Source: Bacteroidota bacterium
Lineage (GTDB): Bacteria; Bacteroidota; Bacteroidia; B-17B0; Aurantibacillaceae
Length of the DNA: 64,000 nt
Assembly (NCBI GenBank): GCA_016185125.1
Contig: JACPOC010000044.1
Span: 1 to 64,000 of the forward strand
Reading direction: 5' to 3'
The notes under the pieces were generated by a model that was given only the letters and a program-made list of their open reading frames with translations, did no database searches and was not told the origin of the DNA. Made by a program: the position numbers and the translations under genes. Positions 1 through 64,000 of the stretch are shown in pieces. Position 1 is the stretch's first letter. The number at the start of each line of letters is the position of its first letter.

Positions 1-36
1 AAGATTTAAGGTATCTTTACAAAAAACCAATTCTGT

Positions 37-1362
37 ATGAGCACTTTTAACGACCTTAATCTTTCAAAACCACTTTTAAAAGCATTAAGCGATATTGGCT
101 TTACAAGTCCTACCCCCATACAGGAAAAAGCATTACCCGTTTTAATGTCGGGTAAAGATTCGGTAGGAATTGCTCAAACGGGAACAGGAAAAACATTTGC
201 TTACCTATTACCAATTCTTAGAGAACTAACGTATTCCGAACAGCGTCATCCTCGTGTATTAATTGTGGTACCCACGCGCGAACTTGTAGCGCAGGTTACA
301 GGTGAAATTGTAAAGCTAACCAAATACCTGAGCCTTAGGGTTTTAGGAGTTTACGGCGCATCTAACATCAACACGCAAAAACAGCTGGTATATGATGGTT
401 TGGATATTTTAGTGGCAACTCCCGGACGATTAATAGATCTAACTTTAAGTCGCACACTTCAATTAAGCAATATAAAAAAACTGGTAATAGATGAAGTGGA
501 TGAAATGCTGAATTTAGGCTTCAGGGCACAGTTAAAACAAATCTTGGAAATTCTTCCCGAAAAGCGACAGAACATTTTATTTTCGGCAACACTGCCTGAA
601 GAAGTTGAAGCGCTGATTCAAAAATATTTTAATAAGCCGGAATATATTGAACTGATTACCAGGGGAACTCCTCTGGAAAAGATTATTCAGCAAAGTTACG
701 AGGTGCCCAATTTTAATACGAAAATAAATCTTTTAAAATGGCTTTTACAAACAGACAAAGATTTTACCAAGGTTCTTCTATTTGTAAAAAATAAAAAAAT
801 AGCCGATGATATTGAAAATAAATTAGGTGAATTTGAAGAAGAAATTGCGGTGATACATTCCAACAAATCGCAACCTCACCGATTTAACGCGGTTAAACAA
901 TTTCAGAATGGAACCTTTCGTTTGCTGATAGCCACCGATGTAATAGCAAGGGGATTAGACCTTCAGGACGTAACGCATGTTATTAATTTCGATCTTCCTA
1001 AAGATCCGGGAGGCTACATTCACCGCATTGGAAGAACAGGCCGGGCGGATAAAACGGGAATTGCCCTCAGTTTTGTAACGGAGAAAGAACAAGAATATAA
1101 AGAAGCCATAGAGGCATTGATGAATAAAACTATTCCTATTTTTGATCTTCCCGAAGCTGTAGAAGTTTCTGAAGAATTGACCACAGAAGAAATGCCGGTG
1201 ACCCGTGATAAGAATTTAAAAAAGGCTAAAAAGATTGTAACTCCTACAGGAGCTTTTCATGAAAAGAAAGCTAAAAACAGTAAAGAGCAATTGGGCGGAG
1301 CGCGCAGGCAGGAAAAGAAACGCAGACTTGAAGAAAAATACCGGAGCAAAAGAGGGTTTTAG
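37..1362 (+). CDS. DEAD-box ATP-dependent RNA helicase
   Basis: This 441-residue protein is an RNA helicase that probably remodels ribosomal or structured mRNA in the cytoplasm. It shows a Q motif near residue 29, Walker A AQTGTGKT at 46-53, PTREL near 80, a DEVD box at 152-155 (a variant of DEAD), SAT at 183-185, and the C-terminal HRIGRTGR motif of the second RecA-like domain. The last 60 residues are lysine/arginine-rich, as expected for an RNA-binding tail. The ATG at 37 fits the usual N-terminus of this family. Which of the several Bacteroidota DEAD-box paralogues it is cannot be told from the sequence alone. Confidence 0.95.
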   Translation: MSTFNDLNLSKPLLKALSDIGFTSPTPIQEKALPVLMSGKDSVGIAQTGTGKTFAYLLPILRELTYSEQRHPRVLIVVPTRELVAQVTGEIVKLTKYLSLRVLGVYGASNINTQKQLVYDGLDILVATPGRLIDLTLSRTLQLSNIKKLVIDEVDEMLNLGFRAQLKQILEILPEKRQNILFSATLPEEVEALIQKYFNKPEYIELITRGTPLEKIIQQSYEVPNFNTKINLLKWLLQTDKDFTKVLLFVKNKKIADDIENKLGEFEEEIAVIHSNKSQPHRFNAVKQFQNGTFRLLIATDVIARGLDLQDVTHVINFDLPKDPGGYIHRIGRTGRADKTGIALSFVTEKEQEYKEAIEALMNKTIPIFDLPEAVEVSEELTTEEMPVTRDKNLKKAKKIVTPTGAFHEKKAKNSKEQLGGARRQEKKRRLEEKYRSKRGF

Positions 1363-1408
1363 TTTTCTGTTGAGTATTTCGAAGAGTACTTTTATAATGT
1401 TTTTTTGA

Positions 1409-1783
1409 ATGACTGAAACTATTTCCGATACTTTATTAGCAGAAATCCGTAAAAGGATCATCGTACCCTTAAAGGATGCAATGCGCTTAAAAGAATATAA
1501 AGAAAGCAATCGAAAATATAAATTTCATATCTATAAAAAAGCAAGAGGCTCAAATAAAGAAATAGTTTTTCGCTCGCACAGTTTCAAAATCAGTGGCACA
1601 CTAAAACACGAAATGTATTTAAAAGCAATTAACCCGTTGCTTATTAAAAAGGTTGTTGGTAAGGATTATAAGTATAAACTTATTATCACTCCAAACAAGC
1701 CTATTAATTTAGATTTCGACAATAAAAACAAGCGAAAAATTGAATTGATCGTGTACTTTAAAAAAGGAAAATTAAACGTATGA
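1409..1783 (+). CDS. Hypothetical protein, 124 aa
   Basis: I do not recognise this family. The protein is very basic (many Lys), without signal peptide, membrane segment or cysteine motif. Its C-terminal half alternates hydrophobic and charged residues in a way that suggests beta strands. It starts with ATG 46 bp after the helicase gene on the same strand and ends 3 bp before the convergent transporter gene. Codon use resembles the neighbours. The compact fit between two real genes supports coding. A nucleic-acid-associated role would fit the charge and the helicase neighbour, but this is only inference. Confidence 0.65.
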   Translation: MTETISDTLLAEIRKRIIVPLKDAMRLKEYKESNRKYKFHIYKKARGSNKEIVFRSHSFKISGTLKHEMYLKAINPLLIKKVVGKDYKYKLIITPNKPINLDFDNKNKRKIELIVYFKKGKLNV

Positions 1784-1786
1784 CCA

Positions 1787-2653
1787 TTATGCGGGTTCCA
1801 CATGAATTAAAACATCAGCAACAAAAGGATGTTGCTTTATCAATAGGTTTTTAACTTCGTGGGCAATATCGTGACCTTCGGTAACCGTTATGTTTCCATT
1901 CACAATAATGTGAAGATCGACATGATATTTCATTCCTGTTTTTCTTACCAGACATTTTTCGGTATCAATCACACCTATTACTTTTTTTGAAGTAACCCTG
2001 ATTTCATCAACTAAATGATCATAAATATGTTCATCCATAATTTCTGCAAGCGCCGGTCTGAAAATTAAATAGCTGTTATATAATATAATTCCCGATGCGA
2101 TAAGTGCCGCCCAGTCATCTGCTGCTTCGTAACCTTTACCCAAATACAAAGCAATGGAAATTCCAATAAAAGCGGTTAAGGAAGTTATGGCATCGCTGCG
2201 ATGATGCCAGGCATCTGCCTTAAGAGCCGAGCTGTTTATTTTTTTACTTTTTGCTATTACAATTCTGTAAAATGTTTCTTTAATAATTATAATTGATCCA
2301 AGAACAATAAGGGTAAAAGGTTTTGGTAAAGCGTGAGGAATTTTAATATGATGAATACTTTCTACTATTATAATAACCGCGGAAGCAACCAAAAAACCAA
2401 CCACCAAAAAGGTGATGAGCGGCTCGGCACGACCATGGCCGTAAGGATGATTTTTATCGGCCGGTTTTATTACATATTTTAAACCAAATAAAACTAAAAA
2501 AGAAGAAAGAATATCTGATGTAGATTCTATAGCATCGGCAATAAGGGCGTATGAATTTCCAAAAATGCCCGCTATCGCTTTTATGATAGCTAATAGCGTG
2601 TTACCTGCAATGCTTAGCCAGGTTATTTTTATTGCTTGATGTTCTACCAACAC
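1787..2653 (-). CDS. Cation diffusion facilitator (CDF) family transporter
   Basis: This 288-residue protein is an inner-membrane metal/proton antiporter that exports divalent cations such as Zn, Fe, Co or Mn. The N-terminal 200 residues contain about six hydrophobic segments. The CDF signature region includes ADAIEST-SD in the second helix and the histidine-rich HPYGHGRAE motif before the third. The cytoplasmic C-terminal domain (about 205-288) carries the conserved VDLHI strand of the family. Length is typical. The gene is divergent from ku across about 145 bp and convergent with the unknown gene at 1409. The exact metal cannot be assigned. Confidence 0.93.
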   Translation of the reverse strand: MLVEHQAIKITWLSIAGNTLLAIIKAIAGIFGNSYALIADAIESTSDILSSFLVLFGLKYVIKPADKNHPYGHGRAEPLITFLVVGFLVASAVIIIVESIHHIKIPHALPKPFTLIVLGSIIIIKETFYRIVIAKSKKINSSALKADAWHHRSDAITSLTAFIGISIALYLGKGYEAADDWAALIASGIILYNSYLIFRPALAEIMDEHIYDHLVDEIRVTSKKVIGVIDTEKCLVRKTGMKYHVDLHIIVNGNITVTEGHDIAHEVKNLLIKQHPFVADVLIHVEPA

Positions 2654-2796
2654 TTGGGTAAAAATACACTTAAAAGCTGTTACAGTTTATATTTTCGCAG
2701 TAATTGTTTGGGAAAAATTTTCCACTCAAAATTTATAAATCTGCAGAAACATGCAGGGAATATTTTTTGTTTAGCAAAAAGTATATAATTACAACA

Positions 2797-3576
2797 ATGA
2801 GACCAATATGGACAGGTGCAATAGGATTTGGACTGGTTAACATTCCGGTAAAAATTTACAGCGCAACCGAATCTAGCACACTTGATTTGGATATGCTTGA
2901 TAAAAAGGATCATTCTCACATTAATTTTAAAAGAGTGAATGCTTCCACGGGGAAAGAAGTAGCTTGGGAAAATATTGTAAAAGGTTATAAAATGCCTAAT
3001 GATGATTATGTTATTTTGAATGAAACGGATTTTGAAAGAGCCAGCGCTAAAAAAACAAAGACCATAGAAATAAGTGATTTTGTAAATGAAGCGGAAATAG
3101 AAAGTGTGTATTATGAAACGCCTTATTATCTGGAGCCGGCCAAAGGCGGGGAACGCGCATATGCATTATTGCGCGAAGCACTTCATAAAACAAAAAAAGT
3201 TGGCATTGCAACTTTTGTAATGCGAAGTAAAGAAACACTTGCAATTTTAAAAGCCAATGAAAAAGTAATTATTTTAAATCGTATCAGGTTTGAAGAAGAA
3301 ATCCGCGACGCGACAGAACTTGCACTTCCGCCAAAAACTCAGGTAAAAGCCAATGAATTAAAAATGGCCATTTCATTAATTGACCAGCTTACAGGCAAGT
3401 TCAATATCAAAAGTTACAAAAACACGTATTCTGCAGAATTATTAAAAGTAATAAAAGCGAAAGCAAAAGGCATTAAAGTAAAAGAACCAAAATTGAAGAT
3501 CGTGCATGGAAAAACCAAAGATTTGATGGATCAGTTAAAAGCCAGCTTAGGAACAAAACGTAAAAAAGCATCTTAA
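2797..3576 (+). CDS. ku: Non-homologous end joining protein Ku
   Basis: Bacterial Ku forms a ring-shaped homodimer on double-strand DNA ends and recruits LigD. The protein begins [19 protein letters not shown], the hallmark N-terminus of bacterial Ku, which fixes the start at ATG 2797 even though the frame is open further upstream. It has 259 residues, normal for a minimal bacterial Ku core, with a short lysine-rich C-terminal tail (GTKRKKAS) that in relatives helps DNA threading and LigD contact. Its stop codon directly abuts the ATG of ligD, so the two genes are surely co-transcribed and probably translationally coupled. Confidence 0.96.
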
Positions 3577-6171
3577 ATGGGTTTAAAATTATATAATAAA
3601 AAAAGGAATTTTAAAAAGTCGCCCGAACCATCGGGTAAAACAGAAACCTCAAATTCTAAACTAAGGTTTGTGGTGCAGCGGCACAAAGCATCGCATTTAC
3701 ATTATGATTTTAGATTAGAAATGGACGGTGTTTTAAAAAGCTGGGCCGTTCCCAAAGGACCCTCCCTTAATCCAAAAGATAAGCGCTTGGCCATGATGGT
3801 GGAAGATCATCCATACAGTTACCGCACGTTTTCAGGAATTATCCCGGCAGGAAATTACGGTGCCGGAATAGTTGAAATTTGGGACGAAGGTGAATATTCA
3901 GATCTTGAAAATTCCGATAAAAAAACAGCAGAAAAAAAATTAAAAGCAGGTCTTAGTGCAGGAAGTTTAAAATTTACTTTGCATGGAAAAAAACTAAAGG
4001 GCGAATTTGCGCTTGTAAAATTAAAAGGCAGAGGCGAAAACCAATGGCTTCTTATTAAACATCGCGATAAATTTTCGGTGGATGAAGAATATTTTAGTGA
4101 AGAGAATACGCCAAAAAATTCCCCCATTAATAAATGGTTAGTCGAAAATGGAAAATCAATAAAATCTAAAGCAGTTAAGACAAAAAAAAACAAGGCTATT
4201 GAGGAAGGCCCAATAAAAAAAAAAGAAAGTCGAACTAAATATTTACCCGCGCCCTCTAAAAAGTTAAGCAAGTACATAAAGCCCATGTTGGCTAAACAAA
4301 CAGATGTAGCTTTTAATGATAAGGAATGGATCTATGAAATAAAATGGGATGGCTACCGCGCTATTGCCGAAGTGGATCATGATAACGTAAGCCTCTATTC
4401 ACGCAATGGTAATTCATTCAATAAATCCTATCCTTTAGTGGTATCCTCGCTTAAAGCTTTAAATATTGAAGCGATTCTTGACGGCGAAATAATTATAGTG
4501 GAGCAAGACGGTAAATCAAATTTTCAAAAGCTTCAGCACTTTCAAAGCGATGATGATCATGCAATGGAGTTTAGAGTGTTTGATCTTCTTTCCTTAAACG
4601 GAGTAACAACTACCGACTTGCCATTAACAGACCGTAAAAAATTATTAAAGGAATTACTTTCTAATAATAATAATGTAATTAAATACTCAGATCATATTGA
4701 AACTAAAGGCGAGGAGTTTTTTGCGATGGCCGTAAAAAATGATCTGGAAGGGATAATGGCCAAGAAGGCAGATTCCTTTTACAAACCCGGCGCACGGAGC
4801 AGCGAATGGTTAAAAATAAAACACCATAAAACCCAGGAAGCCGTTATTGCAGGATTTACGGTGCCCACGGGATCGCGTAAACATTTCGGCGCTTTGATAT
4901 TAGGAATATGGGATAACGATAAATTGAAATACATTGGGCACACAGGCTCCGGCTTTGATACAAAAGGTTTGAAATCATTAAGTAAATTATTGAAACCACT
5001 TATAACAAAGACCTCTCCTTTCAAGGAAAAAGTAAAAACAAATATGCCCGCTACCTGGGTAAAGCCACAACTGGTATGCGAAATTAAATTCACTGAATGG
5101 ACAAGAGATGGAAGTTTACGTCATCCTATTTTTTTACGTTTAAGAGATAAAATTAGTAAACACGTGACAATGAATTCAGAAATGCCTGTTAAAAAAGAAA
5201 GTCCAAAAAAAAAGAAAGCCTCAGTAAAAAAAGAAGACAAAAACACTTTAGAAAAAGAAAGTAGTTTAACAATTGGCAAAGTAAAAGTAAAGACTACCAA
5301 TTTTAATAAAATATATTTTCCTGAGGATAATGTAACAAAAGGAGATGTGATTAATTACTACCAAAGCATTTCCAAATACATTCTTCCGTTTTTAAAAGAC
5401 AGGCCGCAGTCACTCAAACGCAATCCTAACGGCATTTATGACACCGGTTTTTTCCATAAAGATGCCGGCGATAACGCCCCTGATTTTGTAAAAAGTGAAT
5501 CCATTCATTCTGATTCCGGAAATAAAAATATTGATTATATTCTTTGCAACAATGCCCCTACCCTGGCCTATCTTAATAATCTGGGATGCATCGAAATTAA
5601 CCCTTGGCACTCCACCATAAAAAAATTGGATAAGCCTGATTACTTAATCATAGACATTGATCCCTCCGACAAAAACACATTTGATCAGGTTATAGAAACT
5701 GCTAATGTGGTACACGATATCTTTAAAAAAATTGGGGTGGAAAGCTATTGCAAAACTTCGGGCTCCACAGGACTTCATTTGTACGTACCCACTCAAAAAA
5801 AATATACTTACGATCAACTTAAAGATTTTTCTCATTTGGTGTGTATGATGGTTCGCGAAAAATTACCAAAGTTTACTACCCTTGAACGTAACCTGAAAAC
5901 GCGAGGAAATAAAATGATCTATCTCGATCATTTACAGAACAGGCGCGGACAAACCATTTCTTCAATATACAGTTTACGTCCCAAAAAAGGAGCCACCGTA
6001 TCTATGCCCTTAAAGTGGAAGGAAGTGAAGCCCGGTTTAAGCCAAACTGATTTCCACATAAAAAATGCTTTAAAAAGAATTGAGAAAAACGTTGATCTGT
6101 TTTTGCCTGTGTTGGGTAAAGGAATTGACTTAAATAAGTGCTTAAAAATGTTAGATAAACTACAAGCCTAA
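3577..6171 (+). CDS. ligD: Multifunctional DNA ligase D (PE-LIG-POL)
   Basis: LigD repairs Ku-bound ends using three activities. The order seen here is 3'-phosphoesterase (about residues 28-170, with the HLHYDFRLE motif), ATP-dependent ligase (about 233-530, nucleotidyl lysine K256 in the EIKWDG motif), then primase-polymerase (about 565-850, DIDPSD metal-binding motif). Lysine-rich linkers separate the domains near 195-230 and 540-565. This is the Pseudomonas-like order; mycobacterial LigD starts with the polymerase. At 864 residues it looks full length with all three active sites intact. The start at ATG 3577 immediately follows the ku stop. Confidence 0.97.
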   Translation: MGLKLYNKKRNFKKSPEPSGKTETSNSKLRFVVQRHKASHLHYDFRLEMDGVLKSWAVPKGPSLNPKDKRLAMMVEDHPYSYRTFSGIIPAGNYGAGIVEIWDEGEYSDLENSDKKTAEKKLKAGLSAGSLKFTLHGKKLKGEFALVKLKGRGENQWLLIKHRDKFSVDEEYFSEENTPKNSPINKWLVENGKSIKSKAVKTKKNKAIEEGPIKKKESRTKYLPAPSKKLSKYIKPMLAKQTDVAFNDKEWIYEIKWDGYRAIAEVDHDNVSLYSRNGNSFNKSYPLVVSSLKALNIEAILDGEIIIVEQDGKSNFQKLQHFQSDDDHAMEFRVFDLLSLNGVTTTDLPLTDRKKLLKELLSNNNNVIKYSDHIETKGEEFFAMAVKNDLEGIMAKKADSFYKPGARSSEWLKIKHHKTQEAVIAGFTVPTGSRKHFGALILGIWDNDKLKYIGHTGSGFDTKGLKSLSKLLKPLITKTSPFKEKVKTNMPATWVKPQLVCEIKFTEWTRDGSLRHPIFLRLRDKISKHVTMNSEMPVKKESPKKKKASVKKEDKNTLEKESSLTIGKVKVKTTNFNKIYFPEDNVTKGDVINYYQSISKYILPFLKDRPQSLKRNPNGIYDTGFFHKDAGDNAPDFVKSESIHSDSGNKNIDYILCNNAPTLAYLNNLGCIEINPWHSTIKKLDKPDYLIIDIDPSDKNTFDQVIETANVVHDIFKKIGVESYCKTSGSTGLHLYVPTQKKYTYDQLKDFSHLVCMMVREKLPKFTTLERNLKTRGNKMIYLDHLQNRRGQTISSIYSLRPKKGATVSMPLKWKEVKPGLSQTDFHIKNALKRIEKNVDLFLPVLGKGIDLNKCLKMLDKLQA

Positions 6172-6177
6172 ATTCAA

Positions 6178-6390
6178 TTAAGGAACCGGATCATAACCTT
6201 GTCCGCCCCAAGGATGACAGCGCAGAATCCTTTTAAAGCCAAGCCAGCTACCTTTTAAAGCGCCATATTTAATTATTGCTATCAACGAATATTCACTGCA
6301 CGAAGGCGTATAACGGCACGCACTGGGCAGCAAAGGGCGAATGCAATACTGATAAAATTTAACCGAGGCACTCGCTATTTTTTTAAACAT
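6178..6390 (-). CDS. yidD: Membrane protein insertion efficiency factor YidD
   Basis: YidD is a small membrane-associated protein that helps YidC insert inner-membrane proteins. This 70-residue protein has the family signature: an amphipathic N-terminus, [10 protein letters not shown], the cysteine cluster [10 protein letters not shown], and the C-terminal [13 protein letters not shown]. Length is typical. The start ATG overlaps the stop of the upstream FAH-family gene by one base (TAATG), so the two are in one operon and probably translationally coupled. It ends 6 bp from the convergent ligD. In many genomes yidD sits with rnpA and yidC; here it does not. Confidence 0.95.
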
Positions 6391-6995
6391 TACTTAATAG
6401 AAAGAGTTAACAATTTTTCACCATTTAAAAAGCCCTCCAGCTTATCGCCAATATTCACCTGCCCTACTCCTTCGGGCGTTCCCGTATAAATCAGATCGCC
6501 TGTTTTAAGAGTAATAAATTTTGAAACATAACTAATTACTTTATCGAATGAAAAAATAAGATCCTTTGAAGTTCCTTTCTGACGGGATTCGCCATTTATC
6601 TTCAATTCAAAACTAATGTTATTTATGTCTAAAGATTCTTTCTTTACAAATTTACCAATGGGCGCACTATTGTCAAAAGCTTTTGCTTTTTCCCAGGGCA
6701 ACCCTTTTTCCTTACATTTCGCCTGAATATCGCGGGCGGTAAAATCAATGCCGATTCCTATTTCCTCGTAATATTTGTAGGCAAATTGTTCTTCTATATG
6801 TTTGCCTGCTTTACTTATTTTAAGCACCAATTCAATTTCATGATGAAGTTCCTTGGTAAAGTTAGGCAAATAAAAATCTTCTTCTTTTAATAAAGCGGTA
6901 TCGGGTTTCATAAAAAAAACAGGCTCTGAAGGGAGTTCTGATTTCATTTCCTTAGCATGCTCGGCATAGTTTCTACCAATACAAATAATTTTCAT
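6390..6995 (-). CDS. Fumarylacetoacetate hydrolase family protein (acylpyruvase-like)
   Basis: This 201-residue protein belongs to the single-domain FAH family, whose members hydrolyse acylpyruvates or decarboxylate oxaloacetate using one Mg or Mn ion. Visible signature parts are [13 protein letters not shown] at the N-terminus, the metal ligands in HHEIELV (about 51-57) and GIDFTARD (about 82-89), the PWEKAKAFD segment, and TGTPEGVG near the C-terminus. Size matches the short FAHD1-like branch. It is co-transcribed with yidD downstream. The exact substrate cannot be inferred; neighbours do not suggest an aromatic degradation pathway. Confidence 0.9.
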
Positions 6996-7068
6996 TTATC
7001 GGGATTTTAGAATTCAAATTTAGGATTAAAGCCTTTAACAAAAAAGCACCTTTTAGCCGTTTATTTAA

Positions 7069-7076
7069 TACATTTG
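7069..7076 (+). promoter_or_regulatory. Candidate Bacteroidota -7 promoter element (TACATTTG)
   Basis: TACATTTG matches the Bacteroidota -7 consensus TAnnTTTG and lies just before the lhgO start at 7086. The spacing implies a very short or absent leader. No clear TTG -33 element is visible at the usual distance, so confidence is low. Confidence 0.35.
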
Positions 7077-7085
7077 CTAAGCATT

Positions 7086-8303
7086 ATGAACCAAAATTAC
7101 GATATTATTATTATTGGCGGCGGAATTGTTGGATTAGCAACCGCTTTAAAATTAACCACCCAGCATCCCAATAAAACAGTTTTAGTTTTAGAAAAAGAAA
7201 AAGAAGTAGCGGCGCATCAAACTTCGCATAACAGCGGTGTTATACACAGCGGAATTTATTACAAGCCGGGATCCTACAAAGCAAGAAATTGTGTAGAAGG
7301 TAGAAGAGAATTGGTGAAGTTTGCCAAGGCGCACCATATTAAACACGATATATGCGGAAAAATTATTGTAGCGACTCATGAAAGCGAACTTGCGCACATG
7401 AACAAAGTTTACAACAACGGTATTGCAAACGGCGTCGAAGACATTGAAATTATTGACACAAAAAAAATCAAGGAAATAGAACCGTATTGCGATGGCATTT
7501 CGGGTTTATGGGTGGGTTGCACAGGCATTATCGATTATGGAGATGTAGCAAGAAAATACGCAGAGTTGGTTAATGCTAAAACCAACGGCAGTAAAGTGCT
7601 TACCTCTCAAAAGGTTATTGGTTTCGAAAAAAATACGGATTCAACAACCGTTATAACCGAAAATACGAAGTTTACAGCCAAATATATTATAACTACCTCC
7701 GGCTTGCAGGCTGATCGCATTACTAAAAAAGAAGGCGCTAAAACCGATGCCGCCATTGTTGGCTTTAGGGGCGATTACTACGATCTTACTGAAAAAGGTT
7801 TAAGCAAAGTTAAAAATCTGATATATCCGGTGCCTAATCCGAAATTTCCTTTTTTGGGAGTTCATTTTACAAGAATGATAAAAGGAGGTACAGAGTGCGG
7901 GCCAAATGCGGTTTTTGTATTTGATCGCGAAGGATATAAGAAAACTGCTTTTAGTTTAAAAGATACCGCAGAAGCTTTTGGCTATAAAGGCACCTGGAAA
8001 TTTTTCGGTAAGCACTGGCGTTTTGGCTTAGATGAATACCGCGGAGCTTTTAGTAAAACCTATTTTTTAAATCGTTTGCGTAAACTTATACCTACTCTGG
8101 AGATGGATGATATTGTTGCGAGTCGTTGTGGAATTCGCGCCATGGCATTAGGCCCTGAAGGAGATATGTTGGACGATTTTAAAATTGAAAAACATGGCAA
8201 TGCCATGCACGTTATAAATAGTCCCAGTCCGGCGGCTACAGCCAGTTTGGCTTACGGCAACGAAATAGCATTAATGGCAACCGAATATTTTAATTTAAAA
8301 TAA
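7086..8303 (+). CDS. lhgO: L-2-hydroxyglutarate oxidase (FAD-dependent)
   Basis: LhgO oxidises L-2-hydroxyglutarate to 2-oxoglutarate and passes electrons to the quinone pool from the membrane face. The N-terminus shows the FAD-binding dinucleotide fold DIIIIGGGIVGLATA. The HNSGVIHSGIYY segment is diagnostic of the LhgO/L2HGDH branch, and the C-terminal AMALGPEGDMLDDF region also fits. With ATG 7086 it is 405 residues, a normal length; a TTG at 7074 would add four residues but overlaps the putative promoter. It leads a plus-strand operon with dapA (15 bp gap), a phosphoribosyltransferase and a phosphatase; no shared pathway is obvious. Confidence 0.93.
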   Translation: MNQNYDIIIIGGGIVGLATALKLTTQHPNKTVLVLEKEKEVAAHQTSHNSGVIHSGIYYKPGSYKARNCVEGRRELVKFAKAHHIKHDICGKIIVATHESELAHMNKVYNNGIANGVEDIEIIDTKKIKEIEPYCDGISGLWVGCTGIIDYGDVARKYAELVNAKTNGSKVLTSQKVIGFEKNTDSTTVITENTKFTAKYIITTSGLQADRITKKEGAKTDAAIVGFRGDYYDLTEKGLSKVKNLIYPVPNPKFPFLGVHFTRMIKGGTECGPNAVFVFDREGYKKTAFSLKDTAEAFGYKGTWKFFGKHWRFGLDEYRGAFSKTYFLNRLRKLIPTLEMDDIVASRCGIRAMALGPEGDMLDDFKIEKHGNAMHVINSPSPAATASLAYGNEIALMATEYFNLK

Positions 8304-8318
8304 ATTATTTTTTCTAAT

Positions 8319-9203
8319 ATGCGTAACAAAAATTTAACGGGCACAGGTGTTGCAATTGTAACGCCCTTTGATAAAAAAGGTAATGTGGATACCGATTCAC
8401 TTTCTGAAATTGTAAAACATCTTCACGAAGGTAAGGTGGAATATATTGTAGTGATGGGCACTACCGGCGAAAGTGTTACTTTATCAAAAGACGAAAAGGA
8501 ACTCGTCGTTCAAACAGTTATAAAAGCAAATGGAAATAAACTTCCATTGGTTTTAGGTATTGGCGGAAACAATACGTCAGAAGTAATTACCACCATAAAA
8601 AAAACTAATCTTAAGGATTTTGAAGCCATCCTTTCAGTCGCACCTTACTATAATAAACCAAATCAGGAAGGTTATTATCAGCATTACAAGGCAGTGTCAA
8701 ACAGCACAAAAAAGGATATAATTTTATATAATGTACCGGGACGCACGGGAAGTAATGTTACCTGGGAAACTCAGATTAAAATAGCTAAAGACTGTAAAAA
8801 TATTGTTGCTACTAAAGAAGCCAGTGGAAGTATTGAGCAGATCATGAAAATTATCAAGAACAAGCCAAAAGACTTTATGGTAATAAGTGGCGATGATAAT
8901 CTTACCTTACCTGTAATTGCTGCGGGCGGCGTGGGTGTTATTTCCGTGGTGGCACAGGTTTTTCCAAAAGATTTCAGTGAAATGGTTAGGTTATGTTTAA
9001 AAGGTGATTTTGAAAAAGCTCAAAAATTGCATTACAAAATCATGGACATTACCGATCAGTTGTTTGCTGATGGAAATCCGGGAGGAGTTAAATTTGCATT
9101 AAGTGAATTGAAAAAATGCAAATCTTATGTGCGTTTACCTTTAACAGAACCCAATGATAAAGTGAAGGAAACACTGCAAAGGCTTATAAAAAATTATAAA
9201 TAA
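8319..9203 (+). CDS. dapA: 4-hydroxy-tetrahydrodipicolinate synthase
   Basis: DapA condenses pyruvate with aspartate semialdehyde in the lysine and diaminopimelate pathway, feeding peptidoglycan synthesis. The 294-residue TIM barrel has the GTTGES motif (about 47-52), catalytic Tyr137 in YNVPGRTG with substrate-binding Arg142, and Schiff-base Lys166 in VATKEASG. These residues separate true DapA from the related aldolases of the DHDPS/NAL superfamily reasonably well. The start ATG 8319 sits 15 bp after lhgO. Length is standard. Confidence 0.94.
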   Translation: MRNKNLTGTGVAIVTPFDKKGNVDTDSLSEIVKHLHEGKVEYIVVMGTTGESVTLSKDEKELVVQTVIKANGNKLPLVLGIGGNNTSEVITTIKKTNLKDFEAILSVAPYYNKPNQEGYYQHYKAVSNSTKKDIILYNVPGRTGSNVTWETQIKIAKDCKNIVATKEASGSIEQIMKIIKNKPKDFMVISGDDNLTLPVIAAGGVGVISVVAQVFPKDFSEMVRLCLKGDFEKAQKLHYKIMDITDQLFADGNPGGVKFALSELKKCKSYVRLPLTEPNDKVKETLQRLIKNYK

Positions 9204-9239
9204 TAACCTGCGACAATCGGCGAAAACAGCGTGAACAAA

Positions 9240-9746
9240 ATGAGCAACAAAGTAAAAATATTAGACAAAACTCAGATCCGGCAAAAGCTGAATAGACTGG
9301 CTTATGAAGTTTATGAAAATAACTTTAATGAAAAAACACTTTTGATTGTTGGTATTGAAGGCAATGGCTATAAAGTTGCAGCTAATCTCGCCGAAAAATT
9401 AAAAGAGATTTCAAAAATAAAAATACAGTTAGGGAAAATTAAAATTGATAAAACAAAACCCTGGGAAGGCATTCCGGAAATTGATTTTAAGGAAAAGGAT
9501 TTTGTGAACAAAACAACCGTTTTGGTGGACGATGTTCTCAACAGCGGTAAAACATTAATGTATGCCGTAAAACTATTTTTAGATAAGCCTATAAAAAAAC
9601 TAAGCACTGTAATTCTTGTCGATAGAAGTCATACTAACTTTCCGGTTAAAGCGGATTTTGTTGGCTTAACTTTAAGTACAACCTTACAAGAACACATTGA
9701 AGCTGATTTTTCAAAAAAAGGAAATGAAGCCGTTTATCTGATTTAA
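9240..9746 (+). CDS. Phosphoribosyltransferase family protein (PyrR-like)
   Basis: This type I phosphoribosyltransferase has the PRPP-binding motif TVLVDDVLNSGKT at about residues 97-109 and an RSHTNFPVKADFVGL segment like that of PyrR and hypoxanthine phosphoribosyltransferases. About 168 residues from ATG 9240; a GTG at 9231 is an alternative start. The family may act in uracil salvage or as a pyrimidine regulator, but Bacteroidota homologues near lhgO or dapA are poorly characterised and no pyr attenuator is visible here. It is 3 bp upstream of the phosphatase gene, so the two are probably co-expressed. Confidence 0.85.
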   Translation: MSNKVKILDKTQIRQKLNRLAYEVYENNFNEKTLLIVGIEGNGYKVAANLAEKLKEISKIKIQLGKIKIDKTKPWEGIPEIDFKEKDFVNKTTVLVDDVLNSGKTLMYAVKLFLDKPIKKLSTVILVDRSHTNFPVKADFVGLTLSTTLQEHIEADFSKKGNEAVYLI

Positions 9747-9748
9747 TT

Positions 9749-10984
9749 TTGGAAGAACAATCAAAAATATGGCAGCAAAAACATGTTCAGGATCTTAAAC
9801 TGAATGCGCTTTTAGAAGTAACTAAAGCCATTAATACCAATTCCGCTACATCCGTTTTGCTTGATCTTTATCAAGATATTCTTGAAAACCGTTTGGGTGT
9901 GGGTAAATTGGTATTGTTTATTTATGAGCAGAATTGGACTTGCATTTTAAAATATGGCATTGGTGCCGAGTTTAAGAATATTATTTTTGAACCCGAACTT
10001 TTAAATATTACCGAAATTGAAACTATTTCTTACAGTAAAGGTGAGCTTAGTAAAAACTTTGAAATTGTAATTCCGGTTTACCATAAGCAAACTGCACTGG
10101 CTTATGTTTTATTAGGCGATGTAAATCAGGAAAAACTTGAACTGAGTGCCGCTATTAAACATTTGCCTTTTGTGCAAACGCTTACCAACATTATAATTGT
10201 TGCCATAGAAAATAAAAAATTATTTAAAGAAAATATTCAGCGTGCACAAATTAAAAAAGAATTGGAACTGGCGCAGAATATGCAGAAGTTACTTTTTCCG
10301 CACGAATTCCCTGATACAGATTTTCTGCAGGTTGCCGCTAAATACTTGCCTCACCAGCAGGTTGGAGGTGATTATTACGACTTCCTTCAATTAAATAATC
10401 ACGAGTTTATTTTTTGTATTGCCGATGTAAGTGGCAAAGGTGTTGCAGCCGCGTTATTAATGAGCAACATTCAGGCTACATTACACAGCCTTATTAATTA
10501 CACGCACAATTTAAAAGACCTGATCATTGAAATAAATAAACGGGTTATTAATAACGCTAAACACGAAAAATTTCTATCTATTTTTATCGCCAAATTAAAT
10601 ACAAAAAGTCAGCAGTTAACATACATAAACGCAGGCCACAATCCCCCTATTCTATTTTACGAAAATCGTTTTTCTGAACTTACAAAAGGTTGTACGTTGT
10701 TGGGTATTTCAGATAGTTTGCCTGCAATGGAAGTAGAAATATTTAATTATACAGCCGAATTTACCATTGTTTGTTACACCGACGGATTAACCGACACTGT
10801 TAATGATCATGATGAATCGCTTTCCGTTCAATCCATCGAAAACATCATTTCAAAAAACATAAAAGCAAAACCCGATTTTATAAACCAGGCTTTGTTGTAT
10901 TACGCCGAGGAATTTAAAGCCGAAAATCCTTTTCCGGATGATATTGCCTTGCTTACTTTAAAGGTGAACGATCTGGGCTTTTAA
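9749..10984 (+). CDS. SpoIIE/RsbU-type PP2C serine phosphatase with GAF-like sensor
   Basis: The C-terminal half (about 170-405) is a PPM/SpoIIE-family serine/threonine phosphatase. It has the ELAQNMQKLLFP linker helix, GGDYYDF and ADVSGKGVAAALLM metal-site motifs, GHNPP, and the late CYTDGLTD and DDIALL motifs. The N-terminal 165 residues look like a GAF-type sensory domain, without membrane helices. Such proteins usually dephosphorylate anti-sigma-factor antagonists; no partner is adjacent. The start appears to be TTG 9749, 2 bp after the previous stop, since the next in-frame ATG lies far inside the protein. It is followed by an inverted-repeat element that may end the operon. Confidence 0.9.
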   Translation: MEEQSKIWQQKHVQDLKLNALLEVTKAINTNSATSVLLDLYQDILENRLGVGKLVLFIYEQNWTCILKYGIGAEFKNIIFEPELLNITEIETISYSKGELSKNFEIVIPVYHKQTALAYVLLGDVNQEKLELSAAIKHLPFVQTLTNIIIVAIENKKLFKENIQRAQIKKELELAQNMQKLLFPHEFPDTDFLQVAAKYLPHQQVGGDYYDFLQLNNHEFIFCIADVSGKGVAAALLMSNIQATLHSLINYTHNLKDLIIEINKRVINNAKHEKFLSIFIAKLNTKSQQLTYINAGHNPPILFYENRFSELTKGCTLLGISDSLPAMEVEIFNYTAEFTIVCYTDGLTDTVNDHDESLSVQSIENIISKNIKAKPDFINQALLYYAEEFKAENPFPDDIALLTLKVNDLGF

Positions 10985-11146
10985 TACCAAATGAATCTAT
11001 AATTTAGCCCAATATACTCGTCCTTTTATATCCATACTTATTTAAAAAATAGTTCCGTAGGCAAGGCTATGCAACAATTTTTAAAAATCGTCTTAATAAA
11101 AAATTACTAAGTATCTTTAGCCTAAATCATAAAATTCATTTGGTAT
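10984..11146. repeat. MITE-like element with terminal inverted repeats
   Basis: The left end ATACCAAATGAAT (10984-10996) is repeated exactly, inverted, at the right end (11134-11146). The match continues imperfectly for about 35 bases on each side. The centre is also nearly palindromic: TTTAAAAAATAGTT near 11041 pairs with AACAATTTTTAAA near 11082, around TAGGCAAGGCTA. The whole 163 bp could fold into one long hairpin. It has no coding capacity. It lies between the phosphatase gene and hsp20. It may be a miniature transposable element, and as RNA it could act as a terminator or stabilising hairpin. Confidence 0.65.
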
Positions 11147-11333
11147 AATACCTGAAATTGATTTTATCAAACTGTCATTTTTTCATTTACAAATCTGCAA
11201 AAATTTCACTTTTTTAAATTTTATTAACAATTAAAAAGACAAATTTTCAAGCTTTAAATGCGGTACAAAATTTGAAATTATAAGGATAGAAACGGTAATT
11301 AAATAAATGTTTAACCTTAAAAATTTAAATGTT

Positions 11334-11789
11334 ATGACAACCTTAGTAAAATCAAACGGCAACGGAAGAACAAGTTTCTTCCCTGAGTTCCCTAGCTTAT
11401 TTGACGATTTTTTTACAAGAGATCTCATAAGCGCAGACTCAAAACGCAATTCTTCTTTACCGGCAGTAAACGTTAAAGAAAATGATTCATCTTATAACCT
11501 TGAAGTTTCTGTGCCCGGCATGGATAAAAAAGATTTTAAGATTGAATTAAAAAATAATATGCTAATCATCTCGGGTAAAAAAGAAGAAAAGCACGAAGAA
11601 AAAAATGAGAACGGAAAATATGTTCGTAAAGAATTCGGTTTTCAGTCCTTCACACGTTCATTTACGCTTCCTGAAGAGAGTGTTGACGCTGAAAATATTT
11701 CGGCTTCCTACAAAGAGGGAATTTTATATTTAGAGATTCCTAAAAAGGAAAAAGAAAAACCGAAGTCAAAAGAAATTTCTATCTCTTAA
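11334..11789 (+). CDS. Hsp20/alpha-crystallin small heat shock protein
   Basis: This ATP-independent holdase chaperone binds unfolding proteins in the cytoplasm as an oligomer. The alpha-crystallin domain covers about residues 35-140 from ATG 11334 and includes VNVKENDSSYNLEVSVPG, the KKDFKIELKNNML strand and the A-x-x-x-x-GILYLEIPK motif. A lysine-rich tail ends with the I-x-I type KEISIS motif used for oligomer contacts. An upstream ATG at 11307 would add nine residues; ATG 11334 gives the more usual N-terminus. A strong terminator hairpin follows, so the gene is probably monocistronic. No heat-shock operator was recognised upstream. Confidence 0.94.
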   Translation: MTTLVKSNGNGRTSFFPEFPSLFDDFFTRDLISADSKRNSSLPAVNVKENDSSYNLEVSVPGMDKKDFKIELKNNMLIISGKKEEKHEEKNENGKYVRKEFGFQSFTRSFTLPEESVDAENISASYKEGILYLEIPKKEKEKPKSKEISIS

Positions 11790-11794
11790 AAGTT

Positions 11795-11829
11795 AAAGGC
11801 TGTCTTAATAAGGCAGCCTTTTTTTTTAA
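11795..11829 (+). terminator. Rho-independent terminator after hsp20
   Basis: AAGGCTGTCTT pairs with AAGGCAGCCTT around a four-base AATA loop, with one G-T wobble, and is followed by a run of T. It begins 6 bp after the hsp20 stop codon. Confidence 0.85.
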
Positions 11830-11861
11830 TTATTAATATGCCTGATTTCCAAAATTTATAA

Positions 11862-12110
11862 TTAACCATTCTTATTATTTTCATTTTTACGAGCCCTCAG
11901 ATGCTCGCCATTTAAATTCCAGGCTCTGATAACACGGTCAACAATAACTTTAATATCCATTTTAAAGGAAGTGCAGCAGCCTTCAATTTTAACATCGGCT
12001 TCCTTGGTATCTACCAAAATAACAGCTTCCTTTTTATGTATTGGGCAGGTAAATCCTTTAGTGGCTTCGGTTATTTTATCCTTCAAGGATTTGGATCCTT
12101 TGGTTTTCAT
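11862..12110 (-). CDS. Hypothetical protein, 82 aa, Cys/His motif
   Basis: I do not recognise the family. The protein is small, basic and soluble, with CPIHKK near residues 22-27 and a CC pair near 45, which could bind a metal or form a redox pair. A predicted beta stretch (AVILVDTKEADVKIEGCC) is followed by a helix (IKVIVDRVIRAWN). The tail is rich in Arg, Asn and Lys. It converges on the hsp20 terminator. Codon use fits the neighbours, and the ordered Cys/His pattern favours a real gene. Confidence 0.7.
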   Translation of the reverse strand: MKTKGSKSLKDKITEATKGFTCPIHKKEAVILVDTKEADVKIEGCCTSFKMDIKVIVDRVIRAWNLNGEHLRARKNENNKNG

Positions 12111-12233
12111 TTTTGATGTTATATCATTTATATAAAGTAGCGGGTTAAATATAGCTCCACAAGAAAAAAGGCAGACTGCGAAGCCTACCTGAAATTATTT
12201 TATGTATAGCCCACAGGCGGGAAATACAGTAAT

Positions 12234-12359
12234 TTATATCTTGGTTTTTGCCTTGGTTTCTACCTTTGAATAGGCCGGGCATTTTTCGTGACTTTTGCAG
12301 GAAATAAATGAACCCGACACAAAGATAGTTAGGATTGAAAGTGTAATAAATCTCTTCAT
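12234..12359 (-). CDS. Small lipoprotein, 41 aa
   Basis: This short reading frame encodes MKRFITLSILTIFVSGSFIS followed by Cys21, a classic lipoprotein signal with an FISC lipobox, and a mature part of only 21 residues beginning CKSHEKCPAY and ending in a Lys/Thr-rich tail. The positively charged start, hydrophobic core and lipobox together are unlikely by chance. Small lipoproteins of this shape are common in Bacteroidota and lack a known function. It stands alone between two minus-strand genes. Confidence 0.65.
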   Translation of the reverse strand: MKRFITLSILTIFVSGSFISCKSHEKCPAYSKVETKAKTKI

Positions 12360-12451
12360 AAAGTTTTTTTTGTAATATGTAAATATAAGGATAATTTTTT
12401 CTTTTTTAAATATTTGTTAATTTTTAAGCCATTTTTAATGTTAAAATATAA

Positions 12452-13192
12452 TTAATTGGAGGTAAACTTGGCGGCGTTATACTTTTCTGTTTTTTTATTC
12501 TTTCCACTGGAATCGTATAAAAACCAGATTCCATCTTTTATATAAGTACCCTCCGCGGATAATACTAATACGCCCTCTTCCTTAACCTGGCCATGAGTGT
12601 AGTAAGTTTTTGCCGCATACTTTTTGTTCTTAACATCAGCAAGTTCAATTATATTTTCCATTTGCCCGTTACTGTACCAACTTTTTTTAAGAGTAAGATA
12701 TTTCATATCCTTCTCATTTTCTTCGGTATATTTCGGCAAACCGTTTACGTAAAAATCATAGCGCTTTTGAGGCTGCCCATTATAATAATTAATTTGCCTG
12801 CGCTGTTTGCCATCTTCAAAATAAATATCAATATTACAATGCAAAGGATCCGGATTCACCACGGTTCTTTCACACTGGCCATTTTCAAAAAAATTTTTAA
12901 AAACAATGGCTTTTCCATCAATGTAATAACCGCGGTGCAACAGTTTGCCGCTTACGTAAAAATCTTCATTCCAGCCTTGTAAGTTGTACCCTGCTTTATT
13001 AAAAGTTACAGAATCTCCGCCAATGGCTTCCAATAACTTATTATACATACTAATTCCATTAGCAGTATCTACCACATCTTTTTGAAGGTATCGCCTTATT
13101 TGCGGAACCTGATCGGCAAAACGTTGGGCGGAAACAATTCCTGTTAATAGAAGGGCGCACAGAGCTAAAATATTTTTTTTATTTAAGGACAT
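12452..13192 (-). CDS. Secreted YwqK/MORN-like repeat protein
   Basis: The 246-residue protein has a Sec signal peptide (MSLNKKN, a hydrophobic core, then VSAQ cleavage near residue 22). The rest contains repeated strands of the type GKLLHRGYYIDGK, FFENGQCERTV, YYNGQPQKRYDFYVNG and WYSNGQMENI, which are variants of MORN repeats seen in so-called YwqK family proteins. In Bacteroidota these are usually periplasmic or surface beta-sheet proteins of unknown role; the antitoxin label sometimes attached to the family is not supported by any toxin gene nearby. It appears monocistronic. Confidence 0.8.
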   Translation of the reverse strand: MSLNKKNILALCALLLTGIVSAQRFADQVPQIRRYLQKDVVDTANGISMYNKLLEAIGGDSVTFNKAGYNLQGWNEDFYVSGKLLHRGYYIDGKAIVFKNFFENGQCERTVVNPDPLHCNIDIYFEDGKQRRQINYYNGQPQKRYDFYVNGLPKYTEENEKDMKYLTLKKSWYSNGQMENIIELADVKNKKYAAKTYYTHGQVKEEGVLVLSAEGTYIKDGIWFLYDSSGKNKKTEKYNAAKFTSN

Positions 13193-13292
13193 TATTATAT
13201 CAAAGTTAATAAAATTTAGGCAATTTTTTTTAAAGTTGTTATCTAATTTTTAAACAATAACGTTTTTTTGGTTAGAATTAGTTAAAAAACCG

Positions 13293-13655
13293 TTAATACA
13301 CTCCAATACTTAACATCACCAATGTGCAGGCTTGTAAACATTCAATGCCTTTAGAACGCGCTTCGTGCTCAAAGTCAGGATTTTCGGTGCCGGGGTTAAA
13401 TATAATTCTTTTAGGATTTAAGCTCAGTATATAATCAATCCAAGGATATTGATTTTTAGGGGAAACATAAAGAGTTACCGTGTCAATATTTTCCAGCACC
13501 GGCTGATCAAGTGAAATCTTTAAACCATTAATTACTCCTTCTGTTATTCCCAAGCCGTAAACCGTGTGCCCGTAATTTTGCAAACTGCGAACGGCTTTGT
13601 AACTGTATCTGTCGGGCTTAGGCGATGCTCCTATCACTACCGTTGGCTTATCCAT
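13293..13655 (-). CDS. CoA-binding domain protein (YccU-like)
   Basis: This 120-residue Rossmann-fold protein matches the stand-alone CoA-binding family. It starts TVVIGASPKPDRYSYKA, has a YVSPKNQ segment after the third strand, and RIIFNPGTENPDFEHEA followed by the conserved late cysteine in GIECLQACTLVML. The family binds CoA or related nucleotides; the physiological role is unknown. It is the last gene of a four-gene minus-strand operon and begins 2 bp after the MFS transporter stop. Confidence 0.88.
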   Translation of the reverse strand: MDKPTVVIGASPKPDRYSYKAVRSLQNYGHTVYGLGITEGVINGLKISLDQPVLENIDTVTLYVSPKNQYPWIDYILSLNPKRIIFNPGTENPDFEHEARSKGIECLQACTLVMLSIGVY

Positions 13656-13657
13656 TT

Positions 13658-14914
13658 TTACTCCGTATAATTAAGATCTTTGTGAAAGGTTTCTTTTAAA
13701 TTTATTAAGGCTGCTATGGATAAAATTGCAACAATAATGCCAACTGCTAAAGCGGCTTTTTGGGAATCAGCTTTCCCATTTTCAGTAAAAAATACCGTTT
13801 CAAAATAACGAAATCCCATACTTAAAAAAATGAGCGCTCCCCGAACAAAATTTGGGGCAGTAGTTGTAGCGGTGGCTCTGATATTGGTGCCGAATAATTC
13901 AGCGGCTGTACTCATAAAAACTGCCCAATAACCGGTGGCAAATCCAATAATGGTAATAATAACATAGTAATAAACCTCTGAAATAACAGCGAATTTAAAA
14001 TACAAAAAAACCGAAATAATAGTCATGCCTAAAAATAAACCTAAGGCTTTTTTACGGCTTTTTAAAAGCTGGCTGATAAGCCCACTGACCAAATCGCCGG
14101 CGGTAATGCCCAAATAAGCGTACATGATAGATTTTCCTGCGTCTGGAGTAAAATGAGTAACGCCCATGGAAGCAAAAATTTCGGGAGCAAAAGAAATTAA
14201 AATTCCCATTACATACCAAACCGGAATTGCTATCATAATAATGCTTAAATATTGAAAAGCTCTTTCACGCGTTTTAAACAGGTTAAAAAAATTGCCTTTA
14301 CTGATAGTGCTTTCTTTAACTTTTTTAAACATTCCCGATTCAAAAACGCCAATTCGCAATACCAGTAAAACCAGGCCCATTCCTCCGCCAATAAAAAAAC
14401 TCCATCGCCAGTTATGAATTACATCGCCCATAAAACCTGCCACCACGGCTCCAAAAACCCCTACGGTAGCCACTATCATGGTGCCAATGCCGCGCTTTTC
14501 CTTACTCATACTTTCGCTCACCAAGGTAATTCCGGCACCTAATTCACCGGCTAAGCCAAATCCTGAAATAAATCTAAGAACGGCATACCACTCAACGTTA
14601 GTAACAAAACCATTGGCAATGTTAGCAAGGGAATACATTAAAATAGAACCGAACAACACCGAAAGCCGGCCTTTTTTATCGCCTAAAATGCCCCAAAATA
14701 ATCCGCCAACAAGCATGCCGCCCATTTGCCAGCTTAACAAGGCCATGCCAATATTTTTTATTGATTCTTTAGTTGCTCCTGAACCTAAAATTTCGGTTAA
14801 ACTATCCTTACGTTCAACGCTGAATAAAACAAGATCGTAGATGTCTACAAAATAGCCGAGTGCGGCAACAATAATTAATTTATTAAGTGCCGAAGTGGAA
14901 ACTGTTTTATACAT
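13658..14914 (-). CDS. MFS transporter, metabolite:H+ symporter-like
   Basis: The 418-residue inner-membrane protein has about twelve hydrophobic segments and the MFS loop motif GILGDKKGRLSVLF between helices 2 and 3. The N-terminal YFVDIYDLVLFS and the GFGLAGELGAGITLVSE segment resemble the sugar-phosphate or dicarboxylate symporter branch (MHS/ShiA/KgtP-like). The substrate is not determinable. It begins 1 bp after the stop of the secreted subtilase and ends 2 bp before the CoA-binding gene, so it may import a product of the same operon, though that is inference. Confidence 0.9.
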   Translation of the reverse strand: MYKTVSTSALNKLIIVAALGYFVDIYDLVLFSVERKDSLTEILGSGATKESIKNIGMALLSWQMGGMLVGGLFWGILGDKKGRLSVLFGSILMYSLANIANGFVTNVEWYAVLRFISGFGLAGELGAGITLVSESMSKEKRGIGTMIVATVGVFGAVVAGFMGDVIHNWRWSFFIGGGMGLVLLVLRIGVFESGMFKKVKESTISKGNFFNLFKTRERAFQYLSIIMIAIPVWYVMGILISFAPEIFASMGVTHFTPDAGKSIMYAYLGITAGDLVSGLISQLLKSRKKALGLFLGMTIISVFLYFKFAVISEVYYYVIITIIGFATGYWAVFMSTAAELFGTNIRATATTTAPNFVRGALIFLSMGFRYFETVFFTENGKADSQKAALAVGIIVAILSIAALINLKETFHKDLNYTE

Positions 14915-14915
14915 T

Positions 14916-16538
14916 CTACTGCTTTATCAGTTTTTTAACTTCAAATGCAGAGTTGCCGTTTATTTTTACAAAGTAAATTCCGTTTGCAAGATCGCTAAGA
15001 TCGATATCCATATTTGTTTTACCGCTTTCAAAAATAAAAATCTTAACTTTTTCGCCCAAATTATTATAGATATTAATTTTTAGTTCGGCTAGGGAGGCTG
15101 ATGTGGAAATTTGCACTATTGAGGTAAATGGATTTGGTGAAATGGTAAAATTATATTTAAGCGCAGAAGCATTTTTTATAGCCGTGGGAATAGAGCACAT
15201 ATTGGGAACTCCCCAGCCATATTGATTGTTTGGACTACCGGCGTTATTAGCGGTTTTTCTTAAAGTGTCTAAAATTTTCATGCTGTTCCATGTTTTGTGA
15301 GCTTGCCAAAAGCAGGCCACCGCACCTGCTAAAATTGGTGTGGAAAAAGAAGTTCCGTTGCTTTGGCCGCACGTTCCATTAGGAAATGAAACCCAAGACC
15401 TTGAGCCTCTGGCCATTAAATCGGGTTTAATCCGTCCATCGGCAGTGGGCCCAACTGAACTAAAATTTGCTAAATTATAAGTACTGTCAATTGCTCCTAC
15501 AGTACAAATACTATCCGCATCGGCAGGAATACCGATGGTGGAGGGAGATGCGCCGCCCGCATTGCCGGCCGCATTTAGCACAAACATACCTTTTCTAACA
15601 GCCATTGTAGAAGCAATGCTCATGTGCACTGTTTTACCGTTTAAATCGGATAGTGTGTGATTTTGCGCAGGGTTATCAAAAGTATAATAGCCTAAAGAAG
15701 TAGTTAAAACATCGGCGCCAACGCTATCTGCAAATTCAGCCGCGCGAATCCAGTTATATTCTTCGCTTGGGGTTTCTGAACCAATGTCTTCGGTGCGTAA
15801 CAGCCAATAATCCGCTCTTGGGGCAGAACCTAAAATAACATTGGGCTTAATGGCTGCCATGCAGGATAAAACTAAGGCTCCATGTGAATCTTCGTTATAT
15901 ACGTTGTTTCCTGAAACCACAAAATCGCGTGTGCCCAAAATGCCGCCTCTGTTTCTTAAGCTGTCAAAAACCGGATTAACATTTACATTATTAAATCCAT
16001 CGTCCAATACGGCAATGGTCATACCCTGCCCGCGGAAACCTGCGCTATGGATGCAATCTACGCCCAGTTGTTTATTCTGCCAAAAAGATCCACCGTAGTT
16101 AAAACCTTCCGGGGATGCTGTTTTATTTTGACTGTTAAATTCGGGTACTTCGTTTTTTGGGATATTTACTTTAAAACGGTTTACAGGACTGCTACTTAAT
16201 ACAAAAGAAAAAGAATTAATGGTTGATAAAGCGGTAGTATTAGTAGTAGCAATTACCACGCCGTTTATCCATTTGGATGCATACAAAACGGTAACCCCCG
16301 AAACGTTATCAACCTGGCTTAAGTAAGCCGGAGTAACAGGAAGATCGGTTTGATCTACCGGAATATTATAAGTGGTTCTTCGTAATACAGATTTTGGCGT
16401 TAAAAAAGCGGTTGGGGTGCTCACCGAATAAGGTGTGCCGTTTTTATTTTTAAATTTTACCCAGTATTTGGATTGAGATTTTAAACTGCTTAATCCAATA
16501 ATAAAACATAAAGTTATAATGATGTTTTTTTTATTCAT
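14916..16538 (-). CDS. Secreted subtilisin-like (S8) serine protease with T9SS sorting domain
   Basis: The 540-residue protein has a Sec signal peptide (cleavage near SLKSQ), an N-terminal inhibitor-like region to about residue 140, and an S8 catalytic domain with Asp179 (AVLDDGF), His219 (EDSHGA), oxyanion Asn near 325 and Ser397 (NGTSFSTP). Residues about 460-540 form a type A T9SS sorting domain (SPNPF, NLGEKV, LANGIYFVKI, KKLIKQ end), so it should be exported by type IX secretion and attached to or released from the cell surface. It overlaps the upstream lipoprotein gene by 8 bp and is followed directly by the MFS gene. Confidence 0.95.
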   Translation of the reverse strand: MNKKNIIITLCFIIGLSSLKSQSKYWVKFKNKNGTPYSVSTPTAFLTPKSVLRRTTYNIPVDQTDLPVTPAYLSQVDNVSGVTVLYASKWINGVVIATTNTTALSTINSFSFVLSSSPVNRFKVNIPKNEVPEFNSQNKTASPEGFNYGGSFWQNKQLGVDCIHSAGFRGQGMTIAVLDDGFNNVNVNPVFDSLRNRGGILGTRDFVVSGNNVYNEDSHGALVLSCMAAIKPNVILGSAPRADYWLLRTEDIGSETPSEEYNWIRAAEFADSVGADVLTTSLGYYTFDNPAQNHTLSDLNGKTVHMSIASTMAVRKGMFVLNAAGNAGGASPSTIGIPADADSICTVGAIDSTYNLANFSSVGPTADGRIKPDLMARGSRSWVSFPNGTCGQSNGTSFSTPILAGAVACFWQAHKTWNSMKILDTLRKTANNAGSPNNQYGWGVPNMCSIPTAIKNASALKYNFTISPNPFTSIVQISTSASLAELKINIYNNLGEKVKIFIFESGKTNMDIDLSDLANGIYFVKINGNSAFEVKKLIKQ

Positions 16539-17244
16539 ATCCGTAAGAAATTAATTTTTGTGTGTATGTAAATCCTTTTTCAATGCGGGCTTCAACGGGC
16601 ACACCCGCAACAACCTTGTTGGAATAAATATCTTTTATTTCTCGGTAAACAAGGCCTGCACCTTTGGCATATTTTTCAATATAATATTGCCAAGAGATAA
16701 AAGTTTTTAGATCTTTTTGTTTTACCATTAAAACCTTTTCTAAAATAGTTGCGTTAATGGTTTCTTTTTTATCAATGTAATCGTAAGTATATGACCACTC
16801 CCCTATTGTATTGCGCGCGTTACCATTCCAAGAAGCATTACTTTGAACCGGAAAAATAAGCTTCGTAAACCTTACATTGCCTTCCGAAACCTGAACACTT
16901 CTTTTATCGGCATTTACAAACCATACTTCTTTTATTTTCCAAGGAATGCTGTCGTATGATTTTAAAGGATTATACATTTTAATATAACGTTCTAATCGAA
17001 TGGCAGGCTTGCCTTCATTATCAGTAAAACTGTCGGTTAACTTTTCCTTAATGCGATATTTGTAAGTAAATGTATCTACAGGAATTTCAGTATAAACAAT
17101 ACTGTCAATATCATAAACAACATATTTACCTTGTGTTGTTGGATAATAATCAAGGCCTAAGAGTGATTCATCTGACGGAATTTTCTTTTTGGAACACGCG
17201 CAAATAAACACAAGGAGTATAAATATAAAAACCGTGTTTTTCAA
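16531..17244 (-). CDS. Hypothetical lipoprotein, 237 aa
   Basis: I do not recognise a named family. The N-terminus is a lipoprotein signal (FIFILLVFICAC, lipidated Cys near 17, then SKKK). The mature part begins around DYYPTTQGKYVVYDID, a pattern seen in Bacteroidota lipoproteins of about 230 residues with beta-rich folds. No catalytic motif is visible. It is the first gene of the operon with the T9SS subtilase, overlapping its start by 8 bp, which suggests a coupled envelope function such as a chaperone or anchor for the protease; that role is inference. Confidence 0.85.
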   Translation of the reverse strand: MKNTVFIFILLVFICACSKKKIPSDESLLGLDYYPTTQGKYVVYDIDSIVYTEIPVDTFTYKYRIKEKLTDSFTDNEGKPAIRLERYIKMYNPLKSYDSIPWKIKEVWFVNADKRSVQVSEGNVRFTKLIFPVQSNASWNGNARNTIGEWSYTYDYIDKKETINATILEKVLMVKQKDLKTFISWQYYIEKYAKGAGLVYREIKDIYSNKVVAGVPVEARIEKGFTYTQKLISYGYE

Positions 17245-17281
17245 TATATAAATGTACTGAAAATATAGTTAATAATTTAAA

Positions 17282-18214
17282 CTATTTAACTCTTACGCCG
17301 TTTTGGTAGGCCACCACAAAGCCTTGTAATCCAGCGCTTTTAATGCCATTAAGTTTGCTAACGGCGTCTTCTTTGGTTTGAAAATTTCCTATCTGTGCTT
17401 TGTAAAACCCACCTTCTTTTACCACGGTTACTTTATCAGAAATAGCTTTAAACAAAGCACGGTCAGGATTAGCGCCATAGGCTCCTAATTGAACTTTATA
17501 CACAACGGAACTGCCCGATGTGTTTGTGGAGGCTGTTACCTTTTCGCTCTCCGGTGCTTTGATTATTTTTTTTGTTTCAGGGATTGAATTTTCAACAGGA
17601 GTATTTTTTACCACGGGTTCTTTAGTGCCAATTACCTCAGGTTCTTTATTGGTGGTGGTTATTGCTGTTTTATTTTCTACAGGAGTTTCTTTACTTGTGG
17701 GTACACTTGAAGTATTATTAGCGTTGTTAGCGGTTGAAGCTGAATTATCGCTGGTAGTGGAGGTAGCCGGGAATCCAAAAGTAACCGCTGTTTTATCTCC
17801 GCCGGGTTCAAAACTAACGTTTAAAGGTTCAAACTCTACTTCTTTTTTACCGTCATCTGCCAAATAATAAAACTTATGGTTAAGAACCGCCGGCCCGGAT
17901 GCCGCCCCGGTATTCATTTTAAAAGAAATTACAAATTCTGGTTCGGTGGGAATAGTTACCCAAACAATTTTTACTCTGTTACTTTCAAAATGAAAATTTC
18001 CCGACTTACTATCAGCTTCTGTAATTACCACACCATCAGGCACATCCATCTGATATTTCGAAAACCCGTTTACAGTTCCTTTATTAATTTTTACTTCCAC
18101 AAGTATGGTATTATCGGGTGCCATCTTTTTTGGAATATTAGTTTGTACAGTAATTTGAGAATAATATCGAATGTTTAAAAACAAAAGAATGGTTAGAGCT
18201 AGTTGTGTTTTCAT
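17282..18214 (-). CDS. SPOR domain protein, secreted
   Basis: About 310 residues from ATG 18214, which begins a good Sec signal peptide (MKTQLALTILLFLNIRYYSQ). The first 150 residues are beta-rich, followed by a low-complexity Ser/Thr/Asn/Pro/Glu linker (about 155-230). The C-terminal 70 residues form a SPOR domain (VYKVQLGAYGANPD, GGFYKAQIGNFQTKEDA, GFVVAYQNG). SPOR domains bind denuded peptidoglycan glycans, so the protein probably acts at the cell wall or division site. An upstream in-frame start at 18274 would spoil the signal peptide. It is not overlapped with its neighbours. Confidence 0.88.
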   Translation of the reverse strand: MKTQLALTILLFLNIRYYSQITVQTNIPKKMAPDNTILVEVKINKGTVNGFSKYQMDVPDGVVITEADSKSGNFHFESNRVKIVWVTIPTEPEFVISFKMNTGAASGPAVLNHKFYYLADDGKKEVEFEPLNVSFEPGGDKTAVTFGFPATSTTSDNSASTANNANNTSSVPTSKETPVENKTAITTTNKEPEVIGTKEPVVKNTPVENSIPETKKIIKAPESEKVTASTNTSGSSVVYKVQLGAYGANPDRALFKAISDKVTVVKEGGFYKAQIGNFQTKEDAVSKLNGIKSAGLQGFVVAYQNGVRVK

Positions 18215-18597
18215 ACAATAAATATAGCATATAGTTTTGAATATTAAAAGACAGCTGTTAATTTTATTTAACATTTTAGATAAAGTTTATTATGGAGACT
18301 TAAAAAACAGTATAGCGCATACCCATGCCTAAGCACTTTACAATTATAAGCTATCCAAACTTAAGGGGGTTTTTTATTCCCAAACCAACATTTTTATATA
18401 TGCTTTACTCAAACTGTGTAAGCAATTCCCATTCTTTCATAAATGGGAACCCCACAATCAAATCACTTTAATTAGTATTCAACGATTTAAAAACTACTCT
18501 TAACAGTTTATTAGTGAAATAGGGCTTTTTGGATAGTTTTTTGTAATGTAATATGTGTCGGAACACCGATAGATGTTTAACCAAAAGATTAGAAGCC
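18215..18597. other. Intergenic region, no gene recognised
   Basis: About 380 bp of AT-rich sequence upstream of the SPOR gene. It holds a small hairpin (TCCCAT at about 18427 with ATGGGA at about 18443) and a weak 9-bp inverted pair CTATCCAAA/TTTGGATAG at 18351 and 18528. I see no conserved RNA motif or coding frame. The promoter for the minus-strand SPOR gene must lie at its left end. Confidence 0.5.
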
Positions 18598-18693
18598 ATG
18601 ACAACTCAAAATTTAGAATGCCAGAAAACCGAAACAATTATCACTTTAATTATAGTAGTAGTATCAAGTTTTTTGTACTTAGCCAGCCATTAA
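18598..18693 (+). CDS. Possible 31-aa single-pass membrane protein
   Basis: An ATG at 18598 opens a 31-codon frame whose product has a polar 13-residue start (MTTQNLECQKTET) and then a clean hydrophobic helix (IITLIIVVVSSFLYLAS) before the stop. An AG-rich stretch (AGATTAGAAG) precedes the ATG. The size and shape match small membrane proteins that automatic annotation skips. Nothing else in the intergenic space would explain the frame, but a hydrophobic AT-rich stretch can arise by chance. It points toward the 3' end of mnmE. Confidence 0.35.
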   Translation: MTTQNLECQKTETIITLIIVVVSSFLYLASH

Positions 18694-18716
18694 GCGATAA
18701 ATTTTTTTAAGTGATT

Positions 18717-20114
18717 TTACTTTCCGATACAAAAGCGGGTAAAAATAGAATCTAAAAGATCTTCATTTGTAACCTCACCGGTGATGCCACCGAGTTCTTC
18801 AAGAGCGTAACGAATATCAAGCGCCAAAAGGTCTCCAGCAATGTTTGACTTTAAGCCTTCATTAACTTTTATAAGAGCCTTTTCGGCATTGCGTAAAGAG
18901 TTAGCGTGCCGAGCGTTGGTGACGATGGTATCCGAAGCATCAATGGTTCTGGTATCAAAAAGTTCAATCAACTTCTTTTTTAAATCTTCAATGTTTTTTT
19001 GGTGTTTGGCACTGATAAAGATCATCTCAGGATACTCACTGAATTCAGCCTTAAGATCCGTATCATTTTCAGCGTCAATTTTATTAGCCACTAAAACCAA
19101 TTGCGAATTGCCAATATGATCTTTCAACAATTCAATTTCATTTTTTAGATCTCCGCAACTAATGGCATGCGAATCAAACAAATAAACAACAATAGCTGAT
19201 TTACGAATTACTTCTAAGGCCTTATTTACCCCAATTTGTTCTACAATATCGGAAGTAGTGCGTATTCCGGCGGTATCAATAAAACGAAACAATACCCCGT
19301 CAATAGTCATTTCATCCTCAATTGTATCGCGGGTTGTTCCGGGAATTTCACTTACTATGGCTCTGTCTTCTTCCAACAGCACATTTAATAAAGTAGATTT
19401 TCCGGCATTGGGTTTTCCAACAATTCCTACGGGAATTCCATTTTTAATAACATTGCCCACATCAAAACTATTTACGAGCTTTTGAATAACTGAAATTATT
19501 TTTGAAATAAGATCTTTTAAATCTTTACGGTTGGCGAACTCCACATCTTCTTCACTAAAATCCAGTTCCAGCTCTATCAAGGCTGCAAAATCAATCAGGT
19601 TTTCACGCAATAACTTTATTTTACTGCTGAAGCCGCCGCGCATTTGCTGCATGGCTACCTGATGGGAAATTGCGGAGTTACTTGCAATAAGGTCGGCTAC
19701 TGCTTCGGCCTGACTAAGATCCAACTTCCCGTTTAAAAAAGCACGCATGGTAAATTCGCCGGGTTGTGCCATTCTTGCCCCGGCATTTAAAAATAATTTT
19801 AATAACTGCTGTTGGATAAATAGCGAACCGTGACAAGAAACTTCAACACTATCCTGGCCTGTGTAAGATTTAGTTCCTTTAAAAATTGTTATAAGAACTT
19901 CATCTATAATTACCTCTTGATGAATGATTAATCCAAAATGAGCCGTATGAGTTGGTTTGTCTTTTAGTGTTTTTTTCTTTTGGAACTTGGAATAAAAATA
20001 TGTTTCTACAATTTTAAAAGCATTGGAGCCGCTTAAACGAACAACAGCAATGGCCGAACTGCCATGAGCGGTAGCAAGGGCAACAATGGTATCGTTGGGA
20101 TTATAATTTGTCAT
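18717..20114 (-). CDS. mnmE: tRNA modification GTPase MnmE
   Basis: MnmE works with MnmG to make the 5-(carboxymethyl)aminomethyl group on uridine 34 of certain tRNAs. The 465-residue protein has the N-terminal formyl-THF binding domain (DTIVALATAHGSSAIAVVRLSG start), the helical domain, an inserted G domain with Walker A GKPNAGKS at 233-240, DTAG switch II and NKID, and the family's C-terminal FCIGK, whose cysteine is conserved. Length is normal. It is a lone gene on the minus strand, 30 bp downstream of the methyltransferase gene. Confidence 0.97.
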   Translation of the reverse strand: MTNYNPNDTIVALATAHGSSAIAVVRLSGSNAFKIVETYFYSKFQKKKTLKDKPTHTAHFGLIIHQEVIIDEVLITIFKGTKSYTGQDSVEVSCHGSLFIQQQLLKLFLNAGARMAQPGEFTMRAFLNGKLDLSQAEAVADLIASNSAISHQVAMQQMRGGFSSKIKLLRENLIDFAALIELELDFSEEDVEFANRKDLKDLISKIISVIQKLVNSFDVGNVIKNGIPVGIVGKPNAGKSTLLNVLLEEDRAIVSEIPGTTRDTIEDEMTIDGVLFRFIDTAGIRTTSDIVEQIGVNKALEVIRKSAIVVYLFDSHAISCGDLKNEIELLKDHIGNSQLVLVANKIDAENDTDLKAEFSEYPEMIFISAKHQKNIEDLKKKLIELFDTRTIDASDTIVTNARHANSLRNAEKALIKVNEGLKSNIAGDLLALDIRYALEELGGITGEVTNEDLLDSIFTRFCIGK

Positions 20115-20144
20115 AATTCTTAAATATCACCATCCTTTGATTGT

Positions 20145-20837
20145 TTACTTTTTACTATGTGATTTTGACCTACGGAAATTCTCAATTAATCCTTCACTGC
20201 TTTTAATACTGTTTCTCAGCCAGTCGAAATAAATATTTGTTTTTTCTACTTCATTAAGCAAATGATCTTTTACTTCCCGGCGAATACGTGTGGTAAGATC
20301 ATACATACAAATGGCTGCGCAAACACTAATGTTAAAGCTTTCAGTAAAACCATACATCGGAATCTTTACAAATTCATCCGCAAGATCATAAACTTCTTTA
20401 CTGATTCCATCAATTTCGGTACCGAAAACCAAGGCTATTTTTTGGTTTACAGGTAAGGTATCAATCGTATGATCATTTTTATGAGGGGTAGTAGCAACTA
20501 TTTTGTAACCTTGTTTTTTTAAATCAAGAAGAGTTTCGCGAGTGTTATTTTCTGCTTTATTATGCCGGTGAATGCTTAACCAATTACTGCTGCCCATAGC
20601 CACATCGGCGCTAATTTTATAATTATTATTATTTTCTATAAAATGCACGTGTTGAATTCCGAAACAATCACAGCTTCTCAAAACAGCGCTTGCGTTATGT
20701 GCTTGGTAAACATTTTCAAGCACAATTCGGATATGATCTGTGCGGTTGGCAATTACTTCATCAAAGCGTTGTTTGCGACGTTCTGAAATAAATCCGGTCA
20801 GATAATTTATTAGTTCTATTTTTTCTTTCTGTTCCAT
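20145..20837 (-). CDS. TrmH-type tRNA/rRNA 2'-O-methyltransferase (SpoU family)
   Basis: This SPOUT-fold enzyme of about 230 residues methylates a ribose 2'-OH, most likely G18 of tRNA (TrmH). Visible motifs are NVYQAHNASAVLRSCDCFG (motif 1 with the catalytic Arg), ALVFGTEIDGIS (motif 2) and IPMYGFTESFNISVCAA (motif 3, the SAM knot). ATG 20837 (MEQKEKI) gives the usual N-terminus; a longer frame to 20915 would run into the promoter of the divergent B12 locus. The C-terminal basic extension resembles TrmH. Assignment to TrmH rather than another SpoU member is likely but not certain. Confidence 0.88.
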   Translation of the reverse strand: MEQKEKIELINYLTGFISERRKQRFDEVIANRTDHIRIVLENVYQAHNASAVLRSCDCFGIQHVHFIENNNNYKISADVAMGSSNWLSIHRHNKAENNTRETLLDLKKQGYKIVATTPHKNDHTIDTLPVNQKIALVFGTEIDGISKEVYDLADEFVKIPMYGFTESFNISVCAAICMYDLTTRIRREVKDHLLNEVEKTNIYFDWLRNSIKSSEGLIENFRRSKSHSKK

Positions 20838-20904
20838 TACTCTGCAAAGAAAATGAAAATCTTTGTAAGGAGGATTTTTAATCCGGCATTTTAAATTTAA
20901 TTTA

Positions 20905-20912
20905 TATATTTG
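20905..20912 (+). promoter_or_regulatory. Candidate -7 promoter element (TATATTTG) for the B12 locus
   Basis: TATATTTG matches the Bacteroidota -7 consensus TAnnTTTG exactly and lies about 25 bp before the first conserved base of the riboswitch, where transcription would be expected to begin. No good TTG -33 element is apparent at standard spacing. Confidence 0.45.
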
Positions 20913-20935
20913 CAATGCATTTGGTTCTTTTAATT

Positions 20936-21117
20936 AAGACTAAAAGGGAATAACGTGCAAATCGTTAACAGTTCCCGCTGCTGTAAGTTCTATGTATGTT
21001 TAACCAATCTTTGCCACTGTTGCAACATCTGTGTAGCGGGAAGGCGGTTAATCAGAGAACAAGTCAGAAGACCTGCCACATGCAACATGATCAATGCTTT
21101 CGGGATGTGAAGCGGAG
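20936..21117 (+). ncRNA. Cobalamin riboswitch
   Basis: The region carries the conserved parts of the adenosyl/aquocobalamin riboswitch in the right order: an early GGGAATAACGTGCAA segment, GTTCCCGCTGCTGTAA at about 20970-20985, GCCACTG at about 21013, GGGAAGGCGG at about 21038-21047, and the B12 box AAGTCAGAAGACCTGCC at 21061-21077. It ends in the CGGGATGTGAAGCGGAGAGA tail often seen in Bacteroidota. It lies directly upstream of a TonB receptor, as expected for B12 uptake control. B12 binding should lower expression, most probably by blocking translation initiation, since no clear terminator follows. Confidence 0.95.
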
Positions 21118-21140
21118 AGAATTTTTTTTATTAACTGCAT

Positions 21141-23081
21141 TTGAATTGTATAGTAAATAAATTATGGCGTAATGCTTTTATCATTTTTTTAATGATGAGT
21201 ATTCCTTGCTTTAAAGGTCAGGATACAATTACTTTAAAAGAAGTTGATGTTAAAAGTACCAGAACTACTTTATCAGGTATTGGAAAGAAAACTGAAAGTA
21301 TTGATTCGCTCACAAAACGCCAATTTATCTTTAATTCCTTAGGTGATGTATTAAGTTTGAATACACCCATTTTTATTAAAAATTATGGCCCCGGAAGTCT
21401 TTCAAGTACTTCTTTTAGAGGGGGCAGTGCTTCACAAACAGGAATTATATGGAATGGTTTTAATATACAGAACGGCATGCTTGGGCAGATGGATCTTTCT
21501 TTAATTCCCTCTGTCCTTTTTGATAACATTAGTATAGAATATGGAGGCTCTTCATCTTTATGGGGAAGCGGTGCGGTTGGTGGAAGTATTCATCTTAACA
21601 ATAAACCCTTATTTAGCAAAGGATTCACAACAATAGCCAATATTAGTAAAGGGAGTTATGGTTTATTTAATGCTTCCACTAACATTGAGGTTAGTAACAA
21701 AAAATTTATAAGCAGTACAAAAGCATATCTACAAAATTCGCTGAACAATTTTGTTTATAGAGATACATTGGATAAAATTAACCCTTTACAAACACAAAAA
21801 CACGCGACTTATTCCTTTAAAGGCTTATTGCAGGAGTTTCGTTTTTTACTCACTCAAAAACAATCACTAACGGTTAACGGTTGGTATAACGTGGGAGCCC
21901 GTCAGTTACCTGTATTTAACGCGTTAAATGTTTCCCGGGCCGAACAGTTTGATGCAAACTTTAAAACCACTGCTACTTGGAATTATATAGCGAATAACTT
22001 TCAATCGACAGTGAGAGGCGCTTTTTTTAACGACGCATTAAATTATAGGGACAGTGCTTTTTCAATTGATTCAAAAAGTAAGCTGCAAACCTTTATCGGC
22101 GAAAACGAAAACAATTTTAACTGGAGTAAGAACAATGTTTTTAATTTTGGATTCAACCTTACATCTTACAACGGTAAAACAGATAGTTATGGGGGGGTAA
22201 AAACGTTACAAAAAACTGCTTTTTTTATTGGTAATAAATTCTCATTTCTTAAACAACGATTAATAACTTTTGTTTCCTTACGAGCAGAGTATATCAACAC
22301 CGGTAAATTACCTCTCACGGGAAGTGCTGCCTTCGAATATAAAATCACCAAAACAATTACCGCCAAGTTAAACGGGGCAAAAGTATATCGGCAACCTACT
22401 TTAAATGAACTTTATTGGAAACCGGGCGGCAATCCGGATCTTTTGCCTGAACAAGGTTATACTGTTGAAGGCGATCTGAGCTTTACACATTTGTGGAATA
22501 AAGTTTCCTTTTTTGTATCCGGCGCTGCTTTCTATCGCAACATCAATAATTGGATCCTTTGGTTGCCAGGACAAAATATTACCACTCCTGTTAATATTCA
22601 ACAGGTGCTGAGTCGCGGCACCGAAACAACTTGGCGTTTAAATTATCGGAATAATAAATTTGGCATCAACATTAATACGATAACAGGATATGTATTGTCT
22701 ACCATTCAATCCTCAAAACAAGAAAACGGAAACACTGAAGGCAAACAGCTTATTTATACGCCACGTTATTCTGTTAACGCAAACGTTTCGGTTTCATACG
22801 GTATGGCTAACATAACCTATTATCATCAATATATTGGTTACAGATTTATTTCCAGCGATAATCTTCAATGGCTCACTCCTTATCATTTTTCCAGCGTTAG
22901 ATGTAACATAAAAACCAAACTCGGCGAAACCGCAATTGTTTTATATGCAGCGTGCAACAATGTGTTTAATACTAACTACGCTGTTATTGCCGGAAGACCT
23001 ATGCCTCTGCGAAGTTTTGAAATTGGAGCAACTATAGCCGCAAATAAACCTTATAAACCAAAACAAATAAATATAAAATAA
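21141..23081 (+). CDS. btuB: TonB-dependent outer-membrane receptor, BtuB-like (vitamin B12)
   Basis: The 646-residue protein has a signal peptide (hydrophobic FIIFLMMSIPC, cleaved near KGQ), a plug domain starting at the TLKEVDV TonB-box-like segment and including SFRGGSASQTGIIWNGF and SGAVGGSIHL, and a beta barrel ending in a C-terminal strand with aromatic residues. The cobalamin riboswitch directly upstream identifies the substrate as cobalamin or a related corrinoid. The start seems to be TTG 21141; the internal ATG pair at 21192 would destroy the signal peptide. It is followed 17 bp later by the DUF4465 gene, in one operon. Confidence 0.93.
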   Translation: MNCIVNKLWRNAFIIFLMMSIPCFKGQDTITLKEVDVKSTRTTLSGIGKKTESIDSLTKRQFIFNSLGDVLSLNTPIFIKNYGPGSLSSTSFRGGSASQTGIIWNGFNIQNGMLGQMDLSLIPSVLFDNISIEYGGSSSLWGSGAVGGSIHLNNKPLFSKGFTTIANISKGSYGLFNASTNIEVSNKKFISSTKAYLQNSLNNFVYRDTLDKINPLQTQKHATYSFKGLLQEFRFLLTQKQSLTVNGWYNVGARQLPVFNALNVSRAEQFDANFKTTATWNYIANNFQSTVRGAFFNDALNYRDSAFSIDSKSKLQTFIGENENNFNWSKNNVFNFGFNLTSYNGKTDSYGGVKTLQKTAFFIGNKFSFLKQRLITFVSLRAEYINTGKLPLTGSAAFEYKITKTITAKLNGAKVYRQPTLNELYWKPGGNPDLLPEQGYTVEGDLSFTHLWNKVSFFVSGAAFYRNINNWILWLPGQNITTPVNIQQVLSRGTETTWRLNYRNNKFGININTITGYVLSTIQSSKQENGNTEGKQLIYTPRYSVNANVSVSYGMANITYYHQYIGYRFISSDNLQWLTPYHFSSVRCNIKTKLGETAIVLYAACNNVFNTNYAVIAGRPMPLRSFEIGATIAANKPYKPKQINIK

Positions 23082-23098
23082 CAATAAAAAAACAACCT

Positions 23099-24058
23099 AT
23101 GAAAAAAACAATTACCTTTTTAATGCTTGTGTGCGCAACTTTTAATTTTAAAGCGCAAAGTCAAATCACCACTTTTGAGAGCTTTACCTTAGCTCCTAAT
23201 TCTTTTTATAAAGACACAAATAGTGTGCCTTTTCAAACTGCCGGTATGCTTTTCCGTTATAAATGGGACAAACCTTATGCATATTGGAGCGGAGGTTTTT
23301 CTTATACAAATATAAACGATACAGCTAATGGCAATTTTAGTAACAGTTATAACGCGCGTGCGGGTAAGGGTTACAATAACTCCGCTAAGTATGCCACCGG
23401 TAAAAATAATGCAATAATGGTTTTAAAAGCGCCCTTTAACAGATTAGACGGCTGTTATATTACCAATACTACGTACGCGTATAAATCAATGAAAAACGGA
23501 GATCAGTTCGCTAAAAAATTTGGCGGAACCTCAGGTAATGATCCTGATTTTTTAAAAGTTACCGCTAAAGGATATTTTAACGGAGCGGTTAAAGCGGATA
23601 GTGCTGTATTCTATTTAGCGGATTATCGCTTTGCCAATAACTCACAGGATTACATTGTTCAAAACTGGCTGTGGTTTAACACAACAGCTTTGGGTCAGGT
23701 AGACAGCGTTAAATTTATAATGTATTCAAGCGATAATGGCCAATTTGGAATTAACACGCCAACATTTTTTAGTATTGACGACGTAACAGTTACCAATGCT
23801 TTTGTTGGTATTAATGAAAATACGCTTTCAAACAACCTGACTGTTTATCCAAATCCATTTTCATCAAGTTTGATTTTTAAGACCACTGAAAATTTAAATG
23901 TATCTATTTCAGATGTATACGGTAAAGTAATTACAGAAGTTTTTTTAAATGAGGAAAATAAAGAATTGGATTTAACTTTTCTTGAAGATGGTGTTTATTT
24001 TGCTGAAATAAAAAGCGGTAAATTAAACGTAACTAAAAAGATTATTAAAACTCATTAA
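23099..24058 (+). CDS. DUF4465 protein with T9SS sorting domain (BtuH-like, B12 locus)
   Basis: The 319-residue protein has a signal peptide (CATFNFKAQS), a DUF4465-type domain at about 25-240 (TTFESFTLAPNSFYKD, YWSGGFSYTN, the SNSYNARAGKGYNNS segment, FSIDDVTVTN), and a type A T9SS sorting domain at about 248-319 (YPNPF, DVYGKV, LEDGVYFAEI). Its position between btuB and a BtuG-like gene under a B12 riboswitch suggests a surface cobalamin-binding protein related in role to the BtuH lipoproteins of gut Bacteroides. Here surface display would be by type IX secretion, not by lipidation. Function is inferred from context. Confidence 0.88.
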   Translation: MKKTITFLMLVCATFNFKAQSQITTFESFTLAPNSFYKDTNSVPFQTAGMLFRYKWDKPYAYWSGGFSYTNINDTANGNFSNSYNARAGKGYNNSAKYATGKNNAIMVLKAPFNRLDGCYITNTTYAYKSMKNGDQFAKKFGGTSGNDPDFLKVTAKGYFNGAVKADSAVFYLADYRFANNSQDYIVQNWLWFNTTALGQVDSVKFIMYSSDNGQFGINTPTFFSIDDVTVTNAFVGINENTLSNNLTVYPNPFSSSLIFKTTENLNVSISDVYGKVITEVFLNEENKELDLTFLEDGVYFAEIKSGKLNVTKKIIKTH

Positions 24059-24086
24059 AATTAAGCCGAAACCGAAGTATACCTTT

Positions 24087-25121
24087 ATGTCATATAATCT
24101 TTTTTTTATCGCTGCCTTCAGTTTTCTTTTTTTATCCTGCGTAAAGGATAAGCCTGCTTGCACCGTGCAGCCACAAGTTAAGCTAAGCGGTAATAAAAAG
24201 GTTTACGTTGTTAATGAAGGTAATTTTATGGCAGGTAATGCTTCGGTTTCGCTTTTTGATCCCGGCTCTTCTCAAGTGATTGAAAATTTATATCAATCCC
24301 AAAATCAATCATCATTTTTAGGCGATGTGGCACAAAGTTTATCGCGGTTCAATTCTTCATTCTATGTTGTTGTAAATAATTCAAATAAAATCGTGATCTG
24401 CGATGAACAGTTTAAATTCAAGTCAACCATAAGCGGATTCACTTCGCCACGATATATTCTTCCGGTCAGCAATTCTAAAGCTTACGTAAGCGATTTGTAT
24501 GCCAATAAAATTTACATTGTTAATCTTAATTCAAATACAATTTCAGGATCAATAACTTGCCCGGGATGGACGGAAAATATGGCGCTTGTTTATAATAAAG
24601 TTTTTGTGACTAACAGAAAAAGAAATTATACATACATAATCAATGCTTCCAATGATATAAAGAGTGACAGTATTAATGTTGGTTCCGGAGCCGGTGATAT
24701 TATTGTAGACAAAAATGATAAAATATGGGTTTTAAGTGCCGGAGATAAAACGGCTGCTATTGTACCAACTTTAAAAAAAATAGACCCTTTAACACATCTG
24801 ATAGAAACCAATTTAAATTTTACATTAAACGATTCGCCCGGAAATCTTTGCATTAATAAAACCAAAGACACTTTATATTTATTAAATGGAGGGATTTTTA
24901 AATTAGCCATTACTGCTCTTTCAGTACCTGCTGTTCCATTAATAGAAAAAGGCAATAAAACATTTTACGGGCTTGGTATTAACCCGAATGATTATACAAT
25001 TTACGCATCTGACGCGTTGGATTATATCCAAAAATCAAATATTTATATTTTTGATGCGGCAGGAAATCAGAAACAAATTTTTAAAGCCGGCATAAACGCA
25101 AACAGCTTTTATTTCGAGTAA
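24087..25121 (+). CDS. btuG: Beta-propeller surface lipoprotein, BtuG-like
   Basis: The 344-residue protein starts with a lipoprotein signal (FSFLFLSC, Cys18) and continues with a YncE/DUF5074-like beta-propeller (KVYVVNEGNFMAGNASVSLFD, AYVSDLYANKIYIVN, KVFVTNRKRNYTYIIN, IIVDKNDKIWVLS, IYASDAL). In Bacteroides, BtuG is a surface lipoprotein that caps BtuB and binds cobalamin very tightly. Being third in the operon after btuB and the DUF4465 gene supports the same role. The symbol is given by fold and context; sequence distance to characterised BtuG could not be measured. Confidence 0.8.
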   Translation: MSYNLFFIAAFSFLFLSCVKDKPACTVQPQVKLSGNKKVYVVNEGNFMAGNASVSLFDPGSSQVIENLYQSQNQSSFLGDVAQSLSRFNSSFYVVVNNSNKIVICDEQFKFKSTISGFTSPRYILPVSNSKAYVSDLYANKIYIVNLNSNTISGSITCPGWTENMALVYNKVFVTNRKRNYTYIINASNDIKSDSINVGSGAGDIIVDKNDKIWVLSAGDKTAAIVPTLKKIDPLTHLIETNLNFTLNDSPGNLCINKTKDTLYLLNGGIFKLAITALSVPAVPLIEKGNKTFYGLGINPNDYTIYASDALDYIQKSNIYIFDAAGNQKQIFKAGINANSFYFE

Positions 25122-25181
25122 ATTTTCAATTTTTATTTCTCTGAAATTTGAAGTATGCTAAATTATTTACATCTTTAAGCA

Positions 25182-26303
25182 TTGAATAAATGCGTTAATA
25201 TTATTTCGTTCGATGTTCCCTATCCACCAAACTACGGAGGCATTATTGATGTTTATTGGAAACTTTATTGGTTAAATAAGGCGGGCATTCGAATTCACCT
25301 GCATTGTTTTTCATACGGCCGTTTGCCCGCTAAAGAACTGGATGCGCTTTGTGAAAAGGTTTATTATTATCCCCGTAAAACCGGATTACTCTCTAATCTA
25401 TCCTACTTGCCTTACACCGTTAAGTCAAGGCAATCCACGGAAATGGAGAACAATTTATTGGCAAACGATTATCCTATTTTATTTGAAGTACTGCATACCT
25501 GTTATTTATTAAACGATCTTCGCTTTAAAGAGCGAATAAAACTTTACAGGCACAGCAATATTGAGCATGATTATTATAAGCATTTGGCATCTTCCGAAAA
25601 AGACTTCGTTAAAAAAATGTATCTTAAGATTGAAACAAAAAGATTAGAACAGTTTGAAAAAATTATTTCAAATGCCAACTACATTCTTGCCGTTAACGAA
25701 ATAGATTCATTTTATTTCAAACAAAAATACACTAAGCCACAAACCATTTATCTTCCCAGCTTTCATCCTCACAGTAAACCTGAAATTAAGGAAGGCAAAG
25801 GAGATTATATTTTGTACCATGGCAACCTGAGTATTTCAGAAAATTACGAAGCCGCCGACTGGCTGATAGATCATGTGTTTTCTAAAATAAGTGAGAAGGT
25901 AATTATTGCAGGATTAAACCCGCCTACTTTTTTAAAACATAAAATTGAAAAATTTTCTAATATTATTTTAGCTGAAAACCTTTCTGAGGAAGGCATGAAC
26001 GATTTGATTGAAAATGCACAGATTCATTGTCTGCATACGCATCAGGCAACAGGTTTAAAACTTAAACTGCTTAACGTTTTATATAAAGGGCGTTTTATTT
26101 TATGCAATAATCAAATGTTGAAGGGCACAGGGATAGTTGCAGGCAAATCTATTACAATATGCAATACCGACGAGGACTATTGCTCTGCGCTAAAATCACA
26201 GATCAATCTGGCATTTGAAGCATCATTTATTGAAGAAAGAAACCTAATAACAAAACGGTTTAATAATGCGGCAAATGCTGCTGCCCTGGCAGAACTTCTT
26301 TAA
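25182..26303 (+). CDS. Glycosyltransferase, GT-B fold
   Basis: The 373-residue cytoplasmic protein looks like a GT4-type glycosyltransferase. The N-terminal IISFDVPYPPNYGGIIDVYWKL loop is typical of the acceptor side, and the C-terminal domain has the DYILYHGNLSISENYEA start and an HTHQATGLKLKLLNVLYKG donor-site region. It appears to begin at TTG 25182, 60 bp after the btuG-like gene; transcription may continue from the B12 operon or start locally. The last bases overlap the end of the convergent Nramp gene by 4 bp. Donor and acceptor are unknown; a role in surface polysaccharide is plausible. Confidence 0.82.
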   Translation: MNKCVNIISFDVPYPPNYGGIIDVYWKLYWLNKAGIRIHLHCFSYGRLPAKELDALCEKVYYYPRKTGLLSNLSYLPYTVKSRQSTEMENNLLANDYPILFEVLHTCYLLNDLRFKERIKLYRHSNIEHDYYKHLASSEKDFVKKMYLKIETKRLEQFEKIISNANYILAVNEIDSFYFKQKYTKPQTIYLPSFHPHSKPEIKEGKGDYILYHGNLSISENYEAADWLIDHVFSKISEKVIIAGLNPPTFLKHKIEKFSNIILAENLSEEGMNDLIENAQIHCLHTHQATGLKLKLLNVLYKGRFILCNNQMLKGTGIVAGKSITICNTDEDYCSALKSQINLAFEASFIEERNLITKRFNNAANAAALAELL

Positions 26304-28162
26304 ACAATTACAAGCGGAACTTTTATGTTATGACGTACACTTTCCACTGTGGTGCCCAATAAAAGATCTTTCAAAGTTTTATGTCCGTGAGTACCCATAA
26401 TCAGCATATCGCATTCGTTTTTATTAACAAGCTCAGGAATTGATTGTTTAGGATTGCCATACCCTAATTTAATTTCAGCAGAAATACCTTGTTGCTGAAG
26501 CTGAACCTGATACTGTTTCAGCTTTTGAAAATCTTCTTCCCTCTCAAGATCAAAAGCATCCTCGCCATAAACAACAGCGTTGGTGCTTTCTAAAACATGT
26601 ATCAGTACCAAAACAGTTTCTATACTTCCTATTTGAATAGCTCTGCTAATAGCTTTATTATCACTGGAACTGAAATCAACAGTTACCGCTATTCGCTTAA
26701 ATGATTTTTCCTCACTAATTTGTAAAGGAATAAACCCTTCATGAAACTCTGTCTTTTTGTGCAGAACATCTTTACTTAAAAAAGGAAGAATAAAAACATA
26801 CAGCAACATTATAAAACAAAACACGCAAACCGGAACAACCGTAAAACTCATCAGCACTGCCGAATCGGAATTTGTTAAGGCCTCATGAATTGATCCGTAA
26901 ACAAGTTTAATGTTGAGGCTGATAATAATTAAAGCCGCTAACCAAGCAAATGTTTTCTGCCAAAGAGGCACAACAAACTCACCCATCTTTTTTTTATTAC
27001 TTACAAAATGTATTAAGGGGATAACCGCAAAACCTAATTGAAGGCTTAAAATAACCTGGCTTAATATTAAAAGCTTTCCGGTGGCGCTATCTCCAAAAAA
27101 TAAAATGGCAATTACCGCAGGAATGATAGCTATCAAACGTGTTAATAATCTTCTTATCCAAGGTTGAAGTCGTAGGTTTAAATAACCTTCCATCACCACT
27201 TGTCCGGCTAAGGTTCCTGTAACAGTAGAACTTTGTCCTGCGGCTATTAATGCCACTGCAAAAAGAATTGGAGCCAAAGTGCTTCCCAACATGGGTGCTA
27301 ATAATTGGTGTGCATCTTGAATTTCTGTTACTTCATGCTTGCCTTCCTTAAAGAAAGTGGATGCCGCTAAAATTAAAATAGCGGCGTTTACAAACAGAGC
27401 CAGGTTAAGCGCAATGGCACTATCAATATTATTAAACCGCAAAGCTTTTTTTATTTCAAGGGGAGTGCGTTTAAATTGGCGGGTTTGCACCAGTGAACTG
27501 TGAAGATATAAATTATGTGGCATAACGGTTGCCCCTATTATTCCAATGGCAATATACAATGCCTCATCATTAGCAATAAATGGTTTTAACCCGCTTACAA
27601 TTCCTGCAACAGAAGGCTTGGCAATCATTAACTCTATAAAAAAAGAAACCGCTATAAGCCCTACTAAACAAATAATAAAAGCTTCCAGTTTTCTTACGCC
27701 TTTGTTTAATAAATATAAAAGAATAAAACTATCCAGAACCGTTATGCAAACACCCATAAGAATAGATACATCCGGAAAAAGCAAATGAATACCTATGGCC
27801 ATACCAATTACTTCTGCAAGATCGCAAGCGGCAATTGCTATTTCGGCCAATACATATAAAAACAGATTAACAAAGGGCGGATAATTTTCGCGGCTTGCTT
27901 GGGCAAGATCTTTACCGCAAACAATTCCTAACCTTGCAGAAAAGCTTTGTAGAAGCAAGGCAATTAAGTTGCTCATTACCAATACCCAAATAAGGCTGTA
28001 ACCAAACTTGCTTCCGCCTGCAATATCGGTGGCCCAATTTCCGGGATCCATATAGCCTACGCTTATCATGTAAGCGGGGCCCGCAAAAGCTAATAGTCTT
28101 TTAAAATTACTTCCTTTTTGAGTGTTTACACTTGCGTTAACTTCTTCTAAGGACTTGCTCAT
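26300..28162 (-). CDS. Nramp divalent metal transporter fused to universal stress domain
   Basis: Residues 1 to about 460 are an Nramp (SLC11/MntH) proton-coupled Mn/Fe importer, with DPGNWATD in helix 1 and MPHNLYLHSS in helix 6, the two unwound metal-binding motifs. Residues about 480-620 are a UspA-type domain (FKRIAVTVDFSSSDNKA, GTHGHKTLKDLLLGTT), which keeps the G2xG9xG(S/T) ATP-binding pattern. The fusion suggests that nucleotide state or stress may gate metal uptake; this is inference. It is a single gene, convergent with the glycosyltransferase. No Mur, Fur or MntR operator or yybP-ykoY motif was recognised upstream. Confidence 0.93.
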   Translation of the reverse strand: MSKSLEEVNASVNTQKGSNFKRLLAFAGPAYMISVGYMDPGNWATDIAGGSKFGYSLIWVLVMSNLIALLLQSFSARLGIVCGKDLAQASRENYPPFVNLFLYVLAEIAIAACDLAEVIGMAIGIHLLFPDVSILMGVCITVLDSFILLYLLNKGVRKLEAFIICLVGLIAVSFFIELMIAKPSVAGIVSGLKPFIANDEALYIAIGIIGATVMPHNLYLHSSLVQTRQFKRTPLEIKKALRFNNIDSAIALNLALFVNAAILILAASTFFKEGKHEVTEIQDAHQLLAPMLGSTLAPILFAVALIAAGQSSTVTGTLAGQVVMEGYLNLRLQPWIRRLLTRLIAIIPAVIAILFFGDSATGKLLILSQVILSLQLGFAVIPLIHFVSNKKKMGEFVVPLWQKTFAWLAALIIISLNIKLVYGSIHEALTNSDSAVLMSFTVVPVCVFCFIMLLYVFILPFLSKDVLHKKTEFHEGFIPLQISEEKSFKRIAVTVDFSSSDNKAISRAIQIGSIETVLVLIHVLESTNAVVYGEDAFDLEREEDFQKLKQYQVQLQQQGISAEIKLGYGNPKQSIPELVNKNECDMLIMGTHGHKTLKDLLLGTTVESVRHNIKVPLVIV

Positions 28163-28324
28163 GGATATTAGTACCCTCTTTTATACTTTTTAACAAAACT
28201 ACCATTAGTTTAAATAGTATAAATTTATTTTTTGGTTGGCCTAAAATTAAGAATTTGAGACATTTTTAGGTCGGCTTGCCCGTGGAGAAGAAATTACAGT
28301 TAACAAATTAAAAAAAACAGCTCC

Positions 28325-28530
28325 TTACACTGCCATAATTGCATCTTACACTGCCACAATTGCAGTTTACATTAAACAAATTGCATCTTACACTGCCATA
28401 ATTGCTTCTTACAATGCCACAATTGCAGTTTACATTAAATAAATTGCTTTTTACAGTAAACAAATTGCATCTTACACTGCCATAATTGCAGTTTACATTA
28501 AATAAATTGCTTCTTACATTGAATAAATGA
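28325..28530. repeat. Tandem array of 21-bp repeats, 9.8 copies
   Basis: Nine full 21-bp units and one partial unit follow each other without gaps, starting TTACACTGCCATAATTGCATC. All full units share the TTACA start and an AATTGC block at positions 13-18. The middle alternates between CTGCCA-type and TTAAA-type sequences, giving a higher-order A-B-C order in units 1-6 (63 bp). One plus-strand frame reads a heptad like YTAIIAS, but it is broken by in-frame TAA codons and lacks a start. There is no spacer structure, so it is not CRISPR. A strong terminator hairpin lies 14 bp downstream. Confidence 0.9.
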
Positions 28531-28543
28531 TGTTTTTATAAAA

Positions 28544-28569
28544 AAAAGGCGGCACCCCTGCCGCCTTTT
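28544..28569. terminator. Strong bidirectional terminator hairpin
   Basis: AAAAGGCGGCA and TGCCGCCTTTT form a perfect 11-bp stem around a CCCC loop, with A and T runs on the two sides. It could stop transcription from either direction and insulates the repeat array from the operon starting at 29009. Confidence 0.9.
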
Positions 28570-28871
28570 ACACTAAAACATCACTTATACCTATAAATCA
28601 CTATACAGTAGGGGGTAAAGGTAAGCGTTTTTTATTAGGGTACAACATACAGGCTTAAATTTAACATTTTGTTTTAAATAAGGAGGCGAAGAAAAAGGTA
28701 AAAAAACCAATGATTGGTGTAGATTTAATATAATATTGTGTAGTTTAGCTTTTAAATGAAATAGTGAAAATAAAAAGAAAATAAATATATTTAAAACATA
28801 GCGTTTAGTTTGTTCCTTGTCGTGGAAAACTGGTAATTTTTAAAGACAAATGAGAAATAAATATAAATGCT

Positions 28872-28964
28872 CACGCAAAGGCGTGGGCTTTAGTTTATTC
28901 CGTTTGTCAGGTATACCAGTACCTCCACGGCAGAGTTACTGAATGTCCCACGCTGATTTTTTTT
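28872..28964 (+). ncRNA. Candidate structured leader of the secreted-protein operon
   Basis: GCGTGGG (28881-28887) can pair with CCCACGC (28947-28953), closing a domain in which CCGT (28900) pairs with ACGG (28927) and AGGTA (28909) pairs with TACCT (28920). The same GCGTG can instead pair with CACGC just upstream (28872-28876). Eight T residues follow the outer stem (28957-28964). Mutually exclusive stems next to a T-run look like a switch or attenuator. I could not match it to a known riboswitch. It ends about 45 bp before the start of the subtilase gene. Confidence 0.4.
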
Positions 28965-29008
28965 ATAAACAATGCTTAGGGGGCAAGCATACATTAAAAA
29001 CAAATAAC

Positions 29009-32000
29009 ATGAAATTCAAAATCCTCACACTTACATTGCTCACGTTAATCGGCTTAAACGTTAAAGGACAAGTAAAAACCCTTGTTAATAAAATAAGTGA
29101 AAGCATAACAGGTCAAAGCGATACCGGTAAAATAGCTCCTCTTAGAAAAGTAAACAATACTTATGTAGTATCATCCAATCAAAAAATAAGTACTACGCAA
29201 AACGATTTTAAAACCACAGCCCTTAATGGTAATGTTACTTCCTTGTGGGCGCAACTTTACAATGCTTCCAATAAAAAAGCACTTACTACAGCAATGACCT
29301 CCGATAACAATGGCAATATTTACATTGCAGGAACTACTTTTATAAACTCAAGTAATTCTCAGGATTTAACTGTTATAAAATATAATGCACAAGGTCAGCA
29401 AAAATATGTAAAGCACTACAACGGGCCCGGAAATAATTACGACGTGGCATCAGGTATAGTAACCGACAACAATGGAAATGTGTATGTAACAGGTGCAAGC
29501 ATTGGAAATTTCCCTTCGTTTTTAGATTATGTGACTTTAAAACTGGATAGTATGGGTATTACTCAATGGACTTCCCGTTATAATTTTTCAAACGGCATGG
29601 ATATTCCTACCGATTTACTCCTTGATAATTCAGGTAATGTTATTGTGTCCGGCTCAAGTGCTTCATCTTCTATGAATAATAATTCTGATTTTACCACTGT
29701 TAAATACAATGCTACAACAGGTGCGCAAATGGCTGTACAAAGGCAAAATAATCCGGGAACTGCAAAAGACATGGTAACGGCGCAAACCAAAGATGCCAAC
29801 GGTAATATTTATACAACTGGCACAACTTCTAGTGATGGAATCAATTATAACGTTCAAACCATTAAATACGATGCAAATATGAACCCTGTTTGGGTGAAGA
29901 CCTTTGACCCCTACGGAAAATATGATACAGGAAGCGATATTGAAGTAGATAACCTTGGAAATGTTATTGTTACGGGTTATGCAACAAAAACAAATCTTGC
30001 TAAAATGCTGATGGTATTAAGTTATAACTCAAGTGGCAACCTAAACTGGAAGGCTCTGAAAGATGTAAATGGTGAAGGTGTGAAAGTGGTTATTAAATCA
30101 AGCAATGAAATTTTTATTGGAGGAAATATTAATATTAACGGCAATCAGGATATGGCTATTCTCCGTTATAACAATACGGGTGGGCAGAACCTTGAAAAAA
30201 TTTATAATGGTGCTTCAAATTTAAAAGACCAGTTATTAGATATGCTCGTTGACGGAAATTTTATTGTAGTGAGTGGATTAACAAACAATGGAACAATAGA
30301 TCAGAATGTAACGATAAAGTATGAATATAAGGATTTTACTGTAATAAAAGATTCTACGAATACAGGTATGTTTTTTAATAAAAATGAGATAATTGTAACG
30401 TTTTACGAATCCGTACTTAAAATGACTACCATTAATAACCGTAACGTTGTTTTTGGTAATTTAAATGATTTTGTTGCGGATAGCACTTGTTTAAAAATAC
30501 AAAACTTGGTGGATAATGGATCTGGTGAAATATTACCTCGGAATTTTACTACAAGAAAAATATTCGAGCGGTTAATACAAGGCGATAGTTTATCGGTAAC
30601 CAGGTTGGGAGATACTATTAAAGTACCACACTTTTATTCAATGTTAGCAATTTCTTTACCGGGCACAATTAATACAAAATTAGTTGCTGATACACTCAAT
30701 ACCATTAAACCAGATATATTTTTTTCACATTTAAACTACTTAACAGTGGCTAATTCTGTTCCCAACGATCCAAACTATAATTCACTCCAGGCATCGTTAC
30801 ATCCAACCAGCACATATCCGAGCGCGCATATTAATTGTGAGCCGGCATGGGACTTCACAACAGGACAACCGCATGTCAGGGTGGGTGTGTATGATAATGG
30901 AATAGATGATAGCAATGCCGACCTTTCGGGTGTTCTTGTCGGTGGTGTAGATTTAACGAATAATGGAGGCTACAATGTAATTTATAATAACAACGGGCAT
31001 GGTACCGCAGTAGCAGGAATTATTGCGGGTAAACTTAATAATTCAACCGGAATTTCCGGTATTGCGGGCGGAGACGGCTCTATAAGTCAACCCGGAGTGA
31101 GTTTATACTCGATGAAAAGGCAGCATAATACTTTTGCGACAATGGCGGATACATACAATGCCATTGAACAGGGCGCTAGCGGCGCAAACCTTAACGGACA
31201 GGCTTTAAACATTATGAATCACAGCTGGGGTTTAAACAATCCAAGTTATGATTACGATATGGTAAGAGTGCTAAACTATGCTAACAATAATGGAGTTGCT
31301 ATAGTAGCGTCAAGAGGTAATCAGGGCACTACGGACTTAAACGCTCCTGCCACTACAAGGCCGCCAATTGTGATGTGCGTTGGTGCGACAGGCTATGACG
31401 GGCACTACCAAAATGGCACGAATGGCGACTCTTATTCCAGCAGTTACGGTGGACCTTTAGATTTTGTTGCTCCCGGCACTTCCCAAATTGTGAATACTAC
31501 TGGCGTGGGGGTTAATAACTATGGCAGTTTTACCGGAACTTCAGCGTCGGCGCCGCATGTGGCGGGTATTACGGCTTTATTAATGAGTTACAAAAATTAC
31601 GCTTCCCCTAATTGGAGTAACTTAACGCATGAAGACTGTGAAAATTTGATCAGGCGCACATGTACGGATTTGGCTCAAGCAACTCCTTATGGAGAAAGTA
31701 TCGGTTATGACAGCAAAACTGGTTCAGGCCGTGTGAATGCAGGCGCAGCACTAAACGCAATTGCATCTCCTAAATATAATATTCGGCATATCGATCCAAA
31801 TCATTATGTTTCGTCGTCTAGTACCGTATTTAATTTTGTCCAGCAAAATGTAAGCAGTACATGGCAGGGATATGGCGCTTTTCCGTTAGGTGTCGGCCTT
31901 TATGATGTTGATATTATTGAAGCGGTTACTACCTTGAATTATACTTTGCCTTCCAATGAAATTTATGTGGGTTCCTGGCCTTTGTATAAAGCTTCGAAGG

Positions 32001-32503
32001 GTGCGCCTTTGTACTCCGGAATTATAAGCCCGGATGATGAATCTTACGTTGAAATAGTAGGAACACCCAGTACGTCTCAAGCAGTTCTAAGGACATATCT
32101 TTATCATATAAAAAATTTAACAGGAGCGCCCATTAATTCAACTAACATGTATTATCCAAACGTAATGGCTAGTATAACCAGCGCATTCTCATTGTATACA
32201 GAAAACCCTACAATTAGTGTAAACTTGAACAAAATTACAAGTGACACTAAATATTTCAATGTGTATCCGAATCCAAGTAACGGACAGTTTATAGTTGGTT
32301 TTAGTTCTGAAAAAAATACAATAGGCAAATTAAAAGTGATTGATGTCGCGGGACGTACAATTTACGAAGAATCGAATTTAAATGTTTTATACGGTGTAAA
32401 TAGAATTAATGTTGCCACGAGTGCATTGGTTTCCGGAATTTATTTTGTAAATTTAGAAATAGAGGGTAATAAAAGCCTTGTCAAAAAATTGATCATTCAG
32501 TAA
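29009..32503 (+). CDS. Large secreted subtilisin-like protease with SBBP-type repeats and T9SS domain
   Basis: With ATG 29009 the protein has 1164 residues and a clear signal peptide (MKFKILTLTLLTLIGLNVKGQ). An N-terminal region of SBBP-like propeller repeats (TSDNNGNIYIAGTTF, VTDNNGNVYVTGAS, LLDNSGNVIVSGSS, VDNLGNVIVTGYA) is followed by an S8 domain with the Asp in RVGVYDNGID, the His in NNNGHGTAVAG and the Ser in GTSASAPHVAG. The C-terminus is a type A T9SS sorting domain (VYPNPSNGQF, SGIYFVNLEI, KKLIIQ). An upstream in-frame start at 28943 lies inside the folded leader and lacks a signal peptide. Its TAA overlaps the next ATG by one base. Confidence 0.95.
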   Translation: MKFKILTLTLLTLIGLNVKGQVKTLVNKISESITGQSDTGKIAPLRKVNNTYVVSSNQKISTTQNDFKTTALNGNVTSLWAQLYNASNKKALTTAMTSDNNGNIYIAGTTFINSSNSQDLTVIKYNAQGQQKYVKHYNGPGNNYDVASGIVTDNNGNVYVTGASIGNFPSFLDYVTLKLDSMGITQWTSRYNFSNGMDIPTDLLLDNSGNVIVSGSSASSSMNNNSDFTTVKYNATTGAQMAVQRQNNPGTAKDMVTAQTKDANGNIYTTGTTSSDGINYNVQTIKYDANMNPVWVKTFDPYGKYDTGSDIEVDNLGNVIVTGYATKTNLAKMLMVLSYNSSGNLNWKALKDVNGEGVKVVIKSSNEIFIGGNININGNQDMAILRYNNTGGQNLEKIYNGASNLKDQLLDMLVDGNFIVVSGLTNNGTIDQNVTIKYEYKDFTVIKDSTNTGMFFNKNEIIVTFYESVLKMTTINNRNVVFGNLNDFVADSTCLKIQNLVDNGSGEILPRNFTTRKIFERLIQGDSLSVTRLGDTIKVPHFYSMLAISLPGTINTKLVADTLNTIKPDIFFSHLNYLTVANSVPNDPNYNSLQASLHPTSTYPSAHINCEPAWDFTTGQPHVRVGVYDNGIDDSNADLSGVLVGGVDLTNNGGYNVIYNNNGHGTAVAGIIAGKLNNSTGISGIAGGDGSISQPGVSLYSMKRQHNTFATMADTYNAIEQGASGANLNGQALNIMNHSWGLNNPSYDYDMVRVLNYANNNGVAIVASRGNQGTTDLNAPATTRPPIVMCVGATGYDGHYQNGTNGDSYSSSYGGPLDFVAPGTSQIVNTTGVGVNNYGSFTGTSASAPHVAGITALLMSYKNYASPNWSNLTHEDCENLIRRTCTDLAQATPYGESIGYDSKTGSGRVNAGAALNAIASPKYNIRHIDPNHYVSSSSTVFNFVQQNVSSTWQGYGAFPLGVGLYDVDIIEAVTTLNYTLPSNEIYVGSWPLYKASKGAPLYSGIISPDDESYVEIVGTPSTSQAVLRTYLYHIKNLTGAPINSTNMYYPNVMASITSAFSLYTENPTISVNLNKITSDTKYFNVYPNPSNGQFIVGFSSEKNTIGKLKVIDVAGRTIYEESNLNVLYGVNRINVATSALVSGIYFVNLEIEGNKSLVKKLIIQ

Positions 32504-33480
32504 TGAAAACATATTCCGCCATATTTACTATTTTATTTTTACTACTTATTTTCTCCTGCAAAAAACCGGAGAAAATAAGTACTTTAGTTTCTACTCCTTT
32601 TCAAGAGATTTGTGATAGCTTGCCACCCGAGCCTCAAACAGGTTGGAATTATACTACTCCGAAAAAAAACCTCAATTATTCAAAGCCTGTTTATGACCCA
32701 CACGATAAAAACATTCTCTATTTTATCTCAGGTGACACAACCGGTAAAATTTTTCTCTTGTGGCGCTTAAATCGGTTAAACAATACCAAAAGCCTATTGG
32801 ACGACCGTGTATTAAATCACCCGCAAATAAACAACAATGGTTGGCTTGTTTATTTTAAGTTCGATTGGAATATTTATAAGATCAAGACTAACGGCGACAG
32901 CTTAACACAATTAACATTTGATGGTGACGCGCAATACCCGGTTTGGACAGGTGACGGCCAGTTTATTTATTACATTTCATCAGCCGGAGGTACGGTATAT
33001 AAAATGAATAGCAAGGGATCCGGTAAAATTGTTATACCCTCGGCTGGTGGAAGCGTATTTGCTACGGATACGTTACTTTTTTATGGCACGATGGACCCTA
33101 TTGCCGATATGATGGGCGTAAAAGAGCGGAATATGAAAACGGGTGTAGAAAAACAAGTTATTTTAACTGACGTCAGCAACACATCTCTTAAGTCTATTCA
33201 ACAATTTTTTTATAACGAAAAAACGTATAACTTTTATTGGTCTAACGGTTATGGATTGTATAAAAAGAATTTAATAACCAACGAACAGATAACTGTAATT
33301 AATAACCCGTGCTTTAAAACCAAATACAATATATTTTATTCTCTTTCGCCAATTACCGGGAAAATTGCAGCCACGGTAGTAAGCAGTAAAGTAGCTAATG
33401 AAATCGACTTTTATAGTGAGTATCATTTATATGAATATAACATGTATGGATATAGTCCGCAAGAAATCATAATTCCCTAA
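32503..33480 (+). CDS. Lipoprotein with TolB/PD40-like propeller
   Basis: The 325-residue protein starts with a lipoprotein signal (ILFLLLIFSC, Cys19, KKPEK). The body contains TolB-like propeller blades (DPHDKNILYFISGD, QINNNGWLVYFKFDWNIYKI, DAQYPVWTGDGQFIYYIS, GGTVYKMNSKGSGK). It is translationally coupled to the subtilase by a TAATG overlap and is followed after 11 bp by the delta-60 protein. A surface role with the protease is plausible. No enzyme motif is seen. Confidence 0.82.
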   Translation: MKTYSAIFTILFLLLIFSCKKPEKISTLVSTPFQEICDSLPPEPQTGWNYTTPKKNLNYSKPVYDPHDKNILYFISGDTTGKIFLLWRLNRLNNTKSLLDDRVLNHPQINNNGWLVYFKFDWNIYKIKTNGDSLTQLTFDGDAQYPVWTGDGQFIYYISSAGGTVYKMNSKGSGKIVIPSAGGSVFATDTLLFYGTMDPIADMMGVKERNMKTGVEKQVILTDVSNTSLKSIQQFFYNEKTYNFYWSNGYGLYKKNLITNEQITVINNPCFKTKYNIFYSLSPITGKIAATVVSSKVANEIDFYSEYHLYEYNMYGYSPQEIIIP

Positions 33481-33491
33481 ACTAATTTATA

Positions 33492-35033
33492 ATGTCTAAA
33501 ATATTCTTTATCATCCTTCTATTGTTATCTGCTGTTTTTAATGCTCAGGTACCCGGCGATCTTGATAATACTTTCGGAACAGGGGGTATTGTTAAACCGG
33601 TTATTGGTACAGGAAAGAACAGGGCAAACTCAGTCGTAGTTCAAAACGACGGGAAACTACTGGTTGGCGGTTCAAATTATATCGGTCCTGCTGCTGATTT
33701 TCTTGTAAGCAGATACAATACGGATGGCAGTTTGGATAACACATTCGGAACAGGCGGATATTCGCAAATTGATATCAATAACAGCGGTGATCTGGCTTAC
33801 TCGCTTGTGCTTCAAACAGACGGTAAAATACTTGTTGGCGGATCAACCGGAACCGGTGGATCCGTTGACGGTAATTTCGCTTTGTGCCGGTTAAATGCAA
33901 ACGGCTCACTCGATAATAGCTTTGGCGTCGGCGGTAAAGTAATTACCAGTTTAGGGCCAAATAGTGATATAATTCTCAGCCTCACCATACAACCTGATAA
34001 TAAAATAGTGGCAGTAGGGTTTACCTATGGCGCGCAAAACACTGATTTTGCAATGGCGAGATATAATGCTGATGGAACGCTGGATGCGGGTTTTGGCATG
34101 GCAGGCCTTGTAACAACTACTGTATCTGTGGCAGACGATATTGCATCATCGGTTATACTACAGCCTGATGGTAAACTTGTAGTGGGTGGTTATTATAGAA
34201 ATGGTACCTATGATGATTGTGTTTTAATCCGCTATAATATTAATGGAACAATAGATAACACTTACGGAGTGAATGGAAAAACATTAATATCTTTCAGTAA
34301 CTTTAATGATTATCTGCAAGACATGGTTTTACAAACCGATGGTAAAATAGTGGTGGCCGGCAGCCACACCAGCAGCGGATCGTTCAGTAATTTTGCCCTT
34401 GCAAGAGTTAACACAAATGGCACACTTGATACTTCCTTTGGCGTTAACGGTAAGATAACCTATGGTATCACCCAAACAATTAGTGGAGCGAGCAGCGTTT
34501 TAATTCAGCCCGACGGTAAAATTATTGCCTCAGGAGCCAGCAGTGTAAACGCTACTTTTGATTTTTGTATCCGGAGATATAACAGCGATGGTAGTGCCGA
34601 TAACACCTTTGGCGTGCAGGGAAAAGTAATGACGCCTGTTGGCAATAGCACAGATGAAATTATGGCAGCTGCCTTGCAAAGCGACGGTAAATTGGTAGTT
34701 GCTGGATATGCTACTGATTCTTTGACAGGAGTTAACACAGCACTTGCACGTTATTACACAGGTATTGTTATGAGTATAGAAGAAAATGCAAAAGAACTCC
34801 TTTATATCTATCCCAATCCCCTTAGCAATAAAATTACTTTGCAATTACCCAATGATTTTAATTACTCAAATTCCTCTGTTGAAGTGTTTGATAATTTAGG
34901 AAAGCAAGTTTTTATTTCAAGAGAGATAGAACAAAATAAAGTAATCAGTCTGGAATTTTTACCAACCGGTCTTTACCATTTCAAAATAAAAAATGATGAT
35001 TCGTTTAAGGTGTTTAAAATATTAAAACAATAA
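33492..35033 (+). CDS. Delta-60 repeat protein with T9SS sorting domain
   Basis: The 513-residue protein has a signal peptide (FIILLLLSAVFNAQ) and about seven repeats of roughly 55-60 residues with the pattern VLQTDGKILVGGS ... ALCRLNANGSLDNSFGVGGKV, the delta-60/DUF5122 beta-propeller. A full type A T9SS sorting domain follows (YIYPNPLSNK, DNLGKQVF, FLPTGLYHFKI, KILKQ). It is third in an operon of secreted propeller proteins. After its TAA the same frame continues into a further half of a sorting domain (35034-35147), described separately. The ligand of such propellers is unknown. Confidence 0.93.
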   Translation: MSKIFFIILLLLSAVFNAQVPGDLDNTFGTGGIVKPVIGTGKNRANSVVVQNDGKLLVGGSNYIGPAADFLVSRYNTDGSLDNTFGTGGYSQIDINNSGDLAYSLVLQTDGKILVGGSTGTGGSVDGNFALCRLNANGSLDNSFGVGGKVITSLGPNSDIILSLTIQPDNKIVAVGFTYGAQNTDFAMARYNADGTLDAGFGMAGLVTTTVSVADDIASSVILQPDGKLVVGGYYRNGTYDDCVLIRYNINGTIDNTYGVNGKTLISFSNFNDYLQDMVLQTDGKIVVAGSHTSSGSFSNFALARVNTNGTLDTSFGVNGKITYGITQTISGASSVLIQPDGKIIASGASSVNATFDFCIRRYNSDGSADNTFGVQGKVMTPVGNSTDEIMAAALQSDGKLVVAGYATDSLTGVNTALARYYTGIVMSIEENAKELLYIYPNPLSNKITLQLPNDFNYSNSSVEVFDNLGKQVFISREIEQNKVISLEFLPTGLYHFKIKNDDSFKVFKILKQ

Positions 35034-35147
35034 AAAATCGATTATACTCTTCAATCAACCATCGTAAATATTGATGTGAAAGGCCTTTACTTTGTAACTT
35101 TACAAAATGACACCGACAAATTAACTAAAAAGGTTATAGTTGAGTAA
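35034..35147 (+). pseudogene. Remnant of a second T9SS sorting domain
   Basis: Directly after the delta-60 stop codon, and in the same frame, 37 codons read KIDYTLQSTIVN, IDVKGLYFVTLQ, NDTDKLTKKVIVE and then TAA. This is the C-terminal half of a type A T9SS sorting domain: the G-L/I-Y-F strand followed by a TKKVIVE end. It has no start of its own. It is either a leftover from an exchange between paralogous cargo genes or a duplicated end cut off by the upstream stop. Confidence 0.75.
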
Positions 35148-35313
35148 TTCTAAAAAGAGGGCACTAAAATAGAAGTGTTTTTAAAGATATTACGATTACC
35201 TCGAATTATCCCCCCAAGCATGGTTCTGAAAAATTTGCACATCACAAAAGAATCTCATAAATTAGATGCAATATTTTTTTTAAATTTACGTTATAAACTA
35301 AAAACTAAATTTT

Positions 35314-35952
35314 ATGAACGACAGACAAACCTCCAAACTGAATATGTACGATGCTGTTATGCAATTTTTAAACACTTACCCTGAAGTGTGGAGTGATAAC
35401 CCAACCATCAGTGCAATTGTTTTATCTTTCACCAATCATTTAGATGCCTTAAACGCAAGCGACCTTCTGCAAAAAACTTCCACGGTTGGTATTACTCAAA
35501 ATAAAACTGCGGCAAAAGATACCATGGCAAACGCGGCCATACTTGCTGCAAAAGCGGGCTTTGCCCACGCAAATGTTATAAAGGATATTGAACTGGCAGC
35601 GCAGTTTAAAGTATCGTTGAGCGAAATAAAAGCGGCAAAGGATACGGATGCCGATGATATATGCCAAAACATATACAACGCTTTACAACCCCACGTTAGT
35701 CATTTGCAAAATTATGGCGTTAATGCCGCTACACAGGTTGCTTTACAGGAAGCAATAGATGCTTTCAGCGCTTTGATTGGTAAACCAAAAAGTGTGGCAA
35801 GTGTATCTATCAACGCTACCTTAACCATTGAACAACATTTTGAAGCGGCGGATAATATCTTACTTAACCAGCTTGATCCTATTTTACTTCAGTTTGAAGT
35901 AAGTAATGCCGCTTTTTATAATCAATACAATGCGGTAAGAGTAGTTGGTTAA
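35314..35952 (+). CDS. Hypothetical protein, 212 aa, helical
   Basis: No family recognised. The protein is cytoplasmic by appearance (no signal, no membrane helix) and rich in Ala, Asn and Gln. Predicted helices run through most of it (for instance AAILAAKAGFAHANVIKD, SLSEIKAAKDTDADDICQ, VALQEAIDAFSALIG). It starts well (ATG 35314, with an AT-rich spacer upstream) and its codon use is like that of its neighbours. The N- and C-terminal halves are similar in helix layout but not in sequence. It is monocistronic, convergent with the TPR gene. Binding or scaffolding is as far as inference goes. Confidence 0.75.
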   Translation: MNDRQTSKLNMYDAVMQFLNTYPEVWSDNPTISAIVLSFTNHLDALNASDLLQKTSTVGITQNKTAAKDTMANAAILAAKAGFAHANVIKDIELAAQFKVSLSEIKAAKDTDADDICQNIYNALQPHVSHLQNYGVNAATQVALQEAIDAFSALIGKPKSVASVSINATLTIEQHFEAADNILLNQLDPILLQFEVSNAAFYNQYNAVRVVG

Positions 35953-35997
35953 AAATAAATGGTTAAGTATAGTGTGGGCATAATGAAAAAGTGGTTC

Positions 35998-37428
35998 TTA
36001 CTTGCACCCGTTCTTCTTTAATTCATCACTTGCCCAAAAATATCCCATTTTAGAAGCAATACGTAAATCATTACAAGCCCCGGCCTCTTTCATCTGAGCT
36101 TTTGTTAGTCCCCGGAAATAATAGGCTCTTGCGCTTTTATCATCCAATTTTATAACAGCGTTAAAATCATTAATAGCCGCGTCATCTTTAGCAAGCGTAA
36201 AATTAACTACTCCCCGCTCTAAAATGGCGAGTGTATAATCTTTTTGTAAAGCAAGGCAGTTGTTATAATCTTCCAAAGCCCCATCATAATTTTTTAATTC
36301 GTAACGGGCAATGCCTCTTGTGTAAAACGTAACAGGGTCTTTTACCAAGGCTAAAGCTTTATCACAATCTTCCGCGCAGCCTTTATAATCTTGAGCGGCA
36401 TACCTTAATTGCGAGCGATAAAAATAAGGTTGTTCGTAATCTTTATTTAACAAAATTGATTTATTAAAATCAGAAAGTGCAAGTTCATCTTTTTTTAAAG
36501 CGTAATAATTAGCGCCTCTGTAAAAATAAGTTTTATAATCTTCCACGTTTAAATCAACGGCTGCGTTAAAGTCGGGTTCAGCCTCTTTATACTTTTTAAG
36601 ATAATATAAATTCAATCCTTTCATGTAATAGGCTTTTGAATAAGCGGGATCAACTTCTAAACATTTATTTACATCTGCCAGCGAGGTTTTATAAACAGCC
36701 AAATCAAAATATGCAATACTTCTATTGTAATAGGCCGCTGCGTATTTTTTATTACGCGCTATTACGGTATCGTATTCCGTTATTCCCTCTTTATAACGTT
36801 TTAATTCTATTAAACTCACACCTTTCCAAAAATGAGTATCATAATAATCTTTATAAATTAAAGCGGCATTACAATCGGCCAAACTACCCGAATAATCTTT
36901 TAAATAATACTTAGTTATATTTCTGAAATAATAAATGGGTTCGTAATCGGTTTTTAAATCATGGGCTTCATCCAAAGCGCGTAAAGCTTCAGGATATTTT
37001 TTTAAGGCGTTATAAGCAGCTCCTTTATAACACAAAGCCTCTGCATAATCAGGTTTAAAAATAAGCGCACTGTCAAAATCATTAATCGCTACTTCGTATT
37101 CTTTCAGATAAAAATTACAAAGACCCTTCATGTAATACACATCGGGTTTTTTTCTATTAAAACTAATGCTGCTTTTAAAATCGCGCAAGGCCGAGTGGTA
37201 ATCCGTTTTGGCATAACTGCAAAGTCCGCGGTTATACAATGCAGAGGCATCATTAGGTTTTTTGCGTAGAAAAGTGGAATAGCCTTCGTAAGCTTCGGTG
37301 TACAATTTTTTTTCGTACTTACTAAAAGCCGACTGAAACAAGGGGTCGTTTATGTCATCATCATTGTTGGTTTGAGCATAAACAAATACTCTTAGAAGCA
37401 ATAAAAGAATGGTAAGATTTTTTTTCAT
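35998..37428 (-). CDS. Secreted tetratricopeptide repeat protein
   Basis: After a signal peptide (LTILLLLLRVFVYAQ) the 476-residue protein is almost entirely TPR motifs, about a dozen, of the form ALYNRGLCSYAKTDYHSALRDFKSSI. Most repeats include the YYxKG/YYFRG and DYxxALxDFxxAI signatures. Such proteins serve as protein-binding scaffolds in the periplasm. It has no enzyme domain. It lies downstream of a terminator separating it from the second TPR gene, so it probably has its own promoter near 37429-37445. Confidence 0.9.
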   Translation of the reverse strand: MKKNLTILLLLLRVFVYAQTNNDDDINDPLFQSAFSKYEKKLYTEAYEGYSTFLRKKPNDASALYNRGLCSYAKTDYHSALRDFKSSISFNRKKPDVYYMKGLCNFYLKEYEVAINDFDSALIFKPDYAEALCYKGAAYNALKKYPEALRALDEAHDLKTDYEPIYYFRNITKYYLKDYSGSLADCNAALIYKDYYDTHFWKGVSLIELKRYKEGITEYDTVIARNKKYAAAYYNRSIAYFDLAVYKTSLADVNKCLEVDPAYSKAYYMKGLNLYYLKKYKEAEPDFNAAVDLNVEDYKTYFYRGANYYALKKDELALSDFNKSILLNKDYEQPYFYRSQLRYAAQDYKGCAEDCDKALALVKDPVTFYTRGIARYELKNYDGALEDYNNCLALQKDYTLAILERGVVNFTLAKDDAAINDFNAVIKLDDKSARAYYFRGLTKAQMKEAGACNDLRIASKMGYFWASDELKKNGCK

Positions 37429-37444
37429 TTATACAAAAACTAAA

Positions 37445-37470
37445 AACCCCTCAGAAAAATCCGAGGGGCT
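37445..37470 (-). terminator. Rho-independent terminator after the 453-aa TPR gene
   Basis: CCCCTC (37447-37452) pairs with GAGGGG (37463-37468). Read on the minus strand the stem is followed by TTTTTA. It lies 12 bp after the stop of the minus-strand gene ending at 37483. Confidence 0.8.
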
Positions 37471-37482
37471 TTGGTTTTAATT

Positions 37483-38844
37483 TTATTTGCCCGATTTAAT
37501 TCTATCGTTCATTTCCTTGGCTTTTGCATCTTCTTTGGTAAACATATATAGCTTACGAAGAGCAACCATGGTAGGCTTATCATCTGCTTTAATAGTTAAA
37601 GCCTGTTCTAATAAAGGTATAGCTTTTTTAAAATATTGCTGCGAAATAGCATCGTTTTCTTTTTGAATCTTAGCTGCTTCGGTAATTGTTGCAGGCTGAC
37701 GATTCTGATAATAACCGCCATAATTATTATAAAGCGCGCCCAAATTAAAAATGAGGTTGTATTGATAATCTTTGTTGGAAGAATTTAATTCAATCCCTTT
37801 TAAATACGCAGCTTCGGCATTCTTTATCAACTCTTCGTAATTGGCGGGCTTGGGAAGTTCTTTAAACGTAACCTTATCTTTTGGGTTAGCCATTCCATCA
37901 TAAATTTGCCCTGTAATTAAATGAAAGATTGGATTTTTAGGATCTTTTTCAATGGATGCTTTTAAGTTATTTAAAGCTTCCTGCTGTTTGCCTTTAGCTA
38001 AAAAATAATCTGTTTCCTTATTCATTAAATTCAAATCGCCCGGAAAAGCCACTCTACCTTTTTTCAAAATTTCCATTGCCGCGTTGGTATCAGCAGGGGT
38101 TTTGCTCAAGTGCGCATTGTACATGGATTCGTAATTGTAAGGAGTAGAAATTTTTCCATCAATCATTTTTTTATTATACTCAAGTATTTTACCGGTGTTT
38201 TTCGCTTTCGCCGCCGAAATACAAGCGTTGTAAAAGTTAGCCGTATCTTTTGCTTTATATAACATGGTATTTAAAAAACCTGTTTTATAAAAATAATCCG
38301 CGGCTTCATCGTATTTTTTTGCTTTATACTTTCCTTGAGCAATGTTGGCCGATTCCATTTTCATTTGCTGTGCAACCAAAGCAAACTTAACATCATCTTC
38401 GCCAAGCATGGAAGTTCCTTTTGTTAAGCCTTCCATGATGGTTTCCATAAATTTTGGATCAAGGTCTTTTATTTTTTCAATTTCCTGCCCTGCGTTTTCA
38501 AAATCACTAAGCGGAGTATTTCCATAAGCCAGCATGGCACGTTCATTTTTATCAGGAACGGTGGCTTCCAGTTTTTTTAATTCCTGAGTAAGGTTGTACT
38601 GATAATAGGCGTAACTAATTCTTGCTTTGTAAGCGTGAGTTTTGCCTTGATTTTTTGTATCCTCATGAACCATTGCCAAATCAATTGCATCTTTTGCTTT
38701 GTTAAGGTACACCAAATCCGGTTTACCGTCTTTTACGGTTGCTTCATAATCATTCAATGCCCTCCAGGCTGTTTGCACTTTTGTTTTTTGTGAAAATCCA
38801 AAAAGGGGTAATAAGGCTAAGCTTAATATGGTTATTTTTTTCAT
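37483..38844 (-). CDS. Secreted TPR-containing protein, 453 aa
   Basis: A signal peptide (ILSLALLPLFGFSQ) is followed by a helical protein with degenerate tetratricopeptide motifs (for instance DEAADYFYKTG, NAAMEILKKGRVAFPGDL, EALNNLKASIEKDPKNPIFHL, AEAAYLKGIELNSSNKDY). The C-terminal third contains the clearest repeats. It is likely periplasmic and protein-binding; partner unknown. It sits 71 bp downstream of gyrA on the same strand and ends at its own terminator. Confidence 0.88.
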   Translation of the reverse strand: MKKITILSLALLPLFGFSQKTKVQTAWRALNDYEATVKDGKPDLVYLNKAKDAIDLAMVHEDTKNQGKTHAYKARISYAYYQYNLTQELKKLEATVPDKNERAMLAYGNTPLSDFENAGQEIEKIKDLDPKFMETIMEGLTKGTSMLGEDDVKFALVAQQMKMESANIAQGKYKAKKYDEAADYFYKTGFLNTMLYKAKDTANFYNACISAAKAKNTGKILEYNKKMIDGKISTPYNYESMYNAHLSKTPADTNAAMEILKKGRVAFPGDLNLMNKETDYFLAKGKQQEALNNLKASIEKDPKNPIFHLITGQIYDGMANPKDKVTFKELPKPANYEELIKNAEAAYLKGIELNSSNKDYQYNLIFNLGALYNNYGGYYQNRQPATITEAAKIQKENDAISQQYFKKAIPLLEQALTIKADDKPTMVALRKLYMFTKEDAKAKEMNDRIKSGK

Positions 38845-38915
38845 TTTACTATTTAAACGTTTAATAATTCAATTTACATACCAAATTTATATTTTTAACA
38901 TTCCTTACCTAAAAA

Positions 38916-41474
38916 TTAATCTTTCGGGGCTTCATCATTGGTTTTTTCTGAATCAGCCGGTGGCGTAGTATCTGTTGGTTCAGGAGCTATTACCACTCCA
39001 TCCACCGTTGTTATTACGCCATTCTCATCTTCATGATCCACTTTTGTTACCGCTGCAATTTCATCAGAATCGGAAATGTTAATTAATTTAACACCTTGCG
39101 TTGCTCTGCCCATAACACGAAGCGCACTAACATTTAATCGGATGGTTATTCCGTTTTTAGTGATGATCATTAAATCGTTGGCATCCGTAACTGTTTTAAT
39201 TCCAACTAAATAGCCTGTTTTATCGGTAATATTTATGGTTTTTACTCCTTTACCGCCACGGTTAGTTATTCTGTACTCTTCAATATCGCTGCGTTTTCCG
39301 TAGCCTTTTTCTGAAACTACTAAAATATTGGCGTTCATATCATTGATACAGATCATGCCAATGACTTCGTTTTTCTCACCTTCTTCATCGTTCAAATCAA
39401 TTCCAATTACCCCGCTGGCATTACGTCCCATTGGCCTTACTTTTTCTTCAGGGAAACGACAAACTTTACCCAACTTGGTTGCAAGCATAATTTCGTTTTT
39501 ACCATTAGTTAAAGCTGCCTCTAAAAGAACATCGCCTTCGCGGATAGTGATGGCATTGATACCGTTAGTGCGTGGACGGGAATATGCTTCCAAAGATGTT
39601 TTTTTAATGATACCATCTTTAGTACATAAAATAATAAAGTTGTTATTAATGTATTCTTCTTTATCAAGGCTTGTAACATTAATAAATGCTTTTACTTTAT
39701 CATCAGGAGAAATGCTTATTAAATTTTGAATAGCACGGCCTTTGCTTGTTTTGTTTCCTTCAGGAACTTCGTAAGCGCGTAACCAAAAACATTGTCCTTT
39801 TTCGGTGAACAATAATAAATAATTATGAGTAGAAGCAATGAACATGTGCTCAATAAAATCTTCCTCGCGGGTATTCGATCCCTTGCTTCCCTTGCCTCCT
39901 CTGCCTTGCGAACGATATTCGGCAAGGTTGGTACGCTTCATGTAACCCATGTGAGAAATGGTAATTACCACATCTTCATCAGCAATCATGTCTTCTATTT
40001 TCAGATCATCACCAACGTAAACAATTTCGCTTCTGCGGGCATCTCCATATTTTTCTTTTACTTCAAGTAACTCTTCTTTAATAATATTATAACGCAATGG
40101 TTCGTTGTTTAATATATCATTTAAGTTAGCAATGGTTTTCATCAACTCATCGTATTCCGCTTTTAATTTATCGCGCTCAAGTCCGGTTAAAGTTCTTAAA
40201 CGCATATCTAAAATAGCACGCGCCTGAATTTCCGATAAAGTAAATTTGGTTATTAATTCATCGCGCGCAACATCCGGACTTTCGCTTTCGCGGATAATTT
40301 TTATTACTTCATCTAAATGATCGATAGCAATTAATAAACCCTGTAAAATATGTGCGCGTTTTTCGGCCTGCGCCAATTCGTATTTTGTGCGGCGAACGAC
40401 AACTTCATGACGATGTTCCACAAAATAATGGATCATGTCTTTTAAGTTCAGCATCTGCGGGCGGCCATTAACCAAAACCACATTATTAATAGAGAAAGAA
40501 GTTTGCAGCGACGTGTATTTGTAAAGATTATTTAGTACCACGTTGCTAATAGCATCTCTTCTTAACTCATAAACCACACGAATACCCTCGCGGTTACTTT
40601 CGTCGCGAATTTCAGTGATTCCTTCAATTTTCTTTTCATTACAAAGCTCCCATTGGCGCTTTATCATTTCAGCTTTGTTTATCTGATAAGGAACTTCTGT
40701 AACAACAATTCTTTCTCTGTCGTTAACTTGCTCTATCACCGCTCTTGCACGCATTACCACACGGCCTCGACCAGTTTCCATGGCTTCTTTAACGCCTTCA
40801 TATCCGTAAATAATTCCGCCTGTTGGAAAATCGGGGGCTTTAACAAATTTCATTAAGGCCGGAATATCAATTTCGCGGTTATCAATGTATGCTAAAATAG
40901 CATCAACAACCTCCGTTAAATTATGCGGTGCCATGTTGGTGGCCATTCCCACTGCAATTCCCGATGCGCCATTAATAAGCAAATTAGGAATTTTGGTTGG
41001 CATAACGGTTGGCTCTGTTAAACTATCGTCAAAATTCGGACGAAAATCTACAGTATCTTTTTCAATATCGGCAACCATTTCTTCAGTAATCTTTCTGAAA
41101 CGAACCTCGGTATAACGCATAGCCGCGGGAGGATCACCATCCATGCTTCCAAAGTTTCCCTGTCCGTCAACCAGCATATACCGCAAGCTCCATTCTTGAG
41201 CCATACGCACCATAGTATCATATACAGAAGCATCTCCATGAGGATGATACTTTCCTAAAACCTCTCCCACAATACGGGCAGATTTTTTATAAGGACGATT
41301 GTGTAACACCCCAAGATCAAGCATACCGTACAATACACGGCGATGCACAGGTTTTAAACCATCCCTTACATCAGGTAGGGCACGCGATACAATAACCGAC
41401 ATCGAATAATCGATGTAAGCTGTTTTCATTTCATCTTCAATATTAATTGGAATAATTCTTTCTCCGTCGGCCAT
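38916..41474 (-). CDS. gyrA: DNA gyrase subunit A
   Basis: GyrA carries the DNA breakage-reunion activity of gyrase, which supercoils the chromosome. The 852-residue protein has catalytic Tyr121 (AAMRYTEVR), the quinolone pocket [17 protein letters not shown], the coiled-coil domain, and a six-bladed C-terminal domain with the GyrA box in GRGGKGSKG, which marks it as gyrase and not topoisomerase IV. An acidic, Pro-rich tail ends the protein. The residue matching E. coli Ser83 is Ala82 here, discussed as a finding. The start ATG 41474 gives the normal [17 protein letters not shown] beginning. Confidence 0.97.
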
Positions 41475-41739
41475 ATAATTTATTTAATATATTTTGAAAA
41501 ATTTACTTTTTTAACTGAATTTTAACATCTTAATATTTAACATTCGTATGCTAAAACCATCTATCTCATTTTCAATTAAGAACCCATGAAAGTACCGAAA
41601 AATCTACAAAGGGCGCTAAAACTTATCAACAAAAAATTTGTTAAAAAAAGTGATTAGAATTTTTAACTACTCACTTATTAATTCTATTTTTGAATCTGGC
41701 ATTATATATGTAACTTAACACTTGATAAGGATCATTTTT
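41475..41739. other. Divergent intergenic region between gyrA and clpC
   Basis: About 265 bp, strongly AT-rich, without coding frames. It must hold the promoters of gyrA (minus) and clpC (plus). TATTTTTG at 41685-41692 fits the Bacteroidota -7 consensus for clpC, about 50 bp before the start. A TGGCAT at 41697 has no proper -12 partner. AAGG at 41727 may be part of the clpC ribosome-binding site. No riboswitch-like structure was seen. Confidence 0.4.
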
Positions 41740-44289
41740 ATGGAAGCAAAATTTTCTCCCCGGGTAAAAGATGTGATTACCTACAGCCGTGAAGAGGCTC
41801 TTCGTTTGGGACACGATTACATTGGCATTGAACACTTAATGTTAGGTATGATTAGGGATGGTGATGGTGTTGGAATGCGGTTACTAAAAAATCTTGGAAT
41901 AGATTCTCAGGAATTACGCCGTACCCTCGAACAAAACCTTACTCCCGGCATTCGAAAAACGAATAACCTGGCTAATATACCATTGGTAAAACAGGCTGAA
42001 AAGACCCTGAAACTAACGTATCTGGAAGCTAAAACATTTAAGTCGGTACAAATAGGAACTGAACATTTGTTGTTGTGTATTTTAAAAGATAACGATAACG
42101 TAGTAACTAAAACATTATTAAAAAGCGGCGTGGATTACGATGCCACCAGAGCTGAATTAGAAGGCTTTTTGGATAACCCCGGAAAGATAGAAAATACAGC
42201 AGCCGGTAACGATGATGATGAAACGGATGACGCAAGTTTTGGTGGAAGCAGCAATCCTGCAAATCCTAAAAAACAAGGCGATAGTAAGTCAAAAACGCCT
42301 GTTTTAGACAACTTTGGCAGAGATCTTACCAAAATGGCAGAAGATGGTAAATTAGATCCTGTAGTTGGCCGCGAAAAAGAAATTGAACGCGTTTCTCAGA
42401 TCTTATCTCGTCGTAAAAAGAATAATCCTATTTTAATTGGTGAGCCGGGTGTGGGTAAATCTAGTATAGCCGAAGGTTTGGCTTTAAGAATTGTTCAACG
42501 TAAAGTTAGCCGTGTTTTATTCGGTAAACGTGTGGTTACCTTAGATCTTGCCTCTTTAGTTGCGGGTACAAAATACCGCGGACAATTTGAAGAGCGCATG
42601 AAAGCGGTAATGAACGAACTTGAAAAAAGTCCGGATGTTATTTTATTCATTGATGAGATTCATACCATAATAGGCGCCGGTGGTGCAAGCGGAAGTTTGG
42701 ATGCCAGCAACATGTTTAAGCCTGCATTAGCGCGCGGCGAAATTCAATGTATTGGCGCCACTACTTTAGATGAATACCGTCAGTACATTGAAAAAGACGG
42801 TGCTTTAGAGCGTCGTTTTCAAAAAGTAATTGTTGAACCTGCAACACAGGATGAAACTTTACAGATATTACAAAACATTAAAAGTAAATACGAAGATCAT
42901 CACAATGTTACTTATACAGATGAAGCGATAAAAGCCTGTGTTTCTTTAACAGCGCGTTATATTACCGACAGGCATTTGCCCGATAAAGCCATTGACGCTT
43001 TGGATGAAGCGGGAAGCCGGGTGCATATTACCAACATTCATGTGCCGCAAAACATATTGGATATTGAAGGTAAAATTGAAGAAATAAAAGAACTAAAAAA
43101 TCAGGTTGTTCGCAGCCAAAAATACGAAGAAGCTGCCCGTTTACGCGATAGCGAAAAACAACTTCAATCGCAATTGGAAGCCGCCAAAAAAATATGGGAA
43201 GAAGAAACCAAGCAAAACCGAGTTACGGTTAGCGAAGATAATGTAGCCGAAGTGGTGAGCATGATGAGCGGAGTTCCTGTTCAACGTGTTAATCAAAACG
43301 AAAGCGATAAGTTGGTGAAAATGAATGAGTTACTTAGAGGTAAAGTAATCGGTCAGGATGCGGCTCTTGCAAAAGTAGTTAAAGCCATTCAACGTAATCG
43401 CGCGGGATTAAAAGATCCAAACAAACCAATTGGTTCATTTATATTTTTAGGTCCCACCGGTGTTGGTAAAACTCAATTGGCTAAAATACTTGCCAAACAA
43501 TTATTTGATAATGACGATGCGTTAATTCGTATTGACATGAGTGAATACATGGAAAAATTTGCCGTAACACGTTTAATTGGTGCCCCTCCGGGATATGTAG
43601 GATACGAAGAAGGCGGGCAATTAACTGAAAAAGTACGTCGTCGTCCGTATGCAGTGGTATTATTGGATGAAATTGAAAAAGCGCATCCCGATGTATTTAA
43701 TATGCTTTTACAAGTATTAGATGATGGTATGTTAACGGATAGTTTGGGAAGAAAAATTGATTTCAAGAATACCATCATCATCATGACCAGTAACATTGGT
43801 GCCCGCCAGTTAAAAGACTTTGGTGTAGGAGTTGGTTTTGGAACGAGTACAAGAAAAGAAAGTGAAACAGATGCAGCACATGGTGTTATTCAAAACGCCC
43901 TTAAAAAAGCATTTGCTCCGGAGTTTTTAAACAGGATTGATGATGTTATTATGTTTAATTCCTTAGAGCGTGAAGATATACATAAGATCATTGATATTGA
44001 ATTAGGGCATTTATTTGGAAGAGTAACCGGCTTAGGATACACTATTAAAATTACCGAAGCGGCTAAAGATTACATTGTAGAAAAAGGGTATGATCCAAAC
44101 TACGGTGCAAGACCATTAAAACGCGCCATTCAAAAGTATCTCGAAGATCCTATGGCAGAAGAGATCATCAAAAGTAACCTTGCAGAAGGAGATGAAATTG
44201 AAGTGGATTACAATAAGGAGAAAGATGAAATTGTAGTTTCAACACATAAGCCAAAAGCTAAAAAGAATAAAAAAGAAGATAAAGCTTAA
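41740..44289 (+). CDS. clpC: ATP-dependent Clp protease ATP-binding subunit ClpC
   Basis: ClpC is a double AAA+ unfoldase that feeds substrates into ClpP. From ATG 41740 ([12 protein letters not shown]) it has about 849 residues: two Clp-N repeats (1-150), a first AAA+ module (Walker A GEPGVGKS), a UVR-like middle region ([19 protein letters not shown]) typical of ClpC, and a second AAA+ module ([24 protein letters not shown]) ending in a Lys-rich tail. The TTG at 41722 is also in frame but the ATG is preceded by a better spacer. The adaptor gene clpS lies 2.4 kb downstream on the same strand. Confidence 0.96.
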
Positions 44290-44292
44290 ATA

Positions 44293-44324
44293 AAAACCCT
44301 GATAGAAATATCGGGGTTTTTTAT
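44293..44324 (+). terminator. Rho-independent terminator after clpC
   Basis: AAAACCCTGATA (44293-44304) pairs with TATCGGGGTTTT (44309-44320) around a GAAA loop, with one T-G wobble, followed by more T residues. It starts 4 bp after the clpC stop. Confidence 0.88.
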
Positions 44325-44365
44325 TTTCTATTTGGTAGGGCAATTTTCTTTACCTTTAATTCATA

Positions 44366-46576
44366 ATGAAAAGCTTTTCCCTAAAGTGTTTTATTTTAAC
44401 ATGTTTATTTATTTTTACAATAGGTAATCATTTTTTATTGGCACAAAACCGAACTATTGATTCTCTCCACCGAATTCTTAAAACTATTAATTCAACTGTA
44501 AGTAAAACAACCTTAAATGATACTATAAGAATAAAAATTTTACATAACCTCAGTAAAGAATATCTTAATAATAAACAGTTTGCAACGGCCATGAAATATG
44601 CCCGAATTGCCCAGTTAATTTCCGAAAAAATAGTTGCCCGTTACCAAAATAATACTGCCAAATTTTTTCTCGCAAATTCTTATAAAGTAATTGCGGATAA
44701 TTATCGTTGGAAAGAAGATTTACCCAATGCCCTGAAACAGCGTAAAAAAGAATTGGTAATTCGTGAACAAATAGAAAACCAGGTTTTAGTGGCCCAATGT
44801 TTAAATTCTATTGGTAATATTTATAATGTGCAGGATAATTTTGCATTGGCGCTCGAAAGTTTTTTTAAAGCCCTTAAAGCTTTTGAAAAAACAAACGATA
44901 AAAAAGCTATAACCCGAACTTATAATGGTATTGGTATTGCCTACGCGCGCCAGGGAAATCGTCTTAAAGCCCTCGAATATTATAACAAAGGGTTGAAAGA
45001 AGGTGAAAAACTAAAAGACCGGAATGCCATTGAAACCGGCCTGATTAACATCGGTACAGTTTACGTGGATCAGGGAAAATTTGAGGAAGCTTTAAAAGTA
45101 TTTAGTCAATTTTTAAAAATGGCCGAAGAAGATGGGAACATAGCTTTTATAGCCAATGGATATTTAAATATTGGTAACGTGTACGATGTAACCGGAAAAT
45201 ATCCTAAGGCTCTCGAAATGTTTTTTAATGCCCTCAAGCTTCATGAAGAGGTAGGATCTAAATCTGACATTGCTTTAACCCACCTTAACATTGGTTTTGT
45301 GTATGTTTCATTAGCTAAAACAATTCCTGCAAATAAAAATTACAACGCTACGCAGGCCAAAATATATATTATTAAGGCTTTAGAACATTACGAAAAAAGC
45401 GGTCAGATTGATAAGTTAAGTTATTGCTATGAAGCTTTATCCCTTTTAAACGAATATAAAAAAAATTATCAGGAATCATTAAGCAATTTTAAAACCTATG
45501 TTAAGTATAAAGACAGTATTTTAAACCAAGCAAACACGGCTAAAAGCGTTAGAGCCGAAATGAATTATGAATTTGAAAAAAAGGAAACAATTACCAATCT
45601 TCAGCAAGAGAAAAAAGAAGTAGTGGCACGCCAGGAAAACGAAAAACAAAAGACCATTCGTAATTTTTTTATTATTGGATTTATTTTTATGCTGATTTTA
45701 GCCGGTGTGATTTTCAGAAGCAATCATCAAAAAAAACAAGTTAATGAATTAATCACTTCACAAAAAAAACAGGTAGAAGAACAGAAATTTTTACTTGAAA
45801 AAAATCAAAAGGAAATTATTGACAGTATTAATTACGCTAAACGCATTCAAAGTTCCATCCTTTCAAATAATATTATTTTAAGCACTGCTTTTCCGCAAAG
45901 TTTTATTTTATACCAACCTAAAGATATTGTAAGTGGCGATTTTTATTGGTTTTACTCCCTGCCCGGAACAAGCCAAACTATTATTGTAGTAGCCGATTGC
46001 ACAGGGCACGGTGTTCCGGGCGCGTTTTTGAGCATGGTAGGAAGCACTTTGCTAAATGACATTGTTTGTCATAAAAACATTTTTGACCCCGCCGAAATTA
46101 TTAAAGCTTTAAATGCAGGGCTTACAACTACGCTTATTTCTAAACAACAGGAAGATACAAATACAGATGGAATGGATATTTCGGTTTGCAAAATAGATTC
46201 TGTTTCCCTGATTCTGCAATTTGCCGGTGCCAACCAAACTTTATACCTCTGCTCTAAAAACGGCCTTGAGAAACTTAATTCTCAAATCTATTCCCTCAAC
46301 GGCGTATTTGATCTTTTGGGCATTGGAAATTTTTCTTCTATACAGAAACAACTTCTCCCCAACACCAGTATTTTTATGGCAACCGATGGTTACGCCGATC
46401 AAATGGGAGAAATTTCAGGTAAAAAATTCCTTACCTCACGTTTTGAAAAACTTTTAACAGAAATTCACACTTTAAATTCCGCCGATCAGGCTCTTTCCAT
46501 TGAAAACACTTTTAATACCTGGAAAGGCAAAAACAAACAAATTGATGATATTTTAGTAATTGGCTTAAAAGTATAG
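44366..46576 (+). CDS. TPR-SpoIIE membrane phosphatase
   Basis: The 736-residue protein has a signal peptide (CLFIFTIGNHFLLAQ), about seven TPR repeats in the periplasmic part (residues about 80-370, for instance AQCLNSIGNIYNVQDNF), a coiled-coil region, one transmembrane helix (FFIIGFIFMLILAGVIF, about 436-452), a second coiled coil and a cytoplasmic SpoIIE/PP2C phosphatase (YAKRIQSSIL, FQPKDIVSGDFYWF-like, VVADCTGHGVPGAFLSMVG, DDILVIGLKV end). The layout implies that a TPR-bound external signal controls dephosphorylation inside, a common Bacteroidota pattern. It follows the clpC terminator, so it has its own promoter. Confidence 0.93.
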   Translation: MKSFSLKCFILTCLFIFTIGNHFLLAQNRTIDSLHRILKTINSTVSKTTLNDTIRIKILHNLSKEYLNNKQFATAMKYARIAQLISEKIVARYQNNTAKFFLANSYKVIADNYRWKEDLPNALKQRKKELVIREQIENQVLVAQCLNSIGNIYNVQDNFALALESFFKALKAFEKTNDKKAITRTYNGIGIAYARQGNRLKALEYYNKGLKEGEKLKDRNAIETGLINIGTVYVDQGKFEEALKVFSQFLKMAEEDGNIAFIANGYLNIGNVYDVTGKYPKALEMFFNALKLHEEVGSKSDIALTHLNIGFVYVSLAKTIPANKNYNATQAKIYIIKALEHYEKSGQIDKLSYCYEALSLLNEYKKNYQESLSNFKTYVKYKDSILNQANTAKSVRAEMNYEFEKKETITNLQQEKKEVVARQENEKQKTIRNFFIIGFIFMLILAGVIFRSNHQKKQVNELITSQKKQVEEQKFLLEKNQKEIIDSINYAKRIQSSILSNNIILSTAFPQSFILYQPKDIVSGDFYWFYSLPGTSQTIIVVADCTGHGVPGAFLSMVGSTLLNDIVCHKNIFDPAEIIKALNAGLTTTLISKQQEDTNTDGMDISVCKIDSVSLILQFAGANQTLYLCSKNGLEKLNSQIYSLNGVFDLLGIGNFSSIQKQLLPNTSIFMATDGYADQMGEISGKKFLTSRFEKLLTEIHTLNSADQALSIENTFNTWKGKNKQIDDILVIGLKV

Positions 46577-46702
46577 GATCCCACCTTTTTTTTCTCAAAA
46601 ATTGCACATTTAATCTTGGCATACTTTTTTTATAATCATTTTAGGTAGATGATTTTTAATAGAATAATGGCGCAGTATTTTTATTAATTTTACATCTGAA
46701 AC

Positions 46703-46993
46703 ATGAATATTATAGAAAGCCCTGATCTTTTAGAACAGGAAATTATAGAGGTTATTTTAAAGGAAGAGGCTACAAAGGCTTTAATTCTTTACGATGATGA
46801 TTTTAATACATTTGAACACGTAATTGATTCATTGATTAAAGTATGTGATCATCATCCTGAACAAGCCGAACAGTGTACGTATTTGGTGCATCACAAAGGT
46901 AAATGTGTGGTAAAAAACGGCACTTTTAAAAAATTAAAACCATTGTGCGAAAGTTTGCTGGAACGCGGCTTAACTGCCAAAATTGAAAATTAA
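46703..46993 (+). CDS. clpS: ATP-dependent Clp protease adaptor ClpS
   Basis: ClpS delivers N-degron substrates to Clp unfoldases. This 96-residue protein has the core ALILYDDDFNTFEHVIDSLI followed by CDHHPEQAEQCTYLVHHKGKCVVKNG and the C-terminal helix KPLCESLLERGLTAKIE. The DDDFNTF segment matches the substrate-pocket loop (DD-x-NT motif) of the family. The N-terminal extension is short. It is followed 4 bp later by the M48 protease gene, so the two are co-transcribed. Confidence 0.92.
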   Translation: MNIIESPDLLEQEIIEVILKEEATKALILYDDDFNTFEHVIDSLIKVCDHHPEQAEQCTYLVHHKGKCVVKNGTFKKLKPLCESLLERGLTAKIEN

Positions 46994-46997
46994 GATT

Positions 46998-47798
46998 ATG
47001 AAAAAAAAAATACTTCTTTCCATTGTTGCTCTTACAACTGCATTTGCCTGTCATAAAAACGAGGTAACCGGAAGCAATGGCCTTAACCTTATTCCCGAAG
47101 GCGAATTAATAACCATGAGCGTTTCTGAGTACGATAAATTCTTGGCGCAAAACCCACCACTTCCCGCCAGCGACGAGCGCACGCAATTGGTTAGAAGATG
47201 CGGCGTTAGAATTCAAAAATCGGTAGATGAATACTTTGCTTCCCAAAAATTAGGTGACGAGTTAAAAAACTTTCAGTGGACCTTTAATGTGGTAGACCAA
47301 AATCAAGTTAATGCCTGGTGCATGCCCGGAGGCAAAGTGGTTGTTTATACAGGTTTACTGCCGGTAACCGGAGATGAGCAAAGCCTTGCCGTGGTAATGG
47401 GGCACGAAATTGCCCACGCTATTGCCCGCCACGGAAACCAGCGCATGAGCCAGGGTTTATTGGTGCAATTGGGTGGTGCAGTTCTTTCAGTTGCCCTTTC
47501 ACAAAAGCCCCAAATGACCCAGCAAATCTTTCAGCAGGCGTATGGTGTTTCTACAACTTTAGGTACATTAAGTTATAGCCGCAAACATGAATCGGAGGCC
47601 GATAAAATGGGTTTGATATTTGCGGCAATGGCCGGATATAATCCCGAAGCAGCCATAGCTTTTTGGCAGCGCATGGCCGATAAAAAAGGAGGACAGGCTC
47701 CTCCCGAATTATTAAGCACCCACCCCAGCGATGCAAAAAGGATTAAAGACCTTCAAAAGTTTATGCCGGAAGCTAAAAAATATTACAAGCCACGTTAA
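46998..47798 (+). CDS. M48 family zinc metalloprotease, lipoprotein
   Basis: From ATG 46998 the protein begins with a lipoprotein signal (ILLSIVALTTAFAC). It has the M48 architecture: NQVNAWCMPGGKVVVYTGLL, the HExxH motif in VVMGHEIAHAIARH and the downstream Glu ligand in SRKHESEADKMGLIFAAMAGYNP, and TLSTHPSDAKRI-type ending. It is related to LoiP/BepA-like quality-control proteases of the envelope, which act on misfolded outer-membrane proteins. About 266 residues, typical for the stand-alone periplasmic branch. Its gene is 4 bp after clpS, so cytoplasmic and envelope proteolysis are co-expressed. Confidence 0.93.
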   Translation: MKKKILLSIVALTTAFACHKNEVTGSNGLNLIPEGELITMSVSEYDKFLAQNPPLPASDERTQLVRRCGVRIQKSVDEYFASQKLGDELKNFQWTFNVVDQNQVNAWCMPGGKVVVYTGLLPVTGDEQSLAVVMGHEIAHAIARHGNQRMSQGLLVQLGGAVLSVALSQKPQMTQQIFQQAYGVSTTLGTLSYSRKHESEADKMGLIFAAMAGYNPEAAIAFWQRMADKKGGQAPPELLSTHPSDAKRIKDLQKFMPEAKKYYKPR

Positions 47799-48542
47799 TT
47801 ACTCTTTTATAAGCCTGCCCTTACCGCTACCATCGCTGTAATTAATTACAGAGGCAGGGTTTCCGGTGTAATAAATATTGCCGCTTCGCCAGATATTACA
47901 TTCTAAAATTCCGTTTAAAGGTGCTTTAATTCGGGCATCGCCAATGCTTATGGTTTCAATAAAAATAAAATTATTAATTAATAATTCCTGAGCATTTAAA
48001 AAATTTGTTCCAAACATATATACAAATAAACGATCGCATTGTCCGGTTAAATATATATCTCCATTACCATGCGAACTTGTTTGAAGTAATTTAAATGTGC
48101 CGTTAACATGAATATCTCCCGAATTTTCCGCTCTCACCAATATAGTATCCTGCGTAAAATTATCTAAAATTCTAAGAGTGCCAACTCCTTCATTATCTAC
48201 TTTTTTTATTTTAGGGAGAGTAAGATTAACAGTTATTCTTTTTTTATAGCCTCTTACAAAATTACAACGGTTATTATTTTTAATGGTAAGGATGCCGTCT
48301 TTAACAGTTGTTTGAATGTTTGTGAGTAAATTTCCGCCCGCATTCACTTCCACTTTATATTCCGCCCCTTGAACAATATTCAAATCAATCTTATCATAAA
48401 CTTTAACTATTTCAAATGCGCCCACGTTTCTTAGTTCAACAGCCATGGAGCCATTAGATTTAACGCAATCAAAAGCATTCTCTTTTTTACAAGCGAAGGC
48501 AATTAAACAAATGATTAAATATTTTAATTTTCTTCTTGTCAC
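47799..48542 (-). CDS. Head-GIN domain lipoprotein (DUF2807)
   Basis: The 247-residue protein has a lipoprotein signal (YLIICLIAFAC, KKENAF) and a DUF2807 beta-helical fold (AFEIVKVYDKIDLNIVQGAEYKVEVNAG, TTVKDGILTIKNNN, VNLTLPKIKKVDNEGVGTL, RAENSGDIHVNGTF). The family is common in Bacteroidota as a probably cell-envelope auto-transporter-like adhesin domain of unknown function. It ends exactly where the convergent M48 gene ends and lies 3 bp after the PagL-like gene, in one operon. Confidence 0.88.
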   Translation of the reverse strand: MTRRKLKYLIICLIAFACKKENAFDCVKSNGSMAVELRNVGAFEIVKVYDKIDLNIVQGAEYKVEVNAGGNLLTNIQTTVKDGILTIKNNNRCNFVRGYKKRITVNLTLPKIKKVDNEGVGTLRILDNFTQDTILVRAENSGDIHVNGTFKLLQTSSHGNGDIYLTGQCDRLFVYMFGTNFLNAQELLINNFIFIETISIGDARIKAPLNGILECNIWRSGNIYYTGNPASVINYSDGSGKGRLIKE

Positions 48543-48545
48543 TTT

Positions 48546-49658
48546 TTATAAAAAAAACCTGTATCCTATCCCGTATTCAAAATCATAGGCTACGGCAAAA
48601 TGTGTTCGCAAGCCAATAGCGGCCACAAAACCGTGTTTACCATAATATCTTACTCCCAATCTAAAAATAACGGGACCATCGGGTTTTACTTTTTGTACTA
48701 TATAATAACCTATTTCTGCGGGAAAACTAATTCTGCCAATATTATAGGAGTAACAAAATTTAAGCGACGTTCTAAAATTATCCAATCCGGTAGCTGGTTT
48801 TTGTAATTCTTGCTGGTAATCTATCAGATAATTCTGATCGACATACACATCGGTGCCTATGCCAAATTTATGAGTATTTCTAACATTACGATGATAGGCA
48901 AAGGCCATTTGCAAATTAAAGAGATATGGTGTGGCCACTTCGCGTTGATTGTAGCCAAAAGAAGCATAAGCCATTAATTCATTTTTCGATTTTACTTTTG
49001 TAGAAGAATCTATTTTATCCACAACAGTTTTTTTACTGCGGGGAATAATATAATTTAAACCTGCATTGAGCGAAATTACGTTTAATCCCAAATTTGGCAC
49101 CTTGGCGCGCGCGTTACTTGCATGGCTGAAAGCAAAACCAGGTTCAAAACGCAAATTTTTATTAATGGGAATATGCCAAAACCACTTAAATTGAACGAAC
49201 GAATTAACCTTGCTTCCAATGGCAATATTTTTAGGATTAGTATGAATATCGAATGCTTTGTTGAGATAGGCAACGCCCCACGATACACGCATAATCAGCC
49301 TCGTCTTCCTGCTCTCATTCCGATTTAAAGGAATATCGGCAAATGGGGCTAAGGCAATGGAATAACCGAGTTGCTGAGGGTTTTTAAAATCAATTACAGT
49401 AAAAGATAATCCAATATCAGGCTTGTTATTTTCAAGATGCCACAATTTATTGCCTAAGGTTGGTTTTCCAATATCCACTTCGTAAATGGTAGGATACCCT
49501 TTAACCAAATGGCCTAAAGTGCTTCGGTGTTCAAGAATAAAACCCTGATTGATTGCCGGTTTAATCAGCCACTCCGGATTACCGGTAATTCCGTTTTGGC
49601 CGAATAATCTCGACCATAAAAAAATCAATAATAAACTATGAATATATTGCTTTTTCAA
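48546..49658 (-). CDS. PagL-like lipid A deacylase (acyloxyacyl hydrolase family)
   Basis: The 370-residue outer-membrane protein starts with a signal peptide (LLLIFLWSRLFGQ) and contains strands of an eight-stranded barrel. The active-site motif HxSNA is present as FSHASNARAKVPN, with His179 and Ser181. The family removes 3-O-acyl chains from lipid A. At 370 residues it is much longer than Pseudomonas PagL, as is common in Bacteroidota members that carry extra N- and C-terminal strands. It shares a short operon with the head-GIN lipoprotein and is divergent from mazG. Deacylase activity is inferred from the motif. Confidence 0.8.
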   Translation of the reverse strand: MKKQYIHSLLLIFLWSRLFGQNGITGNPEWLIKPAINQGFILEHRSTLGHLVKGYPTIYEVDIGKPTLGNKLWHLENNKPDIGLSFTVIDFKNPQQLGYSIALAPFADIPLNRNESRKTRLIMRVSWGVAYLNKAFDIHTNPKNIAIGSKVNSFVQFKWFWHIPINKNLRFEPGFAFSHASNARAKVPNLGLNVISLNAGLNYIIPRSKKTVVDKIDSSTKVKSKNELMAYASFGYNQREVATPYLFNLQMAFAYHRNVRNTHKFGIGTDVYVDQNYLIDYQQELQKPATGLDNFRTSLKFCYSYNIGRISFPAEIGYYIVQKVKPDGPVIFRLGVRYYGKHGFVAAIGLRTHFAVAYDFEYGIGYRFFL

Positions 49659-49742
49659 TGGGGCTGCTAAAATAATTAAAATAAGTTAACATATTTTCTC
49701 CTTGTAAAATTAAACACTTTTTATTTGTTAAATTTGAAAGAT

Positions 49743-50513
49743 ATGGATCAGAGAGCGGAAGCCTTTTTACGGTTGTTAAAAATTATGGATGAATTGCGGG
49801 AACAATGCCCCTGGGATAAAAAACAAACTATTGAAAGTATAAGACACCTTACCATAGAAGAAACTTTTGAACTCAGCGATGCTATTTTAAAAAACGATTT
49901 AACTGAAGTGAAAAAAGAACTCGGCGATCTGCTGCTTCACATTATTTTTTATTCACGCATTGCCTCCGAAACTAAAACTTTTGATATAAAAGATGTAATA
50001 GATTCCCTTTGTGAAAAACTTATTTTTCGTCATCCACATATTTATGGCGATGTAAAAGCAGATACCGAAGAGCAGGTTAAACAAAACTGGGAACAACTAA
50101 AGCAAAAAGAAAAAGGCGGTAACAAAACCGTTATGGCGGGGGTTCCTAACAGTATGCCGGCACTTTTAAAAGCATATCGTATTCAGGAAAAAGCGCGCGC
50201 GGTGGGTTTTGATTGGGAGCAGCCTGAACAAGTTTATGAAAAAGTAAAGGAAGAACTTACGGAGTTTGAAGCGGAAGTTGCCAAGGGAGATTTAAAACTA
50301 GCTGAAAAAGAATTTGGCGATGTATTGTTTTCACTTATAAATTACGCTCGTTTTTTGGGAATAAATCCCGAAGACGCCTTGGAACATACCAATCAAAAAT
50401 TTATTAAACGCTTTAATTACATGGAAGATAAAGTGAAAGGAACAGGAAAACAAATTTCGGATTGCAAACTTGAAGAATTGGATATTTACTGGAACCAAGC
50501 CAAAACACTTTAA
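49743..50513 (+). CDS. mazG: Nucleoside triphosphate pyrophosphohydrolase MazG
   Basis: MazG hydrolyses nucleoside triphosphates to monophosphates and clears damaged or excess nucleotides. From ATG 49743 (MDQRAEAFLRLLKIMDELREQCPWD) it has about 256 residues and two MazG folds: the first with EETFELSDAI and KKELGDLLLHIIFYS, the second with KEELTEFEAEVAKGD and EFGDVLFSLINYAR, which give the Mg-binding ExxE and ExxD sets. Length matches the two-domain housekeeping type. A TTG at 49725 is an alternative. It is followed 4 bp later by the PAP2 gene. Confidence 0.95.
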   Translation: MDQRAEAFLRLLKIMDELREQCPWDKKQTIESIRHLTIEETFELSDAILKNDLTEVKKELGDLLLHIIFYSRIASETKTFDIKDVIDSLCEKLIFRHPHIYGDVKADTEEQVKQNWEQLKQKEKGGNKTVMAGVPNSMPALLKAYRIQEKARAVGFDWEQPEQVYEKVKEELTEFEAEVAKGDLKLAEKEFGDVLFSLINYARFLGINPEDALEHTNQKFIKRFNYMEDKVKGTGKQISDCKLEELDIYWNQAKTL

Positions 50514-50517
50514 GTTG

Positions 50518-51195
50518 GTGAAAAATTTTCTTAAAAATAACTGGTATATTTTAGTGGTGTACATGAGCCTTATTGTAATTGCCTTTTCCTTTTTATTTTC
50601 TTACGGTAAAATTTCCATTCACATTTATCTGAATCAATTGGTAGGTAACAGCTTGTTTGATAATTTTTTTTATTACCTCACTTATTTGGGCGATGGCCTT
50701 TTTATGCCTGTTATTCTTATTTTAATACTGATGTATAATGCCCGATTAGGGGTCTACTCCACTCTTTCTTTTTTTGCGGCGGCTGTTGTTACCAATATCC
50801 TTAAATATCAGTTTTTTAATAATATCGACAGGCCTTATCAGATTTTTCAATGGACGGTTCATGTACCCATTAAATATGTAAATGCCGAAGATCTTTATAT
50901 TCATAATAGCTTTCCGAGTGGCCACGCTACTCAGGTTTTCGCTATTTTTATGTGCCTTGCTTTTTATGCTTCCAAACCCGAATTTAAATTTATGTTCTTT
51001 ATCCTCGCCGTCTTAGCCTCGTTCAGCAGAGTTTACTTATCGCAACATTGGTTGCCCGATATTACAGCGGGAAGCCTTATCGGAACTTTTTTTAGTATTC
51101 TGTTCTATATTTTTATTATTGAAAAAAATAAACTTCAAGCCCTCAACAAACCGCTCTTAAAATCCAAAAAAACTGAATCAACTCTTAAAAAATAA
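50518..51195 (+). CDS. PAP2-family membrane phosphatase
   Basis: The 225-residue inner-membrane protein has about six hydrophobic helices and the three acid phosphatase motifs: KYQFFNNIDRP, SFPSGHA and SRVYLSQHWLPD. Such enzymes remove phosphate from undecaprenyl diphosphate, phosphatidylglycerol phosphate or lipid A. The start is probably GTG 50518 (TTG 50515 is adjacent), 4 bp after the mazG stop; a longer frame that overlaps mazG is unlikely. A GT39-type gene follows and overlaps its 3' end, hinting at a shared lipid substrate. The exact substrate is not known. Confidence 0.9.
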   Translation: MKNFLKNNWYILVVYMSLIVIAFSFLFSYGKISIHIYLNQLVGNSLFDNFFYYLTYLGDGLFMPVILILILMYNARLGVYSTLSFFAAAVVTNILKYQFFNNIDRPYQIFQWTVHVPIKYVNAEDLYIHNSFPSGHATQVFAIFMCLAFYASKPEFKFMFFILAVLASFSRVYLSQHWLPDITAGSLIGTFFSILFYIFIIEKNKLQALNKPLLKSKKTESTLKK

Positions 51196-52909
51196 TTTTT
51201 TAGTTTTAGGTTTAATTACTCTAATTGCAGGAATAATTTTTATTCCATTTATTGGTAATTGTCCCTTATTTGACTGGGATGAGATCAATTTTGCAGAGTG
51301 TGCCCGCGAAATGCTGGTGTCAGGAAATTACGCTGAAGTGCAATTAAATTATTTACCCTTTTGGGAAAAGCCCCCACTTTTTATCTGGATGCAAGCCGCC
51401 AGCATGAATGTATTTGGAATCAACGAATTCGCAGCGCGTTTTCCGAATGCTGTTTGTAGCATAATCACATTTATCGTGTTATTTTTAATTGGAAAAAAGT
51501 TTTACTCAAAAAAATTCGGAATCCTTTGGTGTTTGGTTTATTCTGCCACTATTTTACCGCATTTATTTTTTAAATCAGGCATAATTGATCCATGGTTTAA
51601 CCTTTTTATATTTTTATCAATTTACAATATTATTTTATTCATTAATAATCCAATTGGCTTAAAAGAAATTTTAAACGGATTACTTGCCGGATTATTTTTA
51701 GGTTTGGCAGTATTAACAAAAGGCCCGGCAGCTATAATTATAGTAATATTAACCCTTTTAGCCTTTGTAATATGGAATAAAAATTTTAAGGTCTTCTTAA
51801 CAAAAGCATTTTTTGTTTTTACATTAACAACCCTATTTGTTTCCTGCTCGTGGTTTATTTTTGAATGGCTAAGGGGCAATGGTCAGGTAATAAAAGAGTT
51901 TGTTACTTACCAAATAAGGTTATTTGAAACAGGCGATTCCGGACACGACGGGCCGTTTTTTTATCACGCTCTTGTACTTTTACTTGGATGTTTCCCTGCT
52001 TCCTTTTTATTTATTGCCGGTTATCGCAACACCCAAGGGCTCACGCCTTTTCAATTACTCTTCCGAAAATTTATCATCTGTTTATTTTGGATTGTTTTAA
52101 TTCTTTTTTCCATTGTAAAAACTAAAATTGTACATTATTCTTCCTTATGTTATTTTCCTTTAACATTTGTAGCTGCACTTGCCATCACACATAATTGTTC
52201 ACGCTTAACCTTCAATAATATTATCAAAATATTTTATTGGCTCATCACTCTGTTAATTACCATTGCATTTATAAGCCTCGGGTTTATAAATTATTTTAAG
52301 CAATATTTGATTAACGGCACTTTAATTGAGGATGGATTCGCCCGCGAAAACCTAAAAGCAAATGTTCATTGGTCAGGTTTTGAATCACTTTTGGGGATTA
52401 TTTTACTCACTTCTTTGTGGCTGATTTTCAGGGGAATAACCCAAAAAAACTTAAAATTTATTTATTCAGGCTTTGGCATTTCTTTACTCTTCATTTACCT
52501 TTCCATAAATGTTCTGGTACCTAAAATTGAACAATACACCCAGCACTCTGCTATCGAATTTTATAAAGCGTGCTCCACTCAAAAGTGCTATGTAGAAACG
52601 CATCATTTTAAAAGTTATGCCTATCTTTTTTATTCTCAACGGCAACCGCAAGATTATACCAATCCCGATCAGATAAAAAGCATTAAAATTTATTTAGACA
52701 ATGCTGAAAAAGAGGGACATTCTCGCTTCACTTCTTTTCCAAATGCCAACGGCGCATGGATGAAAGAGGGGAAAATTGATCGTCCCGCTTACCTTGTTTG
52801 TAAAAAAACTGATGAAAAAGAACTCTTTACTAATCTTTCATTAAAAAAATTATACGATAAAAATGGCTTTTCTTTCTTTGTAAGAATGCCTTATAAACCT
52901 GCCAAATAG
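51173..52909 (+). CDS. GT39/ArnT-type glycosyltransferase with non-ATG start
   Basis: The protein has roughly 11-12 membrane helices and the GT39 N-terminal signature FDWDEINFAECAREML, in which the Asp-Glu pair is catalytic, plus EKPPLFIWMQ. That signature lies upstream of the first in-frame ATG (51311). The frame is open back to 51161 and offers no ATG, GTG or TTG, so I place the start at CTG 51173, which gives a proper first helix (NNFLVLGLITLIAGIIFIPF) and about 578 residues. It overlaps the end of the PAP2 gene by 23 bp. It transfers sugar from a polyprenyl phosphate donor; the acceptor is unknown. Confidence 0.8.
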   Translation: MNQLLKNNFLVLGLITLIAGIIFIPFIGNCPLFDWDEINFAECAREMLVSGNYAEVQLNYLPFWEKPPLFIWMQAASMNVFGINEFAARFPNAVCSIITFIVLFLIGKKFYSKKFGILWCLVYSATILPHLFFKSGIIDPWFNLFIFLSIYNIILFINNPIGLKEILNGLLAGLFLGLAVLTKGPAAIIIVILTLLAFVIWNKNFKVFLTKAFFVFTLTTLFVSCSWFIFEWLRGNGQVIKEFVTYQIRLFETGDSGHDGPFFYHALVLLLGCFPASFLFIAGYRNTQGLTPFQLLFRKFIICLFWIVLILFSIVKTKIVHYSSLCYFPLTFVAALAITHNCSRLTFNNIIKIFYWLITLLITIAFISLGFINYFKQYLINGTLIEDGFARENLKANVHWSGFESLLGIILLTSLWLIFRGITQKNLKFIYSGFGISLLFIYLSINVLVPKIEQYTQHSAIEFYKACSTQKCYVETHHFKSYAYLFYSQRQPQDYTNPDQIKSIKIYLDNAEKEGHSRFTSFPNANGAWMKEGKIDRPAYLVCKKTDEKELFTNLSLKKLYDKNGFSFFVRMPYKPAK

Positions 52910-52962
52910 TCTACTTTATGCTAATGGCACAGATTATGTTTAACTAATAAAAATTGATTATT

Positions 52963-55398
52963 ATGGCTTTTGGGGATTTAGATGAATTAGGTATAAAAAC
53001 AGGGATAGAAGACGATTCGGATTTTATCCCCCTCTTAAGCGCTGAGGATGAGGACTATATGCAGAATGAAAAAATACCGGACATTCTGCCAATATTGCCG
53101 TTACGTAACACAGTTCTTTTTCCGGGTGTTGTAATCCCTATTACCGTTGGAAGAGATAAATCCATTCAACTGATTAGAGATTACAACAAAGGAGATAAAA
53201 CAATTGGAGTTGTAGCGCAAAAAAGCGATAACATCGAAGAGCCTGCCGCCGACGACCTTCATACCGTAGGAACTGTGGCTTTTATTATAAAAATGCTTAG
53301 GATGCCCGATGGAAATACAACTATTATCATTCAGGGAAAACGCCGTTTTAAAATTGATAAATTTATTCAAACAGAACCTTATCACAAGGCAAGAGTAAGT
53401 GCTTTTGATGAAGAAAAACCTTTAAAAACCGATCAGGAATTTCAGGCAATTATTTCAAATTTAAAAGAAACTTCGGTACAAATCGTAAAACTTTCACCTA
53501 ACATTCCAAGCGACGCAGGTTTTGCCATAAACAACATTGATAGCCCTACTTTTTTGGTGAATTTTATTTCATCAAACATGAGTGCCAAAACCGATGAAAA
53601 GCAAAAAATGCTGGAGGTACCCAATTTAAAAGAGCGTAGTTTATTGGTGCTTGAATTTCTGAACAAAGAATTTCAGATGCTGGAACTTCGCAGTCAGATC
53701 CAGAATAAAACAAAAATGGATCTGGATAAACAGCAGCGCGAATATTTTTTGAATCAGCAGATAAAAACCATTCAGGAAGAATTAGGCGGCAATAATTTTG
53801 AGCAGGAGATTAACGAATACAAAGAAAAAGCCAAAGCAAAAAAATGGAATGAAAACGTTCATGAAATTTTTGAAAAACAAATAGCCAAACTCCAACGCAT
53901 GAATCCAAATGCGGCGGAATACGGCATTCAAACCAATTATATAGAATTGCTTTTGGAGTTACCATGGAATGAATTGACTCAGGATAATTTTGATCTCAAA
54001 CATGCGGAAGAAATTTTAGATGAAGATCATTTTGGCTTGGAGAAAGTAAAAGAACGCATCATTGAACATCTTGCGGTTTTAAAATTAAAGGGAAATTTAA
54101 AATCGCCCATTATTTGTTTGTATGGCCCTCCGGGAGTGGGTAAAACTTCTTTAGGAAAAAGTATTGCTAAAGCTCTCAATAGAAAATACGTTCGCATGAG
54201 CCTGGGTGGATTAAAAGATGAAAGCGAAATTCGTGGACATCGCAAAACATATATCGGTGCAATGCCTGGAAGAATACTTCAAAATCTTAAAAAAGTTCAA
54301 TCTTCCAACCCGGTTTTTATTTTAGATGAAATTGATAAAGTAGGAAGCGATTATCATGGCGACCCTTCCTCTGCATTATTGGAAGTTTTAGATCCGGAAC
54401 AAAATTCAACTTTTTACGATAATTTTTTAGAGTTGGATTACGATTTGAGTAAAGTAATGTTCATCGCCACCTGTAATAACCTTTCAGGTATTCAGCCGGC
54501 TTTACGCGACCGAATGGAAATTATTGAAGTAAACGGTTATACCATTGAAGAAAAACTAGAGATTGCCAAACGCCATCTAATTCCTAAACAAATAGAAGAA
54601 AGCGGTTTAAAAAAATCTCAATTGAAAATTACTGACAAGGTTCTTGAATTTATGATTGACACTTATACTGCAGAAAGTGGCGTAAGAAATCTTGAAAAAA
54701 GAATATCAAAGATTGCCCGACATTCGGCTGTTCACATTGCTAAAAACGAAGATATTCCAAAACTCACCGAAGAAGAAATCATTCAGATCTTAGGCCCCTC
54801 GCATATTCGCGATAAATACCAAGGCAATGATTTGGCGGGTGTTGTAACCGGTTTGGCATGGACTCAGGTGGGCGGAGAAATTTTATTTATTGAAACAAGC
54901 TTAAGCAAAAGCAAAACAGCTAAATTAACATTAACAGGTAATTTAGGTGAAGTAATGAAAGAGAGCGCCGTGCTTGCTCTTGAATATTTAAAAGCGCATC
55001 CGCATTTGCTCGATATTGATCCTGTAATGTTTGAAGAATACAATATTCATATTCACATTCCTGAAGGTGCTACGCCAAAAGACGGTCCCAGTGCGGGAGT
55101 TGCAATGCTTACTTCTATAGCAAGTGCGTTTACTAAACGTAAAGTAAAAAAAGCGCTAGCCATGACAGGAGAAATTACTCTTCGCGGAAAAGTATTGCCT
55201 GTGGGCGGAATAAAAGAAAAAATTCTTGCTGCAAAAAGAGCTGGCATTAAAGAAATTATTTTATGCGAAGATAACCGCAAAGACGTGGAATATATTAAGC
55301 AAGATTATTTAAAAGGACTTTCCTTTAACTATGTAAAACAAATGGAAGAAGTTTTAAAACTGGCTCTTTTAAAGGAAAAAGAAAAGAGTAACTTTTAA
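52963..55398 (+). CDS. lon: Lon protease (endopeptidase La)
   Basis: Lon is a cytoplasmic ATP-dependent protease that degrades misfolded and regulatory proteins. From ATG 52963 it has 811 residues: an N-terminal substrate-binding domain (ILPLRNTVLFPGVVIPITVG), a coiled-coil region, an AAA+ module (Walker A GPPGVGKTS, Walker B FILDEIDKV), and the C-terminal protease domain with the catalytic dyad Ser710 (DGPSAGVA) and Lys753 (GGIKEK). Length is typical. No HAIR or CIRCE element was noticed upstream. The glycosyltransferase gene starts 8 bp after the stop, so the two are probably co-transcribed. Confidence 0.97.
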   Translation: MAFGDLDELGIKTGIEDDSDFIPLLSAEDEDYMQNEKIPDILPILPLRNTVLFPGVVIPITVGRDKSIQLIRDYNKGDKTIGVVAQKSDNIEEPAADDLHTVGTVAFIIKMLRMPDGNTTIIIQGKRRFKIDKFIQTEPYHKARVSAFDEEKPLKTDQEFQAIISNLKETSVQIVKLSPNIPSDAGFAINNIDSPTFLVNFISSNMSAKTDEKQKMLEVPNLKERSLLVLEFLNKEFQMLELRSQIQNKTKMDLDKQQREYFLNQQIKTIQEELGGNNFEQEINEYKEKAKAKKWNENVHEIFEKQIAKLQRMNPNAAEYGIQTNYIELLLELPWNELTQDNFDLKHAEEILDEDHFGLEKVKERIIEHLAVLKLKGNLKSPIICLYGPPGVGKTSLGKSIAKALNRKYVRMSLGGLKDESEIRGHRKTYIGAMPGRILQNLKKVQSSNPVFILDEIDKVGSDYHGDPSSALLEVLDPEQNSTFYDNFLELDYDLSKVMFIATCNNLSGIQPALRDRMEIIEVNGYTIEEKLEIAKRHLIPKQIEESGLKKSQLKITDKVLEFMIDTYTAESGVRNLEKRISKIARHSAVHIAKNEDIPKLTEEEIIQILGPSHIRDKYQGNDLAGVVTGLAWTQVGGEILFIETSLSKSKTAKLTLTGNLGEVMKESAVLALEYLKAHPHLLDIDPVMFEEYNIHIHIPEGATPKDGPSAGVAMLTSIASAFTKRKVKKALAMTGEITLRGKVLPVGGIKEKILAAKRAGIKEIILCEDNRKDVEYIKQDYLKGLSFNYVKQMEEVLKLALLKEKEKSNF

Positions 55399-55405
55399 TT
55401 TTCTT

Positions 55406-56713
55406 GTGAAAAAAATTTTAATACTAACTTATTATTGGCCTCCCGGAGGCGGCGCCGGTGTTCAGCGCTGGCTGAAGTTTGTAAAATATTTTCGCGAGTT
55501 TGGATGGGAACCAATTGTTTACACAGCACTCAATGGCGAAATGCCGGTAATTGATGAAAGCTTAAAAAAAGATATTCCAAAAAACTTAACCGTTTTAAAA
55601 ACTTCCATTTGGGAACCTTACAGCATTTATAAAAAATTTATCGGCAGAAAAAAAAGCGATAAAATAAATGCTTCTTTTTTAAGTGAGAATAAAAAGCCGG
55701 GAATTACAGAAAAAATTAGCGTCTTTATCCGCGGAAATTTTTTTATACCTGATGCCCGAAAATTTTGGATAAAACCAAGTGTTCCTTATTTGGTTGACTA
55801 TATTCAAAAATACAGCATTACACATGTTATTAGCTCCGGCCCGCCGCACAGCATGCACATGATTGGCTTGGGCATCAAACAAAAACTTCCGCAAGTAAAA
55901 TGGGTGGCAGATTTTCGTGACCCATGGACCAATATTGATTTTTATGAAAAATTAATGCTTACCAAGCGTTCAGATAAAAAACATCATCAAATGGAATTAG
56001 ATGTGCTGCAAAATGCAGATCTTGTTTTAAGCATCGGAAAAACCATGAATGATGAATTTGCCGAAATGTTAAGAAACTCTACCGGAAAATCATCTGATAA
56101 GTTTAAAGTGCTTACCAATGGCTTTGATGAAGAGGACACAAAAACAGGCATCTTAAAAAAGGATACCAAATTCAGCATGGCGCACGTCGGAACTTTGGTG
56201 AAAGACAGAAATCCTGTGGCTTTATGGAAAGTTCTTAAAAAATTGGTTTCTGAGAACTCAGAATTTGCAATGCAACTTGAACTTAAATTAGTCGGAAAAA
56301 TTGATATTGCAGTAAAAGAAGAGATTGAGAAATACGGTCTTAGTGCTTATGTATCCAAAATAGATTATTTACCGCACGATGAAGTTATAAAAGAACAGCA
56401 ACGATCAAAAGTGTTATTGTTGTTGGTAAATGATACAAAAAATGCCAAGGGAATTTTAACCGGTAAGTTTTTTGAGTATATGGCTGCGGGCACACCTGTT
56501 CTTGCCATTGGACCTGTTAATGGCGATCTTGCAAAAATTATAAAAGAAACTAATTGCGGATTGATCAGTGATTTTAAAGATGAGTTGAGCCTCGAAAAAA
56601 ACATCTTACAGCTTTTTCAGGATCAAGGCATAAATCATAATAAGGAAACTATTTCTAAATACAGTCGAAAAAATTTAACCAAAGAACTTGCCGAATTATT
56701 AAAAAACGTTTAA
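55406..56713 (+). CDS. Glycosyltransferase, GT4-like
   Basis: The 435-residue protein has an N-terminal ILTYYWPPGGGAGVQRWLKFVKY loop, typical of GT-B enzymes that act on surface glycans, and a C-terminal donor-binding domain (SMAHVGTLVKDRNP, the AKGILTGKFFEYMAAGTPVLAIG region with the Glu of the family). It begins at GTG 55406. It follows lon closely and converges on hemL 4 bp apart. Sugar donor and acceptor are unknown; a role in capsular or LPS polysaccharide is plausible. Confidence 0.88.
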   Translation: MKKILILTYYWPPGGGAGVQRWLKFVKYFREFGWEPIVYTALNGEMPVIDESLKKDIPKNLTVLKTSIWEPYSIYKKFIGRKKSDKINASFLSENKKPGITEKISVFIRGNFFIPDARKFWIKPSVPYLVDYIQKYSITHVISSGPPHSMHMIGLGIKQKLPQVKWVADFRDPWTNIDFYEKLMLTKRSDKKHHQMELDVLQNADLVLSIGKTMNDEFAEMLRNSTGKSSDKFKVLTNGFDEEDTKTGILKKDTKFSMAHVGTLVKDRNPVALWKVLKKLVSENSEFAMQLELKLVGKIDIAVKEEIEKYGLSAYVSKIDYLPHDEVIKEQQRSKVLLLLVNDTKNAKGILTGKFFEYMAAGTPVLAIGPVNGDLAKIIKETNCGLISDFKDELSLEKNILQLFQDQGINHNKETISKYSRKNLTKELAELLKNV

Positions 56714-56716
56714 GAT

Positions 56717-58000
56717 TTAATTTAACTTCTTCAAACCAATCCCAAAAGCTTTAATGGTTTTATCAAGATCTTCATAAGAATGCGCGCTGCTTAAAAAACC
56801 AACTTCATAACCGCTGGGCCCAAGATAAACGCCGTTTTCGAGTAAGGAATGATATAAAATTTTAAAATAACTCATGCTGTTAGGATCAATATCATCTGCC
56901 GAAGTGATTGTTTTTTTATCCGTAAAAGCAATCCAGAAAATCGACCCTAATTTAAACATCTTAAAGAGTTTAAAAGAGTTTAATTTCATTATTCCATCCA
57001 CTAAATAATTTGTTTTAGCCTCCAGATCATTGTAAAAATTGTTTGCTAAACATTGCGAGAGCTGCGCAATTCCCGCACTCATGGCTACCGGATTACCGCT
57101 TAAAGTTCCTGCCTGGTAAACCGCGCCTTCGGGAGAAACGCAACTCATAATCTCCTTGCTGGCACCATACGCACCCACAGGAAAGCCACCGCCTATAATT
57201 TTGCCATACGTAATAATGTCGGGCTTTATATTAAATAATCCAGCTGCGCCGCAAAAACTTAAACGGAAACCGCTAATTACTTCGTCAAATAATAATAAGG
57301 TTTTATTTTCTGTGCAAATTATCCTTAAAAATTCCAGAAACTCTTTTCCCTGCAATAATAAGCCATTATTGGCAGGCACGGGCTCTATAATTACACAGGC
57401 AATTTCATTTTTAAATTTCAAAAATGCTTCTTTCACCGCCTCTTTATTGTGAAGAGGAACGCTGATGGTTTCATTCACAAAACTTGCGGGAACACCGTCA
57501 CTGCTCGAATTCCCAAACGTAACCAAACCGCTTCCCGCCTTAACCAATAAAGAATCAGCGTGACCGTGATAACAACCTTCGAATTTTAATATTTTATCCC
57601 GCTTTGTAAAACCTCGCGCTAATCTAATCGCACTCATCACTGCTTCCGTGCCACTGCTTACAAATCTTAATTTTTCAATAAATTTATTATTAGATAAGAT
57701 CAGATTCGCTAACTCATTTTCCAAACGTGTAGGAGCCCCAAATGACGTTCCGTTACGCATGGTTTTATCAACAGCATTTAATACGGTATTGTTGGCGTGA
57801 CCTAAAATTAACGGTCCCCAGCTGCAGCAAAAATCAATATACTCGTTTCCGTCAACATCCCAAATATGCGAACCTTTTCCTTTTTCAATAAATAAAGGAT
57901 TGCCTCCCACGCTTCTGAAAGCTCGTACCGGCGAATTTACTCCTCCCGGAAAATAGTTTTTAGCCTTTTCAAAAAGTTCAGCTGATTTTTTAGTTGTCAT
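56717..58000 (-). CDS. hemL: Glutamate-1-semialdehyde 2,1-aminomutase
   Basis: HemL converts glutamate-1-semialdehyde to 5-aminolevulinate in the C5 pathway to haem and other tetrapyrroles. The 427-residue PLP enzyme has the N-terminal PGGVNSPVRAF, a VSSGTEAVMSAIRLAR segment, the LLLFDEVISGFR motif, and the PLP lysine in TYGKIIGGGFPVGAYG. These distinguish it from the ornithine and acetylornithine aminotransferases of the same fold. Length is standard. It is a single gene, divergent from the thioredoxin gene. Confidence 0.96.
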   Translation of the reverse strand: MTTKKSAELFEKAKNYFPGGVNSPVRAFRSVGGNPLFIEKGKGSHIWDVDGNEYIDFCCSWGPLILGHANNTVLNAVDKTMRNGTSFGAPTRLENELANLILSNNKFIEKLRFVSSGTEAVMSAIRLARGFTKRDKILKFEGCYHGHADSLLVKAGSGLVTFGNSSSDGVPASFVNETISVPLHNKEAVKEAFLKFKNEIACVIIEPVPANNGLLLQGKEFLEFLRIICTENKTLLLFDEVISGFRLSFCGAAGLFNIKPDIITYGKIIGGGFPVGAYGASKEIMSCVSPEGAVYQAGTLSGNPVAMSAGIAQLSQCLANNFYNDLEAKTNYLVDGIMKLNSFKLFKMFKLGSIFWIAFTDKKTITSADDIDPNSMSYFKILYHSLLENGVYLGPSGYEVGFLSSAHSYEDLDKTIKAFGIGLKKLN

Positions 58001-58142
58001 GCCGCAAAATTAGGACTTATCGTTATCAACACCAAGGTTTTTTAAATGAGACATCTCACCCAAAAACTGTTAAATGAAGGTGTAAAATTTATTTTCTATT
58101 TTTATGGTCTCAAAATTGCATACTTTTAATTAAACTATTTAT

Positions 58143-58658
58143 ATGAAACAATTAGCTTTTTCCTTTTTACTTCTCACAGCATTTACTTTTACAACTTTTG
58201 CGGGCGATGGGGATAAAATTCCAACTGCCACCGTAAAAAAATTAGATGGAAGTACGGTTAATTCCAACACTTTTTCAAACAACGGAAAGCCAATGATTAT
58301 CAGCTTTTGGGCAACCTGGTGCAAGCCATGCAAAAAAGAATTAGATGCTATTGCTGAAAATTACGCAGAGTGGACAAAAGAAACAGGTGTTAAATTAATT
58401 GCTGTAAGTATTGATGATGCCCGCAGTTCAGGTAAAGTGGTTACAGAAGTTAAAAACAAAGGCTGGAAGTATGAGTTTTATATAGACGAAAATCAGGACT
58501 TTAAACGCGCCATGAATGTTAACAATGTTCCGCATACGTTTATTGTGGATGGAAGCGGTAAAATAGTTTGGAGCCATAATTCCTATTCAGAGGGCGATAA
58601 AGACAAGTTGTATGAAAACATTAAAAAAGTGATTAAAGGCGAAAAGCTTGATCATTAG
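58143..58658 (+). CDS. TlpA-like thioredoxin, secreted
   Basis: The 171-residue protein has a signal peptide (LAFSFLLLTAFTFTTFA) and a thioredoxin-like domain with the redox motif WATWCKPCKKELD (CKPC at about residues 60-63) and the conserved cis-Pro in VNNVPHTFIVDGSGKI. This is the TlpA/ResA type, which reduces periplasmic disulfides, for instance in cytochrome c maturation or oxidative defence. It is monocistronic, with an ATG at 58143. Confidence 0.92.
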   Translation: MKQLAFSFLLLTAFTFTTFAGDGDKIPTATVKKLDGSTVNSNTFSNNGKPMIISFWATWCKPCKKELDAIAENYAEWTKETGVKLIAVSIDDARSSGKVVTEVKNKGWKYEFYIDENQDFKRAMNVNNVPHTFIVDGSGKIVWSHNSYSEGDKDKLYENIKKVIKGEKLDH

Positions 58659-58775
58659 CCTGAATTATTTTATAACTATGCTGCAAGCACAAAATTCTTA
58701 GTGATTCTTACTCTTTAAAATTCTTCTTCATAGCGTTTTTAATTAAAATAGTTATTAGATTTGTTCAAATTAATT

Positions 58776-59972
58776 ATGCCACAATTATCAGATAGAGTTA
58801 ACCAAATTTCCGAGTCGCAAACAATTGCCATGGCCCGCAAAAGCCGTGAATTAAAAGCGCAGGGAGTTGATATAATAAGTTTAAGTTTGGGTGAACCCGA
58901 CTTTCCTACTCCGCAAATTATTAAGGATACCGCCAAACAAGCAATCGATGAAAATTACAGTTATTACACCCACGTTTCAGGTTATCTCGAATTAAGGCAA
59001 GCGGTTTGTGAAAAATTTAAACGCGATAATAATATATCTCATACCCCCGATGAAATAGTTGTTTCTACAGGAGCAAAACAAAGCATTGCAAATTTGGTTC
59101 TTTGTCTTATTAATGAGGGCGATGAAGTAATTATTCCATCCCCTTATTGGGTAAGCTATGTTGAGTTACTGAAGCTTGCGGGTGGCGTACCGGTGATTAT
59201 TGAAACGCAGATCGAATCTGATTTTAAAATGTCACCTAAAGAACTGGAGGCAGCAATCACACCAAAAACAAAAATGATTATGATGAGCACGCCTTGTAAT
59301 CCAACAGGAAGTGTGTATTCTAAAGAGGAATTAAAAGCCCTTGCCGAAGTAGTTATTCAACATAACGAGCTTTATATCCTGAGTGATGAAATTTACGAAC
59401 ATATTAATTTTGCAGGCGGACACGAAAGTTTTGCGCAGTTTGATTTTATTAAAGATCGTGTAATTACAATCAACGGAGTTTCAAAAGGTTTTGCCATGAC
59501 CGGTTGGCGCGGAGGAATTATGGCTGCTCCTAAATGGATTGCTGAGGCCTGCGATAAAATGCAAGGGCAGTTTACATCCGCTACATCAAGCATTACTCAA
59601 AAAGCCATTCATAAAGCAATGACGCTTGATTATGAAACTTACATTAAACCCATGCGTGATGCTTTTTTACAACGAAGAGATCTGGTTTTAAAATTAATGA
59701 AAGATATTCCCGGTTTAAAAACTAACGTTCCTCAGGGTGCATTTTATGTCTATCCGGAAATAAGTTCTTATTTTGGAAAAAAGTATGATAAATACACCAT
59801 CAATAGCGGCACTGATCTTTCCATGTTTCTGTTAGATGTTGCGCATGTAGCATTAGTTCCCGGCGCGGCTTTTGGCAGCGATAAATATATCCGTTTTTCT
59901 TATGCCACCAGCGAAGACAATTTAAAAGAGGCTCTGAGAAGAATGAAAGAAGCATTAGCAAAACTCCAGTAA
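58776..59972 (+). CDS. Pyridoxal-phosphate aminotransferase, aspartate aminotransferase-like (class I)
   Basis: The 398-residue PLP enzyme has SLGEPDFPTP near the N-terminus, the YTHVSGYLELRQAV segment, STPCNPTG, the ILSDEIYEHINF motif and the PLP lysine in NGVSKGFAMTGWRGG, followed by the C-terminal FSYATSEDNLKEAL. This matches the class I aspartate/prephenate aminotransferase group of Bacteroidota. ATG 58776 (MPQLSDRVNQ) is preferred over an earlier TTG at 58761. Substrate range is not resolved. It is followed 7 bp later by rfaE1. Confidence 0.9.
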   Translation: MPQLSDRVNQISESQTIAMARKSRELKAQGVDIISLSLGEPDFPTPQIIKDTAKQAIDENYSYYTHVSGYLELRQAVCEKFKRDNNISHTPDEIVVSTGAKQSIANLVLCLINEGDEVIIPSPYWVSYVELLKLAGGVPVIIETQIESDFKMSPKELEAAITPKTKMIMMSTPCNPTGSVYSKEELKALAEVVIQHNELYILSDEIYEHINFAGGHESFAQFDFIKDRVITINGVSKGFAMTGWRGGIMAAPKWIAEACDKMQGQFTSATSSITQKAIHKAMTLDYETYIKPMRDAFLQRRDLVLKLMKDIPGLKTNVPQGAFYVYPEISSYFGKKYDKYTINSGTDLSMFLLDVAHVALVPGAAFGSDKYIRFSYATSEDNLKEALRRMKEALAKLQ

Positions 59973-59979
59973 ATTATTA

Positions 59980-60996
59980 ATGAAAAAATTTTCGGTTAAA
60001 AAAGATCATATCCGCGATTTATTTAAATCCTTCAACAATTTAAATGTTTTAATTATTGGCGATGTGATGATTGATAGTTATCTGTGGGGAAAAGTTAATA
60101 GGATTTCCCCGGAAGCGCCGGTACCAATTGTAACAGTTTCTAAAAAGGAAAGGCGCCTTGGAGGAGCTGCTAACGTAGCGTTAAATATTCAAGCTCTTGG
60201 AGCCAATCCTATTCTTTGTTCAGTGGTGGGTGTAGATCACGAAGGACTTGCTTTTCTGGATCTTCTTAAAAATCAAAAATTAAGTCAAAAAGGTATTTTA
60301 AAATGCCGCGACCGGATTACTACCGTAAAAACAAGGGTTATTGGTAATAATTCGCAACTTTTACGTGTGGACGAAGAAGTGGAAACTGAAATTGAGCCTT
60401 CTGAAACGCAGCAACTACTCACATTAATTTCGTATATCATTCAACACGATAAAATTGATGTGATTATTTTTGAAGATTATAACAAAGGACTCATCACTCC
60501 CAAATTAATTAATAAAGTTGTTGAACTTGCCAGAAGCAAAGATATTCCAACCTGTGTTGATCCTAAGAAGAAAAACTTTCATTCTTATAAAGGTGTAAGC
60601 TTATTTAAGCCTAATTTAAAAGAATTAAAAGAAGGATTAAAGCTGGATATCCAAGGGGCAAATATCCGCGAACTTCAGCGCGCAGTAAGCAGTTTCCGCG
60701 TAAAGCAAAAAGCCGAAACAATTTTGGTAACTCTTGCCGAAAAAGGAATTATTACTAATTCACGCAAAGTAAAGGAACATATTGCCGCTCATGTAAGAAG
60801 CATTACAGATGTAAGCGGCGCCGGTGATACCGTTATTAGCGTAGCTTCCTTATGTCGTGCGCTCGAATGCCGAGAAGAACTTACAGCCGCACTCGCAAAT
60901 CTTTCCGGAGGTTTGGTGTGCGAACAAGTTGGCGTTGTGCCAATTAATAAAGCTGAGTTGCTGGAAGAAGCATTGAAGTTGGATTTTGTAAAATAA
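59980..60996 (+). CDS. rfaE1: D-glycero-beta-D-manno-heptose-7-phosphate kinase (RfaE domain I)
   Basis: RfaE1 phosphorylates heptose-7-phosphate at C1 on the way to ADP-heptose for the LPS core. The 338-residue PfkB-type kinase has VLIIGDVMIDSYLWGKVNRISPEAPVP-type signature elements, GGAANVALNI, and the ATP-binding DVSGAGDTVISVASL near the C-terminus with catalytic Asp. There is no cytidylyltransferase domain, so this is the split form common in Bacteroidota. It follows the aminotransferase gene by 7 bp. Confidence 0.92.
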   Translation: MKKFSVKKDHIRDLFKSFNNLNVLIIGDVMIDSYLWGKVNRISPEAPVPIVTVSKKERRLGGAANVALNIQALGANPILCSVVGVDHEGLAFLDLLKNQKLSQKGILKCRDRITTVKTRVIGNNSQLLRVDEEVETEIEPSETQQLLTLISYIIQHDKIDVIIFEDYNKGLITPKLINKVVELARSKDIPTCVDPKKKNFHSYKGVSLFKPNLKELKEGLKLDIQGANIRELQRAVSSFRVKQKAETILVTLAEKGIITNSRKVKEHIAAHVRSITDVSGAGDTVISVASLCRALECREELTAALANLSGGLVCEQVGVVPINKAELLEEALKLDFVK

Positions 60997-61009
60997 ATAT
61001 TCACCGCAA

Positions 61010-61096
61010 AAGAATATAAGACACAGAGAAAAAAATATTAAATATACCAGATTATAAAATCAAACGAATAACCTCAGTACGCTCCTTTCTCTGTGG
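61010..61096. repeat. Inverted repeat in the rfaE1-menG gap
   Basis: ACACAGAGAAA near 61020 is matched by TTTCTCTGTGG near 61087, and an ACCGCAAAA stretch precedes the left arm. Short CACAGAGAAA-type inverted repeats are frequent between genes in environmental Bacteroidota. It could form a hairpin around a 50-bp AT-rich loop. Confidence 0.5.
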
Positions 61097-61104
61097 TAAA
61101 AAAA

Positions 61105-61833
61105 ATGAAACACGATAACGTTACACCGTATAATAGTGACAATCCCAAAAAAGAACAGGTGGCACAAATGTTCGATAACATTTCAGGTCGCTATGATTTT
61201 TTAAACTCACTTCTTTCATTTGGAATTCATAAAGGCTGGAGAAAAAAATGTGTAAAATTACTACGCGCAAATAATCCGAAAAACATCTTAGACGTTGCTA
61301 CCGGCACCGCAGATTTTGCCATTGAATGTGCTAAATTAAATCCTAACAAAATAACAGGTATCGACATCAGCGAAGGCATGATGAAATTTGGAAGAGATAA
61401 AATTGAAAAGCTTGACCTTACTAAATTAATTACTTTAGAAAACGGCAATGCCGAAACAGTTATTTATCCCGATAATTCTTTCGACGCCATTGTAATAGGT
61501 TTTGGCGTGCGCAATTTCCAAGATCTTACAAAAGGGCTTTCAAACTTATACCGTATTTTAAAACCCGGCGGCCAAATTATTATCCTCGAATTTTCTTATC
61601 CTACCAATCCAATAGTAAAAGCAGGATATTCTTTCTATTTTTCTTATATAACTCCTTTGGTTGGCAAAATTTTTTCTAAAGATGAAAGAGCCTACAGTTA
61701 TTTGATGGAAAGCGTTAAGGCCTTTCCTAATAACGGTAACTTTGTAACTATATTAAATGAAACAGGATTCAAGGAAACAGGTTTTAACAGTCTTAGCATG
61801 GGAGTGGCCGCTATTTATTATGGTTCAAAGTAA
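61105..61833 (+). CDS. ubiE: Demethylmenaquinone methyltransferase (MenG/UbiE)
   Basis: This SAM-dependent enzyme methylates demethylmenaquinone in the last step of menaquinone synthesis. The 242-residue protein has VAQMFDNISGRYDFLNSLLSFG, the SAM-binding ILDVATGTADFAIE, ITGIDISEGMM, and the signature YRILKPGGQIIILEFSYP. Bacteroidota generally use menaquinone, so MenG activity is expected; ubiquinone activity is not. ATG 61105 is chosen over GTG 61093. Confidence 0.95.
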   Translation: MKHDNVTPYNSDNPKKEQVAQMFDNISGRYDFLNSLLSFGIHKGWRKKCVKLLRANNPKNILDVATGTADFAIECAKLNPNKITGIDISEGMMKFGRDKIEKLDLTKLITLENGNAETVIYPDNSFDAIVIGFGVRNFQDLTKGLSNLYRILKPGGQIIILEFSYPTNPIVKAGYSFYFSYITPLVGKIFSKDERAYSYLMESVKAFPNNGNFVTILNETGFKETGFNSLSMGVAAIYYGSK

Positions 61834-61917
61834 TCAACCCGATTTTTGACCAATGTTCTGTTAATAAACAATTAAATACTCTCCCCTCTTCCCCCGCATC
61901 CTTATTATCTTTAAACC

Positions 61918-64000
61918 ATGTCTAAAAACAAAAAACCGCAACGTTATTTATTTGAGGAGGTCCTCGATTTTTTAAAACATAACGACGATAAAACTTTTAA
62001 TTATAAACAGCTGGGTGCCGCCATGGAAATAAATACAGAGGAGGAACGTATTCAGTTAATAGATATTCTTGCATCCTTAAAACAACAGGATTTTGTTATC
62101 GAAAAAGAAAAAGGCAAGTATCAGATAAAACAAAGCGCGCAATATGTTACCGGAACAATAGACTTTACAAGCCAGGCTACAGCTTTTGTGGTGTTCAGCG
62201 AAACAGAAGAAGATATTTTTATCCCCGCTAAAAAAACCAAAGATGCTTTGCAGGGAGATCTTGTAAAAGTTCATTTATCATCTCGGAAAAGTGGAAGAAG
62301 AAAGGAAGGCGAAGTAATGGACGTAATTAAACGGAACAAAACAGAATTTGTTGGTACGATAAAGATCAATCCCAAATTCGCTTTTGTTATTGCAGATAGT
62401 CATAAATTACACGTTGATTTTTTTATTCGCACCAGCGATATTAATGGCGCAAAGGATGGCCAGAAAGTACTGATTAAATTAAAAGAATGGAAAGCCGGAG
62501 AACAAAACCCAACCGCTTTGGTTGCTAAAGTATTTGGTAACCCGGGTGAGCATAAAACAGAAATGAATGCCATCATGGCTGAATACGGTTTGCCTGAATC
62601 TTTCCCCGATGCTATTGAATACGAAGCTAAAAAAATTCCAACAGAAATTACCGATGAAGAAATAAGCAAGCGCAGAGATTTTAGAAAAGTTACCACCTTT
62701 ACCATCGACCCGTATGACGCAAAAGATTTTGATGATGCGCTTTCCATTCAAAAATTGGAAAATGGTTTTTGGGAAGTTGGCGTACACATTGCAGATGTAA
62801 CACATTATTTAGAACCAAAATCAACGCTTGACAAAGAAGCTGTAAGCCGCGCCACCAGCGTTTATCTGGTAGATCGTGTAATTCCAATGCTTCCGGAAGT
62901 ATTAAGTAATTTCGTGTGTTCTTTACGCCCTCATGAAGAAAAATATACATTTAGTGCCGTGTTTCAGTTAGATGATGAAGCTGTTATTCACCATCAATGG
63001 TTTGGCAAAACAATTATTTACAGCGACAGAAGATTTTCTTACGAAGAAGTACAAACTATTATTGAAACTGAAGAAGGAGATTATAAAGACGAAATTTTAG
63101 TATTAGATCGCCTCGCTAAAAAATTACGTGCCGATAGAATGCGCAAAGGTTCTATCTTTTTTGATAAAGCCGAAGTAAAATTTAATTTAGATGAAGAAGG
63201 AAATCCTATTGGCGTATTTTTTAAAACACAAAAAGACGCGCACAAACTAATTGAAGATTTTATGTTACTTGCAAATCGTAAAGTAGCTGAATATCTTGGC
63301 AAAGGTTTAAAAGGCGATGAAGTAGACGATAAACCAAAGCACGCGCAGCAAAAAGAGGGCACAAATAATCTTTGTGTTTACCGTATACACGATGTGCCTA
63401 ACGATGAAAAAATGCAGGAGCTAAGTGGCTTTGCAGCGCGCTTTGGTTACCAAATGAATTTAGGCAATAAACAAAAAGTTGCCCAATCCATCAATAAATT
63501 ATTGCACGATGTGAAAGATAAAAAAGAACAAGGCATGATAGAATTATTGGCGGTGCGCAGTATGCCAAAAGCAATTTATACTACCAAAAATGCTGGTCAC
63601 TATGGATTAGGATTTGAATTTTATACCCACTTCACATCTCCCATCAGAAGATATCCTGATGTTTTAGTGCACCGCTTATTGGAAGCACGCTTAAAAGGCA
63701 AAAGCTATTCGGGAAAAGATGAATTGGAATTACTTTGTAAACACAGCAGCGAAATGGAAAGGATGGCTGCCGAAGCCGAACGCGCTTCTATAAAATACAA
63801 ACAGGTTGAATTTATGTCTGATAAAATTGGCGAAACTTTTGACGCCGTTATTAGTGGCGTTACCGAGTGGGGAATTTATGCGGAGATAGTGGAGAACCGC
63901 TGCGAAGGAATGATAAGAAGCCGCGATTTAAAAGGAGACCAATACTTTTTTGATGAAGAAAATTATCGCTACGTTGGTAAAAATTCCGGTAAAACTTATG
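61918..64000 (+). CDS. rnr: Ribonuclease R, cut off at the right edge
   Basis: The frame from ATG 61918 (MSKNKKPQRYLFEEVLDFL) stays open to the window end: 694 codons, with the C-terminus missing. It shows an N-terminal winged-helix region, cold-shock domains (GTIDFTSQATAFVVFSE, TEFVGTIKINPKFAFV), the catalytic RNB domain with TIDPYDAKDFDDALS and HFTSPIRRYPDVLVHRLL, and the start of the S1 domain (GETFDAVISGVTEWGIYAEI). RNase R is a processive 3'-5' exonuclease that degrades structured RNA. A possible -7-like TATCTTTA lies about 10 bp before the ATG. Confidence 0.97.
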   Translation, partial: MSKNKKPQRYLFEEVLDFLKHNDDKTFNYKQLGAAMEINTEEERIQLIDILASLKQQDFVIEKEKGKYQIKQSAQYVTGTIDFTSQATAFVVFSETEEDIFIPAKKTKDALQGDLVKVHLSSRKSGRRKEGEVMDVIKRNKTEFVGTIKINPKFAFVIADSHKLHVDFFIRTSDINGAKDGQKVLIKLKEWKAGEQNPTALVAKVFGNPGEHKTEMNAIMAEYGLPESFPDAIEYEAKKIPTEITDEEISKRRDFRKVTTFTIDPYDAKDFDDALSIQKLENGFWEVGVHIADVTHYLEPKSTLDKEAVSRATSVYLVDRVIPMLPEVLSNFVCSLRPHEEKYTFSAVFQLDDEAVIHHQWFGKTIIYSDRRFSYEEVQTIIETEEGDYKDEILVLDRLAKKLRADRMRKGSIFFDKAEVKFNLDEEGNPIGVFFKTQKDAHKLIEDFMLLANRKVAEYLGKGLKGDEVDDKPKHAQQKEGTNNLCVYRIHDVPNDEKMQELSGFAARFGYQMNLGNKQKVAQSINKLLHDVKDKKEQGMIELLAVRSMPKAIYTTKNAGHYGLGFEFYTHFTSPIRRYPDVLVHRLLEARLKGKSYSGKDELELLCKHSSEMERMAAEAERASIKYKQVEFMSDKIGETFDAVISGVTEWGIYAEIVENRCEGMIRSRDLKGDQYFFDEENYRYVGKNSGKTY

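Follow-up and report, generated by a model that had tools for sequence, protein, structure and literature searches.

A cobalamin riboswitch-led operon of a Bacteroidota bacterium encodes a BtuJ-family protein with a predicted type IX secretion sorting domain

What might explain the presence of a protein with a type IX secretion system (T9SS) sorting domain in a vitamin B12 operon, between the genes for a BtuB-like receptor and a BtuG-like putative lipoprotein? The only Rfam match within the 64-kb stretch of DNA that was analysed (the window) is a cobalamin riboswitch aptamer (RF00174) at 20905..21094 on the plus strand, which in cmscan reaches 105.3 bits with an E-value of 2.5e-25 (gathering score 31.5) and spans the full model, 1-189 of 189. 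Behind it on the same strand lie the genes for a btuB-like TonB-dependent receptor (21141-23081, TTG start, 646 aa), a DUF4465 protein of the BtuJ family with a T9SS type A tail (23099-24058, 319 aa) and a btuG-like beta-propeller protein, a putative lipoprotein (DUF5074; 24087-25121, 344 aa), the gaps from the riboswitch onwards being 46, 17 and 28 nt. Because the gaps are short and all the elements lie on one strand, the riboswitch and the three genes are likely to be transcribed as a single unit. The fold of the riboswitch region is unremarkable (z-score -0.28), and for the expression platform no terminator-like match was found at the site and no element masking the ribosome-binding site could be assigned. 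A further gene (25182-26303) starts 60 nt behind btuG, has no Pfam match and appears glycosyltransferase-like by eye; the closest 13 of the 80 related loci keep it in this position, and it may belong to the same transcript.

The receptor matches PF00593 and PF07715 above the Pfam cut-offs, and its closest solved structures in phmmer searches are the Bacteroides BtuB entries 8p97, 8p98 and 8bmx (E 3e-59 to 1e-56; 3.3e-59 for 8p97). The label BtuB-like reflects these nearest solved relatives, for against the TIGR01779 BtuB equivalog it scores 56 bits, far under the cut-off of 599.7. The third protein scores 78 bits against PF16819, above the Pfam cut-off, and aligns with BtuG (8bmx_D) over aa 38-341 (phmmer E 7e-50). 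Its N-terminus, MSYNLFFIAAFSFLFLSC-VKDK, contains a predicted lipobox, FLSC, read by eye; a lipobox-like motif is present in 47 of the 50 BtuG ORFs of related loci and a T9SS tail in 0 of 50. These homologies, the RF00174 match and the shared strand uphold the sequence-only reading of the locus as a riboswitch-led B12-capture operon on the plus strand, and the lipobox agrees with its proposal that the third protein is a lipoprotein.

The DUF4465 protein begins with a putative Sec signal peptide (MKKTITFLMLVCATFNFKAQ; 23099..23158, plus strand), read from the sequence and lacking a lipobox; Q20 is invariant among relatives. A DUF4465 jelly-roll domain follows at aa 60-229 (23276..23785, plus strand), with a PF14717 score of 150.1 bits against a gathering score of 25. 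The AlphaFold2 model, built from an alignment with 56 relatives, has a mean pLDDT of 93.4 and adopts the augmented beta-jellyroll of BtuJ1, BtuJ2 and D5EK51, which are the solved relatives of the protein. In the fold search it matched 9qpm, 9fct, 9hmu and 9i2l with Z-scores of 28.4, 28.0, 25.6 and 22.2, respectively, the first being the BtuJ1-cyanocobalamin complex (rmsd 1.6, 205 residues). Since the model matches B12-bound BtuJ1, it identifies the DUF4465 protein as a member of the BtuJ family. The protein had been likened to BtuH, a kinship that we rule out: the two profiles are unrelated (hhalign probability 0.1, E 0.73) and the structure comparison points to BtuJ1. No BtuH chain is found among the best 50 fold-search entries listed for the model, which alone proves nothing. 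Taking a fold unrelated to BtuH as evidence against B12 binding, as had been proposed, was ill-posed because BtuJ binds B12 with a fold of its own; the idea of B12 binding survives the wrong BtuH label because BtuJ, too, binds B12.

At the C-terminus of the DUF4465 protein is a T9SS type A sorting domain, aa 249-317 (23843..24049, plus strand), which exceeds the cut-offs of both PF18962 (48.4 bits, cut-off 27, aa 249-316) and TIGR04183 (47.5 bits, cut-off 23). In the AlphaFold2 model, this tail domain superimposes on the T9SS-bound C-terminal domain of NucA (8glk_D) with a Z-score of 11.3 over 72 residues. The host genome encodes SprA (2349 bits), PorU (1253 bits) and PorV (458 bits), and approximately 118 type A tails. 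The claim that the middle protein of the operon ends in a type A sorting domain is borne out by the two profile matches and by the SprA, PorU and PorV of the host, and the DUF4465 protein is a predicted T9SS type A cargo. It is very improbable that the tail scores arose by chance in a periplasmic protein. Although short Ig-like domains can look alike, and DUF3244 structures also align to the tail domain, curated cut-offs are passed in two libraries, PF18962 is present in 56 of the 57 proteins aligned, T9SS-bound C-terminal domains are among the best fold matches, and the genome has a T9SS.

Would this copy bind B12? In the phmmer alignment with BtuJ1, the pocket residues Trp78, Tyr146, Asn241 and Thr242 are conserved as W63, Y126, N219 and T220, and the same map places F80 and F223 at the positions of Tyr97 and Tyr245. 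The HI loop, N-T-P-T-F-F at aa 219-224 (23753..23770, plus strand), aligns to NTPSYF of 9fct and satisfies the N-T-P-x-aromatic pattern (N219, T220, P221, T222, F223). The HI-loop tyrosine has been termed universal in DUF4465 (PMC12751083), or present at 97% (PMC13398666). Among 57 aligned proteins, the window's own included, N219, T220 and P221 are invariant, and at the position of BtuJ1 Tyr245 31 have Phe and 26 have Tyr, so that the tyrosine rule is not universal among T9SS-tailed proteins. The protein could have come to bind a different corrinoid, or to bind only weakly, the two Tyr to Phe replacements having removed pocket hydroxyls: Tyr245 of BtuJ1 takes part in hydrogen bonding to cobalamin (PMC12751083), and the Phe and Tyr forms are clustered, with at least 9 changes on a quick tree versus 19 in shuffles. 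We nevertheless consider such drift unlikely, in that the N-T-P motif and an aromatic residue are retained without exception and the operon context is much alike for the Phe and Tyr forms. B12 binding has been shown for eight diverse DUF4465 proteins, and the Fluviicola protein "Fluta" binds B12 (PMC13398666). By analogy with these proteins, we infer that the window's DUF4465 copy binds B12, and F223 and F80 together may alter affinity or specificity.

How widespread is this arrangement? A scan of a genome collection yielded at least 559 relatives, and 80 loci were retained from these. The DUF4465 domain and the tail lie in one frame in 79 of the 80, the remaining one being cut by a contig end, a figure that overstates the tail frequency because the query included the tail and biased the set. 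A B12 box is found on the DUF4465 coding strand in 72 of these loci and on the opposite strand in none, an association that exceeds chance, and Rfam confirmed the riboswitch at all 10 of the related loci tested. A BtuB match is present in 67 loci, a BtuG match in 50, and both in 48. Within the window's GTDB family, DUF4465 occurs in 80 of 87 genomes; in a draw across the phylum, 11 of 395 genomes have it, 9 of them over the family's cut-off. The tail is present in all 30 of the loci examined from the GTDB family; in a sample of another order, 71 genomes encode tailed DUF4465 and approximately 25 encode lipoprotein forms. Tandem fusions of two DUF4465 domains were also observed (L075, L079, L103, L121, L144, L147, L150, L159, L162, L192 and L214), as were DUF4465 domains within very long frames of about 2200-3000 aa (L135, L137, L139, L143 and L186), which are possibly multi-domain surface proteins.

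The distribution of the tail was compared with that of the T9SS in 79 classified genomes. SprA is encoded in 41 of the 43 genomes with tailed DUF4465, the two that lack a full SprA match being 82% (G605) and 94% (G729) complete. The SprA-negative genomes that are at least 99% complete number six (G316, G324, G591, G604, G690 and G701), and each of them has tail-less DUF4465 only. A strict rule by which tail type follows T9SS presence is only half true and was rejected (Fisher p 0.07), lipoprotein forms being found also in many SprA-positive genomes. The T9SS permits a tail on DUF4465 and does not impose one.

Is a T9SS-tailed corrinoid-binding protein new? The sequence-only reading took it for an undescribed variant, which is not borne out. 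Among 824 IPR027828 (DUF4465) sequences, 229 carry IPR026444, the T9SS sorting domain, 88 carry IPR013424 and 275 have a lipoprotein signal; these three features do not co-occur, and the family was proposed to be mainly extracellular (PMC12751083). The lipoprotein count is at odds with PMC13398666, in which more than 70% of DUF4465 members are lipoproteins. With 229 tailed sequences already published, T9SS-tailed DUF4465 is a known class, and the window locus belongs to a class that is widespread and had been noticed before. Our literature search found nothing linking the T9SS to B12 uptake beyond PMC12751083.

A second T9SS cargo, encoded outside the window, is a more interesting lead than the window locus. 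This other type A-tailed protein, of approximately 325 aa, is encoded near DUF4465 in 40 of the 80 related loci; its gene is missing from the window's operon. The only other cobalamin riboswitch of the host genome (G000:C22:135044-135170) lies directly upstream of a copy (riboswitch and gene together at L124:4045-5222). Of the 87 genomes in the window's GTDB family, 80 have this protein, one of them as a weak match only. Within the window's genus, all copies in the 20 loci compared carry the tail, with an Rfam riboswitch upstream in 11 and none in the other 9; most of the nine riboswitch-less genes follow a small Cys-rich ORF. The congeners in which the second cargo stands behind such an ORF, with no riboswitch detectable, are L249, L251, L252, L253, L255, L256, L257 and L259. 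The ORF has the pattern CxRCGxEFTCKP...CDCM, and an ORF resembling it, also Cys-rich, follows btuG at another locus (L065, 10008-10337). In seven loci (L089, L141, L145, L179, L195, L199 and L243), DUF4465, the second-cargo domain and the T9SS tail are fused.

What, then, is the second cargo? Its first 245 residues have no Pfam family above cut-off, a PDB profile search returned the sorting domain as the sole confident match, and the AlphaFold model (pLDDT 49.8) is too low in confidence to use. The second-cargo profile does, however, pick up the BtuH domain of lipoproteins that their own PDB matches identify as BtuH2 or BtuGH (7biz, E 5e-105; 8blw, E 1e-82). An hhalign comparison with the BtuH B12-binding domain gave a probability of 93.9, an E-value of 1.6e-7 and 40% identity over only 50 columns. 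Within that stretch, the positions of BtuH2 Asn399 and Phe401, which are published cobalamin contacts (PMC8941943), are invariant in 13 aligned second-cargo sequences. The profile match and the two invariant residues make a divergent BtuH-type B12 domain our best guess for the second cargo.

The host plausibly needs B12, since four PF02310 domains over cut-off are encoded in its genome, including in frames of 1239 aa and 722 aa, lengths that would suit MetH and methylmalonyl-CoA mutase. We consider it likely that the window contains a B12-repressed corrinoid-capture operon with a lipid-anchored BtuG on BtuB and a T9SS-exported BtuJ as catcher. When cobalamin is scarce, the riboswitch would permit expression of btuB, btuJ and btuG. 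The DUF4465/BtuJ protein would leave the cell via Sec and the type IX system by means of its type A tail, catch B12 at the surface or just outside, and pass the cobalamin to BtuG-BtuB. Lipid-anchored BtuG would cap BtuB as in Bacteroides and receive the corrinoid, which BtuB would import. The tailed BtuJ would thus do what a lipoprotein BtuJ does in gut Bacteroides, with a different route of export. Because the one other cobalamin riboswitch of the host stands before a gene for a T9SS-tailed protein whose core resembles BtuH, two kinds of catcher, one of the BtuJ type and this cargo, are probably exported.

Where the exported BtuJ would reside is a separate question. Type A T9SS cargo is often sugar-anchored in other species, and once released the protein would become a public good, in an operon that also encodes a surface BtuG-BtuB pair. 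Both points weigh against release after tail cleavage, by which the protein would become a soluble, siderophore-like B12 scavenger away from the cell, comparable with BtuJ on Bacteroides vesicles. Such release is possible, if somewhat doubtful: the DUF4465 protein has no lipobox, the genome has the PorU sortase, which cleaves type A tails, and Bacteroides BtuJ acts at a distance on vesicles (PMC12751083).

Viewed more broadly, the locus and its many relatives point to type IX secretion, and not to surface lipoproteins, as the means by which many Bacteroidota put their B12 catchers outside the cell. We regard as evenly poised the wider proposition that the cobalamin riboswitch regulon of T9SS-bearing Bacteroidota exports BtuJ and a Pfam-less BtuH-type module, sometimes fused, with BtuG lipid-anchored. 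If it is true, the T9SS supplies a two-component extracellular B12-capture layer, with lipoproteins in its stead where the T9SS is absent. The second cargo family offers a concrete, testable candidate for a further B12-binding domain. The published rule of a "universal" tyrosine is qualified by how often the position is Phe. To our knowledge, competition for B12 outside the gut has been little studied.

The arrangement is reminiscent of the BtuB-BtuG complexes of gut Bacteroides (PMC10404256; PDB 8p98, 8bmx), in which a receptor and a propeller lipoprotein are likewise encoded together; unlike in those systems, a T9SS-tailed gene stands between the btuB-like and btuG-like genes of the window. 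BtuH2 (PDB 7biz, PMC8941943) is an accessory B12-binding surface protein of the same operon kind that has no profile kinship with the window's DUF4465 protein and whose core motif, including Asn399 and Phe401, is common to the second cargo family. The T9SS-tailed subset of IPR027828, already noted as an extracellular targeting class, has the same two-domain architecture as the window protein; the passages of PMC12751083 consulted here treat it through domain counts alone, with the operon, riboswitch, BtuG anchoring and second cargo undiscussed there. Closest to the window protein are BtuJ1 and BtuJ2 of Bacteroides thetaiotaomicron (BT_1491 and BT_1957; PMC12751083), which share its DUF4465 jelly-roll and are encoded, like it, with a cobalamin riboswitch and btuB- and btuG-type genes. 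However, the HI loop of BtuJ1 has Tyr245 where the window protein has Phe223, and BtuJ1 and BtuJ2 are vesicle-associated lipoproteins, whereas the window protein combines a Sec-type signal with a T9SS type A tail.
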